DNA from: Isosphaeraceae bacterium
GTDB lineage: Bacteria > Planctomycetota > Planctomycetia > Isosphaerales > Isosphaeraceae
NCBI GenBank assembly: GCA_025356475.1
Contig: JANXSX010000068.1
Coordinates: forward strand, 1-64,000
DNA length: 64,000 bases
Direction: 5' to 3'
In this document: positions 1-64,000 of the stretch, one piece after another
Layout: each line of letters opens with the position of its first letter
Position numbering within the stretch: the first letter of the stretch is position 1
The notes under the pieces: generated by a model
The model's database searches: none
Told to the model about the DNA's origin: nothing
The model's input: only the letters and a program-made list of their open reading frames with translations
Position numbers and translations under genes: made by a program

Positions 1-2
1 TG

Positions 3-259
3 ATCGTCGAGCCCGATGAGGTCAAAACCAAGGCCCAACCCTCGTCAGGCCGCAAGGAAATCTGGACGTACACGGCGGTAGTGTTGGTGTCGGGATTGCG
101 GTATGCGTTCGCGGAGGCCAGTGCGGAGGGCCTGTGGTTGCTGCAAGTGTCCGCGCCGCCTACCTGTGCGACGACGAACGGCTCACCAAGCACCTGAAGA
201 ACCGCCCGATCTGTCCCTTCAGGCGATACGAAACTAAGAGGACTAGGAAGACTGCGTAG
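3..259 (+). pseudogene. Frameshifted C-terminal remnant of an unidentified protein
   Basis: An open frame runs from the window edge (IVEPDEVKTKAQ... then KEIWTYTAVVLVSG) to about position 145. A second frame then continues (RAAYLCDDERLTKHLKNR, then a basic tail) to a TAG at 257-259. Both halves look protein-like and their compositions fit one product interrupted by a single frameshift near 140-150. I do not recognise the family; the WTYTA segment and the Arg/Lys-rich tail recall transposase-like proteins, but that is a guess. The 5' part lies outside the window, so it could equally be the end of a longer gene carrying a recent frameshift. Confidence 0.3.
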
Positions 260-315
260 TCTCTCGGAAAACGAACCGCGTCTTACACCCCACCCAGCAA
301 ATGACAACCTGGCCA

Positions 316-344
316 TTGACATCATAGCTGTGATCGACTATTGT
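316..344 (+). promoter_or_regulatory. Candidate sigma-70 type promoter
   Basis: TTGACA at 316-321 is followed, after 17 bases, by TATTGT at 339-344. It lies between the remnant at the window start and the HlyD-type gene at 624. If used, it would give a leader of about 270 nt, which is long, and I see no clear riboswitch fold in that leader. It is a motif match only. Confidence 0.35.
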
Positions 345-623
345 TTGACAAAAGTTCAGCAATAATCCTTCGATGTGGCACCTGGAGTTGGTGTCTTGGT
401 CGCTCGGAGCTGAGCGAAGTGTAAGGGCGTATCCGGCGGTTTCCGTCCTGAGTGGCGACGTCGTGGATAGGTCATAAGGCCCAGTGCCTTGCGTCGAGGT
501 TCCGTCTTTCTCGTGTGTGACATCGTGCGCAGTGGTTCCGCAGAGTTGGGATCGATAGGGAACCGACCCTCGTCCTGGGGCTGGAGCACTGTTGCCGATC
601 TCATAAAAATGAGGATAGGTGCA

Positions 624-2402
624 ATGTCATTTACTAATCAAGTTCGTCCCCCTTTCGTGGCGTGGCGAGAACCAGAGTCCCCGATCACGATTCCGAAGGT
701 GCGGAAGTCCAGACGCTTTATCATGGCGCTACTCGTCGGGATATTCCTTGGTGGGAGTCTACTCGCCAAGAACGCATCTACACTCCAAGTGCTGTTTCTT
801 GAGCCTGACGTCACGCGATACGAAACCGTGACGATCGATCGGGGAGACGTCCCCATGGTCATCAACGAAGCGGGGACTCTTGATAGCGGCCTAGCTCCTC
901 CGGTCCGTTGTAAAGTTGAGGCGATGTTGGGAAGAGGGGGAGGTTATAACTTCGGCGCGAGCGCTCGTCGAGGAAGCATTGGTGCCAGGAGGAGCGTTGC
1001 CCCACCAAGAGGGATGCCTAGCTCTCGCAGACGATCGTCGGCTGCGACTGCAAATTCTGGCCTGAGAAATTCGACGGTGCTACCGGGCGGAGCAACCGCG
1101 CCCTTGAAGCCGGTTATCCGTAGCTTTTCGTATCGTGTCTCACCCCATGTGCCACTGCGTGGTCCAAGCGAAAACATCGTTGCGCTTTATAATCGTGCGG
1201 TGGTGAATACGGGCGATCGTCCAGGCTCAACGCGCATCATCGAGATCGTCGACGAGGGGACCCCGGTCAAGGTCGGTGAGATTGTTTGCGAGCTTGAGTC
1301 CTCGGCATTTCGTGACGAGATCGCCGCCCAGCAGATCCGCGTCGGGCAGGCCCTCGCCTGGGTCGAGCAAGCGAAGACATTGGTGGAAGTCAACGAGATC
1401 ACCCAGCGCGAATATCGCGACGGGGTCTACCCGCAAGACCTTAACCTGATCCGCCAATACATCAAGGGATGCGAACTCGAACTGGATCGAGCCCAGAAGA
1501 CGGTGGGATGGTCCGAAGAAATGCGCGAGGCCAAGTTCCGCACGTCACAACAGCACGAATCTGAGGTCGCGACTCTGGTCGCGGCCGAGCTCAATCTTCA
1601 ACAAGCCCAGGGCATGTTCAAGCGTCTTGACAAATATACTCGCGACCGCTTGTTCATGTCCCTTGATGCTAAAATGGAGGCGAGCAAGGGCGATTTGCTA
1701 GCGCAAGAGCTCGCCTATCAACGCGAGTCGGATCGCCTCGAACGACTCGAGCGAATGGTTGAAAACTGCACGATTCGTGCCCCTCATGACGGGATTGTTG
1801 TCTACGCCAATCAAGCGAACGCCTGGGGACGTCTGGATGTCCGAATTCAGACTGGGACGGTCGTGCGTGAGGGGCAAGCCATTTTTTCCTTGCCCGAGCC
1901 CACGAAGTTGAGGGTGAAAGCAAGGATCAACGAGTCACGGATCTCGTTCATTGAGAGCGGCATGCCTGTTGTCGTGAAAATTGATGCATTTCCCGACCGC
2001 CCCCTCAAGGGAACGGTCGGCGAAATTGTGCCAATCTCGACCCGAGGGGGTGGCCCGTTCTCCGACACCAAGATTTATTCGGCAATGATTCATCTCGACG
2101 AAGCCTTCGACGAGCTCCGGCCTGGGCTCTCCGCAGAAGTCGTGATGCAGGTAAAGACGCGAGCCGACGTAATCCGCATACCCGTCGAGTCCGTCCGGTG
2201 GCAGGGGCTCCAGGTTTTCGCCGCGATCACGCGAGATCAAGGCATCACCTTTTCATGGCAGCCACTCAAACTCGGACTTACCAACGAGACCAACGCCGAG
2301 GTTCTCGACGGCTTGAACCCCGGCGATGTCGTCATCGCCGATCCAAGCGAGTTTCCAAAGCCGGAAACTCAGGAAGTCGTCGCACCAAGAGTGATGGAGT
2401 AA
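624..2402 (+). CDS. HlyD-family efflux adaptor with split lipoyl domain
   Basis: This is a membrane-fusion (HlyD/RND-type) periplasmic adaptor of about 592 residues. I chose the ATG at 624 because GAGGATAGG lies just upstream; an in-frame ATG at 489 would add 45 unlikely residues. A membrane anchor (IMALLVGIFLGGSLLA) is near residues 30-50. The first half of a biotinyl-lipoyl domain (VTIDRGDVPMVINEAGTL) is followed by roughly 90 residues rich in Gly, Arg, Ser and Pro. The second half (RIIEIVDEGTPVKVGEIVCE) comes after that, then a coiled coil around residues 230-380, another lipoyl segment (CTIRAPHDGIVVYANQ) and a beta-barrel domain. No ABC or RND partner is adjacent, so its partner and substrate are unknown. 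Confidence 0.85.
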   Translation: MSFTNQVRPPFVAWREPESPITIPKVRKSRRFIMALLVGIFLGGSLLAKNASTLQVLFLEPDVTRYETVTIDRGDVPMVINEAGTLDSGLAPPVRCKVEAMLGRGGGYNFGASARRGSIGARRSVAPPRGMPSSRRRSSAATANSGLRNSTVLPGGATAPLKPVIRSFSYRVSPHVPLRGPSENIVALYNRAVVNTGDRPGSTRIIEIVDEGTPVKVGEIVCELESSAFRDEIAAQQIRVGQALAWVEQAKTLVEVNEITQREYRDGVYPQDLNLIRQYIKGCELELDRAQKTVGWSEEMREAKFRTSQQHESEVATLVAAELNLQQAQGMFKRLDKYTRDRLFMSLDAKMEASKGDLLAQELAYQRESDRLERLERMVENCTIRAPHDGIVVYANQANAWGRLDVRIQTGTVVREGQAIFSLPEPTKLRVKARINESRISFIESGMPVVVKIDAFPDRPLKGTVGEIVPISTRGGGPFSDTKIYSAMIHLDEAFDELRPGLSAEVVMQVKTRADVIRIPVESVRWQGLQVFAAITRDQGITFSWQPLKLGLTNETNAEVLDGLNPGDVVIADPSEFPKPETQEVVAPRVME

Positions 2403-2454
2403 GGTGCGCTTGATCTGACGAGGGTCGCTAGGAGCGCTATTCCCAAACGGAGGA

Positions 2455-2552
2455 TGCGGCTGGATATACCTTCAATCGCCGCAGCACATGCGATTGGAGA
2501 CCAGCCTTATGATGGTCGAGTACGACCTGTGTTCCCCAAAATTGCCCAATAG
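2455..2552 (+). CDS. Possible small ORF coupled to the acetyltransferase
   Basis: A short frame begins MRLDIPSIAAAHAIG and ends RPVFPKIAQ with TAG at 2550-2552; that TAG overlaps the GTG start of the acetyltransferase by one base (TAGTG). A GGAGG lies only 1-2 bases before its ATG, which is too close for a good ribosome site. TacT-like toxins normally have a ribbon-helix-helix antitoxin just upstream, but this peptide does not look like one. It may be a leader peptide, an antitoxin remnant or chance. Confidence 0.2.
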
Positions 2553-3031
2553 TGCCTGCCTCCGTCCACCTCCTTGATGGCTTCGACTGCGGCCGCGAGG
2601 AACTCAACCGTTTCCTGACGCGCTTCGCTCGGATAAATCAGCAGGCCGGGGCCGCCCAAACCTATGTAGCTGTCTCGGGCCGGACGGTTGCTGGTTACTA
2701 TTCCCTAACCGTTGGCAAGGTCGCCTGCGCCGACGCTCCCGACAGGTTGAAGAAAGGCCTGGCCCGTCATCCGGTCCCCATCATGCTGCTGGCACCTCTC
2801 GCTGTGAGTAGTAACAGGCAAGGACACGGACTCGGGGCCGGACTTCTGAAGGATGCGATGCGGCGAACCCTCCAGGCGGCGGATATTGCCGGAATACGAG
2901 CGTTTGCGGTCCACGCCATGGACGAGAAATCGCAACGATTCTACGAACAATTCGGATTTATCCCGTCACCGACCGACCCATTGCACTTGTTCCTATTGAT
3001 CAAGGACATCAGACGTATCGCCGGACTCTGA
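2552..3031 (+). CDS. GNAT acetyltransferase, TacT/AtaT toxin-like
   Basis: The 159-residue protein has the layout of GNAT toxins that acetylate aminoacyl-tRNA: an N-terminal FDCGREELNRFL segment, AGYYSLTVGKV, the acetyl-CoA loop RQGHGLGAGLL near residues 92-102, and FYEQFGF near 133-139, whose Tyr matches the catalytic tyrosine of TacT. The start is GTG; no upstream ATG exists before an in-frame stop at 2510-2512. The usual DUF1778 antitoxin gene is missing upstream, so the protein may be an orphan, may be neutralised by something elsewhere, or may be an ordinary acetyltransferase. It converges with glmS. Confidence 0.8.
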   Translation: MPASVHLLDGFDCGREELNRFLTRFARINQQAGAAQTYVAVSGRTVAGYYSLTVGKVACADAPDRLKKGLARHPVPIMLLAPLAVSSNRQGHGLGAGLLKDAMRRTLQAADIAGIRAFAVHAMDEKSQRFYEQFGFIPSPTDPLHLFLLIKDIRRIAGL

Positions 3032-3098
3032 ATCCGTCGGCTTCAACCAACAAATTCACGAGTGAACCTCAACCTCCAAGTCAGAACGATCTTCCGTC

Positions 3099-4931
3099 TT
3101 ACTCCACAGTCACGCTCTTGGCCAGGTTGCGTGGCTTATCGATGTCACAGCCGCGTAGCCGTGCGACATGATAGGCGAGCAGTTGCAGAGGGATGACGGC
3201 CAAGAGTGGCTGGATGATCTCGGGGACGTCGGGGATGGGGAGGAAGCTATCGGAGAGGCTCATGAGCGACTCATCGCCTTCGGTGCCTACGGAGATGATC
3301 GGGCCTAGGCGGGCTCGGACCTCTTCGACATTGCTTAATGTCTTGGCGTGCAACGAACCTTTCGGGGCGACAAAGACGCAGGGCGTTTGCTTGTCGATCA
3401 GAGCGATCGGGCCGTGCTTCATCTCGGCGGTGGGGTAGCCCTCCGCGTGGAGATAGCTGATCTCTTTGAGTTTCAAGGCCCCCTCTAACGCGACAGGGAA
3501 GTGGATGTCTCGGCCCAGATAGAGCGCACTTTGGGCGTGGGTGAGTTTCTCGGCGGCCCGGGCGATGATCGGTTCGGTCTTGAGGACCTCGGCGATCAGG
3601 TCAGGGACGGACTCCAAGGCTTCGACGACCGCCACTCCATCAGGGAACGACAGGTGTCGAAGTCTTCCCAGCTCAAGGGCGAGCATCGTAAGGACTGCGA
3701 CCTGGGCGGAAAAGGCTTTGGTGCTGGCGACGCCGACCTCGTGACCGGCATGGAGATAGATGCCTCCATCGGCCTCGCGTGCGATGGTGCTGCCAACCGT
3801 GTTGCAGATGGCCAACGTCGGATGGCCCTGGCGCGTGGCTTCGCGGAGTGCCCCTAAGGTGTCAGCAGTCTCTCCCGATTGGCTCAGCACGAAGACGAGC
3901 GTTCGGCTATCGAGAGGGGCGTTACGGTAACGGAACTCGCTGGCGTACTCGACTTCAACAGGCAATCGCGCCAGTCGTTCGATGAGATATTCACCCACGA
4001 GCGCTGCATGCCAACTCGTGCCGCATGCGGCGAAGACAACCCGTCGGATGCCTCGGAGTTGCCTCGGCGACATATTCAAACCGCCGAAGTACGCCGTCCC
4101 TTCAGCCTTACGGAGCCGGCCTCGGCAGGCGTCGCGGACGGTGTCGGGTTGCTCGTGGATCTCCTTCTGCATGTAGTGGTCGTAGCCAGAGAGTTCGCCC
4201 GCGTCCGGCTTCCAGTCGATTCGGTCGATCCGAGGAGTGATCGAGCCCCGTTCTCGGTGACGAATCTCGAAGTCGTGCGGAGTAACTCGAACCACCTCGC
4301 CATCCTGGAGGAACGCCACGCGCGACGTGTGTGGCAGGATCGCAACCGGGTCGCTCGCGATCAGATGTTCTCCCTCACCCAATCCCAGGACCAAAGGGCT
4401 ACCGAGCCGAGCACCAATGACTTGTCCCGGGCAGCGAGGACTGACGACCGCGAGCCCGTAGGTCCCTTCGAGACGGGGCAAAATCGCTTCAACGGCTGCG
4501 AGTAGGTCATCACCATCGCCAAGTTCAACAGCGATCAGGTGGGCGATCACTTCCGTGTCGGTCTGGCTCTTGAAGACGATCCCGCGCGCTTCCAATTCCT
4601 TGCGAAGGCTGGAATGGTTCTCGATGACGCCGTTGTGGACGACCGCGACCGTTCCCCCGTGACCAACATGGGGGTGGGCATTGCGATCGGTTGCCGGCCC
4701 GTGGGTTGCCCACCGAGTGTGGCTGATCCCACATGAGCCTGGGGCAGGCTCAACGACAAGTGCCTCCTCAAGAACCCGAACCCTGCCCGACTTCTTGCGA
4801 ACGATCATCTGGCTATCGCTGATCGTCGCGATCCCGGAGCTATCATATCCTCGGTATTCGAGCCTTCTGAGACCGGCCAAGAGAATAGGGCTGGCTTCGT
4901 GCGCCCCGGTGTATCCGACGATCCCGCACAT
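3099..4931 (-). CDS. glmS: Glutamine-fructose-6-phosphate aminotransferase (isomerizing)
   Basis: GlmS makes glucosamine-6-phosphate from fructose-6-phosphate and glutamine, the first step towards UDP-GlcNAc. The start must be the second Met of MSMCGIVGYTG, so that removal of Met exposes the catalytic Cys of the N-terminal glutamine amidotransferase domain; this gives about 610 residues, the normal family length. Visible are THGPATDRNAHPH in the glutaminase domain, two SIS sugar-isomerase domains (GTSWHAALVGEYL, SQSGETADT), HAEGYPTAEMKHGP, and the conserved C-terminus DKPRNLAKSVTVE. Nothing like a glmS ribozyme is possible upstream because the next gene starts within 30 bases. Confidence 0.97.
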   Translation of the reverse strand: MCGIVGYTGAHEASPILLAGLRRLEYRGYDSSGIATISDSQMIVRKKSGRVRVLEEALVVEPAPGSCGISHTRWATHGPATDRNAHPHVGHGGTVAVVHNGVIENHSSLRKELEARGIVFKSQTDTEVIAHLIAVELGDGDDLLAAVEAILPRLEGTYGLAVVSPRCPGQVIGARLGSPLVLGLGEGEHLIASDPVAILPHTSRVAFLQDGEVVRVTPHDFEIRHRERGSITPRIDRIDWKPDAGELSGYDHYMQKEIHEQPDTVRDACRGRLRKAEGTAYFGGLNMSPRQLRGIRRVVFAACGTSWHAALVGEYLIERLARLPVEVEYASEFRYRNAPLDSRTLVFVLSQSGETADTLGALREATRQGHPTLAICNTVGSTIAREADGGIYLHAGHEVGVASTKAFSAQVAVLTMLALELGRLRHLSFPDGVAVVEALESVPDLIAEVLKTEPIIARAAEKLTHAQSALYLGRDIHFPVALEGALKLKEISYLHAEGYPTAEMKHGPIALIDKQTPCVFVAPKGSLHAKTLSNVEEVRARLGPIISVGTEGDESLMSLSDSFLPIPDVPEIIQPLLAVIPLQLLAYHVARLRGCDIDKPRNLAKSVTVE

Positions 4932-4959
4932 CGACAATCCTCCAAGATGCTCGCAAACT

Positions 4960-5685
4960 TCACGTTTTCAAGGAGAACGGCGTGAAGTCTGTGTCATAAT
5001 CGTAATAGTCTTCGTGTTCGACACGTTTGAGATAGTTGACGACCTTGTAAGTCAACGGAGTCGCCAACGCTTCCCACAGGACTTTGAGAGCATAGTTCGT
5101 AAACAAGACCTGGAGCACTTTTTCTAGGGGCCAGCCATCACGTCCCAAGAACGCAATCGGATAGAAGATCAGCGAATCGACCAATTCACCTGCGATCGTT
5201 GATCCGATCGTCCTCATCCAGAGGAACCGACCGGCAGTCAAGATCTTCATCTTTGCGAGAACGAATGAGTTGGCGAGCTCACCGCCGAAGAATCCGAACA
5301 TGCTGGCAAGCACAACCCGCGGAGTTCCGCCGAAGACCGTTTGCCAAGCTTGTTGATTCGGCCAGGACGGGTCGGGAGGAAGGGCCAAGACCACGGTGCT
5401 CAGTGTGGTCGCGAAAATCAGGGCACCGAAGCCGGCCCAGACCACTTTGCGAGATCGGGCGTAGCCGTAGACCTCGGTCAGGATATCGCCGAACAGATAG
5501 CTAATCGGGAAAAACAGAACACCCGCGCCGAATGTGAAACCCCAAAGTGTCACTCGCTTGGGGGCGGAGATGAAGTTCGTGCAGATCAGGACTGTCACGA
5601 ACGCAGCCATGATCAGGTCGTAATATTTGTAGACACGGACCGGATGCGCGGACGGGTTGAGCTTGCCGGGTTCGGAATCTTGCAT
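4960..5685 (-). CDS. Queuosine precursor transporter family (YhhQ/VUT)
   Basis: This is a 241-residue integral membrane protein of the vitamin-uptake-like YhhQ family, whose E. coli member imports queuosine precursors. Family marks are TNFISAPKRV in the first membrane helix, FFPISYLFGDILTEVYGYARSRKVVW, and the intramembrane GELVDSLIFYPIAF segment. About six hydrophobic helices are visible, with an acidic, Tyr-rich C-terminal tail (HEDYYDYDTD). It follows the two small membrane-protein genes on the same strand and precedes glmS by about 28 bases. The substrate is inferred from the family only. Confidence 0.88.
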   Translation of the reverse strand: MQDSEPGKLNPSAHPVRVYKYYDLIMAAFVTVLICTNFISAPKRVTLWGFTFGAGVLFFPISYLFGDILTEVYGYARSRKVVWAGFGALIFATTLSTVVLALPPDPSWPNQQAWQTVFGGTPRVVLASMFGFFGGELANSFVLAKMKILTAGRFLWMRTIGSTIAGELVDSLIFYPIAFLGRDGWPLEKVLQVLFTNYALKVLWEALATPLTYKVVNYLKRVEHEDYYDYDTDFTPFSLKT

Positions 5686-5774
5686 AAGGATATTTCACAG
5701 TTGGCCAAGAAGCGGGCGGAAGCTCGTAGACCCTCCGGACGTTTGATGCTGAAGGAGTCGAAGGACGTCGGAGC

Positions 5775-5993
5775 TCAGAGCCGTCGCCGGTTCCGTTCCC
5801 TCTGCGATTGTGAGAGGAAGATCCCAACAATCACCATCGTAAAGCCCACAATCAAGCCGAGGTAACAAATCTGTTCCACGGACACGCCTAAGATGATGAC
5901 AGACCGCCCGCGAAATCGCAACAGCGCGACCATGCAAACAACTTCGACCAGAGGCCCAAGGAGTCGTAACGTCAAACCAGGCTGAAGGTTCAT
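5775..5993 (-). CDS. Small membrane protein, unknown function
   Basis: This 72-residue protein has two predicted membrane helices (LLGPLVEVVCMVALLRF and ICYLGLIVGFTMVIVGIFL) and ends in the basic tail QRERNRRRL, consistent with a cytoplasmic C-terminus. It starts 20 bases after the PspC-like gene on the same strand, which supports cotranscription. I do not recognise a family. No clear ribosome-binding site precedes the ATG, so the start is moderately supported. Confidence 0.6.
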   Translation of the reverse strand: MNLQPGLTLRLLGPLVEVVCMVALLRFRGRSVIILGVSVEQICYLGLIVGFTMVIVGIFLSQSQRERNRRRL

Positions 5994-6012
5994 GCGATTG
6001 TGATGATCTGGC

Positions 6013-6345
6013 TCAGTACGAGTCGTCGGTTGGGATCAAGGCGACACAAATGACGTAGGCAATCACACCCGGAATTACTGCTGAGAAGAACGTGGCTAGC
6101 GCAATCGAGACACGCAACATCGTGACGTTGATGTGCAAGTATTGGGCAAGTCCACCACAGACCCCGAAGAACATCCGATCCGTTGAAGACCTGGTCAAGG
6201 GCTGCGTTGCGAAGCCACGATGCGCATGGTCGCGATCAGTCAGAGCCTGGGGTTGTCGGCCATCGAGCCACGAACCGCAATGCTTACATTTGACTGCCTC
6301 ATATTGGATCTCCTCAGCGCAGTAAGGACAGAGCTTTGTAGCCAT
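6013..6345 (-). CDS. PspC-domain protein with N-terminal zinc ribbon
   Basis: The 110-residue protein starts with a zinc-ribbon (LCPYCAEEIQYEAVKCKHCG, four Cys) and ends with a PspC membrane domain (MFFGVCGGLAQYLHINVTMLR, then one or two helices including VIPGVIAYVICVALIP). PspC domains are linked to envelope-stress signalling in the phage-shock response; the zinc-ribbon fusion occurs in many bacteria without pspA nearby, as here. GGAG stands 6 bases before the ATG. It is the first gene of a short operon with the small membrane protein and the YhhQ-type transporter. Confidence 0.85.
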   Translation of the reverse strand: MATKLCPYCAEEIQYEAVKCKHCGSWLDGRQPQALTDRDHAHRGFATQPLTRSSTDRMFFGVCGGLAQYLHINVTMLRVSIALATFFSAVIPGVIAYVICVALIPTDDSY

Positions 6346-6429
6346 TCAGAACTCCGAGTTGGGGGGCTTGGCAACTCACTCTTGCATGCAGAGTGCTTCG
6401 CCCCCCACACGATTATCTTGAGCCGATGC

Positions 6430-7776
6430 TCAAATCTTTGGCAATTCGTAACCTGCCCGAGCCTTACGTGAGAGAAGTGCGTTGGCCTCCGGATCGTTCG
6501 GGAAGCTCTCGGTTGCGGCATCCCAGGTCAGCTTTCGACCGAGCTTGTAGGCGATGTTGCCCAGGTGGCACGTGTTGGTCGAGTCATGGGCAATCTCGAC
6601 GTCACAGATCGGCTTCTCGCGCGATCGAAGGCACTGAATGAAATTCTCGGCGTGGGCGGGGTTGCCGTCCACTCCTAGAACCTTCTTAGGCTGAAGGTCG
6701 ATCTTGCGGAGCGGTCGGTCGCCGTGGACCTCTTTGATCCCGTAGGGCAAGGTGGTCGTGTCGGGAATAATCTCATAACCTGAGCGGTCAAGCAGAATGC
6801 TGCCGTCCGTCCCACAGAACAGGATGCCGTAGTCCCGCCCGTTAAACTTCAGCCCATTCCCCTTACGCATTGAATACGTGAGGGTGGTTCCGGGGAATTC
6901 GTAGACGACCTGCAAGGTGTCGGGAGTGTCCCGGTTGTCGTTGCTGGTGACGATGCCGCCAGTGGCGTAGACCGTCTTCGGCCCTTTCTGGTCAACCGCC
7001 CAGAGGGCGATGTCGTTGAGGTGGACCCCCCAATCGCTCATCATCCCGCCGGCATAGTCGAAGAACCAGCGGAACAAGAGATGGAAGCGGTTGGAATTGA
7101 ATGCTCGACTGGGAGCCGGCCCGAGCCAGCGGTCGTAATCGACCCCTGAAGGGACAGGTCCATCGGCGTACTGACCCATCCCCGTGGGACTGATATTCTC
7201 GAAATTCCAGGTCTGAATCCAGAAGACCTTGCCGATCTTACCAGACTTAACGTCTGCCACCGCCTCTTGGAAGTGACTGCTACTCCGTTGCTGGGTGCCA
7301 ACCGCGACGATCTTGTTGTATTTTCGGGCCGCTGTGATCATCGCCCGACCTTCGGCCACGTTATGGGCGACAGGCTTCTCAACGTAGACATCTTTGCCGG
7401 CCATGACGGCTTGGATCGTCGGCAAGGCATGCCAATGGTCGGGGGTGGCGATCAAGACACAATCGATGTCCTTACTATCGAGCATGGCCCGATAGTCGCG
7501 CGCTGTGGTGGGGGTGTTCCCCTTCTTGGCTTTGATGCGGTCCGCAGTCTGGGCAGCGTGCCGATCATCAACGTCCGCAACGGCGACGCACTCAACGTCG
7601 TTACGAGCAAGGAACGTATCGAGGAGCTGATTTCCCCGGCTTCCGGCTCCAATCAGTCCGAATCGGACCTTCTCGTTGGCCCCAAGGCCTCCTGAGGCCC
7701 GCCCTGCACTGAGGGCAGCCACGCCCACGCCTGCAGTCCCTACGAAGCTCCGTCGCGAGATCGAATCCCACGCCAT
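6430..7776 (-). CDS. Tat-exported Gfo/Idh/MocA-family oxidoreductase
   Basis: This is an exported NAD(P)-dependent oxidoreductase of about 448 residues. The start at 7776 puts the twin-arginine signal SRRSFVGTAGVGVAAL at the N-terminus with an AGGGGG site upstream; the longer frame from 7887 adds 37 implausible residues. The Rossmann motif RFGLIGAGSRGNQLLD is followed by the EKPVAHN motif typical of the family, and the C-terminal domain has the planctomycete form (DYGILFCGTDGSILL, HAENFIQCLRSREKP). Planctomycetes carry many such paralogues, usually linked to sugar catabolism; the substrate here is unknown. It is divergent from the PRPP synthetase gene. Confidence 0.92.
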   Translation of the reverse strand: MAWDSISRRSFVGTAGVGVAALSAGRASGGLGANEKVRFGLIGAGSRGNQLLDTFLARNDVECVAVADVDDRHAAQTADRIKAKKGNTPTTARDYRAMLDSKDIDCVLIATPDHWHALPTIQAVMAGKDVYVEKPVAHNVAEGRAMITAARKYNKIVAVGTQQRSSSHFQEAVADVKSGKIGKVFWIQTWNFENISPTGMGQYADGPVPSGVDYDRWLGPAPSRAFNSNRFHLLFRWFFDYAGGMMSDWGVHLNDIALWAVDQKGPKTVYATGGIVTSNDNRDTPDTLQVVYEFPGTTLTYSMRKGNGLKFNGRDYGILFCGTDGSILLDRSGYEIIPDTTTLPYGIKEVHGDRPLRKIDLQPKKVLGVDGNPAHAENFIQCLRSREKPICDVEIAHDSTNTCHLGNIAYKLGRKLTWDAATESFPNDPEANALLSRKARAGYELPKI

Positions 7777-7950
7777 GACTGGCCCCCTGATCACAAAAAG
7801 ACAGGCTGGAGAGATGTGATCTTGAGAGCTTAACGTCTGGGCGTTGGCCTTGCCAGGGGGCAGGCCGGTGGCAGACCGCCCCATCATGGGTTAAGATAAG
7901 ATGAGTTTTCAAATAGCGATTCACTAACCCCCGATGAGACCCCGTCGCCC

Positions 7951-8958
7951 ATGGATTTGCCGATGGAGATCACAGCCCGACCCAGCGACCCCTTCGGCGA
8001 ATTGAAAATCTTCGCGGGCAAAGCCAGTCGAGACCTCGCCGCCTCCATCTGCCACCAGCTCGGAATCGGACTCGCGAAGTCGGAGACACTCACATTTAGT
8101 GAAGGAAATGTCTTCGTCCGCGTCCTCGAGAACGTGCGGGGCCGAGATGTTTTTGTCATTCAGGGGACCGAGTTCCCCGTTAACGACAACTTCATGGAAC
8201 TGCTGTTCTGGATCGATGCCTTCAAACGTGCCAGCGCCACCCAAGTCACTGCCGTCATTCCGTTCTTCTCTTATGCCAAGGGCGATAAGAAGGATGAGCC
8301 ACGGGTCTCGATTCGAGCTCGGGTCTGTGCCGACGCGATCGAGGCGGCCGGCGCGGATCGCGTCCTGACCCTTGACCTGCATAGCCCACAAATTCAGGGC
8401 TTCTTCAAGATCCCGGTCGACCATCTGTATGCAATGCCAGTTCTGGCCGAATATTACCGCAAGAAGCAGATCCCCAACCTTGTGGTCGCTTCCCCCGACG
8501 TGGGCTTCAGTAAACAGGCCAACCGGTTTGCGAAGCTAATGCGCACCACGTTCGTGATCGGCAATAAAACGCGTCACGACCACAACGAGAAGGCCGAGGT
8601 TCTCGACATCATCGGCTCGGTCGAGGGCAAGAATGTGTTGATTGTGGATGATTTCACGATCTCGGGCGGGACCCTGATCGAAATGGCCCACGCCTGTAAA
8701 GAACGTGGGGCGAAGGATATTTATGCGTGCGTCTCGCACGGTGTCTTTTCCAAGGGTGCAGCCGAGAAAGTCGAAGCCAGCCCAATCAAGGAGTTGGTCC
8801 TCACCGATACGATCGGCTATCGAGCTGAGCCACTTCCCAGCAATTGCACAATTGTCAGTGTAGCACCTTTGTTTGCGAAGGCGATCCTTTCGATCCACTT
8901 GCGAGAGAGCGTCAGCCGCCTGTTTGATGACCCCACGGGCGCAGCTCCCCCGATCTGA
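7951..8958 (+). CDS. prs: Ribose-phosphate pyrophosphokinase (PRPP synthetase), divergent
   Basis: The 335-residue protein aligns along its length with class I PRPP synthetases, which make PRPP from ribose-5-phosphate and ATP. Conserved parts include FSEGNVFVRVLENVRGRDVF, NDNFMELLFWIDAFKRASA, TLDLHSPQIQGFF (metal-binding Asp and His), ASPDVG and IGSVEGKNVLIVDDF. Several core motifs differ from the standard enzyme: the usual YARQDR is YAKGDK, the catalytic loop is NKTR, and the PRPP-binding loop DDMIDTAGT is DDFTISGGT, losing its third Asp. It may be the only PRPP synthetase of this lineage or a specialised paralogue. A strong terminator follows. Confidence 0.85.
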   Translation: MDLPMEITARPSDPFGELKIFAGKASRDLAASICHQLGIGLAKSETLTFSEGNVFVRVLENVRGRDVFVIQGTEFPVNDNFMELLFWIDAFKRASATQVTAVIPFFSYAKGDKKDEPRVSIRARVCADAIEAAGADRVLTLDLHSPQIQGFFKIPVDHLYAMPVLAEYYRKKQIPNLVVASPDVGFSKQANRFAKLMRTTFVIGNKTRHDHNEKAEVLDIIGSVEGKNVLIVDDFTISGGTLIEMAHACKERGAKDIYACVSHGVFSKGAAEKVEASPIKELVLTDTIGYRAEPLPSNCTIVSVAPLFAKAILSIHLRESVSRLFDDPTGAAPPI

Positions 8959-8983
8959 TCGTCTGGACTCAATCAGAATAGAA

Positions 8984-9029
8984 CGGCCCGGCAGGTAATG
9001 AATCCATTACCTGCCGGGCCGCTTTTCAT
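8984..9029 (+). terminator. Rho-independent terminator after the PRPP synthetase gene
   Basis: A perfect 17-bp stem (8984-9000 pairing with 9005-9021, loop AATC) is followed by CTTTTCATT. It is the strongest intrinsic terminator in the window and isolates the gene from the sugar-transfer operon downstream. Confidence 0.9.
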
Positions 9030-9158
9030 TGGAGGAATTGGGAAGGTCACGAATTCCGAACCTATCGCAACGATTCAATCGTCGATCTGGAAATCGTGTT
9101 CTAGCTTACCGATGAGAAGTCGAACCCGGTTTGCGTTCACCTCATCATGAGGAGTGCA

Positions 9159-10727
9159 ATGTCGCACTCAGATACGCTCAACGCGACCCAGGGCGATGAC
9201 GTGCCCCAGATCGCCTTGAGCCCATTGAAGACTCTGACATTCATCGCGTTATCCGTCATCGCGTTGATGTACGTTGCTGTTGCAGGGACGTTTGGGCGGT
9301 TCCCGAACCTCGATCAAGACGAGATCTTTTACAAAGCACCCGGTCGAGAGTGGGCGAAGACAGGCTACTTCCGCGCACCGGAACTGACGGGATACCTCGG
9401 CGTGAAGCCGGGACTCGAAGATGCTTGGTTGATCTATCCACCCGTTTACCCGATCACGTATGGGCTTTTCGTCAAACTGTTCGGGTTCGGCTGGCGGCAG
9501 AGTGTGGTCTTTGATGCGGTGATTCACTGTGGGGTGGCGTTCCTGACAGCGTTCCTCGCCTGGCGACTTTCGCAACGCATCTGGCCTGGTGTGGTCGCTT
9601 TCGTCTCGGTCTTGTGTCTCGGGGCCCTTGGCCGGCCCGACGACCTTGCCGTCTCGTTTGGCTTGGTGGGTGTCCTGATGGTTCTCAAATCATTCCAGAT
9701 GCGACACGAGCCCATATCCAACCGAGAGCTGATCGCCTCGGGGATCGCGTTTGGCCTCTGCGGAGCGACCAGCCCGGTCGCAGCCATTGTGATCGGTGGA
9801 GTCGCCTTGCCATGCATGCTGTGGAGATCTGGCGGATGGGTAACCGCGATCCGGATGCTCGGGTTCTGGATGACGATCGCGACCGTGGTCTTGATCTTGG
9901 TGATTGCACCGGTCGCGATCAAGAGCCCAGAGGCGTACAAGCAGTTCTTCGCCCAGTCGAACGTGATTCTCAAGACCGACACACGATCAATGATTGAACG
10001 GCTGTTTTCAGTCCTAACCGTCGGTCGGCGACTGTCGTGGCCGTTTCTCGGTTTATTTGGTCTTGGATTCGTCAGCCTGGTGCCTGCATTGATCCGCAAA
10101 GCGACCACCCGCTGGCTCTACTTGTGGCTTGGTCCCACGCTTGGTATCGGTTTGTTGCTTCTCACGAAGATTCACAACTACTCGTATTTGTGGTTCTTGG
10201 TCCCCTTCTTGACCGCGAGTTTTTTCGGAGCCATCGCCCGCAACGAGCTCTTTGGTCGTCGTCTCGACCGATCGGCACTTGCCTTGGGAATGGTCTTGAT
10301 CGGGATCGGGTCATTGCAGTTCTTCCGTGAGACCTTGATCTTAGCGATGCTCCCTCGTGAGCAAACACTCGATTATAATGCCGATTTGATTCGCCGAGAG
10401 GTTCCTCCAGGTAGCACAATCCTGAACTACGACCTGTGGTGGGCGCTCGGCAACGAATACCGTATCTTCGAGCATCAAGTGCCAGCGAAGCATTGGGGCG
10501 AAGTTCACGCGGTCGTCTCGACAACCGGCAGCCCAATTGGATCCGATGCTCCCCGACAGACCCCCCGAGATGAATATGTCGCAGCCTACTTCGAGACCAG
10601 TCTCGACAGAAGAAATCCCGACGCGATTCGACTCGGCCCGTTGACTCTCTCGAAATCCTTTCGAGGTTTTGGCGTCCATGTGCTGAAACGGAAGACCGAA
10701 GTCGCACTCTTAAATCATGATCTTTGA
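9159..10727 (+). CDS. Integral-membrane glycosyltransferase, GT39/ArnT-like
   Basis: The protein has about 522 residues and roughly ten membrane helices. The first periplasmic loop contains FPNLDQDEIFY followed by GREWAKTGYFRAPEL, the acidic DE motif and context typical of lipid-linked-sugar mannosyl/arabinosyl transferases (GT39, GT83, GT87 group). The start at 9159 is preferred over 9147 because TGAGGAG lies 4 bases upstream. The next gene encodes a Dpm1-like enzyme that would supply a polyprenyl-phosphate sugar donor, so the pair likely transfers a sugar on the outer face of the membrane. The acceptor is unknown. Confidence 0.8.
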   Translation: MSHSDTLNATQGDDVPQIALSPLKTLTFIALSVIALMYVAVAGTFGRFPNLDQDEIFYKAPGREWAKTGYFRAPELTGYLGVKPGLEDAWLIYPPVYPITYGLFVKLFGFGWRQSVVFDAVIHCGVAFLTAFLAWRLSQRIWPGVVAFVSVLCLGALGRPDDLAVSFGLVGVLMVLKSFQMRHEPISNRELIASGIAFGLCGATSPVAAIVIGGVALPCMLWRSGGWVTAIRMLGFWMTIATVVLILVIAPVAIKSPEAYKQFFAQSNVILKTDTRSMIERLFSVLTVGRRLSWPFLGLFGLGFVSLVPALIRKATTRWLYLWLGPTLGIGLLLLTKIHNYSYLWFLVPFLTASFFGAIARNELFGRRLDRSALALGMVLIGIGSLQFFRETLILAMLPREQTLDYNADLIRREVPPGSTILNYDLWWALGNEYRIFEHQVPAKHWGEVHAVVSTTGSPIGSDAPRQTPRDEYVAAYFETSLDRRNPDAIRLGPLTLSKSFRGFGVHVLKRKTEVALLNHDL

Positions 10728-11733
10728 CGCTGGGAGATCGGTCGGAACGATGCCCGAACTCCGAGAGACCAAACAGGTCACCATCAGTGTGGTCGTCCCG
10801 CTCTTCAACGAGAGCGAGAACCTCGCTGAGCTGTATCGAAGGATCAAATCCGTTCTCGAATCTGAGAATTCGTCGTATGAGATTATTTTCATTAATGACG
10901 GCAGCTCGGATTCGACGCCGCGATTGCTCGATGCTCTTTCTGCGAGTGACGAACGTCTGGTTGTACTTCATCTCAGCCGGAATTTCGGCCACCAGGCGGC
11001 AGTGACTGCCGGGCTCGACCACGCGGTGGGCGACGCGGTAATCGTCATGGATGGCGACTTGCAGGACCCGCCTGAGGTCCTCCCTCAGTTCATCGCTAAG
11101 TGGCGTGAGGGGTTTGATGTTGTTTATGCCGTCCGAACCAAACGCAAAGAGTGGTGGCCCAAGCGGGCTTGCTACTTTGTGTTCTACCGCGTCCTGCACA
11201 TGATCGGCGACCTGGAAATCCCGCTCGATAGTGGGGATTTCTCGTTGCTGGATCGCGACGTCGTTGAGGCGTTGAGCTCGCTTCCGGAACACCGTCGATT
11301 TGTGCGAGGGTTGCGTACGTTCGTCGGTTTTCGCCAGGTCGGCCTGCCATACGAACGAGCGGCTCGCGAGGCTGGGAATCCCAAGTATACCTTTCGGGCA
11401 CTCACGGGACTGGCTGTCGATGGCCTTGTAAGTTTTAGTAGCTATCCGCTCCGGCTTGTGACTTATCTGGGCCTGTTGATTACGTTGTTCGCCTCGATCT
11501 TGATGGTTTGGGTCTTCATTGATGCGATCGTCCAGCAAACCGCGCCGCAGGGCTGGGCAAGCCTCCTGGCCGTTGTCTTATTCCTGGGAGCCGTCCAGCT
11601 TATCAGCTTGGGGATCATCGGTGAGTACATCCGCTTGATCTTTCTGGAAACCAAGCACCGACCCACGTATATCCTCAAGAGTCGATCGTCGCGAAAACAT
11701 CGCCAGAGCAACGAATCAGGGAGCGTCGATTGA
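10717..11733 (+). CDS. Dpm1/ArnC-type family 2 glycosyltransferase
   Basis: This is a GT-A fold glycosyltransferase (SVVVPLFNESENLAEL, FINDGSSDSTP, VIVMDGDLQDPPE, the last being the DxD-like metal site) with two C-terminal membrane helices (LRLVTYLGLLITLFASILMV and LLAVVLFLGAVQLISLGIIG), the form that makes polyprenyl-phosphate-linked sugars. It overlaps the preceding gene's end by 11 bases if translation starts at 10717. An ATG at 10750 (MPELRETKQV) is the alternative and has a weak GGGAG upstream. With its neighbours it forms a lipid-linked sugar operon. Confidence 0.9.
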   Translation: MIFDAGRSVGTMPELRETKQVTISVVVPLFNESENLAELYRRIKSVLESENSSYEIIFINDGSSDSTPRLLDALSASDERLVVLHLSRNFGHQAAVTAGLDHAVGDAVIVMDGDLQDPPEVLPQFIAKWREGFDVVYAVRTKRKEWWPKRACYFVFYRVLHMIGDLEIPLDSGDFSLLDRDVVEALSSLPEHRRFVRGLRTFVGFRQVGLPYERAAREAGNPKYTFRALTGLAVDGLVSFSSYPLRLVTYLGLLITLFASILMVWVFIDAIVQQTAPQGWASLLAVVLFLGAVQLISLGIIGEYIRLIFLETKHRPTYILKSRSSRKHRQSNESGSVD

Positions 11734-12512
11734 TCATCACGTGGTCTACGGGTCTTGCCGACGAGAATATGGACGAAGGGATTCTGGTCGATCTGGGGGC
11801 GATTGTCGCCAGACACCCCTGGTGGCATGCCCGTGCCCGGCTGACCTTGGCTTTCCTTGAAAAGTATCAGGTCCATGTGCCCGCTGAGATCCTTGATGCA
11901 GGATGTGGGTGGGGCGTGACCCTCAAGGCGCTCGAAGGACGGGGCTATCATGCGATCGGGATGGATATCTCACGGATGACTCTCGAAAAACTGGACTCAC
12001 CCGGTCGCCAGTTGATTGAAGCGGACCTGACGAAGCCGCTCCCGGACGGTCATCCTACCTATGATGCGGTCCTGGCTCTCGACGTCATTGAACATATCGA
12101 TGACGATCGCGCAGCGGTCGCAACTCTGAGCGAACTGATCAAGCCTGGAGGACTCCTGATCTTGAGCGTCCCCGCGTTGCCCGAGTTCTTCACCGAGTTC
12201 GACCAGATCCAAGGCCATCGGCGTCGCTACACCCCGGAAACGCTGGCTCGATCGCTTGACAGTTCACCCCTTCGAGTCGAGCAGATCTCCTGGTGGGGGG
12301 AATGGCTCGTGCCGATCTTGAAGAAACAACGGGGCCAGACCCGTGCCAAACCCGGTGACTCACCTACGGATGTGTATAAGAAGTACCTGAAACTCCCCCC
12401 CTGGCCCGCCCCGCTGTTGCTGTCGGCGGGCTTTGCCTGGGAGCACAAGCGTGCCCTCGCCGGAACTCTCACCACCGGGACCTCGTTGCTGGCTGTAGCT
12501 CGGAGAGTTTGA
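11730..12512 (+). CDS. Class I SAM-dependent methyltransferase
   Basis: The SAM-binding motif ILDAGCGWGVTLKALEGRGY is followed by GMDISRMTLEKL and YDAVLALDVIEHIDDDRAAV, the standard order for Methyltransf_11/23-type enzymes. The frame can start at TTG 11730, overlapping the glycosyltransferase stop by four bases, or at ATG 11769 (MDEGILVDLG), which I find equally likely. Position as third gene in the operon suggests modification of the lipid-linked sugar or its product. A basic C-terminal half (KKQRGQTRAK) could contact the membrane. The substrate is unknown. Confidence 0.85.
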   Translation: MIITWSTGLADENMDEGILVDLGAIVARHPWWHARARLTLAFLEKYQVHVPAEILDAGCGWGVTLKALEGRGYHAIGMDISRMTLEKLDSPGRQLIEADLTKPLPDGHPTYDAVLALDVIEHIDDDRAAVATLSELIKPGGLLILSVPALPEFFTEFDQIQGHRRRYTPETLARSLDSSPLRVEQISWWGEWLVPILKKQRGQTRAKPGDSPTDVYKKYLKLPPWPAPLLLSAGFAWEHKRALAGTLTTGTSLLAVARRV

Positions 12513-12541
12513 AACCTTGCCCGCTCGATGGTCAGACGAAA

Positions 12542-12570
12542 TTGGGGCTGATTGCTCAGATCAGCCCCAA
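12542..12570. terminator. Bidirectional terminator hairpin between convergent genes
   Basis: TTGGGGCTGA at 12542-12551 pairs exactly with TCAGCCCCAA at 12561-12570 around a 9-base loop. It lies between the convergent methyltransferase and RND pump genes. There is no strong T-run on either side, so its efficiency is uncertain. Confidence 0.65.
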
Positions 12571-12598
12571 CCCACCTGGTTGACCTGAGTCCCTGTTA

Positions 12599-15500
12599 TT
12601 AGCCCACCAGTGACTCTGCCTTCTCGTGAGACTTCTCGAACGAGGCGAGCTCCGACGGCGTTTGAACGCTGAGTCGAAAGCCGATCCTTCGGAGGAAGTT
12701 CTGGCACATGTCGAGCAACTCATAAAAGACCGGTGTCACCAGCAACGCTAAGATTAACGAGAGCGACTGGCCGCCGATAATCAGTTTCGCCATGCTCGCA
12801 CGAGCAGCCGCACCGGGCCCCCTCCCGAGCGCGATTGGCACCATGGCTGCCACCAGCATCACGGTCGTCATCAAGATCGGCCGCAACCTCGTATGGTTGG
12901 CTTCCAAAATCGCCTCGGTTCGGGGCACGCCCGCCGTCCGGAGTTGATTCGTGGCATCAACCTGTAAGATTCCGTTCTTCTTGACAATCCCCACCAACAT
13001 GAACAGACCAAACATCGCGTAAATGTCGAGTGGGGAACGGAATAAGATTAAGGACAACAGGCCAAATGGAACCGTGACCGGCAGGGCCATCAGGATCGAG
13101 ATCGGATGAATCCAACTCTCGAATTGAGCGGAGAGGATCAAGTACATGAACATGACGGAGAGCATGAAGGCCTGCATCGCATATCCCAGCGTCTCCTCCA
13201 TCGTCTTCGCCTGACCGGACAGCAGGATCGTGTACTGTGGGGGCAGGTTCATCTCTTTGATCGCCGCGGTCGCCCGGTCGACGGCCTCTCCAAGTTGGAT
13301 CGTATCGGGATTACCCAGCACGGTCACGATCCGTTGGCGACCGAGCCGCTCGATCTCGGTCGGGCCTCGTTCTTCGGTCGCACTGGCAAGGCTGGAGAGC
13401 TTTACCAGGCCCGCTGTGGGGCTGGGAAGATTGATCTGATAAAGCTTCGCCGTCGAGGTCCGGTCGTTGCGTTGGGCACGGAGCCAAACGTCGTACTGTT
13501 CGTCTCGTTCCTTGAATCGAGAGATTGGCAACCCACCCACCAAGACCCGAATCGTGTCGGTGATCGCACCAATCGGGATACCCAGGTCGCTCGCAGCCTC
13601 TCGGTCGATCTTGACTTGAACCTCAGGCTTGCGAAGGGATAGCGAGGTGTCGAGGTCGGTCAACCCGCCAGCGATCGCCAGCCGATTCTTGAGTTCATCC
13701 GCATATTCCGCCAACTTTGTCAGGTCGGGACCTGAAAGATTCACCTGGAACGTCTGGGATCGTCGCCCTCCCTGAAACGAGGAAACGTCGTTGACACTGC
13801 TGCGGAGGTCTGGGAAATCGACCAAGATCTTTCGCGCTTCCTGCTGAACCTCGAACTGGCTGTAGGGGCGATCTTCCAGTTCTTTCATGCGGACATAGAT
13901 GGTGCCTCGGGTGACGTCTCCTTCCCCTTTGACCGATCGTCCACCGGAGAGCGACCCGACAGTCGTGAAGATATGTTCCGTCCCTCGAAGCTGGCGGAGT
14001 CGCGTTTCGATTTCCTTGAGGGCGGCATCCGTCCGGCTCAACGTATAACCTTCGGGCGTCAGGATCACAATCTCGTATTCACTCTGGTCATCGCGAGGGA
14101 TCAACGCCTTTTCGATCCTGGAGCCGATCGGGATCGTGCTGTAAATCACGCCAAAGGTCAGAGCAACGATCGCCCATTTGTAACGAAGAGCGAGCCGAAG
14201 CATGCTCCCGTAACCCCCATCGACAATCCGCCAGACGAAGCCTGACTTGCTCTTGGCGTGGCCCGCTTCACTCGGATCAAGCTTCAAGAATCGGCTGCAA
14301 AGCATTGGGGTAAGTGTAAACGAGACAAACAAGCTCATGATCACGGCAAAGGCAACCGTGAGTCCGAAACTCGAGAAGAACCGGCCAACAATCCCTCCCA
14401 TAAACGCGATCGGCACGAAGATGACGACCAAGGATAGTGAGGTCGCGAGCACCGCAAGCGCGATCTCGGAGGTCCCCAGCCGGGCCGCCGACATAGCGTC
14501 CATCCCATCCTCTTCCATGTGGCGGAAGATGTTCTCGTGAACCACCACCGCGTCATCAATGACGATCCCAATCGCCAGGATCAGCCCGAGCATCGTGATG
14601 TTATTCAGCGTAAACCCCATGATCGCCATGAACGCGAACGTGGGGATGATTGATGTCGGAATGGCCAGCGTCGCGATGATAGTCGTACGCCAATCGCGGA
14701 TGAACAGGAGGATTGTCACCGAGACCAGGAATGCTGCCAGAACCAGGTGGAACTTTACTTCTTCAATCGAGTTTCTAATAAATCGAGCTTGATCCTTCAC
14801 CACGGCCGTTTCGATATCGCCCGGCAAGGTTAACTTCACTTCTTCAAGCTTCGCGAGCACCTGATCGACGACTTTGACCGTATTCACTCCCGACTGCTTT
14901 TGAATCACCAGACTGATTGCTCCTTCACCGTCGAGCCTCGTTGAGGTTCGTGGCTCTTCGAAGGAGTTCTCCGCCTTGCCGATATCCTGGACCCGGATCG
15001 GGTAACCGCCGCGATTCGCGACGATCAGCCTGTTGAACTCCTCCTCGGTCTGCAACCGACCGAGGGTTCGCACCACTAGCTCACGAACGCCTTGATCGAT
15101 TCGCCCACCGGGCGCTTCCAGATTCTGGCGAACAATCGAGGACCGGACATCTTCGATCGATAGCCCGTACGAGGCGAGTTTGTCGACATCGACAGTAATG
15201 TTCATTGTCCGGACCCGACCACCGACGAGTGAGATATTGCCCACTCCGTTCACGGTTTCAAGCCGTTCTTTGATCTGCTTGCGGGCGATCTCGGTCACTT
15301 CACGAAGGTCACGTCTCCCAGAGACGGCGATCGTGAGGATGGGCATCGCATCGCTATCAAACTTGCTCACGATCGGAGCGTCGGTCCCCTCCGGAAGGGA
15401 GGACATGATCGCATTCACCTTGTCCCGGATTTCTTGGGCCGCGACATCGCCATTCTTGCTGAGCTGGAATTGGACCGTGACGACAGAAATGCCTTCGGTT

Positions 15501-15751
15501 GTGCTTGACCTCAGTTCGTCGATCCCGGAAACCGTGTTGATCACATCTTCAATCGGCTTGGTGATCGAGGTTTCCATCTCCTCAACCCCCGCGCCTCCAA
15601 GCACGGTGGTCACGGTAGCGACGGGAAAGTCCACATTCGGAAACTGGTCGACGCCGATATTACGATATGAGGTGATCCCCAGAACCACGGGGATTGTCAC
15701 CAAGACCCATGTGAATACAGGACGATTGATGCAAATGTTCGATATATTCAT
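12599..15751 (-). CDS. RND-family multidrug efflux pump subunit (AcrB/MdtC-like)
   Basis: This is a full-length (1050-residue) HAE-type RND transporter that exports compounds by proton antiport. The N-terminus MNISNICINRPVFTWVLV is the first membrane helix; the porter domain follows, then the second helix bundle with GIVIDDAVVVHENIF near residue 400, which carries the proton-relay Asp pair. The second half repeats the layout. It is the last gene of the TetR-adaptor-RND operon and lies about 80 bases after the adaptor. No TolC-type outer-membrane channel is in the window. The drug or metabolite exported is unknown. Confidence 0.95.
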   Translation of the reverse strand: MNISNICINRPVFTWVLVTIPVVLGITSYRNIGVDQFPNVDFPVATVTTVLGGAGVEEMETSITKPIEDVINTVSGIDELRSSTTEGISVVTVQFQLSKNGDVAAQEIRDKVNAIMSSLPEGTDAPIVSKFDSDAMPILTIAVSGRRDLREVTEIARKQIKERLETVNGVGNISLVGGRVRTMNITVDVDKLASYGLSIEDVRSSIVRQNLEAPGGRIDQGVRELVVRTLGRLQTEEEFNRLIVANRGGYPIRVQDIGKAENSFEEPRTSTRLDGEGAISLVIQKQSGVNTVKVVDQVLAKLEEVKLTLPGDIETAVVKDQARFIRNSIEEVKFHLVLAAFLVSVTILLFIRDWRTTIIATLAIPTSIIPTFAFMAIMGFTLNNITMLGLILAIGIVIDDAVVVHENIFRHMEEDGMDAMSAARLGTSEIALAVLATSLSLVVIFVPIAFMGGIVGRFFSSFGLTVAFAVIMSLFVSFTLTPMLCSRFLKLDPSEAGHAKSKSGFVWRIVDGGYGSMLRLALRYKWAIVALTFGVIYSTIPIGSRIEKALIPRDDQSEYEIVILTPEGYTLSRTDAALKEIETRLRQLRGTEHIFTTVGSLSGGRSVKGEGDVTRGTIYVRMKELEDRPYSQFEVQQEARKILVDFPDLRSSVNDVSSFQGGRRSQTFQVNLSGPDLTKLAEYADELKNRLAIAGGLTDLDTSLSLRKPEVQVKIDREAASDLGIPIGAITDTIRVLVGGLPISRFKERDEQYDVWLRAQRNDRTSTAKLYQINLPSPTAGLVKLSSLASATEERGPTEIERLGRQRIVTVLGNPDTIQLGEAVDRATAAIKEMNLPPQYTILLSGQAKTMEETLGYAMQAFMLSVMFMYLILSAQFESWIHPISILMALPVTVPFGLLSLILFRSPLDIYAMFGLFMLVGIVKKNGILQVDATNQLRTAGVPRTEAILEANHTRLRPILMTTVMLVAAMVPIALGRGPGAAARASMAKLIIGGQSLSLILALLVTPVFYELLDMCQNFLRRIGFRLSVQTPSELASFEKSHEKAESLVG

Positions 15752-15829
15752 AGAATGGTCAACACGTGACTGAGGGTTGGGTGGTCAGACGGTGTGGATC
15801 ACGAGATCGACACGCCCTGATGTGTACGA

Positions 15830-17128
15830 TCACTTCGATCCCAGCTTGTCCTCGCGTTCGGCTTTAGTCGTCTCGGCGGGTTCGTCCTTCCGAATCTCGA
15901 TTGTGCTCCCATCGGCGAGCTGGGTGTAACCATCGGTGATGACCATCGCTGCTTTGGGCAGGTCGCCGGAGACTTCGATCCATCCATCACCTTCGATCCC
16001 GGTCACGACTTCGATTGATCGGACCTTGTCTCCTTCAACCACGAAGATCTTGGTGACCCCCGCGAATCGGACAATTGAGGCTTGGGAGACGGTCGCCGCA
16101 CTGTCTTGCCTCTTGGTCAGGATCGAGGCCTTGGCGAATCCGCCCGGGCGGAGCAAGCCCTTCGGATTACCCACCACCGCTTCGACCTGGAAGGTCCGCG
16201 AGACGCCGTCAACTGATGGGTTGATCCGGGCAACCTTCCCCAAGAAGGTCTCATTGGGCTGAGAACCAACGTGGATACGTACCTCTTGACCGAGCTCGAT
16301 ATCACTGCTAAACCGTTCGGGGACATTGGTCCAGAGTCGGAGTGGGTCTTCGATCACGAGTTGGAGGACCGCCTCTCCCTCTCGGACCATCTGCCCTTCA
16401 GAAACGGATCGTTTCGCGACTGCAAAGAGGACCGGCCCATCGTGGCCGGGAGGCTGTTTCGAGGGGATTGGGGCATGGATCTCCATGTCAACGCGGGCCT
16501 GGCGGGCCAGCTCAAGCGTGATCTTGCTCGCGAGTGCATTCGCCAAGGTCGACTGGGCGTTCAGCATGGCGATTTCGAGGGCGGTCTCTGCCCCTTTCTG
16601 GTCATTCTCCGCATTCTGGAAGTCTTGCGACGTCCCTGCCCCTCGCGCATTCAGACTCTTCTCACGCACGAGATTTTGTTTGGTCCGATCGATCTTGATC
16701 TTGGCTTCAACGATGGTCGGGACGGTCGAGAGGTCAAAGTTCGCTGATGGCATCTCGCGGAGCCCTAGCTTCGAGAGTTCGACAAGCAGTTTCTTGTCCG
16801 CCTGGAGGACACTCAAGTCGGCATCGGTCGATTCCAGATCAACGAGTCCCTCACCCGGACTGATCCGGTCCCCCATGTCATGAAGCACCCGAGCGACTCG
16901 CCCTGTCCGTTTTGAGCCGATCGTCACTTCTTCCCAACCTCGCAAGTTCCCCACAACCTCGACCGTTCGCTCGACCGGTTGATAGGTCAGCGGGGCAACC
17001 TTCACCTTGATTGGCAAGGGTGCAGCCTGCGAGCCCGAAGCCGTCTTGACGGCTGGCTTGCCACATCCCTGACAAATTGCACCGAAGAAGATCGCCGCGA
17101 AAATCACAGGACCAAAGCGCCAGCTCAT
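15830..17128 (-). CDS. RND efflux periplasmic adaptor (membrane fusion protein)
   Basis: The 432-residue MFP partner of the RND pump starts with a lipoprotein-like leader (VIFAAIFFGAICQGCGKP), though the residues before the Cys are not ideal for a lipobox. Next come a first lipoyl half (RTVEVVGNLRGWEEVTIGSKRTGRV and MGDRISPGEGLVDLE), a coiled-coil hairpin of about 100 residues, and the barrel and membrane-proximal domains (GQEVRIHVGSQPNETFLGKV). Its ATG overlaps the TetR stop codon (ATGA at 17125-17128), showing translational coupling. Confidence 0.93.
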   Translation of the reverse strand: MSWRFGPVIFAAIFFGAICQGCGKPAVKTASGSQAAPLPIKVKVAPLTYQPVERTVEVVGNLRGWEEVTIGSKRTGRVARVLHDMGDRISPGEGLVDLESTDADLSVLQADKKLLVELSKLGLREMPSANFDLSTVPTIVEAKIKIDRTKQNLVREKSLNARGAGTSQDFQNAENDQKGAETALEIAMLNAQSTLANALASKITLELARQARVDMEIHAPIPSKQPPGHDGPVLFAVAKRSVSEGQMVREGEAVLQLVIEDPLRLWTNVPERFSSDIELGQEVRIHVGSQPNETFLGKVARINPSVDGVSRTFQVEAVVGNPKGLLRPGGFAKASILTKRQDSAATVSQASIVRFAGVTKIFVVEGDKVRSIEVVTGIEGDGWIEVSGDLPKAAMVITDGYTQLADGSTIEIRKDEPAETTKAEREDKLGSK

Positions 17129-17811
17129 AAAGTAGATCCTTGAGGAGTCGAGAATTGGGATGAGGGAGCCAAACTAGCGGACACACCGGCCTGACTATTG
17201 GTTCCGAAACCCTGGAGAAGATCATGGACGAGCTGTCTGGGAAGTTCGGGAGCGAGCTCCGCCCCTTGGTAAAGAAAGTCGAGGGTGTAGGCCACGATCA
17301 GCCCCTTGCACGACATGAAGCACGCATGGAGCCGATCGGGGTCGAGGATTCCGGCGTCGGCCAGCTTGCGGACCGCCCCGACGACCACCTCGTCAAACTG
17401 TGCCGCAAATTGGCCAAGCTCCGCTGAGAGTTCGGAGGCGAGTGGGCCGAACCACATCGCATAGAGGAAACGACCGCGATCGGGATCGTCTTGGAAGAAC
17501 CGGAAATGCTGCTCGAAGCTGGCTGCCAGCATCTCTATGGGGTCCGACTCGGCGTTGATCATCTCGCGTAACCGAGCGACCTGGGCGGTGAGCGGGTCGG
17601 TCAGCAGAGACTTGGCTAGGCCCTCTTTATTGCCGAAATGGTAGTAGAGGGTCGGCTTCTTGACGCCGGCTGCCTCGCAGATCGCCCGAACCGGTGTGGC
17701 GTCGTACCCCTGCGCTGCGAACAACCTTGCGGCCGCTCGCGCGATGTGCTGGGCCGAGACGTTCGTCTCGGTGCCAGCCCGATTCGGGAAAAATCGACAG
17801 TGCTTCGTCAT
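17125..17811 (-). CDS. TetR-family transcriptional repressor of the RND operon
   Basis: The N-terminal helix-turn-helix (HIARAAARLFAAQGYDATPV... CEAAGVKKPTLYYHFGNKEGL) is of standard TetR type; the C-terminal ligand domain is of about 150 residues. I start it at MTKHCRFF (17811) rather than at 17877, because the longer version would run through the candidate operators. It overlaps the adaptor gene and most likely represses the whole operon, including itself. The inducer is probably a pump substrate, by analogy with AcrR. Confidence 0.88.
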   Translation of the reverse strand: MTKHCRFFPNRAGTETNVSAQHIARAAARLFAAQGYDATPVRAICEAAGVKKPTLYYHFGNKEGLAKSLLTDPLTAQVARLREMINAESDPIEMLAASFEQHFRFFQDDPDRGRFLYAMWFGPLASELSAELGQFAAQFDEVVVGAVRKLADAGILDPDRLHACFMSCKGLIVAYTLDFLYQGAELAPELPRQLVHDLLQGFGTNSQAGVSASLAPSSQFSTPQGSTL

Positions 17812-17824
17812 GGGGTCCCCTGTA

Positions 17825-17862
17825 TACCGAACGGTAGGTATTTTAACGGAACCGTAAAAATA
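17825..17862. promoter_or_regulatory. Two candidate TetR operators
   Basis: TACCGAACGGTA (17825-17836) has inverted arms TACCG/CGGTA around AA. ACGGAACCGT (17846-17855) has arms ACGG/CCGT around AA and is embedded in a wider near-palindrome from 17839 to 17862 (arms TATTTTA and AAAAATA, one mismatch). The two centres are 20 bp apart, about two helical turns, just upstream of the TetR start. They are inferred autoregulatory sites. Confidence 0.55.
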
Positions 17863-17980
17863 GGCAAGATCTACCACGAAAACAGGTCGGACGAAATTCG
17901 CACACTTCTAGCGGTTGACTCGGATTCTGGGTAGGCTTCGATCCTTACGACTGGACCTTTTCCACAGGGATTCCTGGCTT

Positions 17981-18436
17981 ATGAACTTCGTGCGAGCCAT
18001 TACGCCGACCCTGGTGATCGCCGACCAACCAACGGAAGCGGATCTCGAGAACCTCAAAGCGGAAGGTTACGTCGGGGTCGTGAACCTCCGGCAGGACGGC
18101 GAGCCCGAACAGCCGATCCGAACAGCCCCCGAAGGCCAATTCCTCACGGAGCAAGGGATCGACTACCTCCACCTTCCCATCGGTGGAGCTCCGTTTAGCC
18201 AGGAGGGTGTTGCTGCGTTCGCGAGCTTCCTGGAAAAGCACGAGGGCGAAAAGGTCCTAGTCCATTGCCGTAAAGGGGGCCGGGCTGCCGCTGTGGTCTT
18301 GCTCCAGACGGGGCTTGCCAACGGCTGGACGGCCGAGAACGCAGTCGAACAAGGTCGGGCCATAGGTCTCGACGTCGACGGCGGTTTGCGATTGATGGTC
18401 GAACACTACCTGCGCAATCCCCCCCAACCCGTCTGA
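17981..18436 (+). CDS. DUF442-type dual-specificity phosphatase-like protein
   Basis: The 151-residue protein matches the small phosphatase fold of the beta-lactamase hydrolase-like (Blh/DUF442) family: ADQPTEADLENLKAEGYVGVVNLR at the N-terminus and the P-loop VLVHCRKGGRAAAV with the nucleophilic Cys near residue 95 and an Arg five residues later. I start it at ATG 17981; the longer frame from 17915 adds unrelated residues. It is divergent from the TetR gene. Relatives are linked to sulfide metabolism or biofilm control, but nothing nearby confirms that. Confidence 0.8.
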   Translation: MNFVRAITPTLVIADQPTEADLENLKAEGYVGVVNLRQDGEPEQPIRTAPEGQFLTEQGIDYLHLPIGGAPFSQEGVAAFASFLEKHEGEKVLVHCRKGGRAAAVVLLQTGLANGWTAENAVEQGRAIGLDVDGGLRLMVEHYLRNPPQPV

Positions 18437-18445
18437 GGACTTACG

Positions 18446-19867
18446 TCACTTGGACGCCATGGCCTCGTCGTAGATTGGGCCGTAGACCGCTTTGTCAAAT
18501 GGGGGGCACCCGGTAGCAAACTGGCCAAGGGCATTGTTCTTGGCCCTCATGAGTGCGGTGCAATCGCTGAACGTCCTGCAAGTCCGCTTGGGATCGAGCG
18601 ACTTGCCCTCAGCCACATATCCGCCGAAGTCCGGGTGCGAGAGTGCTCCTCGACCGACCCCGACGAGCGAGACCCGTCCATCGCGGATGTTGGCTGCCCC
18701 GGCATGGAACATCCAGGCTTGCAGCCAGCTATAACCGGAACCGACGATCGCTAGTCCCGGATGAGCACTCTGGACATCAGCCGTCAATCGGAAGTGGCGA
18801 TCGACACCAATCAGAGGATGCTCGGGAGTTTGATAGGCATCCGGCGGGGCATATTCGAACGGGCGAAGCAAGTGGGGGTTGCCGTAGGGATTGCCCAAGG
18901 TCAGGTTGAAGATCGAGACACCAAGTTCTGCAAGATCACCAACCAGGCGGATCGGCTCCGACAGGTCGGCAACTTCGGGCGCATCCTCCCGAGTCCCCCA
19001 GGTCGAGAGCATAGGCAGATTATAGGTACATGGAATTCCTGCCCCTTCGTCAGGACCACGATTGTAGGGCACACCATCAAAAATGTTCATCCGAGTCCCA
19101 ATGAGCAAGCCTGGAACCTGGTCGCGAATCTTGGCGACAACCTCGCGAATGAACCTCGTCCGATTCTCGTAAGAACCGCCATATTTGCCGGGCCGAGTCT
19201 TGCCGGCCAAGAGCTCGTTGAGCAAGTACTTGTGACACTGCTTGAGATCAATGAAGTCGAAGCCGGCCTGCTTCGCAACTGAAGCCGCGCTCACATAGGT
19301 GTCTTGAAGTCGGTCGAGTTGATCGTCGGAGATCAGCGGGGTCGAGTCGTCAGCCGTCCGTTTGCTCGTCTTGTCAACAATCGTACGAGGGTCGAGGACG
19401 GGGTCGTGCTGGGCGATGATTGGCGCTGGAACACTGTACCGGCCTGAGTGGGTCAGTTGGATCCCAATGAGCAGGTCGGAGTCATCGTTCCAGGCTTGGC
19501 GATGAGCCGCTCGACACTCGGTCTGGAGCTTAGTCAATCCCCCAACGTGCTGGGCATCAATGACAAGTTGTCGCGTGTTGGCTCGTCCTTCGGGGACGAC
19601 AGCCGCCGCCTCACCCCAGATCAGTTTCGCACCGCCCGCACCGAATCGTTGATAACGGCGATAGGTCAACTCGTCGGGAGTTCCGTCCGAGGTGCAGTCG
19701 CACCCTTCCATGGGCTGGATCACCATCCGGTTCCCAACCGTGCGACCACCGATCGTGATCGGTGCCAAGAGTCCGGACAGATCATCGGTAACCCTTACGT
19801 CGAGACCTAACTTCTCAGCTTCCTGGGAGAGGGATTCGGGGGTCTTGAACTTGAAATACTTAGACAC
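18446..19867 (-). CDS. NADH:flavin oxidoreductase, Old Yellow Enzyme family
   Basis: This is a 473-residue FMN-dependent oxidoreductase with a TIM-barrel of OYE type. Marks are LSGLLAPITIGGRTVGNRMVIQPMEG, QLTHSGRYS for the flavin/substrate site, FDFIDLKQCHKYLLNELL, and RVSLVGVGRGALSHPDF near the C-terminus, which holds the FMN phosphate. It lacks the long C-terminal FeS/dinucleotide domains of 2,4-dienoyl-CoA reductase. It converges with the phosphatase gene, with 9 bases between stops. The natural substrate is unknown. Confidence 0.88.
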   Translation of the reverse strand: MSKYFKFKTPESLSQEAEKLGLDVRVTDDLSGLLAPITIGGRTVGNRMVIQPMEGCDCTSDGTPDELTYRRYQRFGAGGAKLIWGEAAAVVPEGRANTRQLVIDAQHVGGLTKLQTECRAAHRQAWNDDSDLLIGIQLTHSGRYSVPAPIIAQHDPVLDPRTIVDKTSKRTADDSTPLISDDQLDRLQDTYVSAASVAKQAGFDFIDLKQCHKYLLNELLAGKTRPGKYGGSYENRTRFIREVVAKIRDQVPGLLIGTRMNIFDGVPYNRGPDEGAGIPCTYNLPMLSTWGTREDAPEVADLSEPIRLVGDLAELGVSIFNLTLGNPYGNPHLLRPFEYAPPDAYQTPEHPLIGVDRHFRLTADVQSAHPGLAIVGSGYSWLQAWMFHAGAANIRDGRVSLVGVGRGALSHPDFGGYVAEGKSLDPKRTCRTFSDCTALMRAKNNALGQFATGCPPFDKAVYGPIYDEAMASK

Positions 19868-20082
19868 GGAAACTTACCCCCGGCCATTAAGGCCCGATCG
19901 CACGAAAGACCTAAATCATCCTAAGCTTGGAATGATTCTACCGTCTACCTCGACTCAGGTCGCGGGACCTGTGTCGAAAACAAGAGCGTCGCAAAGTCTG
20001 GCTATCTCGAAAATCGAGGATCCATCCGACGACCCATCTCACCGCCAGCATCCGTCCTCTGCTAAAATTGGAGGGTAACCCT

Positions 20083-21030
20083 GTGAGTACCTTTTTCTTC
20101 GCTGGTGAGGTCGTGACCATGGCTGAGGATCCGATCGTCAGAGTTGCCGACGTAGAGACGGGCGAGTTCGTTCCCTTACTGGCGGTCCCGCATGTCACGC
20201 AACTTCGGGTCTCTGTCGGGGCTGCAACACATCCTGGTCTGGTCCGGAAACAGAACGAAGACCAATATTTGGTCGCAACCCTCGCCAAAGCGCTCGAGGT
20301 GAAGTCGACAAGTCTCCCCCAACCGCGATCAGTCAAGTTTTCAAAGCAGGAAGGCCACCTGTTCGTCGTCGCCGACGGCATGGGGGGTGCGGCGGCTGGT
20401 GAGAAAGCCAGTGAACTGGCGGTCATGTCGGTGGAGAAATTCGTACTCGATGCGCTCGACTTCTTCCTGTGCCGGCCAGGCTCGGAGAAGTCTACGGTCG
20501 TTCAAGAACTCGCACAGGCACTTGAACGGGCGGACCGAGCGGTCATTGCGGGGGCTGAAACGGACCTGAGGCTTCGAGGAATGGGGACGACGCTTACCCT
20601 CGCCTACGCAGTCAGCACCGACTTGTTCATCGCTCACGTGGGCGACTCACGTGGCTATCTCTATCGTGATGGCAAACTTGGGCAAATCACCCGCGATCAT
20701 ACTCTGGTCCAAGCGATGATTGACGAGGGGTTATTGAGCCCCCAAGATGCACGCCAGCACGTCCGACGACATGTCGTGACCAACGTTTTGGGGGGTCCGG
20801 AACAGGGAATCCAGGCAGAGATCAAAAAGATTTCGATCCTTGATGGGGATGTCCTATTACTCTGTTCGGATGGGCTAAGCGAACCTGCGGGCGATCAGGC
20901 GATCGCCGATGTGCTGGCCGGAGAGGGCGACCCCGAAATGGCGGCCAGGAATCTTATCGAGATTGCCCTCGCTGCCGGTGGCCCTGATAACATCACCGTG
21001 ATTGTTGTCAGGTTTCGATTCGAGGATTGA
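20083..21030 (+). CDS. PP2C-family serine/threonine protein phosphatase
   Basis: PPM-type metal-dependent phosphatase of about 315 residues. The ordered motifs are RKQNEDQYLVA, VADGMGGAAAGEKAS, TLTLAYAVSTDLFIAHVGDSRGYLY, TRDHTL, LLLCSDGLS and GGPDNITVIVV, which carry the metal-binding Asp residues. I start it at GTG 20083 because GGAGGG lies about 8 bases upstream; ATG 20119 (MAEDPIVRV) is an alternative. Such enzymes usually oppose Hanks-type kinases, which are numerous in planctomycetes, but no kinase gene is adjacent. Confidence 0.93.
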   Translation: MSTFFFAGEVVTMAEDPIVRVADVETGEFVPLLAVPHVTQLRVSVGAATHPGLVRKQNEDQYLVATLAKALEVKSTSLPQPRSVKFSKQEGHLFVVADGMGGAAAGEKASELAVMSVEKFVLDALDFFLCRPGSEKSTVVQELAQALERADRAVIAGAETDLRLRGMGTTLTLAYAVSTDLFIAHVGDSRGYLYRDGKLGQITRDHTLVQAMIDEGLLSPQDARQHVRRHVVTNVLGGPEQGIQAEIKKISILDGDVLLLCSDGLSEPAGDQAIADVLAGEGDPEMAARNLIEIALAAGGPDNITVIVVRFRFED

Positions 21031-21089
21031 TCCAAGAACGATATTCCGCCCTCGTCCGACATTTCTCCCATCACCCCAGGGCTGATTCG

Positions 21090-23876
21090 ATGATCGTACG
21101 CTTCGCTATCGCGTTTCTCTCCCTGGGCCTGTTGCTCCAGGCTGCCGAGCCCAAAAAAGCTCCCGACCTGCCCATCGAATCCTACCGACTCCCCAACGGG
21201 CTCAAGGTCGTTCTGCACCATGATCCCAGTGTCCCGCGCGTTGCGATCGCCGTGGCCTACCATGTCGGGTCGAAGAACGAGCGGGCTGGAAAAACAGGAT
21301 TTGCTCACTTCTTTGAGCACATGATGTTCCGAGGCACAAAGAATGTGCCGAATTTCGACATTCCGTTCCAAGAGGCAGGCACCCAAACAAACGCCTTCAC
21401 CTCGGAGGACATGACGGTCTATATCGAGACCCTCCCTTCACAGTACCTTGAGCGTGCCCTCTATCTGGAAGCGGAACGACTGGCTTTCTTGCCGACTGCG
21501 CTCGACCAGGAGAAATTCGATACCGAGCGGGAAGTCGTCAAGAATGAGCGAAGACAGAGCTACGAGGATGTTCCCTACGGCATGGCTGAAGAAGCAATCC
21601 TGGCCAGCTTGTTCCCCAAAGGCCATCCCTACTCTTGGACCGTGATCGGCAGTATGGCGGATCTCTCAGCCGCAACACTTGATGATCTCAAGAAGTTCTT
21701 TTATGAATACTACCACCCAGGTAACGCGACCTTAAGCATCGCCGGCGACTTCGATCCGGCAGTCACAAAGGGACTGATCCAGAAATACTTCGGACCGATC
21801 GCGGCTGGCCCTGTCCCTCGACGGGTCGTCGCGGTCCCCTCTACACCCGTCTCCAAGCGAATGCGTCAGGTTGACCAGGTGACCCTTCCAAGAATCGTCT
21901 GGGCCTGGCCGACGGTCGAAGATGACCATCCAGATAGCCCTGCCCTTGGACTTCTCAGGTCGATTCTGACGAGTGGTGATGCCTCACGGCTCCATAAGGT
22001 CCTGGTTCAAGAGCTCAAAGTCGCCAACGATGTCAGCGCCAATAGCGACACCAAGGAGATCGCCGGACTCTTCACCATCCAGGCAACGGCCGCCGAAGGC
22101 AAGTCGTTGACGGAAGTGGAAACAGCGCTCCAGCTTGAACTCGACAAGCTTCAGAATCAGGCACCAAGTCAGGCGGAACTCGATAGGTCGCTCGCGAAGT
22201 TCGAGACTCAGAGCTATGCCAAGTTCACTTCGCCCCTGGGCCGGGCCACGATCCTGGCAGTTGGATTCGCACAGAATGATGATCCTGCCCATTACCGCAA
22301 GGACATTCTCCGTCACTTTGATGTGACCGCCGCCGACATCCAGCGTGTGGCTAAGAAGTACCTGGTTGCCGACCGCTTCGCACTGGCAATCGAGCCCCCC
22401 AAGCCTGGCGAGGCCGAGTCGCCCGCGATCTCGGTCGGTCCCAACCCTTCGATCACTCCCGAACCCACTCTCGCGGCACGAGTTCCAGTTCCTGGTCCCG
22501 ACTGGACCAAGCTCCCCGCCCCGGCAGTTGAGAAGCCGTTCGCACCGCCTGTTCCCATCAAGAAGACGCTCACGAATGGGATGACCGTCTGGTTTGTCCC
22601 CTGGAGGACGTTGCCCCTCGTGGCGGCGAGCATCACGCTACCGGTCGGCACGATTGACGATCCAGCCGGCAAAGGAGGGCTGGCAGATCTCACTTCGACC
22701 CTGTTCACGCAGGGGACGGCGACAAAGACCGCGTCGGAACTGACCGAGACCTTGGATGCCCTTGGGATCAGTCTGGGAGCCGGTGCCTCCAGTGAGCACA
22801 CCACGGTCGGAGTCTCGGCTCTGGCCCGCAACCTCGACCCAGCGCTCAAACTTCTGGGTGAAGTCTTGGCCACACCCCGCTTCGACCCGGAAGACATGAG
22901 CCGGGAGCGTCAACTCCAGATGACCGGGATCATTCAAGGGCCCGATAGCCCCGGCTGGCTGGCGGCTCATGCTTTCCGAAGCCTGCTCCATGGGCCAGAC
23001 CATCCGCTCGGTCGGCCAGGCGAGGGGACCGTTGAGTCGGTCAAGGGTCTGACCCGGGAAGATGTCCGCGAATTCTATCGTTCGCGATTCTCACCCAAAG
23101 GGGCCCGGATGGTGGTCGTTGGCGATGTCGATGCCGATCGGCTGTTCGCCGCGATCGAGACGGCCCTCGCCGGCTGGAAGCCAATCGACGTGGCGAGGGC
23201 CAAGCTGCCCCCGATCACCGTCAAGCCTGCGCCCAACGTGATCCACCTGGTCGATAAGCCCGGGGCAGTCCAGAGTGTCGTCGAGGTCGGTCGACTCTGG
23301 AAGAGTCGCAAAGACCCCAGCTACTTCTCGACCTTTCTGGGAAACCGAGTCCTCGGGGCTGACTTCCTGAGTCGTCTCAATCAAAACCTCCGCGAACGCA
23401 ACGGTTACACCTATGGGGCAGGTTCCGTAGTGGGGTATCGCCAAGCCGATAGTATCTGGGCTGTCAGTACTTCGGTTCGTGCGGATGTCACAGGAGCAGC
23501 CCTCAAGGAAATCCTCCTGGAAATGGACGGGATTGGCCCCAAGGGCAAGAGCCCGCTCACACCTCAGGAGATCGATACAGCCCGGACGGCGGAAATTCGT
23601 TCGTTTCCTGAGGACTTTGAAGACTTGGGACGGATTGCGGGATCGATTAACGTCCTCGGCGAGTATGGGCTTAGTGACGATTACCTGACGACGGTCCTCC
23701 CCCGGCTTGCGGCAACGACAGACTCCCAAGTCGTTAAAGCTATGGCCGAAATCGTTGATCCTGCCTACAGAACGATCGTCGTCGTCGGAGATCGTGCGAC
23801 GGTCGAGCCGCAACTCAAGAAGCTGGGCCTGCCGGTCAAGATCTTCCAGGTTGAGGGGACATCGCCCGCCAAATGA
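21090..23876 (+). CDS. Secreted M16-family zinc metallopeptidase
   Basis: This protein of about 928 residues starts with a signal peptide (IVRFAIAFLSLGLLLQAAEP) and holds two M16 (pitrilysin-like) halves. The first half carries the inverted zinc motif HFFEH near residue 75 and the downstream Glu in EREVVKNERR. The second half lacks the HxxEH motif but keeps the R/Y substrate motif (NLRERNGYTYGAGS). A Pro-rich linker (about residues 450-490) joins the halves. The ATG at 21090 is chosen since it opens the signal peptide. It follows the PP2C gene closely on the same strand. A second M16 enzyme lies at 48.8 kb. Confidence 0.92.
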   Translation: MIVRFAIAFLSLGLLLQAAEPKKAPDLPIESYRLPNGLKVVLHHDPSVPRVAIAVAYHVGSKNERAGKTGFAHFFEHMMFRGTKNVPNFDIPFQEAGTQTNAFTSEDMTVYIETLPSQYLERALYLEAERLAFLPTALDQEKFDTEREVVKNERRQSYEDVPYGMAEEAILASLFPKGHPYSWTVIGSMADLSAATLDDLKKFFYEYYHPGNATLSIAGDFDPAVTKGLIQKYFGPIAAGPVPRRVVAVPSTPVSKRMRQVDQVTLPRIVWAWPTVEDDHPDSPALGLLRSILTSGDASRLHKVLVQELKVANDVSANSDTKEIAGLFTIQATAAEGKSLTEVETALQLELDKLQNQAPSQAELDRSLAKFETQSYAKFTSPLGRATILAVGFAQNDDPAHYRKDILRHFDVTAADIQRVAKKYLVADRFALAIEPPKPGEAESPAISVGPNPSITPEPTLAARVPVPGPDWTKLPAPAVEKPFAPPVPIKKTLTNGMTVWFVPWRTLPLVAASITLPVGTIDDPAGKGGLADLTSTLFTQGTATKTASELTETLDALGISLGAGASSEHTTVGVSALARNLDPALKLLGEVLATPRFDPEDMSRERQLQMTGIIQGPDSPGWLAAHAFRSLLHGPDHPLGRPGEGTVESVKGLTREDVREFYRSRFSPKGARMVVVGDVDADRLFAAIETALAGWKPIDVARAKLPPITVKPAPNVIHLVDKPGAVQSVVEVGRLWKSRKDPSYFSTFLGNRVLGADFLSRLNQNLRERNGYTYGAGSVVGYRQADSIWAVSTSVRADVTGAALKEILLEMDGIGPKGKSPLTPQEIDTARTAEIRSFPEDFEDLGRIAGSINVLGEYGLSDDYLTTVLPRLAATTDSQVVKAMAEIVDPAYRTIVVVGDRATVEPQLKKLGLPVKIFQVEGTSPAK

Positions 23877-24028
23877 GTGAGCTGGTGGGTGTGGTCCTAT
23901 TCAGTGGGAGAAAATGACTGGAGGCCGAAAAGGTCCGGTTGAAGGTCGTGATGCATGATTCCCCAAGTTGGGTTAGGATGCCGCTGAATCTGGCATTCGA
24001 CCCCAACTCTGGGTGAGGAGTCGCTGCG

Positions 24029-27000
24029 ATGGCCTGGGGCACACGACGCGTCTGGCGACGAATCGTGCTCACACTTGTAACGGGTATCTGCGTGATTGGG
24101 GCCACGATCTGGCTATGGGTCATCCCGAGCCTGATCCGAAGTCAAATCGAGGCGGCGACTGGCGGCAAGGCATCGATTCAAGGCTGGTGGATCAGCCAGA
24201 CAAGCTCGGGCCTGACCGGTCTCGTGATCCACGAAGGACCGAAGTCCAGCTCTCCTGTCCGGTTCAAGGCGGACAGAGTCACGACCGACGTATCGCTTCA
24301 GAGTCTCATCGGTCGAAGATCCACACCTCAACTAGTGCAGATTTCCGAACCCGAGTTGACTCTGCGTTTCGATATCGATGGGAAGCCGATCGCCCTTCCC
24401 CAGTCGAAAACGTCGACGACCGGATCTGTACCGAAAGTTGTCATTACCGGCGGCAAGTTGACGATTCAGCAGGAAGGCAAGCTCGAGTTGGCCTTCGACC
24501 GATTCGACGGCTCGATTACGCCGACCAACACGGAGCTAAAGATCTCGGCCACGGCGGCCGGGCCTCGCTTCGGTACTTGGGACGGCCTCGGAACACTCTC
24601 GACCGACTTCACCAAGGGGCAGGTCACGCTCACTCAGCGTCATCCCGTACAGATTGATGCCGATATTCTCAAACAACTTCCCTTTGTTCCAACTCAAGTC
24701 GCCGAACAGGTTCAGGTTAGCGGATTAATCAAAGGCCAACTTCGGTTCGACTTGCCCGGCAAATCAGGTGAGCCTGCCGAGGTCGGGGTCGGGGTCGTGA
24801 TGGAAATTGGTCCCGGGGCAGATGTAAAACTACCCACACTCGACCTCCATGCGGCTCATGCCCAGGGGCATGTGAAGATCGAACGAGGGGTTGTCGATCT
24901 GACGAGTTTCCAAGGAGAATCGCTCGGTGGCCAACTCGCGGGGACAGGCCGGATTAGTTTTGCCACGTTGCCGCCCAGATTCGGTGTTCACGTCACGTTT
25001 CAAGGCATCGACGTCTCGTCAACACCCCCAACCTGGAAGCTTCAGGAGTTGGGAGCAACCGGTCGATTGAGCGGGGAGGCTAAAGTCCAGCTCATCCAAA
25101 GACTCGATGGTCTGGATTTCACCGGTTCCAGTGGCTCCGGTGAAATCTCGGGAGGGACTCTCCAGGGAATTCCTGTCAAGTCATTCAAGATCCAGATGCA
25201 AGGCGATGGCGACACATTCAAATATAATTCTAAAAACGATTCAACGACGACAGCTCGCCCCGGAACACTCTCGAAGGCCTCAGAGGCCCATTCTTCCGTG
25301 GTTCTGACAAGCTTTCAAGAGCCGGTCGCTCTTGGGCTCCGTCCCCTCACGACCCAGCTCGAACTGGAGGATGTGGATCTGGCCGAGATCATTCACCGAG
25401 CGGAAAAGCTGACCGGCTTGGTGATTCCCGTGCCAATCACAGGGCGGTTGTCGCTTCGGGCTGACGCGACAATTCCGGTCGGAACACTCCGGAAGCTGGA
25501 CGCCTACGCCTTTCATGGCGAGGCAAAGCTAGTCTCGGCAAAAATCGCTGGGGTTCATCTCGGTCGTCTGGAAACCAAGCTTGACCTTGATCGCGGAGTG
25601 CTTGCTCTCAGCGATTTTCGTGGGATCTTGATCGAGCGATCCAATGTCCAAGGCGAGGGTGCCGCCGACTCACTCCCGATGGTCCCTGCAAAAGGCAAGC
25701 TTCCGGCTGGCGGCTTTCGCGGTACGCTCCGGGCGGAGCTTGCTTCCGAAGGGGTCTTGGAGGCTCGATTCGAAGGCGAACAGCTTCCGGTCCACGAGCT
25801 AACGACTCCATTTCTGGTCGGCCTCTCCCCCTTCCGTGGCACAACTTCGATCCAACTCGCGGTCCGCTCGGAGATGGCCAAACTCAGTGATCCCGAGGCC
25901 TGGCACCTTGAGGGGAAGATCGCTTCCACGAGCGTCGACTTTGGGGAGCAATCCACCAGCGCATTGGAAGCCGGATTCGCCTTCCAATCCAGGAAACTCA
26001 CAGTCCGCAACTTGAAAGGCAACCTCAAGCAGCGGCCGCTCGGCGGCCATATCGACATTGACGCACGCTTCCCCGTGGAGCCAGCTCAACCGATCACGGT
26101 TGTCGCTCACCTCGTCGGGACCAACACGGCCTCGCTCGCCCATCTCGTGCCCGAGGGGCGCTTGGACCTGAGCGGAATTGCCGATGGGGTTGCCACACTC
26201 ACAACCTCGCGAGACGGGTCCGACTGGCATGGCAATCTCGTTTTGAAGGCTCCAAATCTTTCGATCCACGGGAGAGAGGCCCAAAGCGTTCAAGTCCAGA
26301 TTGAGCGCCTGGGACATGATCTCCATTACGAGTTGACCGGCGAGACGCTGGGCGGGAAAGTGAAAGTGGCTGGTGGTTTTCCGATCGATGCTTTTAAGGG
26401 AGGGGTCCGCCACCAGTCGCTCGATGCCGAGATCCGCGCGGTCGGGTTCCCCGTGGCCCGGCTCTTGCCAATCGTCCTTTCGCAGGCGTTGGCCTCAAAG
26501 ATCACGGGCGAGGCGGCGATCGCAGCCAATGTTCGGCTCGATCCCCAGGGAAAGATCCTCCTGACCGGCATTGGCGAAGTTCGCCAGCTCCAGTATGGGC
26601 CTCACTACCCGTTGGGAACCCTCAAAGGTGAGTTCCGCCTCTCACCCAATGGTTGGTCGGTGAACCCTTTCGAGGGCGAACTCTTCGGTGGTCCAATCGA
26701 AGGCAAGGCCTGGAGCGAGTCGCTTCCATTGGGGGTTGAGAAACTCGACTTTGACCTCAAAGTCGAGCGAGCCTCACTCACAAAGCTCCTGGCATTCCTA
26801 CCCGAGGTCGCGGAAAATATCTCGGGGACCGGCTCCGTCCGCATCAATGGACGTATGGGCCCGGCCTTTCGAGCCAATGTCGAAGTTTTCGTCCCACACG
26901 CTAAGGTTGCCGGGATCGGCCTGACGGAGTTGCGGATACCCGCTGAGGTGACATTATCCCCATCCCGGTCGAATGGCCAGTTGCACATTCGTCATTGGAC

Positions 27001-27718
27001 GGCCCGCATCGCTGGGGGCAAGCTCCTGGGCGACGTGGTGCTCCGACTTGGCGAAGATCACGCCTACACCGGAACCGTTCGTCTCTCCGATCTCGACCTG
27101 GAACCGATCGCTCAGCTCACCACCGACTCACGTCGGCCTGCGTCGGGACGTCTCTCTGGCAAGCTCACCTTCCAAGGGCCAGACCCCGCCCTGATCTCCA
27201 GGTTCAGAGGACGGCTGAGTCTCACCCTGGCAGACGCCTCACTCGTCGATCTCCCGGTCTTTCGCGAGATCGACAAGTTTCTGGGCTCGTCGCGAGGTGG
27301 ACTCTTCGAGTCAGGAACCCTTGATGCGGCGATCGCCGATCGGGTCATCACGATCGAGTCGATGGCCTTGAGCGGCCGGCTTGCACAGATCCACGTCACA
27401 GGGACCGTCGGGTTCACCGGACAGCTCAATATGGAAGTACTCGTGAACACACGTGAGATCATTCCTCAGACTGGCAACGCGCTGATCTCGCTGATCCCCG
27501 GTCTGCGTGAGGCACTCGGTCGCCAGGCGGAGGAGACCTCGAAGGTTAGCAGCTATCTGTCGAATCGGCTGCTCAAGCTCCGGGTCAGTGGCAGCCTCCG
27601 GTCGCCGAACGTCAACCTTGACCCGGGTGTCGCGATGACCGACGCAGCAGTCGGCTTCTTCGGCAGTGTGCTGAAGATGCCGCTCAGCCTGGTGCCAGGA
27701 AGATCTAAGGTCGATTGA
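24029..27718 (+). CDS. AsmA/TamB-like envelope protein
   Basis: A 1229-residue protein with a single N-terminal membrane anchor (RIVLTLVTGICVIGATIWLWVIP) and a long beta-rich repeating body. Segments such as GGQLAGTGRISFATLPPRFGVHVTFQ and GRLAQIHVTGTVGFTGQLNMEV resemble AsmA-like and DUF3971/TamB repeat units. These proteins form beta-taco bridges that carry lipids or help build the outer membrane. GAGGAG lies about 9 bases before the ATG. Overall family assignment is good; a precise role such as phospholipid transport is inference from the family. Confidence 0.8.
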   Translation: MAWGTRRVWRRIVLTLVTGICVIGATIWLWVIPSLIRSQIEAATGGKASIQGWWISQTSSGLTGLVIHEGPKSSSPVRFKADRVTTDVSLQSLIGRRSTPQLVQISEPELTLRFDIDGKPIALPQSKTSTTGSVPKVVITGGKLTIQQEGKLELAFDRFDGSITPTNTELKISATAAGPRFGTWDGLGTLSTDFTKGQVTLTQRHPVQIDADILKQLPFVPTQVAEQVQVSGLIKGQLRFDLPGKSGEPAEVGVGVVMEIGPGADVKLPTLDLHAAHAQGHVKIERGVVDLTSFQGESLGGQLAGTGRISFATLPPRFGVHVTFQGIDVSSTPPTWKLQELGATGRLSGEAKVQLIQRLDGLDFTGSSGSGEISGGTLQGIPVKSFKIQMQGDGDTFKYNSKNDSTTTARPGTLSKASEAHSSVVLTSFQEPVALGLRPLTTQLELEDVDLAEIIHRAEKLTGLVIPVPITGRLSLRADATIPVGTLRKLDAYAFHGEAKLVSAKIAGVHLGRLETKLDLDRGVLALSDFRGILIERSNVQGEGAADSLPMVPAKGKLPAGGFRGTLRAELASEGVLEARFEGEQLPVHELTTPFLVGLSPFRGTTSIQLAVRSEMAKLSDPEAWHLEGKIASTSVDFGEQSTSALEAGFAFQSRKLTVRNLKGNLKQRPLGGHIDIDARFPVEPAQPITVVAHLVGTNTASLAHLVPEGRLDLSGIADGVATLTTSRDGSDWHGNLVLKAPNLSIHGREAQSVQVQIERLGHDLHYELTGETLGGKVKVAGGFPIDAFKGGVRHQSLDAEIRAVGFPVARLLPIVLSQALASKITGEAAIAANVRLDPQGKILLTGIGEVRQLQYGPHYPLGTLKGEFRLSPNGWSVNPFEGELFGGPIEGKAWSESLPLGVEKLDFDLKVERASLTKLLAFLPEVAENISGTGSVRINGRMGPAFRANVEVFVPHAKVAGIGLTELRIPAEVTLSPSRSNGQLHIRHWTARIAGGKLLGDVVLRLGEDHAYTGTVRLSDLDLEPIAQLTTDSRRPASGRLSGKLTFQGPDPALISRFRGRLSLTLADASLVDLPVFREIDKFLGSSRGGLFESGTLDAAIADRVITIESMALSGRLAQIHVTGTVGFTGQLNMEVLVNTREIIPQTGNALISLIPGLREALGRQAEETSKVSSYLSNRLLKLRVSGSLRSPNVNLDPGVAMTDAAVGFFGSVLKMPLSLVPGRSKVD

Positions 27719-27848
27719 AGATCAAACCTGGGTTCGCAACTCTCCGAACCGGCGCGTCAGAAACGGCCGCTCCAGAGGGTTACGATTCCAAGCAGAGCTC
27801 ACCCCAGCCCCCGATTCCTGTTCACATCGGTGTGGGAGTGGATCTCAA

Positions 27849-28700
27849 TCAGCGTCGGCGCGGCGCTGGGCTGGCGGCCGAGTCCGCGAGCGCTGTCGGT
27901 CTCCCAGGAGAAGCTCCTGGGCGGCGACTCTCCTCGACAACTTTCGCGAATCGCTGTTTGGTTTCCGGGACTGCCTCGGACCGAGTGAGCGCGACTTGCT
28001 TGGCCCAATCGGGGTAGGTCTCGACCATCCTACCCATCAGCGATATAAACCAACCGGCCTCACGGACTTGCTCTTCCAGCAGTTTCTCGATGATCGGTCG
28101 AATGGTCTTCGCGGCAGTCTTCCAACCCTTGGAGTCGACCTTCACGAAAGCTTCGATGTCGTGCTTGACGTAGTTCTCACCGTTGACTTCCCGGTAGAAT
28201 CCGGACCGAATGACCATCACAATCCGACCTTGGAGCTGGACGTTTCCACGCGGGCCGTTGTAGTCAAGGTGGCCGAGCAGGACCGTCAAGTTTGGGGTAC
28301 GGATCAGATATTCCCAACTCGCTGAGGCACCAGCGCCGTCGGTACCTTGGTAGAGACTGGAACTAACTTGACGAAGTCGTACAGGAGAGTCGCCCAGATC
28401 TTTCCAGAGCGCCAGGGTGATCGCGGGCTCATTGAGCAAGTTGAGATAAAGTTTTGAATGGCATGGGAAGGCATCAGAGTCTCCCTGCCTATGGAATGTC
28501 GCATCACGAATCGTTTCAGCGACACTGGCACGATGCTCGACCGCCACCTGGTCGAGCGGTATTACCGTGACGGGGTCGCGGGGTCGAGCCCCGAGTCCCG
28601 CCTGGGCTGTCGTTTCATTCGCAGGCAAAGGAGCGAGCGCCAGAGCGAACACGACAACCAGCCCAGTTGTCGGTCGGCGAAAGGCCGTCCATGAAGTCAT
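27849..28700 (-). CDS. Secreted protein of unknown function
   Basis: About 283 residues starting at MTSWTAFRRP, followed by a signal peptide (GLVVVFALALAPLPANETTAQA). I do not recognise the mature domain. It has a clear alpha/beta pattern (NLTVLLGHLDYNGPRGNVQLQGRIVMVIRSGFYREVNG... AFVKVDSKGWKTAAKTIRPIIEKLLEEQ) and a low-complexity Pro/Ala/Arg tail. The frame could start at 28757, but those residues are not signal-like. It converges with the AsmA-like gene. Confidence 0.7.
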   Translation of the reverse strand: MTSWTAFRRPTTGLVVVFALALAPLPANETTAQAGLGARPRDPVTVIPLDQVAVEHRASVAETIRDATFHRQGDSDAFPCHSKLYLNLLNEPAITLALWKDLGDSPVRLRQVSSSLYQGTDGAGASASWEYLIRTPNLTVLLGHLDYNGPRGNVQLQGRIVMVIRSGFYREVNGENYVKHDIEAFVKVDSKGWKTAAKTIRPIIEKLLEEQVREAGWFISLMGRMVETYPDWAKQVALTRSEAVPETKQRFAKVVEESRRPGASPGRPTALADSAASPAPRRR

Positions 28701-29016
28701 AGGAATATATCCCCGAGTGCTCGGGCAAAGGGCCGCCGCCGACTCCGGGGACTCCATCCCCGCGCCGCGCCGTCGGGCCCTGTTACTCTTAGAAATCGGA
28801 TCCTGAGTTCGAAATCCTGATCATCAGGGTGATTTTCTTTTGCTTTGGCAGCTAAGGCGCTCTGGGTAAAATCGCCGACAACCCCGGGAAATGATCTTGC
28901 CGATTTCTGGATTCCCCTTAAGATTCGAGACAGTTGGGACGACAGGCGAGACCTGCACCCCTAGCGATTGCTTTTCGCACGAATTCTCCTCGTTTTTGGT
29001 CCGCACGGAGGCAACC

Positions 29017-30195
29017 ATGACGACGGCTCGCAAGACAGGGCGCTGGATCGCCGCAGGTTTGGGCATTTGTATCGTGGCGGGCGTTGCAGTGGTCGCCTCG
29101 ACGTCGCTTTTCCGAGGGTCACGGACCAAGATCGCCGCGAATCCGGTTCTTGGTTCCACTATTGTCGAGTTGTCAGCGGCGGCCCGCCTTGGCAACAACG
29201 CGGCAGCGGAAGGGCTTCTCGCCAAGCTCGATCCCAAGAACCAAACCGAACCCTCGATCAGTGACACGGAGTCGGAGCAACTGGCCGAGGTCATTGGCTC
29301 GCTTCGCGCTGGGTTCTTGCAGTTCCAGCCCAAGTCGCGACTTGTCGCAATGGGAGTCACCGCCGCCATCCTCGACCGCTTCTCGAGCGCCAACGCGCCA
29401 GGAAACTGGGTAGATATTCTCGGTCCTGTCCACGACCTGCTGAATTCCGGTCTCGGCGATGGTGAGCCCGCAGTGCGAGCCGCAGCCCTGAGCGTGATCT
29501 CACGGTCGTGGGGCTGGGCCCCGAATCGTTCACTCATCGCGATTGAGGAAGTGGTGCTCGCCGAGTGGAAGCAAGGCTTCCATACCGGTGTGGTCCGCCG
29601 CCTCGCCGACAAAAGTGAAGTCTCAAGAGCAGCGGCTGTCGCTTGTTTGGGGGCTCTCCCGGTGGATCGAGCCGCTGCTCCCGCCACGGCATATCTTGAT
29701 GACTCTTCCCCGACGGTGCGCCGACAGGTCCTGAACTCGTTTGCAGGTCGTACCGGCATCCTGACCGAGGACGCGATTCTGGTTCGCACCAACGATTCCG
29801 AGCCCGATATCGCCCAGATGGCGGAGGTGATCCTACGCGGTCGCGGGCTCTCGGCGGAACAGATTGGGCTGGGCCGGATGATCGTAAACGCGAAGGCCGA
29901 GGTCCGACTCAGCGTGCTTGGGCTGCTGAAAGACCGCAACGACATCGACCCGATGACGTGGTTGCTTCAGCTCTCGCACGACAAGGAGGAGTCGATTCGG
30001 GCGAAAGTGATGCCCGAACTGGCAGCTCAACTTGATTCACCCGAGGCACGCAAACGACTCCGCGAGATGGCCGCCTCCGATAGCTCGGCGACGATTCGCG
30101 CCGCAGCCGCCAAGCTCGCTCCAGCACCTGGTGACACCACGGCCTCACTGCCCCCCCTTCCCGGCTCGCCAAGCTTGAACCCCAAGGCAAACTAA
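29017..30195 (+). CDS. HEAT-repeat-like protein with N-terminal membrane anchor
   Basis: The protein has about 392 residues. The ATG at 29017 follows GGAGG and opens a membrane or signal segment (WIAAGLGICIVAGVAVVAS). The body consists of alpha-helical repeats with HEAT-like signatures (AVRAAALSVISRSWGW, SRAAAVACLGALP, PTVRRQVLNSFAGR, ESIRAKVMPELAAQL, ATIRAAAAKLAP), which usually serve as protein-binding scaffolds. The C-terminus is Pro/Ser rich. No partner is identifiable. The longer frame from 28891 is not supported. Confidence 0.72.
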   Translation: MTTARKTGRWIAAGLGICIVAGVAVVASTSLFRGSRTKIAANPVLGSTIVELSAAARLGNNAAAEGLLAKLDPKNQTEPSISDTESEQLAEVIGSLRAGFLQFQPKSRLVAMGVTAAILDRFSSANAPGNWVDILGPVHDLLNSGLGDGEPAVRAAALSVISRSWGWAPNRSLIAIEEVVLAEWKQGFHTGVVRRLADKSEVSRAAAVACLGALPVDRAAAPATAYLDDSSPTVRRQVLNSFAGRTGILTEDAILVRTNDSEPDIAQMAEVILRGRGLSAEQIGLGRMIVNAKAEVRLSVLGLLKDRNDIDPMTWLLQLSHDKEESIRAKVMPELAAQLDSPEARKRLREMAASDSSATIRAAAAKLAPAPGDTTASLPPLPGSPSLNPKAN

Positions 30196-30206
30196 TATCG
30201 AAAGAC

Positions 30207-30242
30207 GACCCGTCCTCCCCGAAGAAGTCGGGAGGATGGGTC
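30207..30242. terminator. Bidirectional terminator hairpin
   Basis: GACCCGTCCTCCC (30207-30219) pairs with GGGAGGATGGGTC (30230-30242), with one G-T wobble, across a 10-base loop. It separates the convergent HEAT-like and amidohydrolase genes. No T-run follows on the plus strand, so it may work with Rho or as an mRNA end stabiliser. Confidence 0.65.
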
Positions 30243-30256
30243 GATCTTCAGATGCG

Positions 30257-31123
30257 TCACAAGCCGAATAAGGCTTTCGCATTGCCCTCGAAGACTCCTC
30301 CGTGAAACTCGGCTGGGATCAGTTCGCGGATGAAGTCCCGGTAAGGTGCCATCGGGGCCAATGGCCAGTCGCTGCCATAGAGGAACCGATCGGGACACTC
30401 TGTATAGTCGAAGGCCTTACGAACCGTGGCGATGACATCCTTCATCATTCCGTTCTTACGCAGTTTATCGAATTCGGCCGCGTCCCCAACGAGGAGTCCT
30501 GAGAGGTCGGTCCAAACGTTCTCGCGAATGCCCCTCTTGTTGTTTTTGTAAACGACCTCAGCGGCATCGACCAACCAGGGATTGCCGAAGTGGGCAAGTA
30601 CGAAGTTGACGTCGGGATGATCGACTGCGATCTCGTCAACAAGCAGCGGATGAGCGTATTTGACTTTTGCCCTGTGTGAGTATGTATCACCCGTATGAAA
30701 AATGACGGGAATCTTATATTTGGCGGCAAGTTTGTAGTAGGGTAGGTACCCAGGCGCGTCTGGCCCGTAATGGACATAACCCAGGTAGGCTTTAAGAGCC
30801 TTGATCTTGCCGGTCTTGAGCACCTCCTCAACCCTGGCCAGATGGGGCTCTTCGCTCTGGGTAGGATCCGCAAGCCCAACAGGATGAATGCCGGAGATGA
30901 GTGTCGCGAGCCGGAGTGTCTGATTAATGCCGAGTGGATCTCCCGTGTGTCCGATCCCTTTGGGCATCGCCAGGGCCTGGGTGGTCCCCGCCGCTTGCAT
31001 TTCCGCTTTGATGGCTGCAGCGACTCGGTCGATCGGGTCCCCAAACGGCGTCCCATCGGGAGCCGGCTTCTCGAGAATCCCCGATAGGCCGGTGTTGGTC
31101 ACATGGATATGGGTATCAATCAT
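30257..31123 (-). CDS. Amidohydrolase-family metal-dependent hydrolase
   Basis: A TIM-barrel amidohydrolase of about 288 residues (amidohydrolase 2 group). The start MIDTHIHVTN carries the HxH metal motif and has AAGGTG 6 bases upstream. Other metal and active-site marks are IPVIFHTGDTYSH, HPDVNFVLAHFGNPW and FLYGSDWPLAP, with the last Asp catalytic. It follows the HisKA-only gene by 45 bases on the same strand and may belong to the same transcript. The substrate is unknown. Confidence 0.86.
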   Translation of the reverse strand: MIDTHIHVTNTGLSGILEKPAPDGTPFGDPIDRVAAAIKAEMQAAGTTQALAMPKGIGHTGDPLGINQTLRLATLISGIHPVGLADPTQSEEPHLARVEEVLKTGKIKALKAYLGYVHYGPDAPGYLPYYKLAAKYKIPVIFHTGDTYSHRAKVKYAHPLLVDEIAVDHPDVNFVLAHFGNPWLVDAAEVVYKNNKRGIRENVWTDLSGLLVGDAAEFDKLRKNGMMKDVIATVRKAFDYTECPDRFLYGSDWPLAPMAPYRDFIRELIPAEFHGGVFEGNAKALFGL

Positions 31124-31168
31124 GTTAATCACCTTGTTTGGGAAAACCGGCCTGAACTTCCGATGCCT

Positions 31169-31591
31169 TTAGTCCAAGACCCGTTCACCCGAACCCGAGC
31201 CGAGCAGTTCGTTGATCGAATGCAGCAATTCCCAGGCTTCGTCTCGGATGATCGCGAGTTCGGTTATCGCTCCGATCGTCCCACCGTCGACCTCATCCAT
31301 CCAGAGTTCACAATATCCAATGATATGGTTTAAGGGAGTCGCCAATTCGTGGCGTGCCTCGGCACGAGTCGCAGGGTGTCCGTGCTCGGCTGTCGTGACT
31401 TGCAGGGCGGCTAACAGTCGGTCAACCGACTGACAAACCCTTTGAAGATCGCTCTGCAGCTCCAGGCTGGTTGGGTCGGACTCAAGCTGAGCGAGGAGGG
31501 TCCGTGCCCGATGACACAATGCGCGGGCCGGACGCATCAAGTCGTGAGCTGCTTCGAGGGATATCGATTCTGGCGAGTCGTCGTTCCTCAT
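31169..31591 (-). CDS. Stand-alone HisKA (histidine phosphotransfer) protein
   Basis: This 140-residue protein is almost wholly helical. It ends with a HisKA-like dimerisation segment, EARHELATPLNHIIGYCELW, whose His at about residue 80 is the phospho-acceptor position. No catalytic ATPase (HATPase) domain follows; the frame simply ends about 60 residues later. It overlaps the receiver gene upstream by ATGA (31588-31591), so the two are made together. It could act as a phosphotransfer protein, a kinase partner in trans or a decoy. It is not an obvious truncation, since the coupling and coding pattern look intact. Confidence 0.75.
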   Translation of the reverse strand: MRNDDSPESISLEAAHDLMRPARALCHRARTLLAQLESDPTSLELQSDLQRVCQSVDRLLAALQVTTAEHGHPATRAEARHELATPLNHIIGYCELWMDEVDGGTIGAITELAIIRDEAWELLHSINELLGSGSGERVLD

Positions 31592-31968
31592 GGCTTAGGA
31601 GTCCCACCGCCGAGAAATCGCTCGATCTTGCGGACCAGCCGCAGTAACTCGATCGGTTTGGTGTCATAGTCGTCGCACCCGGCGGCAATCGCCTGCTCGC
31701 GGTCGCCGGCCATTGCATGGGCCGTCAGAGCGATGACCGGAATCTTCCGAGTTATCGGGTTCGCCTTGATCTGCCGAGTCGCCTCCCAACCATCAAGCAC
31801 AGGTAGCGACATATCCATCAGGATCAGGTCAGGTACCAGCTCCTCAGCAAGTTGGACCCCCGCTTGACCATCCTCCGCAACACGAACCACGTACCCCCGC
31901 CGTTCCAGACGTCGTGAGAGCATGTCGCGATTCATCTCATTATCCTCGACCAGAAGAATCGTGGGCAT
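31588..31968 (-). CDS. Single-domain response regulator (CheY-like)
   Basis: A 126-residue receiver domain without an output domain. TILLVEDNEMN carries the acidic pair, DLILMDMSLPVLDG has the phospho-acceptor Asp near residue 55, IPVIALTAHAM has the switch Thr, and the conserved Lys lies in YDTKPIELLRLV. Translation is coupled to the HisKA-only protein that follows. Its likely phosphodonor is the hybrid kinase about 220 bases upstream, but that is inference. Confidence 0.92.
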   Translation of the reverse strand: MPTILLVEDNEMNRDMLSRRLERRGYVVRVAEDGQAGVQLAEELVPDLILMDMSLPVLDGWEATRQIKANPITRKIPVIALTAHAMAGDREQAIAAGCDDYDTKPIELLRLVRKIERFLGGGTPKP

Positions 31969-32118
31969 GGTCCTGGCCTCCCGTCTACCGGCTCACGAGA
32001 CATGTAACTCTACTGTAACATTCCCGGCGAAGCTCATGATTCGTTGATTGTGTACCCACTTGCCCAAAATTGTTTGTAACGAACGGACCTCAAACTGTTG
32101 CCAACGGACATCCCCACA

Positions 32119-32162
32119 TGGGAGTCATACACCGGCAAAGCCTCGGCACCTGTGACTCCCCA
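32119..32162 (-). terminator. Terminator-like hairpin after the hybrid kinase
   Basis: TGGGAGTCA (32119-32127) pairs with TGACTCCCCA (32153-32162; one bulge) around a 25-base loop. It lies in the 219-base gap between the kinase and the receiver genes. No T-run follows on the minus strand, so it may only attenuate transcription. I see no gene in the rest of this gap. Confidence 0.45.
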
Positions 32163-32187
32163 ATCGCCGATCCTATTGAGGCAATTC

Positions 32188-35100
32188 TCATCGGACTGAG
32201 GCTACGGGACCGGCGGGATGATGGATCGCCATGGAGGCGACGAGATGTCCAAACTCCTCCATGGAAGATTTGCTTTGCTTCTTACCAGCTTCAAGAATCT
32301 TACCAATCGTTCCTGTGAGTCTTCGTCGATCGTCCGCGTCCAGATCCCGCGCTGTGACCACGATCATCGGGATCTTACGCCATTCCTCATTCGCTAGCAA
32401 CGCTTCAACGAACGCGAATCCATGCATCTCTGGCATCGAAAGATCCATCAGGATCAGATCTGGTTGAGATTGGATAATCCGATCGAGCGCAACTCGGCCG
32501 TTTTCGGCTTCATCCACAAGGTAACCCTCAGTCTCTAACATTTTCCTGCTCAAGGTCCGAGTCGTGCGATCATCCTGGACCACGAGAACCCGATTGGTCG
32601 GCGCGAGCTGGCGATACTTGCTCATGACCTGTCGAAGCCGCTTGCGATCAATCGGCTTGGTCAGGAACTCCGCAGCCCCCATACTGAAGGCCATATTCCG
32701 GTGGTCCACGATGGTCATCATCACCACGGGAATATCGGCAAGACCGGGGTCACTTTTCATCTCAGCGAGGACCGACCACCCATCCCCACCGGGCATCATC
32801 ACATCAAGGGTCACGGCATCCGGTCGAAGCTCGCGAGCGAGCCGGATTCCCTCCTCCCCCGTCGTCGCGGTCGCGACTAGAAAACTCTCTCGCGCGAGAA
32901 TTCTCCGCATGAGGTCATGGACGGTCACGTCATCATCGATCACCAAGACGGTGCCCTTAGGGTTCGGGACTTCAGGAACGGGACCTGAGGCCAAGTCATC
33001 GACGTTCGGGTCAGTCACGAATGCCGGAATCTTGATCGTAAAGGTCGAGCCGACGCCGGGCTCGCTCGACATCGTGATATCTCCCCCCATCATCTGGCAG
33101 AACCGCCGGCTGATCACTAGACCGAGCCCAGTCCCCCCGAACTTGCGAGTGGTCGACGAGTCCGCTTGCGTGAATGCGCGGAAGAGATTCGACATCTGTG
33201 AGGCGTTGAGTCCCACACCGGTATCTCTGACCTCGAACGAGACCCAACTCCGCCCATCTCCGTCCTTATCCCTGCGAACCGTCAAGGCGATCTCGCCGTG
33301 TTCGGTGAATTTGAACGCGTTTGACAGCAGATTGAATAGACATTGGCGAAGCTTCATCAAATCGGCGCAGAGGCGGCCCACGCCTTGCTCAGGGAGAACA
33401 AGAGTGAGGACATTCTCATTCTTCTGAGACAAGGGCTGGATCAGCGAAACCACCTCCTCGCAAAGCTTCGCAGCATCGATGTCTTCAAGGAATAGGTCGA
33501 CTTTCCCTGCTTCAATCTTTGCGAGGTCGAGCACCGAGTTGATCAGCTCCAATAGATGCGTACCTGCGATTTGAATCTTCTTGAGGTCGGGGATGAACTG
33601 GACTTGCCCCCCCTCCTCCGCCTCTTCCTGAAGCATCTCGGAATAACCAATCACGGCGTTCAATGGTGTTCGAAGCTCGTGGCTCATGTTAGCAAGGAAC
33701 TGGCTCTTGGACCGGCTCGCCTCTTCGGCAGTCTCTTTAGCGGCCATTAGTTGAGCCCGCACTTGCTTACGCTCGGTAATATCCAGAAAGTTCACGACCG
33801 ATCCAACAATCCGACCTTCATCGAATAAAGGGTGCGCCGAGTACTCAACAGCAAATGGGGTTCCATCGGCTCGCCAGAAGACCTCATTATCAGAGTGTCG
33901 ATTCTCCGCGATTGATAGGGCTTCCCAGATCGAAGACTCTCCCACCTGAGCGCGGTCATCGTCGGGACTACAAGAAATCAACGCATGCAGTTTTTTGCCG
34001 ATCAACTCCGACTCGTGGCGATAGCCAAGCAGTTTCACACAGGCTGGATTACAGAAGGTGCAGACGCCATCGAGATCGATTGCATAAATTGCCTCGGCGG
34101 TGGCATTCAGCAAATATGCGACCTTCCGCTCCGTCTGAAGGAGCTGATCGGTCCGCGTCCGGACCTGATCTTCGATCGTGCCGTACAAGTGCTTGAGTTC
34201 GGCGGTCATGATATTAAACGCTTGCCCGAGCCGACCGATTTCTTCGGGGCCATCGACCTCGACGACGTGGGAGAGATCTCCCGTTGCGACTTCGTGAGCA
34301 ACATTCGTCAGAAGGACAAGCGGCTTGGAGATCCACCTCGAAACGAGCGCGGAGGCGATGGTGGCAACCAATAAGATCAGGAGAACAATCCCGGCCACCA
34401 TCTCGCGAAGTCGGATCACTGGCGCAAACGCTTCTCCAGGCTCAACCTTAACCACCATCCCCCACCGCATTGACGGAACATAGCGCCAGGCCGCGAGCAC
34501 CTCATTCCCCTGGAAATCCGTTGTGATCCCCGAGCCCTTTTGACCAGAAATCGCCTTCTGGGTTGCCGTCCCCCTGAGCGAGTCGGGGCCAACCTCGACT
34601 CCAAAACTCCCTTTCAAATTAAGTACTGCCGGCTCAACTAGCCGAACTGCCTCCCCTTCTCGAGTAGCCACGATTGTCTGGCCAGTCTCTCCCAGACTAG
34701 TGATCTCGTGGATAATTCGGAGTAGATCCTCGTTGCTCACGCGGAATGCCACGACACCAAGCATTTGGCCTTGGGAAAAAACAGGTGCGGCGATGAAGGC
34801 CGACGGAGCAGCTTCCTCTGGTAGACAGGTCAGACCTCCGAGTTCGGTTTCCAACAGATTCCGAGCCTGGTCGAACACTCGCCCGAGATCGCTGGCCCTA
34901 TGGCTCTCTTGCGCGAACGAGAGACCGAGCGGAACAGAATTCTTCATGGAGAAGAGGGCGACCCCATGCGTATCGAGTAAGAAGAGGTCGCAGTAGCCGA
35001 AGTCGCTGGTCATTCGCAATAACTCATTGCGCGCGGTTCGGACCTCCTCCAGAAAGGTAGCATCGTCAAAGCCCCTCAGCGAAGCTGCGGAAAGACTCTG

Positions 35101-35418
35101 GAGAGTGCGACCAACATCGGCAGAATGCGCAACTGCGATGACATTGCGACGCACCTCGCCCGCGTAGCGTTCAATCCGATCAACCTTCGCATCGGCGACG
35201 GCATTCAGGTTGATGGTCACTTCTCGTTGGATCGCTGTTTGGGCGACGATCAAGGTCAGACCGACGACGAATGCCATCGGTATCATCGTCGCAAGCAAGA
35301 ACGCGATCATCAAACGGGAGGCGATCGATACTCGTCGACACGGACGCGGGGAACTTGGAAGCGATCCCTCAGCGATGTGACTGCTCCGGATCACGTTCAC
35401 GGAGTTGGTCTGGCCCAT
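32188..35418 (-). CDS. Hybrid sensor histidine kinase with two receiver domains
   Basis: The membrane-bound kinase has about 1076 residues. In order: a membrane helix (IAFLLATMIPMAFVVGLTLIV, about 40-60), a ~270-residue extracytoplasmic Cache-like sensor domain, a second helix (MVAGIVLLILLVATIASAL), HAMP, a coiled coil and PAS domain (AIYAIDLDGVCTFCNPACVKLLGY). Next come HisKA (FLANMSHELRTPLNAVIGYSE), HATPase (LLSNAFKFTEHG; DTGVGL; GGTGLGL) and two receivers (VIDDD ... TLDVMMPGGDG, then VVQDD ... LILMDLSMPEMHG). The ATG at 35418 is preceded by GGGGGGAG and overlaps the binding-protein gene by about 22 bases. A ligand-bound partner may feed the sensor domain. Confidence 0.93.
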   Translation of the reverse strand: MGQTNSVNVIRSSHIAEGSLPSSPRPCRRVSIASRLMIAFLLATMIPMAFVVGLTLIVAQTAIQREVTINLNAVADAKVDRIERYAGEVRRNVIAVAHSADVGRTLQSLSAASLRGFDDATFLEEVRTARNELLRMTSDFGYCDLFLLDTHGVALFSMKNSVPLGLSFAQESHRASDLGRVFDQARNLLETELGGLTCLPEEAAPSAFIAAPVFSQGQMLGVVAFRVSNEDLLRIIHEITSLGETGQTIVATREGEAVRLVEPAVLNLKGSFGVEVGPDSLRGTATQKAISGQKGSGITTDFQGNEVLAAWRYVPSMRWGMVVKVEPGEAFAPVIRLREMVAGIVLLILLVATIASALVSRWISKPLVLLTNVAHEVATGDLSHVVEVDGPEEIGRLGQAFNIMTAELKHLYGTIEDQVRTRTDQLLQTERKVAYLLNATAEAIYAIDLDGVCTFCNPACVKLLGYRHESELIGKKLHALISCSPDDDRAQVGESSIWEALSIAENRHSDNEVFWRADGTPFAVEYSAHPLFDEGRIVGSVVNFLDITERKQVRAQLMAAKETAEEASRSKSQFLANMSHELRTPLNAVIGYSEMLQEEAEEGGQVQFIPDLKKIQIAGTHLLELINSVLDLAKIEAGKVDLFLEDIDAAKLCEEVVSLIQPLSQKNENVLTLVLPEQGVGRLCADLMKLRQCLFNLLSNAFKFTEHGEIALTVRRDKDGDGRSWVSFEVRDTGVGLNASQMSNLFRAFTQADSSTTRKFGGTGLGLVISRRFCQMMGGDITMSSEPGVGSTFTIKIPAFVTDPNVDDLASGPVPEVPNPKGTVLVIDDDVTVHDLMRRILARESFLVATATTGEEGIRLARELRPDAVTLDVMMPGGDGWSVLAEMKSDPGLADIPVVMMTIVDHRNMAFSMGAAEFLTKPIDRKRLRQVMSKYRQLAPTNRVLVVQDDRTTRTLSRKMLETEGYLVDEAENGRVALDRIIQSQPDLILMDLSMPEMHGFAFVEALLANEEWRKIPMIVVTARDLDADDRRRLTGTIGKILEAGKKQSKSSMEEFGHLVASMAIHHPAGPVASVR

Positions 35419-36650
35419 GCTCCCCCCCACTTCGCTTGAAGCCCGACCACGGTGTCATCCCACGCCGCTCGAGAACGGAAGCAGGGGTAAGGAGTGGGAC
35501 GAATCGGTCCTGGAGATGACCAGACCACCTGGACTTGGCCATCAGAACCAAGTCTGCCTATCCGTGCAGTCTTCCAAGCATGCTGGGTCTCGGGATCGAT
35601 ACATACAACACCTCCGGGAGCATCGACGCTCTGGCGACCGATCACCTTTCGGACCGAGGTCGGGTCGAACGATCTTGCGTCTTCGACTCCCTGCGCCCAG
35701 AGGTAGACACCGATATAAGCGGATTCAATCGGGTCGGAAGGCTGTCGAGTGGAGCCGTAGCGGGCCCGGAATCGGGCGATGAACTGCTGATTGACCTCGC
35801 CGGGTAACGATGAAAAATAACTACCTACAACGTAGTCGCCGCCAGCCACGGGCGGATCGGGGTTGAGTAGCTCCTGTTCCGTCACACGGAACGAAACCGT
35901 AGGAACCACTTCTGACGAGAGATCAGACGCGCGTAGTTCGCGGAAGAACGTAAGATTGGAATTGCCCGTGAGGGTATTCAAGATGACGTCAGGCTTCATC
36001 TGACGAATGAACCCAACAACGGCCTGAAAATCCCGGCTATCGAGTGGGAGATCGTGCTCGCCGACAATGGTGCCACCCAAACTCCCGATCCCATCTCGCG
36101 CGATTTGACCTGCAATCCTGGAAAAGGCATCGTCGGAACCCACGATGAAAAAGCGATTCCCCAGATTCGAGACGCACCAGGAGAGGGCTGGGATGATTTG
36201 CTGATTGGGCGTGGCCCCCAAGTAAACAATATTGGGTGACTCTTCCAGGCCCTCGTACGGGACGGGGTAAAACAGCAAGCCACCCAGCCGCTCCAGACTC
36301 GGTCGTACACTGCGCCGGCTGCCTGAGGTCCAGCAACCGAATAAGACACTCGTCCGCTCTTGGATCATCAAACGCTCCGCTTCAAGTCTATAAGACTTGC
36401 CGTCGGAACAGCCATCGGCGACGATCGGTCGTACTTGGCGGCCGAGCACGCCTCCCTGAGCGTTGATTTCCTCAATGGCGAGCAGCGTCGCGTCGACCGC
36501 CAACCGTTCCGTGACGGACATTGTCCCTGAGAACGAGTGAAGGATTCCGACCTTGATCGGGGACTTGACAGCATTCGGATCCAGGGTCAGGCCTAACAGA
36601 GCCAAGCCGACCAGACAGACCGCGATCCCGACTACGATCCGCGTCATCAT
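35397..36650 (-). CDS. UrtA/AmiC-like periplasmic binding protein
   Basis: The 417-residue protein has a signal or anchor segment (IVVGIAVCLVGLALLGLTL) and a type 1 periplasmic-binding fold of the urea/short-chain-amide class: IKVGILHSFSGTMSVTERLAVDATLLAIEEINAQGGVLG, SVLFGCWTSGSRRSVRP, GLLFYPVPYEGLEESPNIVYLGATPNQQ. This matches UrtA, the urea ABC transporter binding protein. No permease or ATPase genes accompany it. It overlaps the hybrid kinase gene instead, which suggests a sensory role like that of AmiC or LuxP. Its ligand (urea, amide or other) is unproven. Confidence 0.88.
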   Translation of the reverse strand: MMTRIVVGIAVCLVGLALLGLTLDPNAVKSPIKVGILHSFSGTMSVTERLAVDATLLAIEEINAQGGVLGRQVRPIVADGCSDGKSYRLEAERLMIQERTSVLFGCWTSGSRRSVRPSLERLGGLLFYPVPYEGLEESPNIVYLGATPNQQIIPALSWCVSNLGNRFFIVGSDDAFSRIAGQIARDGIGSLGGTIVGEHDLPLDSRDFQAVVGFIRQMKPDVILNTLTGNSNLTFFRELRASDLSSEVVPTVSFRVTEQELLNPDPPVAGGDYVVGSYFSSLPGEVNQQFIARFRARYGSTRQPSDPIESAYIGVYLWAQGVEDARSFDPTSVRKVIGRQSVDAPGGVVCIDPETQHAWKTARIGRLGSDGQVQVVWSSPGPIRPTPYPCFRSRAAWDDTVVGLQAKWGGAWARPTP

Positions 36651-36765
36651 CGACGTGACCCTCCCATGCCATCAAGCGGCGGGGCTGTGCGCCTCCCCTT
36701 GCACGAAAGTCTAGGACGTCATTTCACGCAGTTGATAATTTTGGACGAACACCCAGGAAGTCTTC

Positions 36766-37380
36766 ATGCAAGATCGCAACCGTCCCCCCAGCCCATCGAC
36801 CGATTACGGAGACTTACCCCAAGACCTTAGGAATGAGATTCAAGGCCGACTCGTACGATGGTCCCTCGTCGGTCTTGGACTCGTTGTTCTGTTAGGATTG
36901 AGCTTCGCCTTTGTCATCGCGATCGGTGTAGGAATCAGCACGCCCGGCAGTTGGACCATTGGTTTCATGGTGACGGGGATGTTGATTGTAATTACCTCAC
37001 CAGTCGCGTTGAGTCTCTTTCTGATCGTGCGCGGCATGGGAGGCTGGCCCGGAGTTCTCTCGACTGACCGGGTTGTGTCGCTTTTTGACATCGATCGGGC
37101 AGATTTGAGCAACGAGACGTACCGGCGTTACATGAAGAATCCGGATTTCTGGTGGCACGCTGCTTCGGGCATGATCCTTACGTCCGGCTGCGTGACTCTT
37201 GCCGGACTCCTCTGGCAGCCGATCTTTGGACGCCCCTCGGGCATGCTGGTTTTCTACTCACTTAACTTCGGACTCGCAGGCCACTCGATCATGGCCCGAG
37301 CTTGGATGGTCCGACAAGCGGTCAAGGCGAAGGAGACTCGCCTACAAATCGCGCAGCCCGATCCCATAATTGCGTACTGA
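36766..37380 (+). CDS. Membrane protein of unknown function
   Basis: A 204-residue protein with four hydrophobic helices: LVGLGLVVLLGLSFAFVIAIGVG, TIGFMVTGMLIVITSPVALSLFLIV, then after a soluble stretch (STDRVVSLFDIDRADLSNETYRRYMKN), GMILTSGCVTLAGLLW and MLVFYSLNFGLAGHSIM. I do not recognise the family. It is divergent from the binding-protein gene and converges with an acetyltransferase gene. Confidence 0.7.
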   Translation: MQDRNRPPSPSTDYGDLPQDLRNEIQGRLVRWSLVGLGLVVLLGLSFAFVIAIGVGISTPGSWTIGFMVTGMLIVITSPVALSLFLIVRGMGGWPGVLSTDRVVSLFDIDRADLSNETYRRYMKNPDFWWHAASGMILTSGCVTLAGLLWQPIFGRPSGMLVFYSLNFGLAGHSIMARAWMVRQAVKAKETRLQIAQPDPIIAY

Positions 37381-37391
37381 TCTCAAACAAG

Positions 37392-38363
37392 TCAAACCGA
37401 AGCAGGACGTCGATAGAGTGTCGAACTCTCGACTTGTACGAAGTTCAGCGACGCATAGAGCTGCAGGGCTGCGAGGTTCGTGGCTCGGGTCTGAACGGCA
37501 ACAGCCTCGAAGTCCTCGGATCTGGCGTACCGGAAGATCTCACCGACCAGGAATCGTCCGAAACCTCGACGTCTGTTCCGCGTTGGGACGTCGAGGCGAG
37601 CAAGCCCGAGCCGATGAAGACCACCGGGCGACTCGAATCCTCGCATTGTCCAAACCAAGGCCTCGGCCAGCAGGGTGTCATCAGTCTTCGAGCGGAGGTT
37701 GAGTGCGACCGGTCGATACAAACCCAGCGCGGCGGAATCCCACCATGAGAGGAGCGGGTCTTCAATCAGTTCCAACTTGGATTGGCGGCGGAGAATTCCC
37801 GCAAGACGATCGCGAGGCTCGGACACCGTTAGGTCGGCTTCCAGGAGGATCGTAGTGCTCACAGGCTCGTAGGATCGAGCAGTGACTGCGCGGTGAAACG
37901 AAGTATGCGAAGATAAGATCCCCGCCCATTCGCTCCCACCGTACAGCCCCCAATAAAAAGGATTTAGAGGGTATTGTCCCCCGGCGTAGATGACTTGGGC
38001 CCCGCGCTCGGCCAGATAGCTCTCGCCTGCGGACATAAGCTGCTGTTCCAGGTCAGGATCAGTCGCCTCTGGATCAACAACAAGCAATGCGATCGTCCCG
38101 AGGCTCGTGTCGAGCTGGTGGCTTGGGCCTTCGGATTCCAATGGCCCGAATCCCGAATGAACGAAGCCGATCAATCGATCATCACGTTCGGCCACGATCA
38201 AACCAAAGCGATCGAAGTGTGGCTTATCGAACAACAGGAGGTCGAGGTCATGACCCGTCAGGGGGTGAGCGACCGAAGCCGCCGGCAGCCCCCGATTCCA
38301 GAGCTGGGCCAACGCGGGTGGGTCACCGTTACGGTAGGGTCGAAGTCGTGTAACCGAACTCAC
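37392..38363 (-). CDS. GNAT-family N-acetyltransferase, two-domain
   Basis: The 323-residue protein appears to hold two GNAT folds. The N-terminal part begins VTRLRPYRNGDPPALAQLWNR and has AERDDRLIGFVHSGFGP. The C-terminal part has LARLDVPTRNRRRGFGRFLVGEIFRYA, where RRGFGR matches the acetyl-CoA loop, followed by AALQLYASLNFVQVE. Such double GNATs acetylate small molecules (mycothiol synthase is one example). No substrate can be named. Confidence 0.82.
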   Translation of the reverse strand: MSSVTRLRPYRNGDPPALAQLWNRGLPAASVAHPLTGHDLDLLLFDKPHFDRFGLIVAERDDRLIGFVHSGFGPLESEGPSHQLDTSLGTIALLVVDPEATDPDLEQQLMSAGESYLAERGAQVIYAGGQYPLNPFYWGLYGGSEWAGILSSHTSFHRAVTARSYEPVSTTILLEADLTVSEPRDRLAGILRRQSKLELIEDPLLSWWDSAALGLYRPVALNLRSKTDDTLLAEALVWTMRGFESPGGLHRLGLARLDVPTRNRRRGFGRFLVGEIFRYARSEDFEAVAVQTRATNLAALQLYASLNFVQVESSTLYRRPASV

Positions 38364-38433
38364 TCAGCTCACTCGCGGAGAGTGTAGGGTGGGAAATACG
38401 GAGGTTCGGACCGGTCCTGAGGGTCGGCCCAGT

Positions 38434-38742
38434 TCAACTCACCGACACAAAAACGTCGTCGCCTTCGACCTTCACCTCGTAGACGGGCTGTTTCAGCTTA
38501 CCGTTCAAGCTCGATTGACCCGTGCGGACGTCGAACTCCCAGCCGTGCCAAGGGCAGCTCACACATGTTCCGTTCATCTCGCCTTCGCTGAGCGGGCCCC
38601 CCTGATGGGGACAGATGCCGTCGATCGCCGAGATCACGCCATCGACGTTAAAGATTGCGTAAATACGCCCATCGTGTTCGACTTCTTTCGCCGATCCCAC
38701 TGGCAATTCCGCCAGAGTCGCCATCTTCACAAAACTCGGCAT
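38434..38742 (-). CDS. Rieske [2Fe-2S] ferredoxin-like protein
   Basis: About 102 residues starting at MPSFVKMATLAELP. It has the full Rieske cluster motif: CPHQGG (Cys, His) and, 15-20 residues later, CPWHGW (Cys, His). This small soluble form is of the nitrite-reductase NirD or dioxygenase-ferredoxin type. The longer frame from 38820 is unlikely. It is divergent from the CrtI-like oxidoreductase and might donate electrons to an oxygenase elsewhere. Confidence 0.9.
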   Translation of the reverse strand: MPSFVKMATLAELPVGSAKEVEHDGRIYAIFNVDGVISAIDGICPHQGGPLSEGEMNGTCVSCPWHGWEFDVRTGQSSLNGKLKQPVYEVKVEGDDVFVSVS

Positions 38743-38910
38743 GACCTCTCCCCTGAATCCTCTCAAACTCGCGACTTCATCGGCGGAACTGTCGCTCTGT
38801 TTAACTCTCTGACAAATCAATTTGATCCTAACACGAACCTTCGCGTCTGGAAACAGGCACGCTTAGCGATCGACTGTCTACATTGATGAGATCCAATGGA
38901 GACCGACAGT

Positions 38911-40422
38911 ATGTTCGATGATGTCTTTGATTTGGTGGTCATCGGCGCGGGCATGGGGGGGCTGGCCACGGCGGCCCTCGCCCAACGTCAAGGACTACGC
39001 GTCGCCCTGTTGGAGGCTCACACCAAGCTGGGGGGCTCGGCAGGTTACTTCGAGCGGGGGCCCTACACCTTCGATGTGGGAGCCACCGCCCTGATGGGAT
39101 TACGTCCGAACGAGCCGATTGGGGGGTTACTCCGGTCGATCGGAGCTGAGTTTGAGGGCGTCCAAACTTCGAGTTACCGCGTCTGCCTCCCCGATCGTGA
39201 ACTTCAAATCACTCCCGATCCGACTGCGTTTCTGACCGCCGTTACCCAGGTGTTTCCCGGTCAATCTGCGGCAAAACAGCGATTCTGGAACCTGCAGGAG
39301 AGCGTTGGCAACACGCTGTTCACGGTCGCGAGCCGCGTCGCTCGACTTCCCATCCGGTCTTTGTCAGATGTGATCTACGACGGACGAATCCTGGGATTTT
39401 CCGGGCTTGCGGCGGCCTCAACCTGGCTTGTCACTGTTGAGGATGTCCTCAGGATTTTGGGACTTCATCACGATCGAGCGTTTCGCTGCTGGGTCGCGAT
39501 GCTTTTGCAAGACACAGCGCAGGCTGGCCCTGAGACCGTCCCATTCGCCAACGCCGCCGCGTGCCTTCAGGCTTACCGGCTGGGAATGAGCCGACCTCGG
39601 GGCGGCATGAAAGCTCTCGCTGAGTCCATCGGTGGACGCTTCGGTGCGCTCGGAGGAGACCTGCGGACCGCCACGAAGGTCGATAGAGTTGAACAATCGA
39701 CAGAGGGATTCGCGGTCACCACACGACGTCGCCAGGTCCTCCGAACCCGCCAGGTGGCCTTGAACGTCCCCTTGGATCTGGCGGTAGACCTGCTTGGCCG
39801 GAGCTTAGTAGGACGCCTCGCGCGTAGAGAACGGCAATCACGAGCTCAGTGGAGCGCATTCACTGGCTACGTCGCCTTTCGGCGCGAGACAACCGACGAC
39901 AACGGCCCTTTGTTCCACCAAGTCTTACAAGACTACGACCAACCTATCCACGACGGCAATAATGTGCTTGTCTCACTCTCACCACCAGGTGACCCAGGCT
40001 ATGGGCCTCCTGACGTGCGAGTCGCAACGATGTCAACCCATACAAGACCTGCGGAGTGGTCTGGTTTGGATAACGATGCGCGAAGGCTTAAGAAGCAGGA
40101 TTATGCCCAGAGATTGCTGAAGGCCCTGGATCGAGCGATCCCTGGGGCGTCCGAAAACCTCACCCACGCCGAGTTCGCAACCCCACGTAGCTTCCAGCGT
40201 TACACAAGACGGAAAGCGGGAGCCGTTGGCGGGCCACCCGTCTCACGCGGCAACAGCACGTTCCTCGCCGTCGATTCCGACGTATTGGGGCCTGGCCTAT
40301 GGGTTGTCGGCGATAGCGTCTTCCCCGGTCAGGGAACGATGGCCGTCGTTTTGTCGGCGATCCGCGTGATCGAGCGGATCACAAATCAGTCATGGGCAGC
40401 GATTCAGCACGTTCGTAATTAG
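38911..40422 (+). CDS. FAD-dependent oxidoreductase, CrtI/CrtISO-like
   Basis: About 503 residues. It has the FAD motif DLVVIGAGMGGLATAALAQRQGLRVALLE at the start, GGSAGYFERGPYTFDVGATAL typical of carotenoid desaturases and isomerases, and the C-terminal LWVVGDSVFPGQGTMAVVLSAIR FAD-binding end. The ATG at 38911 has GGAGA about 8 bases upstream; an ATG at 38896 is the alternative. The family includes phytoene desaturase (CrtI) and carotenoid isomerase (CrtISO/CrtH). No other carotenoid genes are nearby. Confidence 0.85.
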   Translation: MFDDVFDLVVIGAGMGGLATAALAQRQGLRVALLEAHTKLGGSAGYFERGPYTFDVGATALMGLRPNEPIGGLLRSIGAEFEGVQTSSYRVCLPDRELQITPDPTAFLTAVTQVFPGQSAAKQRFWNLQESVGNTLFTVASRVARLPIRSLSDVIYDGRILGFSGLAAASTWLVTVEDVLRILGLHHDRAFRCWVAMLLQDTAQAGPETVPFANAAACLQAYRLGMSRPRGGMKALAESIGGRFGALGGDLRTATKVDRVEQSTEGFAVTTRRRQVLRTRQVALNVPLDLAVDLLGRSLVGRLARRERQSRAQWSAFTGYVAFRRETTDDNGPLFHQVLQDYDQPIHDGNNVLVSLSPPGDPGYGPPDVRVATMSTHTRPAEWSGLDNDARRLKKQDYAQRLLKALDRAIPGASENLTHAEFATPRSFQRYTRRKAGAVGGPPVSRGNSTFLAVDSDVLGPGLWVVGDSVFPGQGTMAVVLSAIRVIERITNQSWAAIQHVRN

Positions 40423-40566
40423 TCGCATTTGAGAACTCGGCGAGGCTGCCTCACAGGGATCGCAAACTTCGATCTCTCACTTCGTCTGTATCGGGAAATC
40501 TCGGGCCTTGCAATCCGCGTGTCGAGCCTTGTCAGCCACGAATGAATCAAGCAAGATGTGGAGATG

Positions 40567-41259
40567 ATGTTAGACGCACTTGTGATTGCACCTCACCCCG
40601 ATGATGCCGAGATTGGCATGGGCGGAACGATCGCCCGGCTGATCGCGGAAGGCTGGAAGGTCGGCATTCTCGACCTGACCAGCGGCGAGCCAACGCCGCT
40701 GGGCTCGTTGGAGCGTCGCAAGGCGGAAACGGCCTCCGCCAATTTCGAACTTGGTAACCCCTGGCGCGAGAATTTGGGGCTCCCCAACCGAGACCTCGAG
40801 CCGACCCTGGCGCACCGACGGGCCTTGGCGACCGTGTTCCGGCGGCTCAGGCCCCGGCTCCTGTTTGCCCCTTACTGGGAAGATGCCCATCCCGACCATA
40901 TCGCGGCGACCAAGCTCGTCGAGGACGCTCGATTCTGGTCAAAGCTCTCTAAGAGCGATATTCCAGGCATCCCTTTCCACCCATCACGCATTCTCTACTA
41001 CTTTAGTGTTCACTTGAAGATTGTCGAACGGCCAAGCTTCGTGCTGGACATCAGTCTCCAGAACGACGCCAAGCTCGCTGCGCTTCGTTGTTATACGTCG
41101 CAACTCGTCGAGAATCAGACTCCCGGACAGCCGGGAGTGATTGAGGCCGTCGCAGATCGAACGAGATTCTGGGGCCACTTTGTCGGGGTCCGTCATGCCG
41201 AACCATTCGCCAGCCGAGAGCCTGTCGGCCTTAAAGGCCTGAACGATCTGTTGATCTAA
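40567..41259 (+). CDS. bshB1: Bacillithiol biosynthesis deacetylase BshB1-like
   Basis: A zinc-dependent LmbE/PIG-L deacetylase of about 230 residues. APHPDDAEIGMGGTIARL carries the metal-binding HPDD; then come LTSGEPTPLGSLERRKAETA, ENLGLPNRDLEP, EDAHPDHIAATKL with the second metal His, and the C-terminus WGHFVGVRHAEPF, which is characteristic of BshB1. BshB1 removes acetyl from GlcNAc-malate to form GlcN-malate. Other bacillithiol genes are not in the window. Start codons cluster at GTG 40558, ATG 40564 and ATG 40567; I chose the last for its GGAG spacing. Confidence 0.87.
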   Translation: MLDALVIAPHPDDAEIGMGGTIARLIAEGWKVGILDLTSGEPTPLGSLERRKAETASANFELGNPWRENLGLPNRDLEPTLAHRRALATVFRRLRPRLLFAPYWEDAHPDHIAATKLVEDARFWSKLSKSDIPGIPFHPSRILYYFSVHLKIVERPSFVLDISLQNDAKLAALRCYTSQLVENQTPGQPGVIEAVADRTRFWGHFVGVRHAEPFASREPVGLKGLNDLLI

Positions 41260-41270
41260 CAGATCGTTCA
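41240..41270. terminator. Bidirectional terminator overlapping the bshB1 stop
   Basis: TGAACGATCTGTT (41240-41252) pairs perfectly with AACAGATCGTTCA (41258-41270) around a five-base loop. The bshB1 TAA (41257-41259) lies inside the hairpin. It separates bshB1 from the convergent MFS gene. Confidence 0.7.
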
Positions 41271-41288
41271 TCGGGCCATATTTCGATC

Positions 41289-42698
41289 TCAGTGCATCAT
41301 CACGGCACCAGAGTCGTCGGCTCCGCCTTGGGATTGGGCATGATCGGTGTCTTTCGGCAGCGATTGCGAACCGAGCCAGAATAGGAATCCACCGAGCAAT
41401 AAGGTTGGCCCCATCGCCAGCAGCCCGGCGGTGAGGTTGGTCGGACCTGTTTTGGTCACGATCGGGACCGCGCCAAGTGATGCGAGGAAGTGACCGGTGG
41501 ACGAGTTCGCCCATGCCGGGCTTCCGAAGAGATCCGAGATAAAGCCAATCACAATCGGTGAACTAATGTCGCCGAAGAGGTGGAGCAAGAAGATACTTGT
41601 CGCATAACCGACTGCCCGCTGCGCGGCCGGAACGACGTTCGCCGTGACGGTGTTGCAAGGGCCTAGTACCGACGACAGCATCGTCATGGCGATAAACAGG
41701 CAGATGAAGGATGCGATCCGCTCGGAAATCAGTACCGCCCCCAGTCCGAAGGGGACGGAGACAAAAACGGCGAAACAGGCCCAGATTAAATAGGACCGTT
41801 TCGTCCGTTTCGCCAGCCAGTCGCAAACTCCGATGCCAAGCCCGATCCCGAGGATTCCGCCAACTGCGCTCAAGATACCGATCGAGAGTCCAGCCCCCTT
41901 AGGACTCATTCCGCGAACCCTCTGGAAGAAGGTTGCGCCAAAGACCGCGAGCGCTCCTGTCGAAAAGGTCACAGAGGCGAGCCCCGCCGTGTTCAGCAGG
42001 AAGGTCCGGTTCTTGAAGAGCGTGATGTACTGTGCGAAACCGGGTCGATCGTCCTTTGTGACCGTTTTGCCTTCAGAGGCCCCCCGACCTGGATCACGAA
42101 TCAGCAGCCCCGCCACCGCTGCGATCAGGCCCGGCAGACCGACGACCCAGAAGGCTGCCCGCCACCCTTGCCACGCACCAATCACACCACCGATTCCATA
42201 ACCCAAGGCCCCGCCCAGCGGTAAGGCCAGGTAGAAGAAGCCCATGACACGTCCGCGTTGCTTCGGCGGGAAAAGGTCGGCCAACAGCGCCGGGGCAACG
42301 ATCCCGTAACTCGCTTCGCCAATCCCAAGAATCGCCCGCCAAAAGAACATGTGCCAGTAATCGGTAGAGAACGCCGTGCCAACTGTGGCGACGCTCCAGA
42401 GACCGACGCCGAAACCCAGGAGGATTCGCCGACTATAGCGATCACCAACATAACCGACGATTGGCGATGCAATCGTATAAACAACCATGAACGCCCCCGC
42501 CAGGATTCCCCAGCGGAAGTCGTTAATCTTCAAATCTTTTTGGATAAGGTCGCCGACGGCGTTGAACACATAGCGATCGACATAGTTCAGCAAGTTCATG
42601 CTGAACAGAGTGCCGAGGGCAAAGTAAGCCCCACCGTAGGTCGGAATCCGAGATGTGTCCGCAGGAGGCGAGGGCGAATTGGCCGGGGGAGACTGCAT
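41289..42698 (-). CDS. MFS transporter, spinster-like
   Basis: This 469-residue protein has 12 predicted membrane helices and the major-facilitator motif GYVGDRYSRRILLGFGVGLWS after helix 2. The opening helix LFSMNLLNYVDRYVFNAVGDLIQKDL and GIGEASYGIVAPALLADLFPPKQRGRVMGFFYLALPLGGALG are typical of spinster (Spns) family members. Substrates in that group are lipids or organic anions; the substrate here is unknown. Confidence 0.9.
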   Translation of the reverse strand: MQSPPANSPSPPADTSRIPTYGGAYFALGTLFSMNLLNYVDRYVFNAVGDLIQKDLKINDFRWGILAGAFMVVYTIASPIVGYVGDRYSRRILLGFGVGLWSVATVGTAFSTDYWHMFFWRAILGIGEASYGIVAPALLADLFPPKQRGRVMGFFYLALPLGGALGYGIGGVIGAWQGWRAAFWVVGLPGLIAAVAGLLIRDPGRGASEGKTVTKDDRPGFAQYITLFKNRTFLLNTAGLASVTFSTGALAVFGATFFQRVRGMSPKGAGLSIGILSAVGGILGIGLGIGVCDWLAKRTKRSYLIWACFAVFVSVPFGLGAVLISERIASFICLFIAMTMLSSVLGPCNTVTANVVPAAQRAVGYATSIFLLHLFGDISSPIVIGFISDLFGSPAWANSSTGHFLASLGAVPIVTKTGPTNLTAGLLAMGPTLLLGGFLFWLGSQSLPKDTDHAQSQGGADDSGAVMMH

Positions 42699-42789
42699 AA
42701 CGTGAAGGCCTCGGTCGGCTCAGGTGAAGGCGATCCATCGAGGTCGCGAAGATCTGGTTATACCCGCCCTTACCAAACTTGACGAGTCC

Positions 42790-43995
42790 TCAACGTTCGC
42801 GATCGTCGCGGGAAGTCCGGGTCCGCTCAAGCGCCTTGCCTTCGATGAAGAGCAGGAGTTCCGTCTCGCTCGGCACTGTCCCGGGGAGCCGCAGGTTCCA
42901 GAGCCCGTTCTTGTTGGGCAAGAGGATTCCCGGCAAGATCCCTGCCGAGATCAGCAGTGTCTTGCCAAGCGGCCAGGCCTTGATTGGCCGATCCAGACGA
43001 CTGCCAGCGACCTCCGGCACGTCGATCGAGGCGTCGTTGTTGCCAACTTCCCGAGGGGCGATTACGCGGGTTCTGTGCAATGATCGCACGGTGTTGGCAG
43101 TCAGCTCAACAGCCAGGTCCACGGCATCGTCGTCGAAGGTGAGGAGTGGACTCATTTTGAGGACCACTCCTTCGGTGATCTGTTCCGTCTTGGGCTGGAA
43201 GCCAAGGCCGACAGCGTTGTCGCGTTGAAGCGACCCTAAGTAGGGAATGTTCACCGTTGCGTCCATCGTGACACTCTGGCCGTTGAGGACCTTGAATGTC
43301 TTATCACCCAGAACCTTTGAGCTGGCGTTCTGGGTGAGCTGGTTGATCAGAAGGGACGATTCCTCGGGCGAGAGGGTCCAGATCCTCTGTCCCTGGCCAC
43401 CGGTCCCCACAAATTGCATCCGGGTGAAATTGGTGTAGCGCCAGCGCGTATCTGGAGCCGCAATGATCCGGACCCTGAGCTGGATCAGATCCGCCACGGA
43501 ATTGATGAAGCGATCGACGATCTCGTCGACTTGAGCCAAGACTTTCGCGGTGTGGAACGCCTTGATCCGCGTCCGACTGGCCGACAGAACACTGATCTTA
43601 TCGTCGTGCCAGGGGGCGGAACCCGTGCGACGAAAGATCCAGTCGAGCATCGCCGTCTGAGGCTGGATCTTCGAGGACGCAAGGGTGGTGTACGGGGTGA
43701 TATCCCAGTCTTTCCAATTCCGACCGGCCTCGGCAGGAAAGTCCTCCGGGGCCGGAGAATCCGTTCCCGTATCGCGACGCTTGGGCTTGTTCTTGGGAGG
43801 TTCGAAGTCCGCCTCAGCATCGAGCGGATCATCCGCCTTCATCTTGGCTTTCGGTCGATCTTCCTCATCGAGCGACGCACTTCTCAATCGCCCTGAGTTC
43901 GATCGCCGCGCAGGGTCCTGGGCCAAGAGGCTCGCGGGCAGCACTCCCCCACCTAGCATCGCCAGGAACATGGCTTTTCGACGCGACATGCTCAT
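42790..43995 (-). CDS. Secretin-like domain protein of planctomycete type
   Basis: About 401 residues. A leader (MSMSRRKAMFLAMLGGGVLPASLLAQ) is followed by about 75 residues of low-complexity charged linker. The C-terminal half resembles the secretin core, where KTFKVLNGQSVTMDATVNIPYL and EGVVLKMSPLLTFDDDAVDLAVELTANTV match the segments preceding the beta-barrel. It is too short for a full type II secretin, and no T2S genes adjoin it. It may be a partial or specialised secretin. The start at 43995 rests on the leader. Confidence 0.6.
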   Translation of the reverse strand: MSMSRRKAMFLAMLGGGVLPASLLAQDPARRSNSGRLRSASLDEEDRPKAKMKADDPLDAEADFEPPKNKPKRRDTGTDSPAPEDFPAEAGRNWKDWDITPYTTLASSKIQPQTAMLDWIFRRTGSAPWHDDKISVLSASRTRIKAFHTAKVLAQVDEIVDRFINSVADLIQLRVRIIAAPDTRWRYTNFTRMQFVGTGGQGQRIWTLSPEESSLLINQLTQNASSKVLGDKTFKVLNGQSVTMDATVNIPYLGSLQRDNAVGLGFQPKTEQITEGVVLKMSPLLTFDDDAVDLAVELTANTVRSLHRTRVIAPREVGNNDASIDVPEVAGSRLDRPIKAWPLGKTLLISAGILPGILLPNKNGLWNLRLPGTVPSETELLLFIEGKALERTRTSRDDRER

Positions 43996-44094
43996 GCCAG
44001 GGGCCTCCTTGCCGGACACTCGAAGCAAATCAATGTTCGTTGGAATCCCGAGAGGGAATCCCGACGGATGGGGAACTTAGCCCGGATTGAAGAT

Positions 44095-45984
44095 TTACTC
44101 AAGTCCAACGTGGCGGTCTGCCGACGGGCGTTTGAATTCACGCTCGGCAACGGCCTCGGGCCCACGCGACTTCTGAATGGTAAACGCATCGACTTCACGC
44201 CCGGCGGCATCGAACGACTTGTAAACCAGCCTCGAATTGCCTGCCTGGATCTCGATCGTCTGGTACGTCGAGAGGTTGGTGTAACCGATCTCGGCATTCC
44301 CGCGAGTGTTCTGATCGTAGTACTTATCGCCCGATACCGCGACGACGTAGACCGTCCCTTCTTTGGGCGAAGCGACGGCGACCCCTCCCTTCATTGGGTA
44401 GGTCCGCATGTAGGCGTGGTCGTGCCCTTGAAGAACAAGGTCGACGTGATGCTTGTCAAACACGGGCACCCATGCGCGCTGAACCTCGGGGTTTTCTCGG
44501 TCGATGTGCGAGGCGTAGGCAGGGTGATGATACATCACGAGCTTCCAGGTTCGCTCGGTCTCCGAGAGTCTGGCGTCCAGCCATTCGGCCTGTTGACGAG
44601 CAAGCTTGGGGTCAGTGCCGGCGAGTTCACTGTCGAGCACAGCGACAAACGTGTCGCCGATCTCGTAGTGATAGACCAGGTCCGGCTTGATCCCCACCGG
44701 ACCATTCTCCGGGAGTGCGAAGAAGGAGGTATAAAGCCACGGCCCCCGGTCGAGGTATTCATGATTGCCGATCGCCGGCATCAGCGGAAGTCGATCGAAG
44801 ACGGCGGCCGCCCTCATGAAGAAGTGGTCCCAGTTCGTTCGCTCGTTGCCGCGATCCACGAGGTCTCCCGCGATCAGGAGCGCACTCGCATGGGGGTGTC
44901 GACGATGGGCATCCGTCAGCAGTTTCCCCCACTTCTCAAGGCCACACTGGGGGTCACCCATGTATAGGAGAGTGACATCCGAATTCGTTCCAGGCGCAGT
45001 TCGCACCGACTTCCACGCTGACATTCCGGCCGAGGTCCCATCGCCGAGCATATACTCGTAAGTCGTTCCCGGGGAGAGGCCTGCGACCCGGACTGTGTGC
45101 CGGATCATGGTTGGATCGTTGAGGAGTTCGGGAATCGTCAGTGCCTCGGACACCCCCTGGTATTCATTGGTTTTCGACGCTCCCACGACCCGGCATCGGA
45201 CAACCGAGCCTCCCGAGCCAGGGGCCGTTCGCCACGACCAGGTTAGCTCACGCATCGGGTCGGCCCCGAAGCTGACGACCACCTGATCGGGTGTTCGACT
45301 GGAAACCACGTGAGTCTTCCAGACCTGTCCGCGCGCCAGCATCGTCGAGTGGCGTCGGTCGTGATTGCACCGGAGTAGGGTCGAACCCGCGAGGATCGTG
45401 GGCAAGACCTCAATCGGTTGCTCAACACCCCGCTCAAGGCTGACCAAGTTCGTCGCGGGCAACGTCTCCCACCCGGCGGGTTCGGCGATCTGGATCGCCA
45501 CGGGGACCACCCCCTTCGGCTTCACGAAGACCGCGTAGTGGGCGGAGGCCGACTGATCAAGTCCATTGACCCCCAGGCCCACCCAACCCGGTCCGTACGC
45601 CTTCTGATGGACCGACCAAATTGCCCCTTCACTCGTGAGCGTCATATCGACAGGCTGAAATCCTAGCTCTTCTAGCCAGAAAGGCTCGGATCCGCGCTCG
45701 GTCGCAATAAAGACATTGATCGACCGATCGACCTCAAAACGGACGTAGCCCCGCGCCAGGGCATCGCGCTCAGTTCGCGTCAAGGCGGCTAAGACCTGAT
45801 CCCCGTGTGTCGCCATTGTTGTCAGGTCAGCGACCGATCGGATTCCACTCAAGCGCTTACCCGCCGAGGCGATGGTCGCATCGCAGGTCGGCAGTTGCTC
45901 GACCGGGGTAGTCGGCGCGCAGGCAGGCAGGATCAGGAAGAGGCCGAGGAGACCTCGTCGCCACGTCCTAAGTTGTCCATCCAT
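44095..45984 (-). CDS. Metallophosphatase lipoprotein, purple acid phosphatase-like
   Basis: About 629 residues from ATG 45984, with GGAG 8 bases upstream. The lipobox LLGLFLILPAC sits at the N-terminus. A fibronectin-III-like segment (about 230-340; GLSPGTTYEYMLGDG) precedes a calcineurin-like domain: LLYMGDPQCG, LIAGDLVDRG, MPAIGNHEY, MYHHPAY and LVLQGHDHAYMRTYP. The layout matches purple acid phosphatases, with the first metal-site His of the canonical GDxH changed to GDPQ. It is probably periplasmic and hydrolyses phosphate esters; the exact substrate is unknown. Confidence 0.88.
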   Translation of the reverse strand: MDGQLRTWRRGLLGLFLILPACAPTTPVEQLPTCDATIASAGKRLSGIRSVADLTTMATHGDQVLAALTRTERDALARGYVRFEVDRSINVFIATERGSEPFWLEELGFQPVDMTLTSEGAIWSVHQKAYGPGWVGLGVNGLDQSASAHYAVFVKPKGVVPVAIQIAEPAGWETLPATNLVSLERGVEQPIEVLPTILAGSTLLRCNHDRRHSTMLARGQVWKTHVVSSRTPDQVVVSFGADPMRELTWSWRTAPGSGGSVVRCRVVGASKTNEYQGVSEALTIPELLNDPTMIRHTVRVAGLSPGTTYEYMLGDGTSAGMSAWKSVRTAPGTNSDVTLLYMGDPQCGLEKWGKLLTDAHRRHPHASALLIAGDLVDRGNERTNWDHFFMRAAAVFDRLPLMPAIGNHEYLDRGPWLYTSFFALPENGPVGIKPDLVYHYEIGDTFVAVLDSELAGTDPKLARQQAEWLDARLSETERTWKLVMYHHPAYASHIDRENPEVQRAWVPVFDKHHVDLVLQGHDHAYMRTYPMKGGVAVASPKEGTVYVVAVSGDKYYDQNTRGNAEIGYTNLSTYQTIEIQAGNSRLVYKSFDAAGREVDAFTIQKSRGPEAVAEREFKRPSADRHVGLE

Positions 45985-46147
45985 GACGTTGACTCCAAGC
46001 GGGCTAAGGCGATCCATCGCGCCCCCTTCATAAAGCAATCCTCCCCACTCTCAAAGGGCAATTCGACGTTGACGGCTCAGGACCGATCTCCTACAAGGTC
46101 GAGCAGCAGGAACGGACGTCCTGACACCGCACCCGCAGGCACCCTCC

Positions 46148-48196
46148 ATGAGCATCCACTCCTCAGATCGTTCAACCCACGCGGCATCCTCGATCGACCG
46201 ACCGGGTGAACCGCGACGACTCTCGCGGGTTTTCGCTGAGAAAGTCGTGACGCCCCCGGCTATCTCCGCAACGACAATGTGGGCATTTTGCGGGTGGATC
46301 GGCTTTGTTTCTGGTCTTCTGGAAAGTGGTCTCCACCTCGGCTGGCGACACTTTGGGCCTCGTGTTGGTGACCCGAATCTCTGGGTCAATTGGCACAAGC
46401 CCTGGATGGCACCGCTGGCGCTGGCCACCTATGGGTTTGCCCTCGGTATCGTTGCCAGCCTGTTTGCTCAGATCACGCCTCGTACAACTGTACGAAGTAT
46501 ACCATATGCCGTGATCTGCATGGGAGTCTGGAGCATCTTGGGGGTGATCCCTGGGCTGGCGATCTGGGCGGTTTGGTTATTGTGCGCAGGGGTTTCGGTG
46601 CGATTGGGATCAATTGCGCGCTTTGACTCAATTGGCTTCCGCCGAGTTGCTACGCGCAGTCTCCCCTACATGGGTGGGCTCTGGCTCCTTCTCTTCGTAG
46701 GCACGGGTGTTTATCCAACCGTCCGCGAGTCGTGGGCGTTGACGACAACTCCGTGTCCGCAAGGAAACCAACCGAACGTACTGATGGTCGTCCTGGATAC
46801 CGTCCGGGCCGACAATCTCAGCATGTACGGATATGACCGAGAAACAAGCCCCAACCTGAAACGCTGGTCCTCACGCGGGGTTCGTTTTGAGAACGCCCGA
46901 TCAACAAGTCCGTTTACGCTTGGCACGCACACGAGTTTGTTTACGGGTTTGATGATGTCTCAGACCTCCGCAGGCGTGAGCTCACCGCTTGACAATCAGC
47001 GTCGCACCCTGGCCGAGGAACTCCGTGATCGAGGTTACGCGACAGCCGGCTTTACAGGGAACATTTTCTATGGGAGTGCCCAGTATGGCCTGGATCGTGG
47101 GTTCCTCCATTACCACGATATCCCGGGAAATATCCTGAGACGGGTGACCATCCGCGAGCTGCTCCGCTCGTGCCAGTTGGGCGACTCGCTGATCACCTAT
47201 CTTGAGCGGCGTTGGAAGATCCTGGCACCCATGCAGCGCATGAGGCTAGAGGCAGGCGAGTTGAACCGCGAGGCCCTGACTTGGGTCGACGACAACTCCG
47301 ATTCCAAACGTCCGTTCTTCTTGTTCCTGAACTACTTCGATGCCCACTCTCCGTTCCGTCTACCAGGCTACGCTCCCCAACCCTATTCACGTGTAAGCAT
47401 CGAGGTCCTCAAGAAGAAGATGGAACAGCTTGAGAGACTCGAAGAACGCCACGATAAGGATCCCGATGAGGTCGAGCCGGACGAACTCTTAAAACTGCGT
47501 ACCGAGGTCAACGCTTTCATTAAAGATGCCTATGATGACGGCATTACTTGGGTCGATCGCAAGCTTGATGAGCTACTCCAAGAGTTGGATCGCCGGGGGA
47601 TCCTCAAAAACACGCTTGTTGTCATCACCGCAGATCACGGTGAGATGCTCGGTGAACACAACATGATTGGGCATGGCAACAACCTCGATCGCCAGGTTGT
47701 TCACGTCCCACTCATGATCATGGGGCCCGAATCACTCAAGATCCCCGCCGGCCTTCAGATCGAACAACCCGTGAGCCTCAAGGACGTACCCGCCACGATT
47801 ATGGGACTTCTTGGCAAGGGCGGTGCAAACCCCCTACCTGGCAAATCCCTCAGCAATTTGTGGACTGGTGCTGGCGGTGAGCAAGAGCCCGTCGTCACTG
47901 AAGTTGAACATATGCCGTGGCTGGAGCGAACTCCGAGAATGCCGGTTGGATATGGCCCGATGTGGCTCATGACAGAAAGGAACTGGAGCTATCGCCGCCA
48001 GAACCATGAAAAACAAGGCATGCAAGAACAGTTGTTCAACATCGAATCGGATCCAGGCGAACTTCGCGACCTCGCGGACGACCCCGATCATCAGGCTCAG
48101 CTCCTCACGCTCCGAGCACGATTGGATCACGCGTATTCAACGATGACGGTTCCAGCCCGACCCTCGCTCAATGGGCTCTGGAATCGATCGGAATAG
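46148..48196 (+). CDS. Membrane-anchored sulfatase-fold enzyme
   Basis: About 682 residues. The N-terminus has four or five helices (TMWAFCGWIGFVSGLLESG, LALATYGFALGIVASLF, ICMGVWSILGVIPGLAIWAVWLL, GLWLLLFVGTGVYP), then a sulfatase/alkaline-phosphatase-fold domain: NVLMVVLDTVRADNLSMYGY, ITADHGEMLGEHNMIGHGNN. In the active-site motif the sequence is TSPFTLGTHTSLFTG, so the residue at the C/S-x-P-x-R nucleophile position is Thr and the Arg is missing. That pattern fits LtaS/EptA-like phosphotransferases better than a formylglycine sulfatase. Its substrate is uncertain. Confidence 0.82.
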   Translation: MSIHSSDRSTHAASSIDRPGEPRRLSRVFAEKVVTPPAISATTMWAFCGWIGFVSGLLESGLHLGWRHFGPRVGDPNLWVNWHKPWMAPLALATYGFALGIVASLFAQITPRTTVRSIPYAVICMGVWSILGVIPGLAIWAVWLLCAGVSVRLGSIARFDSIGFRRVATRSLPYMGGLWLLLFVGTGVYPTVRESWALTTTPCPQGNQPNVLMVVLDTVRADNLSMYGYDRETSPNLKRWSSRGVRFENARSTSPFTLGTHTSLFTGLMMSQTSAGVSSPLDNQRRTLAEELRDRGYATAGFTGNIFYGSAQYGLDRGFLHYHDIPGNILRRVTIRELLRSCQLGDSLITYLERRWKILAPMQRMRLEAGELNREALTWVDDNSDSKRPFFLFLNYFDAHSPFRLPGYAPQPYSRVSIEVLKKKMEQLERLEERHDKDPDEVEPDELLKLRTEVNAFIKDAYDDGITWVDRKLDELLQELDRRGILKNTLVVITADHGEMLGEHNMIGHGNNLDRQVVHVPLMIMGPESLKIPAGLQIEQPVSLKDVPATIMGLLGKGGANPLPGKSLSNLWTGAGGEQEPVVTEVEHMPWLERTPRMPVGYGPMWLMTERNWSYRRQNHEKQGMQEQLFNIESDPGELRDLADDPDHQAQLLTLRARLDHAYSTMTVPARPSLNGLWNRSE

Positions 48197-48218
48197 ACAA
48201 TAGCCTTGACAGAACGCG

Positions 48219-48767
48219 TTAGTCCAATTCCATAATCCAGAGTCGCAACTGACTTGGCGCTGGATATAACCAAGGGATGGACGATAGCCTGAACGGCAAT
48301 TCAGGAGCCTCGACGATGAGAGTGTCCATGAGATTTCGCTCGCGACATATCTCGATCGCAAGCTTCAGATACCGTCTCAGCAGCAAAACCGGCGGGAACT
48401 GATTCCGCTCTGCTAACCAATGGAGTACGTCAAGCGCACCCTTGGAACTGTTGCAAGAACGGCAAGCCCAAACCAGGTTTTCACCAGTATTTGCCCCACC
48501 GCGTTTGGTTGGGATGAGGTGGTCGACCGAGAGAAACTCTCGACTCCCACAGTAGCAGCACGCTTGTGGTAGCACCATCTTCAAACGTTCGTCGATCGCG
48601 AGAGGCCCGATCTGCATCGTTTGCTTGCGCAAACCATTGTAGAGCCTACTACGAATCATGAAATGCATTTGTCCGTATTTTTCAGCCTTCGACTCGATCG
48701 CCGAATGCGCCATGGCAAGGTTAGCATATGACCAATGCAGCGACTCGCCTACAGTTGTTATCGCCAT
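48219..48767 (-). CDS. HNH endonuclease-domain protein
   Basis: About 182 residues starting at MAITTVGESLHWSYANL. The HNH core is CCYCGS...SVDHLIPTKRGGANTGENLVWACRSCNSSKG, with two zinc-Cys pairs, the DH pair and the conserved Asn. The flanks are helical and Arg-rich; I do not recognise a specific subfamily. It begins about 44 bases after the M16 peptidase gene on the same strand, so the two may be cotranscribed. The longer frame to 48884 overlaps the peptidase and is unlikely. Confidence 0.8.
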   Translation of the reverse strand: MAITTVGESLHWSYANLAMAHSAIESKAEKYGQMHFMIRSRLYNGLRKQTMQIGPLAIDERLKMVLPQACCYCGSREFLSVDHLIPTKRGGANTGENLVWACRSCNSSKGALDVLHWLAERNQFPPVLLLRRYLKLAIEICRERNLMDTLIVEAPELPFRLSSIPWLYPAPSQLRLWIMELD

Positions 48768-48810
48768 ATCTGTGAGCCTAAAAGAATCAGAAGGCCCTGG
48801 GCCGTTTGCC

Positions 48811-51492
48811 TTATGCGCAATCAACTTCGACCCGAGCTTCACCTCGTCCCAAGATCGGACCGAACTCGACGCGAGTGAGAGCATCGGGGTTGAGATGAAG
48901 CTTGGCAGCCTTGCGAACTTGGGCGGGGGTGACCTCGGCGATCCGGTCTGGCCAAGTGACCGGACTATCGAGCGGGAGTCCGAGACGTTCTAGCTCCAGC
49001 AAGTTGTCCGCGCGCTGCTCGACCGTCTGATAATCGAAGACCCACGACCCTGCAAGGTATCGCCTAGCTTGTTCGACCTCGTCGTCGCTGAATTCGCCCG
49101 CGTGGAGGGCTCGAACTTGATCGACGACGGCGGCAACAGCGCGTTCCGCATCTTCCGGACTGGTCCCGAGATAGATTCGCAAAAGCCCCGGCTCAAGGTC
49201 CGCCGTATCGGTCATCGAGCCCCCGACCGCATAGGTTAGGCCTAATTCATCTCGCAAGATGCGGCTCAGCCGATCAGTAAAGCCTGGGCCAGCTCCCAGG
49301 ATCTGATCGAGGATGCACAAGGCCTCAAACTGGGGGGTTCGCCGAGTGACCCCCAGGTGACCGATCAAAAGATGAACCTGATTCCCCGCTTGGACGACTC
49401 GACGAACTCGAGGACGAGTGCCTCGCGTGACCCGAGGCGACACGCGAACCGGCTCGGTCGCCGGTTGCCATCGCCCGAAATGAGTCTTTACCAGACTTCG
49501 AAGTTGCCTTGGATCGAAGTCGCCGGCCGCCGCGAAGATGGCCCGATTGGCCCTAAAATGTTGCGAGTGGTGGAGTTGAATGTCGTCGAGGGTCAGCCGA
49601 GCGAGATCTCGGAGGCCCCCTCGCGAATCGCGACCGTAGGGATGTTTCCCATAAATCAACGCTCGGAAGACCTGTTCCGCCCGAAAGGTCGGGTCGTCTC
49701 GATCACCTTGGATGTCGGCCACAATGCGCCGCTTTGTCCAGGCAAGGGCGTCGGCGGGAAAGGCGGGTCGCAGTATGACGTCGGCCATTAGCTCAACCGC
49801 CAGCGGTAGGTCCTCGGCCTTGACCCGAACCGATACCCCCGTCGAGCCGACCTCAAGGCCACCCCCCACATCCTCAATCGCAGCCGCCAGCGCCTCAGCA
49901 CTTCGCGTCGTCGTCCCCTCGTCGAGCAAACGACCTGTGAGCGCGGCAACACCCGGCTTCAACTCCCGAAGTGAGCCCGCATCCAGGTAGATCTCGAGCG
50001 CCACAACCCCTGCATCCTTGCGGCGTTCCGTCAGAATCCGCAGGCCGTTGGGCAGAACCGTTCGCACGGGTGCATAATCGGTCAAACGGGTTGCTTTCCC
50101 TGCAATGACTAGGGGCAAAGGCCCCAAATCAGCGGAGGGAGTCGGCTTCGTCGGCTGCTTACGAGGGGCTGCTTCGGCAGGCATTAACACGGAAACCGCC
50201 CGGGCCGGTCGAGGGAGTGACCATCCTACCGTGATTCCCGACTCGACCAGATAGGCCGACGCCACCCGCCGGATATCGGTCTCGGTGACCATGATTGCCG
50301 CCCGATGCTCGGCCTGCCAGTTCCGCCAATCGTCCCAAAGCGCCTGGGGACCCAGACCGCCCGCCAGTCCAGACAGATCGTCTTGTTCCCACCGCCACGA
50401 GGCATCGAGCCGACGCCTGGAACGAGCCAATTCCTCAGGAGTCGGGCCGGAGTCGGCCAATTCCGCCACCTCAGCGGCGATGGTCGCTTCGATCGCCTCG
50501 ATCCCAACGCCTTGGGATGCTTCGACTTGGATCAAGAACTGACCTGCGAATCTCGCTAGCTCGTTGCCCGCATCGATCCAGGTCACCAACCGATCTCGCT
50601 CGACGAGTCGATCCCAGAGTCGCGACCGTCTCCCACAGCAGAGGAGATCGCCCAGGACACTGAGCGCAGGGGCGTCGGGATGACCGACGGGGACCGAATG
50701 CCAGCCGAGAATGCCCCGCGCCATCGCATCCGAATCGATAAGCTGGAAGTCGCGACGGCCCAATTGGCGAGGCTCGATCGTCGGAGGTGTTGGACGTACC
50801 GACACCCCGCGCGGAATCGAGGCAAAGTGCTTTTCGATCCGATCCAGAGCATGAATGGGTTCAATATCGCCCACGACGACGAGCACCGCGCCATCAGGAC
50901 GGTAGTGCATACGGTAGAACGACTTCAGGTCATCGACCGACAGCCGCGCCATATCCTCCGGCCAGCCCAGGATTGGGTTCCGATAGGGGTGGCGGACATA
51001 ACTCTGGAGCAAAAACGCCTCATCGAGCCGACCAAGTGGGGAGTCGAGATCGCCTGCCCGCTCCTCGGCGATGACCTGACGTTCGGCCTCGACCTCGGCA
51101 TTATCGAACAATGCTCCGGTCATCCGATCGGCTTCCACCTCAAGTGCGAGTTCCCAACGATCGGCCGGCAAGGTGAACCAGTAGTGAGTGAAGTCCTCAG
51201 AGGTCTCGGCGTTCGTCGAGCCCGCTGCCGCGAACGCCAGCCGATCGATCTGGCCCTTGCCGAGACGAGCGGTCCCTTTGAACAGCATGTGCTCAACAAA
51301 ATGAGCCAGCCCCGACTGTCCTGCGGGCTCGTTGACCGATCCGGCAGGGTAGTAAAGGTCCGAGACCACCACAGGGGCGTTGCTTCTAGGCAACACGAGG
51401 GCCTTGAGCCCGTTCGAGAACGTCCGCTCGTAAACCGGCAGGTCACCCTTCCATGCGGGAGCGGTGGGGGTGGACAATCGACGGGCCATATT
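48811..51492 (-). CDS. M16-family zinc metallopeptidase, cytoplasmic-type
   Basis: About 893 residues from MARRLSTPTAP. HFVEHMLFKGTARLGKG holds the HxxEH motif near residue 65, and AERQVIAEERAGD supplies the third zinc ligand. The second half lacks HxxEH and has the R/Y motif (RDELGLTYAVGGS). No signal peptide is seen, unlike the M16 enzyme at 21 kb, so this one is probably cytoplasmic. The two share the same two-domain layout and are paralogues. Confidence 0.92.
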   Translation of the reverse strand, partial: NMARRLSTPTAPAWKGDLPVYERTFSNGLKALVLPRSNAPVVVSDLYYPAGSVNEPAGQSGLAHFVEHMLFKGTARLGKGQIDRLAFAAAGSTNAETSEDFTHYWFTLPADRWELALEVEADRMTGALFDNAEVEAERQVIAEERAGDLDSPLGRLDEAFLLQSYVRHPYRNPILGWPEDMARLSVDDLKSFYRMHYRPDGAVLVVVGDIEPIHALDRIEKHFASIPRGVSVRPTPPTIEPRQLGRRDFQLIDSDAMARGILGWHSVPVGHPDAPALSVLGDLLCCGRRSRLWDRLVERDRLVTWIDAGNELARFAGQFLIQVEASQGVGIEAIEATIAAEVAELADSGPTPEELARSRRRLDASWRWEQDDLSGLAGGLGPQALWDDWRNWQAEHRAAIMVTETDIRRVASAYLVESGITVGWSLPRPARAVSVLMPAEAAPRKQPTKPTPSADLGPLPLVIAGKATRLTDYAPVRTVLPNGLRILTERRKDAGVVALEIYLDAGSLRELKPGVAALTGRLLDEGTTTRSAEALAAAIEDVGGGLEVGSTGVSVRVKAEDLPLAVELMADVILRPAFPADALAWTKRRIVADIQGDRDDPTFRAEQVFRALIYGKHPYGRDSRGGLRDLARLTLDDIQLHHSQHFRANRAIFAAAGDFDPRQLRSLVKTHFGRWQPATEPVRVSPRVTRGTRPRVRRVVQAGNQVHLLIGHLGVTRRTPQFEALCILDQILGAGPGFTDRLSRILRDELGLTYAVGGSMTDTADLEPGLLRIYLGTSPEDAERAVAAVVDQVRALHAGEFSDDEVEQARRYLAGSWVFDYQTVEQRADNLLELERLGLPLDSPVTWPDRIAEVTPAQVRKAAKLHLNPDALTRVEFGPILGRGEARVEVDCA

Positions 51493-51975
51493 TACACCCC
51501 CTCGCAATCAATTCCGGCAATAGCAGCCTCGCCCCCCAGAGTGGTCGGTGGGGCGGGGCGAGAGTCGTTCCACTCCCAGGCCGACCGACTCGGCTCCCCA
51601 GGTTAGGATTTAACGCTTCTATCGTCGCGCGTTTGGGTGCGAATCGCAAGACCTCTCGGACCAAGAACACGGAGAGTCGGACGCCTTGCACCCCTTGAAA
51701 ATCACATCCCAACGCATGCTTGACTTCCACGGTTGCGGTAAACGTAAGAATTGGGACAACGAGGCTTGCGAGAGTAACGATTGTTGAGCTATGATGATTG
51801 TAGGTGATGTTCCATACGCGGGCACTCCCTTACTATTGCCCCGCCTTGCGTCAGACCGCGTCGATGCGGCTCTTCGATTCAACCCGCCTTCTCCGAGTGG
51901 CAACCGTCGTCTGCGGCGATCACCCTTTCTTTGTTCTCACTTACTCCCCCCCTTCGATTGTGGAGAATTCGTTCC
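51493..51975. other. Intergenic region with divergent promoters
   Basis: No convincing coding sequence. An 8-bp stem (CTCGCCCC/GGGGCGAG, about 51528-51562) lies in the leader of the M16 gene. A weak promoter match, TTGCGA (51766-51771), 18 bases, TATGAT (51790-51795), precedes the DUF1559 gene. The rest shows nothing I can name. Confidence 0.4.
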
Positions 51976-53067
51976 ATGAGATCCCGTCGTGGTTTCACGC
52001 TCATTGAACTCCTCGTCGTCATTGCAATCATCGCTGTTCTCATCGCACTTTTGCTCCCGGCCGTCCAGTCCGCCCGCGAAGCGGCTCGCCGGGCCCAGTG
52101 CATTAATAACCTTAAGCAGTTGGCCCTATCGGCCATGAACTTCGAGTCGTCCAACAGCACGCTTCCGCCAGGATATGGCCCTGTACCGATCATCGGAAGC
52201 GTTGGAGGACGGGCGACCCCCGTGGCGCAAACCCTCTCATTCATGGAGCAATCCTCCACCTACGGTGCTTTCAACTTCCAGCATAGCATGAACATCTTTG
52301 GCGCAGGTACGGTGAATGACACCGCACAGCGACAAATCGTATCTGCATTTGTTTGCCCGTCGGATCCCTCCATCGCTAAGCTCAATGCTGGGGCCGGCAC
52401 CGAACTCGGCTATACCAACTACTTCGCAAGCACCGGGGCCTCCTCCGCTCAGGAACTCGGTTCGACCTTCGGCTTCCAGGAGGCGAATAGTGGCCGCGCT
52501 GGTGCGTTCACCATCAATTCGCTGAACCGTTCCGCCGCCCAATTCCTCGACCCGCCCGCGAATACTCAGCTCAACCCCGAGTACCGCAAGGTCACTGGCG
52601 TCCGGATCTCCGAAATCACCGATGGAACAAGCAATACTTCACTCTTCTCGGAGACGAAGCGAGGGATCGCAACGGCCAACCTGGCCTCAGATCTGCCAAT
52701 CGCCTCACTTCTAAACGTCTACATCATTAGCGGTGACTTCTCACCCGCCGAGAAACAGATCCCGCCCCTGTCATGTGCGACCTTCCCTGGGACCCGAATT
52801 CGTTATCGCGGTCAACAATACTATCGATCCTTGCCTCAGAACAACTACTACTCGCACACGATCCCGCCCAACTACGGGAAGTGGGACTGTGGGACAGATA
52901 GCTTCGTGGAGTCGCACAACGCTGCCCGAAGCTACCACTCTGGTGGTGTAAACATCTCGTTCTGCGACGGATCGGTCAAATTCATCAAAGACACCGTGAA
53001 CATTCTGTCCTGGCAGGCGCTGGGCTCGCGTGCGGGTGGCGAGGTCATCAGCGCTGACTCGTATTGA
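51976..53067 (+). CDS. DUF1559 pilin-like protein
   Basis: About 363 residues. The prepilin-type N-terminus [30 protein letters not shown] is processed after the Gly and acts as an alpha-helical spine. The Cys-containing segment [15 protein letters not shown] and the C-terminal [24 protein letters not shown] are hallmarks of DUF1559, a planctomycete-specific expanded family. These proteins likely form pseudopili or surface fibres; many paralogues exist per genome. GGAGA precedes the ATG. The next gene is a small lipoprotein, a common arrangement. Confidence 0.95.
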
Positions 53068-53086
53068 CCCTTCGAATGATCCACAG

Positions 53087-53129
53087 GAGCGAACTGGGAG
53101 TGATCAAACCTCGGTCACTCCCCTCGCTT
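53087..53129 (+). other. Hairpin between the DUF1559 and lipoprotein genes
   Basis: GGGAGTGA (53096-53103) pairs with TCACTCCC (53115-53122), extended outward by GAGCGA and TCGCTTC across small internal loops. There is no T-run. It may stabilise the upstream message or attenuate the downstream gene. Confidence 0.5.
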
Positions 53130-53146
53130 CGGAGAAAACCAGAACC

Positions 53147-53590
53147 ATGCGACAGCTTGCGACCCTACTTTCAACCCTGTTTCTCGCATCTACCCTTGGC
53201 TGTGGCTCGTCCGGAACCGGCCCGAACACCGAGCCGGACGCTCAGCGGAAGGTCGCAATATCCGATGTGGGCGAGCTGCTTCGTACCTACCAAGTCGGTA
53301 TGAAGAAAGCGCCCAAAACCCAGAAGGATCTGGAGCGATACGAGATGGGCGCACCTAGCGGATTTGCCGCAGTCCGCAAGAAGGATGTCGTCGTTCAGTG
53401 GGGCGTGACCCTCCCTGACCTGGGCGAAGAGCCTGGCAAGATTCCGTCCGAGGAGGTGTTAGCCTACGAGAAAGACGTCCCCACTTCCGGGGGACTGGTC
53501 CTCTTACTTGACCGCACCGTGAAGACGTTTACCGCAGATGAATTCAAGGCCGCCAAAAAAGCGGGCGGTGCCGACTCTTCCGCCAAGTAA
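53147..53590 (+). CDS. Small lipoprotein, unknown function
   Basis: About 147 residues. The signal QLATLLSTLFLASTLGCGSS gives a lipobox (STLGC) with the Cys near residue 19. The mature part contains VGELLRTYQVGMKKAPKTQKDLERYEMGAPSGFAAVRKKDVVVQWGV, a pattern found downstream of DUF1559 genes in planctomycetes. The start at 53147 is chosen for the signal peptide. It is probably cotranscribed with the DUF1559 gene. Confidence 0.75.
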   Translation: MRQLATLLSTLFLASTLGCGSSGTGPNTEPDAQRKVAISDVGELLRTYQVGMKKAPKTQKDLERYEMGAPSGFAAVRKKDVVVQWGVTLPDLGEEPGKIPSEEVLAYEKDVPTSGGLVLLLDRTVKTFTADEFKAAKKAGGADSSAK

Positions 53591-53626
53591 CTCCGTCAAC
53601 TAATTCTCGTTGTCGTACATCGCTTT

Positions 53627-53672
53627 GAGTGACCTTGGTCTCGTATCGCGGGACACCGAGACCTCGTCACTC
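53627..53672 (+). terminator. Terminator-like hairpin after the lipoprotein gene
   Basis: GAGTGAC and GGTCTCG (53627-53643) pair with CGAGACC and GTCACTC (53657-53672) in two 7-bp segments separated by a small internal loop. No T-run follows. Confidence 0.5.
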
Positions 53673-53694
53673 GTGGCATTCCGACCGAGCCAGT

Positions 53695-53967
53695 CTAGAC
53701 CAGCGGATAGACGGCCATCCCCGCTCGGGTCGGCTTGATTGGGTGGAGTATGACCACATAATCACTACCGGGTTTGCCGTTGTGATTGCCGTCCAGGGCT
53801 CTGCCCGACGTGTCGGTCACCCCACCGGGCCCGTGGTCTGTCAATCGATAGGTTAGGCGGAAGTTCCAGCGCTTGGGTGGGCTCAACGTGACTCTCGCTG
53901 GACGTTGATGGGCGATCTGGGCATTTCCGAAGGAAAAAGTGACAACTCCCAACCATGCGGTAGACTT
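53695..53967 (-). pseudogene. Remnant of a planctomycete surface or Ig-like protein
   Basis: The minus-strand frame reads KSTAWLGVVTFSFGNAQ... WNFRLTYRLTDHGPGGVTD... GRALDGNHNGKPGSDYVVIL. The GG-x-TD-x-xGRxLDGNxxGxPGxDY pattern closes many large planctomycete secreted/adhesin proteins. Here it is preceded by a stop and has no start or signal, so it is likely the decayed 3' end of such a gene. No corresponding 5' part is found nearby. Confidence 0.5.
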
Positions 53968-54120
53968 TTACGAATGACGCGTTAGCGTTCAGAGTCCTTG
54001 TAACCGGGACGCACAGTGGGTCGAGTACGGATGATCGTCCTTATCGTATGGCTGTGAGTCTGGTCCACGCCTGTGACCCACGAGAAACACAAACGAAACC
54101 CACACACTCGCTCGCTCGCG

Positions 54121-54355
54121 ACCAAACCAACCCATTGGCAAGATGTAGAGATTATTCGAGGGCGGAACTTCTCATTCGACTCCACTACGAAACGAACCCA
54201 ATGGTATGATATGACGGTTATGACGGCAAATGCTCGGACAAGTGGCAAGGAACCGAACGAACCCATTAGTATTCTGTGACGATTGCAAGGGAGACGTATC
54301 TTCAACCGTCTCCACTACGAAACGAACCCAATGGTATGATGTGACGATTATGACG
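54121..54355 (+). repeat. Four copies of a ~65-bp direct repeat unit
   Basis: Copies begin near 54121, 54187, 54252 and 54317, 65-66 bases apart. Copies 2 and 4 share a 45-base stretch (54181-54225, 54311-54355) with only two differences, including ACGAAACGAACCCAATGG. Copies 1 and 3 are diverged but keep the AACCCATT core and the position of the GATGTGACGATT-like end. No gene reads through them. The function is unknown; the regular spacing is not CRISPR-like, as the spacers are not unique 30-40-base inserts. Confidence 0.75.
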
Positions 54356-54667
54356 AAATGGCAGATTCGCAGGGCGTAGTGACGGAAGCGTTCGACCCCA
54401 GTCCAGGCAATTGACTCACGGCTCCGTCACAACCCCCTCCTTGATGGAGAGGAAGAGGTTGATGTGATGGTTTGGCCTTTAATACTAGTTCACCTCCGAG
54501 CAGGCCGGAACTAGGCGAGCACCCTGGAGCTACGCCTGGTTCCTCGGCCCGGAAGCGAAAATAAGACCGACCTTGAGGAGTTGACCTTGCAGATCGCTGC
54601 CCCATATCCCACAATAAGATCCTCATCTGAGCCAATCGTATTGATTGCCGTTTGGACGAAACGGGAG
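54356..54667. other. Intergenic region ahead of the SRP RNA gene
   Basis: No gene is visible in this stretch between the direct repeats and the SRP RNA gene. The one clear structure is the hairpin at 54503-54549, listed separately. Minus-strand frames here are of poor protein character, and I see no convincing promoter for the SRP RNA gene. Confidence 0.4.
54503..54549. other. Long intergenic hairpin
   Basis: GGAACTAGGCG (54507-54517) pairs with CGCCTGGTTCC (54533-54543), with one wobble, and an outer GGCC/GGCC pair extends it across a bulge. It lies about 120 bases before the SRP RNA gene. It may be a terminator for upstream transcription or part of a small RNA. No T-run follows. Confidence 0.4.
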
Positions 54668-54800
54668 TGGGGTCTGAGGTGAGCCGGGGGGGACCCGGGC
54701 AATGGGGGCTTGTGAACCTGGTCAGGGTGGGAACACAGCAGCCATAAGCATCGCTTTCATGTGCCCGGGAGAACCTCCCCGGCTCACCACAGGCCCCACT
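54668..54800 (+). ncRNA. ffs: Signal recognition particle RNA (4.5S/SRP small type)
   Basis: The conserved SRP domain IV core is present: GGTCAGGGTGGGAACACAGCAGCC, in pieces GTCAGG, the GGAA tetraloop and AGCAGCC, at about 54720-54743. Flanking strands pair over a long helix: CCCGGGCA with TGCCCGGG, GTGAGCCGGGG with CCCCGGCTCAC, and TGGGG with CCCCA at the ends. The RNA scaffolds Ffh in membrane-protein targeting. Its place just before dnaX-ybaB-recR matches the scr-dnaX-yaaK-recR order known from Bacillus. Exact ends are estimated from the pairing. Confidence 0.93.
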
Positions 54801-54848
54801 TTCCACCCGTCACTCGATTTTCCGATGCAACTTTCGGGATGGAGTGGG

Positions 54849-56528
54849 ATGGTGGCGAGGATGAAGACTAACTCGGCTGAGCCTGAAGCCGCCGCGAATC
54901 CAGGTGCCGGGTATACCGTTGTTGCCCGCCGATATCGGCCCCAACGGTTCGAGGACGTGGTCGGTCAAGACCATGTCGTCACCGCGCTTCGGAACGCAAT
55001 CCGCCTCAATCGAGTCACTCACGCCTACCTCTTCAGTGGGACCCGAGGGGTCGGCAAGACGTCGCTCGCCCGGATCTTTGCGAAGGCTCTGAACTGTGTC
55101 AAAGGCCCCACAGAAAACCCATGCGGGGTCTGTGATATTTGCCAGTCGATCGCGGTTGGCCAAGATGTCGATGTGATCGAAATCGACGGTGCCAGCAACA
55201 ACGGTGTCGAGGCGGTCCGAGAACTCCGCCAGAACGCCGGCCTCCGCCCAAGCCGGGCTCGCTTCAAGATCTACTATATCGACGAAGTTCATATGCTCTC
55301 GACTGGGGCGTTCAACGCCTTACTCAAGACACTCGAAGAGCCCCCTGAACACGTCAAGTTCTTCTTCGCGACCACCGAGTCGAACAAGATCCCCATCACC
55401 GTTCTCTCACGCTGTCAGCGCTATGATCTGGCCGGAATCGCCCCCGAGCAGATTGCCGCAACCCTGGCCGAGATCTGCACTAAGGAACACGTCGAAGTCG
55501 ATCCCGACGCCATCGCCGTTGTCGCACGTCGAGCAAATGGTTCGATGCGAGATGCGCAGTCCTTGCTCGAACAACTCCTCTCGTCGGGAAGCACAAAGCT
55601 CACCGTTGAGGCTGTTCATGCGTTGCTCGGCACGGCCAGCGACGAGCGAATGCTCGAGCTCCTGGATGCACTCGCGAATCGGAACCCTCAAGGGGCTTTG
55701 ATGTTGCTCGATCAGGCCGTCAACAGCGGAGTCCAGCCCACGGATCTACTCAACGGCTGCCTGGAATTCCTCCGCGACGCAATGGTTCTCTCGGTAGGTG
55801 CATCCGGACCACTCCTTGCGACCACCCCCCGCCAGCTCCCGCGTCTGAAGGCCATTCATGAGAGCTGGCCAACCGACTCGATCCTTGCCGCGCTCCAGAT
55901 ATTGGCCGAAGCGCGGGCCCGCCTCCGAGGGAGCCCACACGGACGAATCCTCGTTGAGATGGCGCTGGTGAAAGTCGCCCGGCTAGAGAATCTGACGGAC
56001 CTTGCCGACCTTGTCGCACGACTGGCCGCCGTCGAGGGGTCGGGGCCTCCTGTCGAAAAAAAAAAGTTCCTTGAGCGGCCCCGGACCCAAATAGAACCAA
56101 CCGACGACTCGCCTCTACCCGCAAAACCCGCCCACCATCCGCTCGAACTATCGGAAGTCCTTCTCAATTGGGAGCGGCTCTGCGGCAAACTCGGGATCTT
56201 GCTGGGGGGCAAGTTCAACCTGGTCCGGCCCGACCAGATGCTTGGGCCAAGCCTCTTACGCGTGCCGGTCAGCCCGCGCTATCACGAGGTAGCCGATGCC
56301 TATGAAAACGGAGACACTAAAGAGCGGATCGAAGTTGTCGCTCGCGAGATGTTCGGCCATGGGTTCGGCCTCCAGTTCGTCAAGATGACGGAAGCCGAGC
56401 CTGTGATCGCCCGAACCGTAAGTTCTGCAGGCCCCTGGCAGGACGACCAGATGATCAAAGACATGGTCAAGCTCTTTGATATCAAACAAGTTCGGATCGA
56501 ACTTGCTCCGATGGAAAGCACGCCTTGA
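54849..56528 (+). CDS. dnaX: DNA polymerase III subunits tau and gamma
   Basis: Clamp-loader ATPase of about 559 residues. VARRYRPQRFEDVVGQDHV, the P-loop GTRGVGKTSLARI, the zinc-Cys set (CVKGPTENPCGVCDICQ), IDEVHMLS and the VLSRCQRYD sensor are all present, followed by the tau C-terminal domain. I start at ATG 54849 because the longer frame from 54702 runs through the SRP RNA; ATG 54825 and ATG 54861 are alternatives. An A10 run at 56056-56065 could give the shorter gamma form by slippage. ybaB and recR follow. Confidence 0.95.
   Translation: MVARMKTNSAEPEAAANPGAGYTVVARRYRPQRFEDVVGQDHVVTALRNAIRLNRVTHAYLFSGTRGVGKTSLARIFAKALNCVKGPTENPCGVCDICQSIAVGQDVDVIEIDGASNNGVEAVRELRQNAGLRPSRARFKIYYIDEVHMLSTGAFNALLKTLEEPPEHVKFFFATTESNKIPITVLSRCQRYDLAGIAPEQIAATLAEICTKEHVEVDPDAIAVVARRANGSMRDAQSLLEQLLSSGSTKLTVEAVHALLGTASDERMLELLDALANRNPQGALMLLDQAVNSGVQPTDLLNGCLEFLRDAMVLSVGASGPLLATTPRQLPRLKAIHESWPTDSILAALQILAEARARLRGSPHGRILVEMALVKVARLENLTDLADLVARLAAVEGSGPPVEKKKFLERPRTQIEPTDDSPLPAKPAHHPLELSEVLLNWERLCGKLGILLGGKFNLVRPDQMLGPSLLRVPVSPRYHEVADAYENGDTKERIEVVAREMFGHGFGLQFVKMTEAEPVIARTVSSAGPWQDDQMIKDMVKLFDIKQVRIELAPMESTP
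56056..56074 (+). promoter_or_regulatory. Programmed slippage site in dnaX
   Basis: A run of ten A residues (56056-56065) followed by G contains the heptamer AAAAAAG in the reading frame. A -1 shift meets TGA at 56072-56074 after two codons, giving a protein of about 408 residues; the other frame meets TAG at 56092-56094. Both would yield a gamma-like product. Either ribosomal frameshifting (as in E. coli) or transcriptional slippage (as in Thermus) could act. Confidence 0.7.
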
Positions 56529-56616
56529 TTGTTTTGTCTGCTCACACAGAATGCAGACGGAATTCCCGATGCGGTTACGAGCACACATCAGACACGCAAC
56601 TTCTCTTGAGGCTCAC

Positions 56617-56961
56617 ATGTTCAATAATCTGGGACAGCTTGGAGACTTGATGCGGAACGCGGGCAAGATCCGTGAATCGGCAGAGAAGATGGGCGAGGTA
56701 CTCGGACAGCTTGAGGTCGAAGGGACTGCCGGAAACGGGGCCATCTCGGTCCGGGCTAATGGTCGCTTGGAGGTTCTCGCAATGCGGATCGACCCCAAGC
56801 TCTTGACCGGTACGGACGTTGCTCTTCTGGAGGATCTGGTCAAGGCTGCCACCAATCAGGCACTGACCCAGGCGCGCGAAGCGGCCGCAGGCGAGATTCA
56901 AAAGCTAACCGGCGGAATCCAGATTCCCGGCCTTTCGAACCTTCTGGGCGGGGGAGCTTGA
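56617..56961 (+). CDS. ybaB: YbaB/EbfC nucleoid-associated protein
   Basis: About 114 residues starting at MFNNLGQLGDLMRNAGKIRE, with TTGAGG upstream. VEGTAGNGAISVRANGRLEVLAMRIDP is the YbaB core, followed by EDLVKAATNQALTQAREAAAGEI and a Gly-rich tail. The protein binds DNA as a dimer. It lies between dnaX and recR, its usual place. The longer frame from 56476 overlaps dnaX and is unlikely. Confidence 0.95.
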   Translation: MFNNLGQLGDLMRNAGKIRESAEKMGEVLGQLEVEGTAGNGAISVRANGRLEVLAMRIDPKLLTGTDVALLEDLVKAATNQALTQAREAAAGEIQKLTGGIQIPGLSNLLGGGA

Positions 56962-56965
56962 AAGA

Positions 56966-57580
56966 ATGTCCACAGGTGGAAGTTACACAGCCGCACTCGA
57001 CCTCCTCACCGCTGCGCTCGGAAAGCTTCCCGGCATCGGCGCAAAGTCCGCCGAGCGGCTGGCGCATCACCTCCTCAAGTGCCCGGTTCAAGACGCAATC
57101 GCACTTGCGACCGCGATCCAGAATGTCCGTGAACGCGTCCGGCATTGTGAGGTCTGTTTCCATCTCACGGAGGTTGAGCAGCCGCAATGCGGAATTTGCC
57201 GCGACCCCAAACGCGATCACACCTTGGTCTGTGTTGTTGAACAACCTCGCGACCTGCTTGCGCTCGAACGAGCGGGGACTTACGGGGGCGTCTACCACGT
57301 ACTTCTTGGGAAGCTCGCCCCGCTGCAGGGAGTTGGGCCTGACCAACTGACGCTCGAACCACTCGTCGATCGCGTACGGAGTGGGCTCATTCGCGAGTTG
57401 ATCATGGCGACGAATCCGACACTTGAAGGCGACGGAACTGCGCTCCTGGTCGCAAATCGAATGGCGGAATTCGAGGTCGTCATCACGAGGCTGGCTCGCG
57501 GTCTTGCCTCGGGGGGCTCGCTCGAATTCGCCAATAAAGAAATGCTCTCCGATGCGCTGAATGGCCGACAGCCGTTCTAA
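56966..57580 (+). CDS. recR: Recombination mediator protein RecR
   Basis: 204 residues: LGKLPGIGAKSAERLAHHLL (helix-hairpin-helix), the zinc finger CEVCFHLTEVEQPQCGIC, the Toprim domain (LVCVVEQPRDLLALERAGTYGGVYHVLLGKLAPLQG) and the C-terminal Walker-like region. RecR works with RecO in RecFOR gap repair, loading RecA. It starts 4 bases after the ybaB stop. Confidence 0.96.
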   Translation: MSTGGSYTAALDLLTAALGKLPGIGAKSAERLAHHLLKCPVQDAIALATAIQNVRERVRHCEVCFHLTEVEQPQCGICRDPKRDHTLVCVVEQPRDLLALERAGTYGGVYHVLLGKLAPLQGVGPDQLTLEPLVDRVRSGLIRELIMATNPTLEGDGTALLVANRMAEFEVVITRLARGLASGGSLEFANKEMLSDALNGRQPF

Positions 57581-57937
57581 CGGAACCGTGTTGAGCTTTG
57601 CCCGACGAATCCCCATCGACACGACCAGTTCGCTCGACCACTTTGGGGACGGATCTGAGAGACAAACGTAGGAATATTGCGCAGTCGAGCACGTGGTCAC
57701 AGGCACCGTTGTGGTTCGTCTCCATTCCAGAGCAGCACCGATCAACGATGTCTCGGAGGGGTAAACTCGCTGATTTCAAGCGATTGGAGCGCAATTTGCT
57801 CTGGGCTTCTTTGACACGAGCAATCTCTTATGGTATCGTACTTGCTGTAGAAGCCACGCGGATGGATGTGATCTGGGGCGACGAGCCGGCCGACCTGCGA
57901 ACTCTCAATCAATCACAACGCGGTGGAAACCAGGAAC
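57581..57937. other. Intergenic region ahead of rpoN
   Basis: No credible gene: a plus-strand frame from 57598 lacks protein character. The only sign I see is the promoter at 57811-57839. Confidence 0.5.
57811..57839 (+). promoter_or_regulatory. Candidate sigma-70 type promoter of rpoN
   Basis: TTGACA (57811-57816), 17 bases, TATCGT (57834-57839). The -35 hexamer is perfect and the -10 has four of six matches. It would start transcription about 90 bases before the rpoN ATG. Confidence 0.55.
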
Positions 57938-59350
57938 ATGCGACTCGATACTTCGCAACAATTCAAGACTGACATGCGGCTTCGAATGGCCCCTCGCATG
58001 ATTCAGTCGATGGAAATATTGCAACTTCCTCTCATGGCGTTGCAAGAGCGGATCGACCAGGAACTTGAAGAGAATCCGCTACTCATCGACCTCCGCGAAG
58101 GTGACACGAGCGAAAACGAGTCCGAGGTCGACGCGAGTTCGTCGACCGAGACTGATAGCGATGTTGCAGATTGGGAAGAATGGGATGACCGGGATCCGCA
58201 TCGTCCGAGTCGCGCAGCACTGAGCGAAGAGGCGGACCGCAAGTACGACGCCATGCAAAATATGGCCTCTCGGCCCCGTTCCTTGCACGATGAACTTGAC
58301 GATCAGCTTGGGTTCCTACCCACCGACTCGAAGTTGCGTGCACTCGCCGAATATATCATTCATAACCTCGATGAGAATGGATACCTCCAGCTCAGCCTGC
58401 ACGAGATCATCCGCGATTTCGGCGGCGAGGCCGATCAGTCCGAAGCTGATGAGGCCCTCCAACTCGTTCAGAAACTGGAACCACAGGGTGTCGGTGCCCG
58501 TAATCTTCGGGAGTGTCTGCTCCTCCAGCTTACCCCCGACCTCCCCTTCAAGGATGTTCTCTACACCCTGATCTCAAATCATCTCGACGACATTCAGCAG
58601 AACCGACTTCCGCAGATTGAGAAGAAGACCGGCATTGCCATTGATGTGATCAAGGAAGCGATCGAACAACTTCGGCGTCTCGATCCCCGGCCAGGCGCTC
58701 GTTTCCTCTCCGACAATAATCAATATGTTTTGCCCGACTTGATCGTTGAACCCGACGAGCAAGGTGTCTATCAGGTCGCGCTCATTGACGATTACACGCC
58801 TCAACTCTCAATCTCGCATTACTACCAGAAACAGCTCAAGAATAAGGCGATGGACCCGGTCACTCGGGAGTTCATTCAGAAGAAGATTCAGTCAGCTCGG
58901 TGGTTGATCGAGTCCATCGAGCAGCGCAGGGGAACCCTCCTCAAAGTCGCTCGCGCGATCATTGAGCATCAAAAAGACTTTCTTGACAAGGGCCCGGAAT
59001 CGATCCAGCCCCTCAAGATGCAGCAAATCGCCGACCAGGTTCATGTCCACGTGACAACCGTTAGTCGCGCTGTCGATGACAAGTGGATTCAGACTCCGCG
59101 CGGAATCTTTGCCCTGAAACGATTCTTCGGAGGAGGCACCACGAATGCCGACGGCGAAGAAGTGGCCTGGGACAAGATCAAACAGAAACTCCTTGAGCTG
59201 ATCGCCAAGGAAGACAGATCGAACCCGATGTCCGATGAAGAGATCGTCGACGCTCTCTCCCAAACCGGAGTTCCCGTCGCCCGTCGCACGGTCACAAAGT
59301 ATCGGAAGGCCTTGCGAATTCCATCGAGTCGACAACGGAAACAGTTCTAA
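57938..59350 (+). CDS. rpoN: RNA polymerase sigma-54 factor
   Basis: About 470 residues. Region I (QQFKTDMRLRMAPRMIQSMEILQLPLMALQERI) is the activator-contacting part, region II is acidic (EGDTSENESEVDASSSTETDSDVADWEEWDD), and region III has the core-binding and helix-turn-helix parts (QIADQVHVHVTTVSRAVDDKW). It ends with the RpoN box ARRTVTKYRKALRIPSS. An ATG at 57938 follows CCAGGAAC; a GTG at 57923 would add five residues. Sigma-54 targets need an AAA+ activator; none is in the window. Confidence 0.97.
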   Translation: MRLDTSQQFKTDMRLRMAPRMIQSMEILQLPLMALQERIDQELEENPLLIDLREGDTSENESEVDASSSTETDSDVADWEEWDDRDPHRPSRAALSEEADRKYDAMQNMASRPRSLHDELDDQLGFLPTDSKLRALAEYIIHNLDENGYLQLSLHEIIRDFGGEADQSEADEALQLVQKLEPQGVGARNLRECLLLQLTPDLPFKDVLYTLISNHLDDIQQNRLPQIEKKTGIAIDVIKEAIEQLRRLDPRPGARFLSDNNQYVLPDLIVEPDEQGVYQVALIDDYTPQLSISHYYQKQLKNKAMDPVTREFIQKKIQSARWLIESIEQRRGTLLKVARAIIEHQKDFLDKGPESIQPLKMQQIADQVHVHVTTVSRAVDDKWIQTPRGIFALKRFFGGGTTNADGEEVAWDKIKQKLLELIAKEDRSNPMSDEEIVDALSQTGVPVARRTVTKYRKALRIPSSRQRKQF

Positions 59351-59392
59351 GAATTCGAATGATTGCTGAAATCCGATCCGAGGAGGCCTTTG

Positions 59393-60028
59393 ATGGCTCG
59401 CGAGGACTTTCTGCTTTATCTTGATCAAGCCGCCGGCGCAGCTTCGCCCCGTCAAGCCAAGAACGGTGTACGTCTTGATCCAACACGTATTGAGGAACTT
59501 CTCCGGAAGGATGGACACACTCAGTGGCTAAGCCGTCGGACAGTGAAGGGGTTCGACCCTAAGGATTACGCGAATATCTTATCCGACGTGGAGCTCGAAA
59601 ACCTCAAGAGAGATGTCGCTGGTTTCGGCAAAGTCGCGGAGAGTCTGGGCGGGAAGCAGAAAACAACAGATCAGCAGATTGAGGATGGCCTCCCACATTT
59701 TCTCTCGATGCTCAATATCATGAGTCCGTTTCTTGATGGATTCAACGAATACAAGACATTGAAAGTTGCATTGAAACAAGAAAAATTGCCCTCTTATATC
59801 AAGGACTTCGCAGTCAGCGTGGGTGAAGATTGGACAGGTGATCCAGCGATCAAAATCTGGGTGATTATCGACGACGACGCAGCCGACGAATCATTTTACA
59901 AGGGCGTATCGGATCTCGGAGGCGAAATCGAAGAGATCCTCGAGAGTGTCAATTCTGGAAGACATACATTCATCTACTTTCGCACATTCTCCGAGCAGCG
60001 AGAATTGGAAGAGGCCGGTGTCCGATGA
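59393..60028 (+). CDS. Partner protein of a HEPN-type module, unknown function
   Basis: About 211 residues from ATG 59393, with GAGGAGG upstream. The N-terminal half is helical (EDFLLYLDQAAGAA..., LENLKRDVAGFGKVAE). The C-terminal half has VSVGEDWTGDPAIKIWVIIDDDAADESFYKGVSDLGGEIEEILE, a pattern seen in small proteins encoded next to HEPN-domain genes. It overlaps the HEPN gene by ATGA (60025-60028), so the two are translationally coupled. It may be an antitoxin, a nucleotide-binding partner or neither; no catalytic motif is clear. Confidence 0.65.
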   Translation: MAREDFLLYLDQAAGAASPRQAKNGVRLDPTRIEELLRKDGHTQWLSRRTVKGFDPKDYANILSDVELENLKRDVAGFGKVAESLGGKQKTTDQQIEDGLPHFLSMLNIMSPFLDGFNEYKTLKVALKQEKLPSYIKDFAVSVGEDWTGDPAIKIWVIIDDDAADESFYKGVSDLGGEIEEILESVNSGRHTFIYFRTFSEQRELEEAGVR

Positions 60029-60549
60029 GTCTCGCGGACGATTTGCTCGATCTCGCCGAATTACTCGCAAACACGGGATCGCCGCAACTGGAGCAGGCAA
60101 GCCTACGAAGGTCGATCTCAACCTGTTATTACGCTCTCTTTCACCTTCTTCTCGAGGATGCCTCTCGCAGCGTTGCGATACAATTCGATATCCCGGGTGT
60201 CCAGGCGAGAATTCTGCGCAGTATTACTCATAAAGACCTAAAGACTGTCTCAAATTCGTTTATAAGTAACAATAACCTCCCTATCTTGATCAAATCATTA
60301 ATGAATTCGCACAAATCAGATACAAACGAGATTGTACGTATTGCTAAGATCGTGTGCAGGCTCCAGGAAACTCGTGAAGAGGCGGACTACGAAACTGAGA
60401 CGAATTTCACTCGTACCGAGGTAGCAGCCTTAATAAAAAGCACGAAAGATGCTTTCCAAGCATGGGCCCATGTACGTGAGAAACCTCTTGGACGCGCGTA
60501 TTTATTCTACTTGCTGTATCCGAAGCTCATCTCGGGAGCGTCTCGATAG
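60025..60549 (+). CDS. HEPN-domain protein
   Basis: 174 residues, all helical. LEQASLRRSISTCYYALFHLLLEDASRS is the typical first HEPN helix pair, and REEADYETETNFTRTEVAALIKSTKDAFQAW the last. RILRSITH fits the loose RX4-6H RNase pattern but is not proof of activity. The DNA of this gene is AT-richer than its neighbours (stretches such as AATTCGTTTATAAGTAACAA). Such coupled pairs include toxin-antitoxin RNases, though some HEPN proteins are structural or regulatory. Confidence 0.65.
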   Translation: MSLADDLLDLAELLANTGSPQLEQASLRRSISTCYYALFHLLLEDASRSVAIQFDIPGVQARILRSITHKDLKTVSNSFISNNNLPILIKSLMNSHKSDTNEIVRIAKIVCRLQETREEADYETETNFTRTEVAALIKSTKDAFQAWAHVREKPLGRAYLFYLLYPKLISGASR

Positions 60550-60575
60550 AGAAAGGATCGTTGCGCACTTCCGTC

Positions 60576-62834
60576 TCATCGACCCTTCTTCTTCCCCTTG
60601 CTTTTCCCTTTCCCTTTCCCTTTCTTCGGCCCTCGGTTGACAACTCGTTCGGTGGGTCGAGGTGCGCGGCGGATGGGTTGAGATCGACTGGGGTGCGGAC
60701 CCGTCGCGGGACCTTGACTCGGGTCAGAAGTGGCTAGAACCAGGTCGAGTTCGCGGCGATCGACGTCGATGCTGGCGACCTTGACCTCGATCTGATCGCC
60801 GAGCCGATATCGTTTCCCCCCGCGACGACCGATCAGCGTATGCGTCTCGGACTCCAGATAGTAATAGTCGTCGGACAGGGCAGTAAGGTGCAAGAGTCCC
60901 TCGACAGGCAGCTCAACAAGTCGGGCAAAGAAGCCGAAATCCGTAACGTTAATAATCACCGCGTGGAACGTCTCGCCAATTCTTCCTAACAAGTGCGTGA
61001 GTAGCTTGATCTTGATGAGTTCACGTTCGGCCGTCTCGGCCCTGCGTTCAGTTCGAGTACAATGCTCGCCGAGGGCTGTCAGCTCTTCCAGGTCCGTCTT
61101 GGGCTTCTTGCCTGCGAGGACTGCCGCTAACTGACGATGAACTTGCAGGTCCGGGAACCGGCGGATTGGCGAGGTGAAGTGGCAGTAGTCGTCGCTCGCG
61201 AGTGCATAATGACCGAGCTTTTCTGGGGTGTATCTCGCCTGTTTCAAACTCCGCAACAAGGCATAATGGATCGCGTGGGCTTCGGGCTTCCCTACTGCCT
61301 CTGCGAGCACCTTCTGAAGCTCGAAGCGGCTCTGGGCTTGCTCAATCTCGAAGCCCAGCTCTCGAGCGAACTCGGCGAAATCCTCGAGCTTGCCGGGCTC
61401 GGGGTCGGGATGCACCCGGCGAAGGATCGCTACTTCTTTGGACCCAAGCCAATCCGCGACCGACTCATTTGCGGCAAGCATAAACTCTTCAATGACCTGA
61501 TGGCTTACGTCATGCGATGCAAGGTGAGCCCCCACAACCTGTCCCACATCGCCAAGGTCAATCTCGATCTCAGGCATACTCAGTTCCAACGCCCCGCGCA
61601 GGAACCGCCGCTTCCTCAAGATCATTGCAAGTTCGAGCATTCGCCCCAGCGTCGCGTGAACCTCGGGTAGAAGCCCTGCGGGTATCCCCTCGGATGGCTG
61701 CATCGCCTCAAAGGCTTGCTCATAGCTGAAGCGTTGATCAACCTTGATGGCTGACCTTGCGAAAGTCATCCCAGTCCGGATTCCCTCGGCGTTAAATTCG
61801 AGCAGGGCACTCATCGTATATCGAACGTGCCCTGATTGAAGACTTGCCAGGCTATTGCTAATCACCTCGGGGAGCATTGGAATCACACGGTCGGGCAGGT
61901 AGACCGAAGTCCCCCGCTTCTTCGCTTCGATGTCAAGGGCCGAGCCTATCTTGACGAAGTGCGAGACATCGGCAATATGAACTCCGAGCGACCAGTAGCC
62001 ACGGTCGTCACGACTCAGGCTGATCGCATCATCGAAGTCACGGGCAGTTGCTGGATCGATCGTGACAGTCAAAACCTCTCGGAGGTCAAGGCGATCGTCA
62101 ACATTCTCTTCTTTGAATGTCAATGCCTGCTCACGTGCCTCTTGCAACGTATCATCATCGAACACATCGGGGATGCCAAGGGCACGGATTACTGAGAGTG
62201 TATCAACTCCAGGGGTTCCCCGTGGCCCGAGCAACTCGGTGATGACCCCCTCGCCCTGGTGAGTTGGGCTAGGGTATCGAACCATCTCAAGTGCAACTTT
62301 ATCGTCGGTCTTGGCACCTTTTGCACCTGGGTCGCCGACATAGATGGGAGTTGTGAAGGTGGTGCCGTCGATCCTGACGAAGCCCGCCCCATCGCGTTCC
62401 AGGTACGTGCCGACAAAGAGACCGGCCGCGCGGTTGAGTACCTGAAGGACTTTCCCTTCGATATTCATTCCCGACTTCTTGGGCCGCTTGACAACTTTGA
62501 CAAGCACTTCATCACCACTGGACGCGTCACGTCCCTCATCAGCCGGTATATAGATCTGCTCAGATCGATCGGTCGACAAGTGGGGACGCACGAAGCCGAA
62601 GCCCTTCTGGCTACGGCGATAAATGCCCCTGATGGTCCCCTTCGTATCGGGGAGACGGAGGGTCTTATCCTTTGCCAGCTCGAGCTTGCCTTCCCGGATC
62701 AATCTCTTGATCGCCGATCGAAGGTCGGGATACTCAAGGTCTGCAAGCTGGAACCGACGCGACATCGCTTTCAGAGTCAGCGGCACATAGCCTATGCTGT
62801 TGAGCAGTTCGAGGACCCGGTCTGCGTGATCCAT
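60576..62834 (-). CDS. rnr: Ribonuclease R
   Basis: 752 residues. N-terminal winged helix and cold-shock OB domains, then the RNB domain (TIDPATARDFDDAISLSRDDRGYWSLGVHIADVSHFV, with the metal-binding Asp residues, and HYALLRSLKQARYTPEKLGHYALASDDYCHFTSPIRRFPDL), a C-terminal S1 domain (GETFHAVIINVTDFGFFARLVELPVEGLLHL) and a Lys/Gly tail. It degrades structured RNA 3' to 5'. It lies about 100 bases downstream of the YhaM-like gene on the same strand. Confidence 0.96.
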   Translation of the reverse strand: MDHADRVLELLNSIGYVPLTLKAMSRRFQLADLEYPDLRSAIKRLIREGKLELAKDKTLRLPDTKGTIRGIYRRSQKGFGFVRPHLSTDRSEQIYIPADEGRDASSGDEVLVKVVKRPKKSGMNIEGKVLQVLNRAAGLFVGTYLERDGAGFVRIDGTTFTTPIYVGDPGAKGAKTDDKVALEMVRYPSPTHQGEGVITELLGPRGTPGVDTLSVIRALGIPDVFDDDTLQEAREQALTFKEENVDDRLDLREVLTVTIDPATARDFDDAISLSRDDRGYWSLGVHIADVSHFVKIGSALDIEAKKRGTSVYLPDRVIPMLPEVISNSLASLQSGHVRYTMSALLEFNAEGIRTGMTFARSAIKVDQRFSYEQAFEAMQPSEGIPAGLLPEVHATLGRMLELAMILRKRRFLRGALELSMPEIEIDLGDVGQVVGAHLASHDVSHQVIEEFMLAANESVADWLGSKEVAILRRVHPDPEPGKLEDFAEFARELGFEIEQAQSRFELQKVLAEAVGKPEAHAIHYALLRSLKQARYTPEKLGHYALASDDYCHFTSPIRRFPDLQVHRQLAAVLAGKKPKTDLEELTALGEHCTRTERRAETAERELIKIKLLTHLLGRIGETFHAVIINVTDFGFFARLVELPVEGLLHLTALSDDYYYLESETHTLIGRRGGKRYRLGDQIEVKVASIDVDRRELDLVLATSDPSQGPATGPHPSRSQPIRRAPRPTERVVNRGPKKGKGKGKSKGKKKGR

Positions 62835-62931
62835 TGTGGAGCCTCGATTTCGGACGAATTCGAACGAAACAGGGTGTCATCGAGTGAACACGTTGACACC
62901 CTACGTAGCGATCGCCATGAAGACAAATGGA

Positions 62932-63924
62932 TCAAAGTGTCTCGTCGCTGTTCGGCTCAGCCGCGACGCCCTTGAATAACCTCCGGCCTAGATTCTGGTG
63001 GAATGGGGTCCAGTTCGACTCTTTGCTAGGATCGTCGCGGATCTCGCGGACCACGGCGTGGAGCTTGGCGTCGAGATTATCAAGATAGTGAAGGGCAAAG
63101 GCCTCTGGAGTCATCGGCACCTTAGGACTGCCGAACTCGTAAGTTCCATGGTGGCTGACAATCATGTGCTCGAGTCGGAGGAGCAGTTCGTCCGGGAACG
63201 GCTCGCCGGTAAGGTCGGCAACCAGTGCCACCTTCTCGCGAAGAAGCACAACCCCCATGATCAAATGTCCCACCATCTGACCTCGGTCGGTATAACCAAA
63301 CGCGCGGTCATACGAGAGTTCATCGATCTTACCGACGTCGTGCAGAAAGATCCCCATCATCAGCAGGTCGCGATCGATGTCCGGGTAGAGGTCGCTGATT
63401 CGGTCCGCAATCGACATCAAGGTGACGACATGCTCAAGAAGTCCGCTGTGATAAGCGTGGTGATTCTTGATCCCTGCGGGAGCCGTGGTGAACTTGCGGA
63501 CAAACTCTTCATCGATCAGAAAGGTCTCGGCAAGACCACGAAGGTTGGGGTTGTTCAAACCCATCAGGAACTCGCGCAGCTTTGCAGCGAGCTTGGCGAC
63601 GTTCTGGTTGCTCTGAGGCAAGAAATCTTCGGGCTCAACGCTGCTCGAGTCAATTGACTCGATATGTGAGAGAATAAGCTGAAGTGCTCCCTGGAAGACT
63701 TGTGTCTTCCCCTTTACATGCAGGTAATCACCCGCGTCGAACATCCGAGCGAGCCCCTCGCTCGCGTTCCAGAGCCGCGCCCCGACGCTGCCCGTTTTGT
63801 CGCGAAGTTCCAAATGGAGGTATGGATTCCCCTGACGGTTGACCCGAAGCTGCTTATCGGCCACTAGGAATGCGTCGTCGACGCTATCCCCATTGGTCAA
63901 CTGATTGACATATCGTCGGCTCAT
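62932..63924 (-). CDS. 3'-5' exoribonuclease YhaM-like, OB and HD domains
   Basis: 330 residues. An N-terminal OB-fold (LVADKQLRVNRQGNPYLHLELRDKTGSVGARLWN) precedes an HD phosphohydrolase domain: NHHAYHSGLLEHVVTL, FLHDVGKIDELSYD (the HD pair) and VSHHGTYEFGSPKVP. This matches YhaM/CBF1 exonucleases acting on RNA or DNA 3' ends. RNase R is the next gene. I call the gene YhaM-like because of sequence class only. Confidence 0.88.
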   Translation of the reverse strand: MSRRYVNQLTNGDSVDDAFLVADKQLRVNRQGNPYLHLELRDKTGSVGARLWNASEGLARMFDAGDYLHVKGKTQVFQGALQLILSHIESIDSSSVEPEDFLPQSNQNVAKLAAKLREFLMGLNNPNLRGLAETFLIDEEFVRKFTTAPAGIKNHHAYHSGLLEHVVTLMSIADRISDLYPDIDRDLLMMGIFLHDVGKIDELSYDRAFGYTDRGQMVGHLIMGVVLLREKVALVADLTGEPFPDELLLRLEHMIVSHHGTYEFGSPKVPMTPEAFALHYLDNLDAKLHAVVREIRDDPSKESNWTPFHQNLGRRLFKGVAAEPNSDETL

Positions 63925-64000
63925 GAAGGCAGAAACCAGACCGGAGTGGGGCCAGACTTGGCCAGGGATGGCGTCGGGCGAGTGCGCCTGGGTAACCAGG
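63925..64000. other. Short end region with nothing recognised
   Basis: The last 76 bases lie upstream of the YhaM-like gene. No feature is supported. Confidence 0.5.

Follow-up and report, generated by a model that had tools for sequence, protein, structure and literature searches.

What does a block of four direct repeats do in the chromosome of an Isosphaeraceae bacterium, when it encodes no convincing protein and lies beside the SRP RNA gene? The block lies in the 64,000-nucleotide stretch of DNA analysed here (the window), where a sequence-only reading had proposed a tandemly duplicated functional or mobile unit, possibly a protein-binding array or a member of a scattered repeat family. 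We find that the repeat is dispersed through its own genome, that its core recurs in several phyla and that it is linked to a family of multi-copy genes, named STGP here, at whose 3' ends it lies. We put the chance that the window holds a gene-less array of recognition sites for a TerS-like STGP protein at about one in two.

The array in the window and in its own genome

The features of the element and its neighbours are as follows.

About 54111–54358, + strand: whole repeat element, a gene-less solo array (pairwise blastn among array loci, array print-out)
54125–54136, + strand: core of unit 1, a degenerate 'cap', AACCAACCCATT
54183–54220, + strand: extended conserved part of the unit, CTACGAAACGAACCCAATGGTATNNTGTNNCGATTATGA (alignment of 24 own-genome units)
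54191–54202, + strand: core of unit 2, exact AACGAACCCAAT
54256–54267, + strand: core of unit 3, AACGAACCCATT
54321–54332, + strand: core of unit 4, exact AACGAACCCAAT
54686–54783, + strand: neighbour outside the element, bacterial small SRP RNA (Rfam RF00169, 62.8 bits)
54702–56528, + strand: neighbour outside the element, dnaX open reading frame (Pfam DNA_pol3_delta2/gamma3)

All four units were confirmed: their 12-nt cores begin at 54125, 54191, 54256 and 54321, which gives start-to-start spacings of 66, 65 and 65, in agreement with the period of about 65 bases given by the sequence-only reading. Its figure of 43 identical bases in 45 between two copies did not hold, as 38/45 were counted at its own unit starts; the best two copies (54172–54225 and 54302–54355) are identical at 49 of 54 positions, ungapped. 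The copies align far better than shuffled sequence, the best values from 200 dinucleotide shuffles being 29/54 and 18/29 against 49/54 and 25/29 observed, while Tandem Repeats Finder did not flag the array because its units are too diverged. The bounds of the element mark how far it resembles homologous arrays at other loci of its genome, and in the alignment of 24 own-genome units the CTACGAAACGAACCCAATGGTATNNTGTNNCGATTATGA part is followed on its 3' side by a faster-changing spacer of ~27 nt.

The array is flanked on one side by a DUF1559/N-methylation gene and a small lipoprotein-like open reading frame, and on the other by the SRP RNA; the placement beside the SRP RNA (54686–54783) had been recognised correctly, but the supposed decayed surface-protein end is not supported, the upstream DUF1559 gene being intact. 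The true start of dnaX probably lies near 54834, downstream of the SRP RNA. We agree that the array is not protein-coding in the usual sense, and that it is not CRISPR-like, since its spacers are common to different loci. Neither an STGP gene nor a remnant of one was found near the array, upstream of it or elsewhere in the window, and the array is therefore a solo one.

Searched at the DNA level, the assembly to which the window belongs (G000; 5.9 Mb, 232 contigs) revealed about ten further arrays of the same build together with isolated copies, so that the suspicion of a genome-wide scattered repeat family proved right. The exact 12-mer AACGAACCCAAT occurs 45 times in this assembly and its reversed control not at all. 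In most of the arrays the first unit is a variant cap, usually ACGAAGCCATTGGCAAGATGTAG, and the later units often alternate between two types of 64 and 65 nt. Most isolated copies fit a longer motif, C-N-R-AACGAACCCAAT-Y, including at positions that had played no part in finding them. The copy number is probably a minimum, several of the arrays being located at the end of a contig. A second conserved intergenic module, itself partly duplicated, lies at -330 to -10 upstream of several of the arrays (L035, L036, L037, L038) and is absent ahead of the array in the window.

The core motif in other genomes

The unit thus recurs in its own genome, and its core also recurs in other phyla. A scan over 84,980 species genomes turned up arrays of the core C-N-R-AACRAACCCAAT-Y, strictly same-strand, in further Planctomycetota as well as in Acidobacteriota, Sumerlaeota and Zixibacteria. 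Among the matches listed, most belong to Planctomycetota (Paludisphaera, Gemmataceae-labelled genomes, Sedimentisphaerales and Phycisphaerae) and Acidobacteriota (Bryobacterales and Solibacteraceae), with fewer in some Sumerlaeota and Zixibacteria and in isolated metagenome-assembled genomes (MAGs) elsewhere; many of the matching genomes are MAGs, and single odd taxa may therefore be contamination. Within the class of the host, tandem copies were present in 10 of 198 sampled genomes, all 10 in the host family. The highest count per genome was 567 variant copies (G471); G485 has 174, G490 has 144 and G472 has 143, with reversed controls of 0 throughout. None of 116 adjacent copy pairs was of mixed orientation, and the complete genome G040 contains no multi-copy locus of mixed orientation. 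Across phyla a core of 15–17 nt is kept. The spacers that separate the cores show no relationship, or are homologous and have drifted, and vary from 20 to 80 nt (neighbour spacing in G471 is 31–98 nt).

In a related genome, a near-perfect tandem array of the core with a 24-bp period (G020:C1:3705940-3706071) represents a recent homogenised expansion, and an array in a Zixibacteria MAG (L154) alternates units of 99 and 51 nt, the long spacer holding a strong hairpin, GTCAGGTC...GACCTGAC. Array matches outside the main phyla occur in a Marmoricola MAG (L166), which also has the gene, and a Stellaceae MAG (L106); these could reflect horizontal transfer or binning contamination.

Several explanations for the arrangement of the motif were tried and rejected. 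A phage-borne array is contradicted by 0 tandem matches among 2.9 million IMG/VR contigs, and replication-strand polarity of the Chi/KOPS-like kind was not detected in the complete genome G040 (p 0.68). Helical phasing appeared in a first set of spacings, which peaked at ~10-nt steps, and was unsupported in a further set from G471 (p 0.18); spacing in G474 favours ~9.4 nt and is dominated by 50–52-nt units.

A gene family with the motif at its 3' end

In an acidobacterial genome (G488) the motif recurs at constant distances within a multi-copy gene for a protein of 211 amino acids, and also at the end of this gene. The protein has no Pfam or NCBIfam match, and relatives of it turned up in 18 of the 21 genomes tested, frequently with many per genome (61 in G490, 31 in G488 and 19 in the window's own genome). 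They constitute the STGP family, which has the consensus MATEAQIxANRxNAQKSTGPRTxEGKAxSxxNALKHGLxA followed by a helical middle and a disordered C-terminus. In three genomes all 41 gene–motif pairs within 3 kb, taken from hand-typed lists, are on the same strand with the motif 3' of the gene's N-terminus. A coding-strand copy of the motif is carried by 27 of 31 distinct complete STGP genes, either inside the gene, mostly towards its end, or downstream of the stop codon. It is absent from the 600-nt 5' flank of 45 STGP-family or TerS genes. The 35 in-gene copies, several of which are in paralogues, are distributed over the three reading frames as 14, 11 and 10, and one gene reads the motif both as TNPI and as QTQF. 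Since the copies occupy all three frames, conservation acts on the nucleic acid, which points to selection at that level. A coding repeat was rejected because the unit is not a whole number of codons long and the in-gene copies use all frames.

The link extends to the window itself, for three STGP genes of the same genome carry the window's own unit, matching outside the 12-mer as well, 20–61 nt past their stop codons: at stop +55 with 94% identity over 33 nt (contig C204), at stop +61 with resemblance to the cap unit (C87) and at stop +20 (C214). Gene tails in this genome carry single units, whereas solo arrays have 4–6. Most arrays in the fetched loci have no STGP gene within ~8 kb. Array units in one genome share lineage-specific extensions with the gene-linked sites of that genome. 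Two IMG/VR contigs classed as viral (L320:4001-4711 and L321:4001-5443) carry a chromosomal-type gene with the motif at stop +10 and near the 3' end, and may be prophages or host DNA.

The gene was detected in 35 of 45 host-family genomes, and at least 5 copies of the motif were present in 19 of these 35 compared to none of the 10 gene-less genomes (Fisher p 0.002, kinship ignored). Several genomes (G007, G023, G002) have many STGP genes and few motif copies; in the host family, motif abundance therefore seems to require the gene, but the gene does not suffice for it. Among about 151 genomes of the class from other families, 11 have the gene, with motif counts at background. In G007, G023 and G002, the 3' ends of the genes (L280-L297) carry only the degenerate forms AGCGAACCCATT and ACCGAACCCAAG, possibly a diverged site.

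The N-terminal block of the family is shared with phage terminase small subunits (TerS). It is present in 29 IMG/VR proteins; five of nine such relatives tested match PHROG models of the terminase small subunit (PHROG 9231, 1889 and 509), and a terminase large subunit (TerL) follows the phage relatives L322, L331 and L339. Alignment of the chromosomal and phage sets with hhalign gave a probability of 98.8 and an E-value of 5.9e-17 over 40 columns with 48% identity. The similarity is confined to the ~40 N-terminal residues, the remaining helical part being unaligned. The fold expected of a TerS is helical and ring-forming, with an N-terminal DNA-binding domain. The structure predicted here is helical and of low confidence (pLDDT 64), and structure-library searches with this model returned coiled-coil or helical-hairpin matches only, with no TerS among them. 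Judged by these profile matches, STGP proteins are relatives of the subunit with which phage packaging motors recognise DNA. A role in anti-phage defence was rejected, as PADLOC gave no match.

Several STGP-type genes of the Bryobacterales genome G490 adjoin terminase large-subunit genes outside any visible prophage, and these copies carry no array. Four of the loci (L355, L356, L357, L359) have no other phage genes within 5–7 kb and are surrounded by host genes such as a sucC-like gene; in L357 the terminase ATPase and nuclease parts are on separate open reading frames. These loci are possible mobile terminase cassettes. The window's own genome has one TerL match, on contig C75, where no STGP-family gene is listed.

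Proposed recognition sites, known systems and competing explanations

A protein-binding array, as the sequence-only reading had suggested, is still the best mechanism, and binding, like any packaging or mobility of the STGP arrays, is inferred. Each unit would be a putative recognition site for an STGP protein, which would bind the 3' end of its own gene and orphan arrays elsewhere; arrays would lengthen as units are duplicated in tandem, the spacers drifting afterwards while the site is retained. Against this model stand the short extent of the TerS similarity, the low-confidence structure that matches no TerS, the genomes with many genes and few motif copies, and the position of most arrays away from any STGP gene. 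The array in the window is thus probably a stand-alone landing site for an STGP-type protein and not junk. This model has parallels in phage TerS, whose presumed pac site lies within or beside the TerS gene, and in RAYT genes, which are paired with dispersed REP sequences (PMC2817692, PMC3116915).

Intergenic repeats scattered over a genome, and repeats that go with a gene, have precedents. The system resembles REP/REPIN-RAYT pairs: in both, a multi-copy intergenic repeat tracks in abundance a chromosomal partner gene that bears a copy of it, and solo repeats and clusters are spread over the genome. The dependence of repeat abundance on the cognate gene, by which REP/RAYT systems are judged, is seen here in the host family. 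However, REPs are GC-rich imperfect palindromes with a GTAG/CGTC-type head, whereas 24 own-genome units of the STGP motif have no conserved hairpin; RAYTs are Y1 (IS200/IS605-type)/HUH tyrosine transposases, whereas Pfam has no Y1 model matching 11 STGP members; and a RAYT gene lies between two inverted REPs, whereas the STGP motif runs in one direction only, around the stop codon. As palindrome, Y1 transposase and repeats on both flanks all failed, we do not file the system as REP/RAYT. It also differs in that the motif is found only at the gene 3' end, often inside the coding sequence, and that one core is common to several phyla.

The pac sites of phages P22 (a 22-bp asymmetric sequence; PMC9611059) and SPP1 (direct repeats; PMC4737164) lie in or next to the TerS gene. 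The STGP motif is likewise an asymmetric sequence of ~20 bp, or directly repeated, in or next to the gene of its presumed recogniser, and the STGP N-terminal block is common to phage TerS. A phage genome has one pac site, however, while the STGP motif has tens to hundreds of chromosomal copies; it is located at the gene 3' end, the genes are mostly without terminase large-subunit or capsid genes, and any packaging role is putative. The TAACTGA repeats of Beggiatoaceae, Cyanobacteria and Bacteroidetes are, in the part of their description drawn on here (PMC4679880), also short and directly repeated, with numerous intergenic sets and a scattered occurrence among distant lineages, and so set a precedent for intergenic direct repeats that cross lineages; they are heptamers for which that part names no carrier gene family, compared to the 15–17-nt STGP-linked core. 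CRISPR arrays share regular repeats with spacers, but the STGP repeat is short and degenerate, its spacers are variable in length, and homologous A/B spacers recur at separate loci within a genome. No precedent for the pairing of a one-directional, non-palindromic core with the 3' ends of TerS-block genes, in several phyla, was found in Pfam, NCBIfam, PHROGs, Rfam, PADLOC or PDB sequence. Searches of the open-access literature, which are weak evidence of absence, found neither the motif as a bacterial repeat, nor orphan or domesticated terminases of the STGP kind, nor such repeats in Isosphaeraceae.

Other accounts of the array must be weighed against recognition by an STGP protein. It may be a non-autonomous mobile repeat (REP/MITE-like), with the motif as an end or target of transposition and the STGP gene as mobiliser or passenger; its high dispersed copy number, the multi-copy genes, the sporadic spread across phyla among the matches listed and the extensions that array units share with gene-linked sites of one genome would all be expected of such an element. 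We regard this as doubtful given that terminal inverted repeats are missing, that the 5' flanks of the 45 genes are free of the motif and that none of the STGP proteins tested has a transposase domain, although mobility and recognition sites are compatible readings. Action on RNA, with the motif as an unstructured binding or processing signal at the messenger 3' end and solo arrays as transcribed sponges or relics, would fit the strict orientation relative to the gene and the 3' position. It is unlikely in view of array z-scores within chance (+1.5 on the + strand, -0.25 on the - strand), a mean z of -0.24 over 229 units, 0 covarying pairs in 24 own-genome units, and Rfam, which matches nothing in the window except the SRP RNA.

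The RNA structure prediction proposed by the sequence-only reading accordingly gave no structure beyond chance, and a structured RNA was rejected on the missing Rfam match for the array, the z-scores near zero and the lack of covariation; hairpin units were also rejected, clear inverted repeats being present in a few spacers (L136, L101) and not general. There is, finally, little likelihood that the array is a functionless neutral satellite or a set of decayed STGP gene tails, even though spacers drift freely, several own-genome arrays sit at the ends of contigs in the manner of amplifying repeats, and some gene-bearing genomes are without the motif. The core is kept between phyla despite unrelated spacers, in all three frames inside genes and as isolated sites, which implies selection, and the contrast between single units in gene tails and 4–6 units in solo arrays of this genome also speaks against this account.

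Recognition by an STGP protein can also be given a far-reaching form, which we consider quite improbable, in which STGP genes and arrays constitute a chromosomal, self-spreading pac-like system. TerS-like proteins would mark dispersed arrays in host DNA, stand-alone or phage/GTA-supplied terminase large subunits would cut, mobilise or package the marked DNA, and the capsid-less terminase cassettes of the Bryobacterales genome G490 would be its autonomous version.

The analysis ties a high-copy motif, present in several phyla of bacteria, to a multi-copy and hitherto unnamed gene family with the N-terminal block of phage TerS, and indicates that the motif is translated into the C-termini of predicted STGP proteins, where it appears as TNPI, NEPN and RTQ strings. 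If the STGP protein binds the motif, gene and repeat would be partners of a kind that REP/RAYT does not cover, and the protein possibly a DNA-recognition module domesticated from a packaging motor. The link between gene and motif gives tests for how such repeats spread and for the marking of DNA for transfer.

Follow-up and report, generated by a model that had tools for sequence, protein, structure and literature searches.

The gene pair between rpoN and rnr in the window (the whole 64-kb stretch of DNA analysed here) is probably a two-gene, type II-like toxin–antitoxin (TA) module with a non-MNT antitoxin: the downstream protein, B, would be a HEPN ribonuclease-type toxin, and the upstream protein, A, would silence it by contact, with the N-terminal domain of A regulating the process. 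The best-known partners of HEPN toxins are MNT antitoxins, which inactivate them by AMPylation. Gene A extends from an ATG at 59393 to a TGA ending at 60028, and gene B from an ATG at 60025 to a TAG ending at 60549. We took ATG 59393, rather than TTG 59363, as the start of A because it is preceded by AGGAGG. Upstream, rpoN ends at 59350 on the same strand as the pair, leaving a gap of 42 nt to gene A; downstream, rnr lies on the - strand and ends at 60576, 26 nt from gene B. A search of the locus for promoters, terminators, tRNAs and Rfam families gave nothing convincing. The features are as follows.

59380..59385 (position approximate), + strand: Shine–Dalgarno-like AGGAGG 5′ of gene A, read from the sequence
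59393..60028, + strand: gene A (211 aa), a predicted antitoxin or regulator without a family in Pfam, NCBIfam or PADLOC; model pLDDT 88.5
59393..59779, + strand: N-domain of A, residues 1–129, all helical in the model, with a W45-L46 and V51/D58/L63 signature from sequence comparison
59780..60025, + strand: C-domain of A, residues 130–211, directly upstream of B homologues (model and loci read)
60025..60028, + strand: ATGA overlap joining the stop of A and the start of B, read from the sequence
60025..60549, + strand: gene B, 174 aa, HEPN protein by profile and fold matches, predicted toxin
60142..60144, + strand: H40 of B, located in helix 2 (YYALFH), invariant, though the search pattern required it in 79 of the 90 sequences
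60217..60231, + strand: R65-x3-H69 of B in the helix 2–3 insert, invariant in 90/90, at the place of the AbiV/AF0298-type alternative His
60373..60390, + strand: R117-x2-A-D121-Y122 of B at the canonical Rx4H position (Y replaces H), invariant in 90/90

A preliminary description of this DNA had noted, between rpoN and rnr, two genes with an ATGA overlap that appeared AT-richer than their flanks; both statements are correct. Measured against the 64-kb window as background, the pair has a GC content of 0.486 (window, 0.578), and GC3 is lowest in A and B (0.54 and 0.51, respectively) among the ORFs, the others ranging from 0.56 to 0.73. The pair is the AT-richest stretch in the window; of the 1157-nt segments in the 64 kb, only 0.4% are equally AT-rich. 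Composition and patchiness suggest that the pair was transferred into this genome, as the same description had proposed, although neither a donor nor an element edge was found. Both genes are present in single copy in this genome, and B occurs in 12 of the 99 relatives searched (this genome counted). Both the pair and rnr are missing within 1.5 kb of rpoN from all 29 relatives of the same family that were read, a pattern at odds with a uniformly conserved housekeeping locus. The rpoN–rnr junction itself (59350-60576) is specific to this genome, the adjacency being absent in 29/29 of these relatives.

On the evidence of profile searches, an AlphaFold model and fold matches, B is a HEPN protein, as had been supposed from its sequence. 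Searched alone against Pfam, B scored 17.9 bits with PF05168 (HEPN), under the gathering cut-off of 22. The same family was matched at E < 0.1 by 29 of 53 B homologues (best, 7.5e-4), and a PDB profile search with the 53-member alignment returned 2hsb (HEPN protein AF0298; E = 8e-5) together with two more HEPN entries. A HEPN fold is confidently predicted for B (pLDDT 95.4), and 2hsb is also the top Foldseek match of the model (probability 1.00, although E = 0.04); other HEPN proteins appear further down the list, including HEPN toxins of HEPN-MNT pairs.

Across 90 B sequences, R28, S32, A37, F39, H40, R65, H69, R117, A120, D121 and Y122 are invariant. The search pattern itself fixed part of the segment S32–H40 in 79 of these sequences; H40 is also invariant in the 11 obtained independently of that pattern. 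The canonical Rx4-6H RNase motif was found at its HEPN position in 0/90 B homologues, and the position reads R117-E-E-A-D-Y122 in window B. In the model, residues 55–96 lie between helices 20–54 and 97–122, and H69 falls within this insert. Anantharaman et al. (2013; PMC3710099) described a HEPN class, AbiV/AF0298, that lacks the motif histidine and has a conserved His between helices 2 and 3. Given H69 in the helix 2–3 insert and the retention of R117, we therefore place B in the AbiV/AF0298 class. The RILRSITH segment highlighted in the preliminary description is present in B, includes R65 and H69, and matters, but it is not a canonical Rx4-6H motif; we rejected it as a canonical Rx6H (R62…H69) on account of the lack of conservation of R62 and its wrong place in the fold. 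From this residue pattern B is probably, but not certainly, catalytic. Window B carries E118 where 80% of homologues have H, and its branch (1.8, compared with a median of 0.41) is among the two longest in the B tree, with all invariant residues retained. Given E118 and the very long branch, window B may be degrading or specialised.

The model of protein A combines a helical N-terminal part (residues 2–129) with a C-terminal part in which two strands (136–145 and 151–159) are followed by a helix (166–186), another strand (191–198) and a last helix. A C-terminal pattern had already been reported for the first gene, and EDWTGDPAIKIWVIIDDD is indeed present in protein A. The C-domain is marked by the motifs D-x-x-G-[DE]-P-A and Y-x-x-F-R-x-x-S-E-Q, with conservation highest at D146 (98%), G149 (87%) and Y/F193 (87% Y), followed by E201 (80%), R197 (76%) and D161 (73%). 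Searches with A gave no match in Pfam, NCBIfam or PADLOC and no significant match in the PDB; a profile search with 47 aligned relatives gave no consistent match, and a viral fold search gave none under E = 0.01. We set aside a relationship to zinc transporters (CDF) or acyl-CoA synthetases, for which the best E value was 0.005, the likeness being a generic alpha/beta shape with no shared motif. No recognisable DNA-binding domain, as for autoregulation, was found in A.

A single-sequence search of genome contigs with B returned no match, and a profile search was used instead; in GTDB genomes it found at least 473 stretches encoding B relatives, of which we read the best 79. Coupling of the two genes is constant among these, with B immediately preceded by an A C-domain gene in 78/78 checkable loci (the 79th is cut by a contig end and hence uncheckable; in two of the 78 the A gene is interrupted, by a stop in L065 and by an N in L121). 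The commonest A–B spacing is a 4-nt overlap (25 of 79 loci), and the loci come from six phyla: Acidobacteriota, Planctomycetota, Pseudomonadota, Myxococcota, Armatimonadota and Cyanobacteriota. In closely related pairs, where dN/dS was computable, it ranged from 0.06 to 0.31 for both genes, indicating purifying selection; one near-identical pair showed zero amino-acid changes. Because homologues keep gene order and conserved residues, with purifying selection, the pair is not a chance arrangement. An Acidobacteria bin (L047) and a Gammaproteobacteria bin (L090) carry close B proteins (dN about 0.1), a likeness that reflects either inter-phylum transfer or misbinning.

B relatives also occur on plasmids. 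One lies between ParA and an integrase on an Acidisoma plasmid, and others are present in more than 30 rhizobial plasmid records, many of them conjugative; several of the rhizobial copies read adjoin repC and/or ParB. No B relatives were found on viral contigs and phages. In seven alphaproteobacterial plasmid copies (L193, L195, L196, L197, L198, L200 and L201), B is frameshifted, internally deleted or truncated. In five of the seven, A is undamaged or almost so; in L197 and L198 it is damaged too. None of the plasmid copies read had a broken A with an intact B. Some of the broken B copies could be sequencing errors. The decay of B with A kept on plasmids is what would be expected of a toxin B and an antitoxin A. 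A chromosomal locus (L065:5700-6004) has the reverse of the plasmid pattern, with an in-frame TAA in A and an intact B.

In many lineages A consists of the C-domain alone (roughly 88–118 aa); the N-domain is present in the class of the window. Searching for the N-domain in an evenly drawn phylum sample returned the window itself only, and a class-wide search found it in 28 places. It precedes the C-domain and a B homologue in 22 of these. In five others (L129, L130, L132, L134 and L143), the N-domain continues into another C-half, and the gene overlaps by 4 nt that of a protein with a canonical RNxLxH motif. The RNxLxH protein is probably a second HEPN kind, judging by its motif and weak Pfam HEPN matches; a profile comparison, with only four sequences on one side, found no relation between it and B. 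In the one other place, L144, the A gene is damaged and is followed by a gene that by eye resembles a restriction endonuclease, with no HEPN gene directly adjacent. The joining of the N-domain to a second C-half and HEPN-like protein at five loci suggests that it is a swappable sensor or regulator.

Other additions to A were seen at individual loci. In one Thiosymbion genome (L071:2358-5657), an NNH1-NACHT-LRR protein of 1099 aa has an A C-domain at its end and lies immediately before a B homologue, so that an NLR-like protein of bacteria is linked to the partner domain of a HEPN protein; with the sister copies L065 and L086 unfused, this fusion may be a recent accident. In L011, L148 and L149, A has an extra N-terminal domain of roughly 60–100 aa, beta-rich by eye, before the N-domain, and acidobacterial A proteins (L045, L056, L060, L088, L096 and L101) have an N-terminal extension of their own (HYGPLEVVEVDL...), for which two tested gave no Pfam match. 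We raise, as a tentative and rather speculative idea, that the N-domain might be a sensor cassette in general use among planctomycete-like bacteria that can be mounted, via matching C-domains, on two or more HEPN toxins with no apparent relationship, and that the C-domain might in turn be mountable on other sensors (NACHT-LRR, other extensions), which together would form an undescribed modular sensor–antitoxin platform for HEPN toxins.

The preliminary description had offered a toxin–antitoxin module as one possible identity for the pair, and coupling, patchiness and plasmid copies fit it, as would the decay bias seen on plasmids. The pair also has the arrangement of a type II TA system, a conserved bicistronic unit that is mobile or patchy and plasmid-borne. 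We infer RNase activity and toxicity for B, and direct inhibition and sensing for A. In the mechanism that we propose, A would be translated first from an mRNA common to both genes. The A C-domain would bind B and hold it inactive by direct contact, with no nucleotidyl transfer, and the helical N-domain would act as the regulator or sensor that times the release of B. Freed through loss of A or by an N-domain signal, B would cut RNA at an alternative active site of the AbiV/AF0298 class, formed by R117 with H69/R65 and perhaps H40. Against the toxin–antitoxin reading stand the absent canonical Rx4-6H motif, the long branch and E118 of window B, the L065 exception and an A protein with no recognisable DNA-binding domain.

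A less probable account, though one that deserves some weight, is an abortive-infection module, in which the N-domain of A would detect a phage product, the C-domain would release B and the cutting of RNA would halt infected cells. It draws on the membership of AbiV in the closest HEPN class (PMC3710099), the coupling of the N-domain to two apparently unrelated HEPN-like effectors, the C-domain fused to an NNH1-NACHT-LRR protein beside B in one genome, and the variation of A N-terminal extensions among lineages. However, the possibly accidental nature of that fusion, given the unfused L065 and L086, and the lack of B copies among viral contigs or phages count against it, as do the genomic surroundings. 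Neighbours are heterogeneous and mostly ordinary genes, their PADLOC matches are scattered (mad3 and AriA among them), and PADLOC models matched neither A nor B. The commonest neighbour match, mad8, also occurs in 14/14 control genomes, and we dropped a defence island called from it as non-specific. For the defence module named as one possibility in the preliminary description, the PADLOC and neighbour survey gave no clear defence-island signal and no positive evidence from context; the pair may nonetheless have such a role.

We consider it improbable that the pair is non-toxic and regulatory, with B an RNA-binding HEPN protein devoid of catalytic activity, as has been proposed for MtlR, and with A its control partner in some stress response. 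Such a role would agree with the canonical Rx4-6H missing from all 90 B sequences and with the proposal that HEPN domains lacking this motif are possible RNA binders (PMC3710099), but an invariant His/Arg set is retained at the alternative place, and patchiness, plasmid copies beside partition genes and the bias towards loss of B suit a toxin better. Least probable is an unrecognised HEPN-MNT system, with A as a strongly diverged nucleotidyltransferase that would modify Y122 or another tyrosine of B. Gene order as in MNT-HEPN, the invariance of Y122 and a superficial G-D-x10-D-D string in A would all suit it. However, the MNT motif GSx10DxD is absent from A, and a loose form of the pattern has five scattered matches in 126 A-type entries. 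No NTase family or structure was matched by A or its 47 aligned relatives, and none of the 50 fold matches listed for A is a nucleotidyltransferase. Moreover, the A C-domain comprises only about 80 residues, and the G-D of A lies before a strand in the model where MNT has a helix. On motif, profiles and fold we rejected A as an MNT, in agreement with the earlier suggestion that the partner may not be of the known MNT type.

The toxin–antitoxin module that we favour looks like an uncatalogued kind; the two genes occur together in many bacteria, and also on plasmids, but have no family model. With no Pfam, NCBIfam or PADLOC model for A, and with B under the HEPN cut-off, both genes are labelled 'hypothetical' in annotated plasmid records. 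No description of the non-MNT partner A was found in the open-access literature searched. Effector-associated domain (EAD) systems (PMC8195603) similarly have a small helical domain common to proteins coupled to different effectors; such systems have the same domain on several genes of a locus or genome, linked to a ternary NTPase core, with homotypic recruitment, whereas A is single copy and no such core was seen at these loci. The dyad of a HEPN protein (MAE_18760 family) with a ParA/Soj-like ATPase (PMC3710099) is likewise a predicted TA system with an upstream non-MNT partner, but that partner is an ATPase, whereas the partner domain of A is a small alpha/beta domain.

Closest to B are the AF0298-type HEPN-T proteins (PF05168, UPF0332) and AbiV, which share its fold, the StAYYAMFH helix, an R-x-x-x-D-Y where Rx4H would stand and the His of the helix 2–3 insert. 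Unlike them, B is longer (about 150–175 aa), has additional helices at the C terminus and an R65-x3-H69 motif of its own, falls under the Pfam cut-off and is tied to gene A. The catalytic site of this HEPN class is predicted only, and the common N-domain would offer a direct handle on the switch that turns such modules on. With HEPN-MNT (HepT-MntA, type VII), the pair shares two small genes, an upstream partner, a downstream HEPN protein that is the probable toxin, and a patchy distribution that includes plasmids. It differs in that B lacks Rx4H and belongs to the AF0298 class, and in that A has neither an NTase motif nor an NTase fold match, which makes AMPylation unlikely. If our reading is true, this widespread pair, with a partner that is not a nucleotidyltransferase, would represent a second, probably non-enzymatic means of restraining HEPN proteins.
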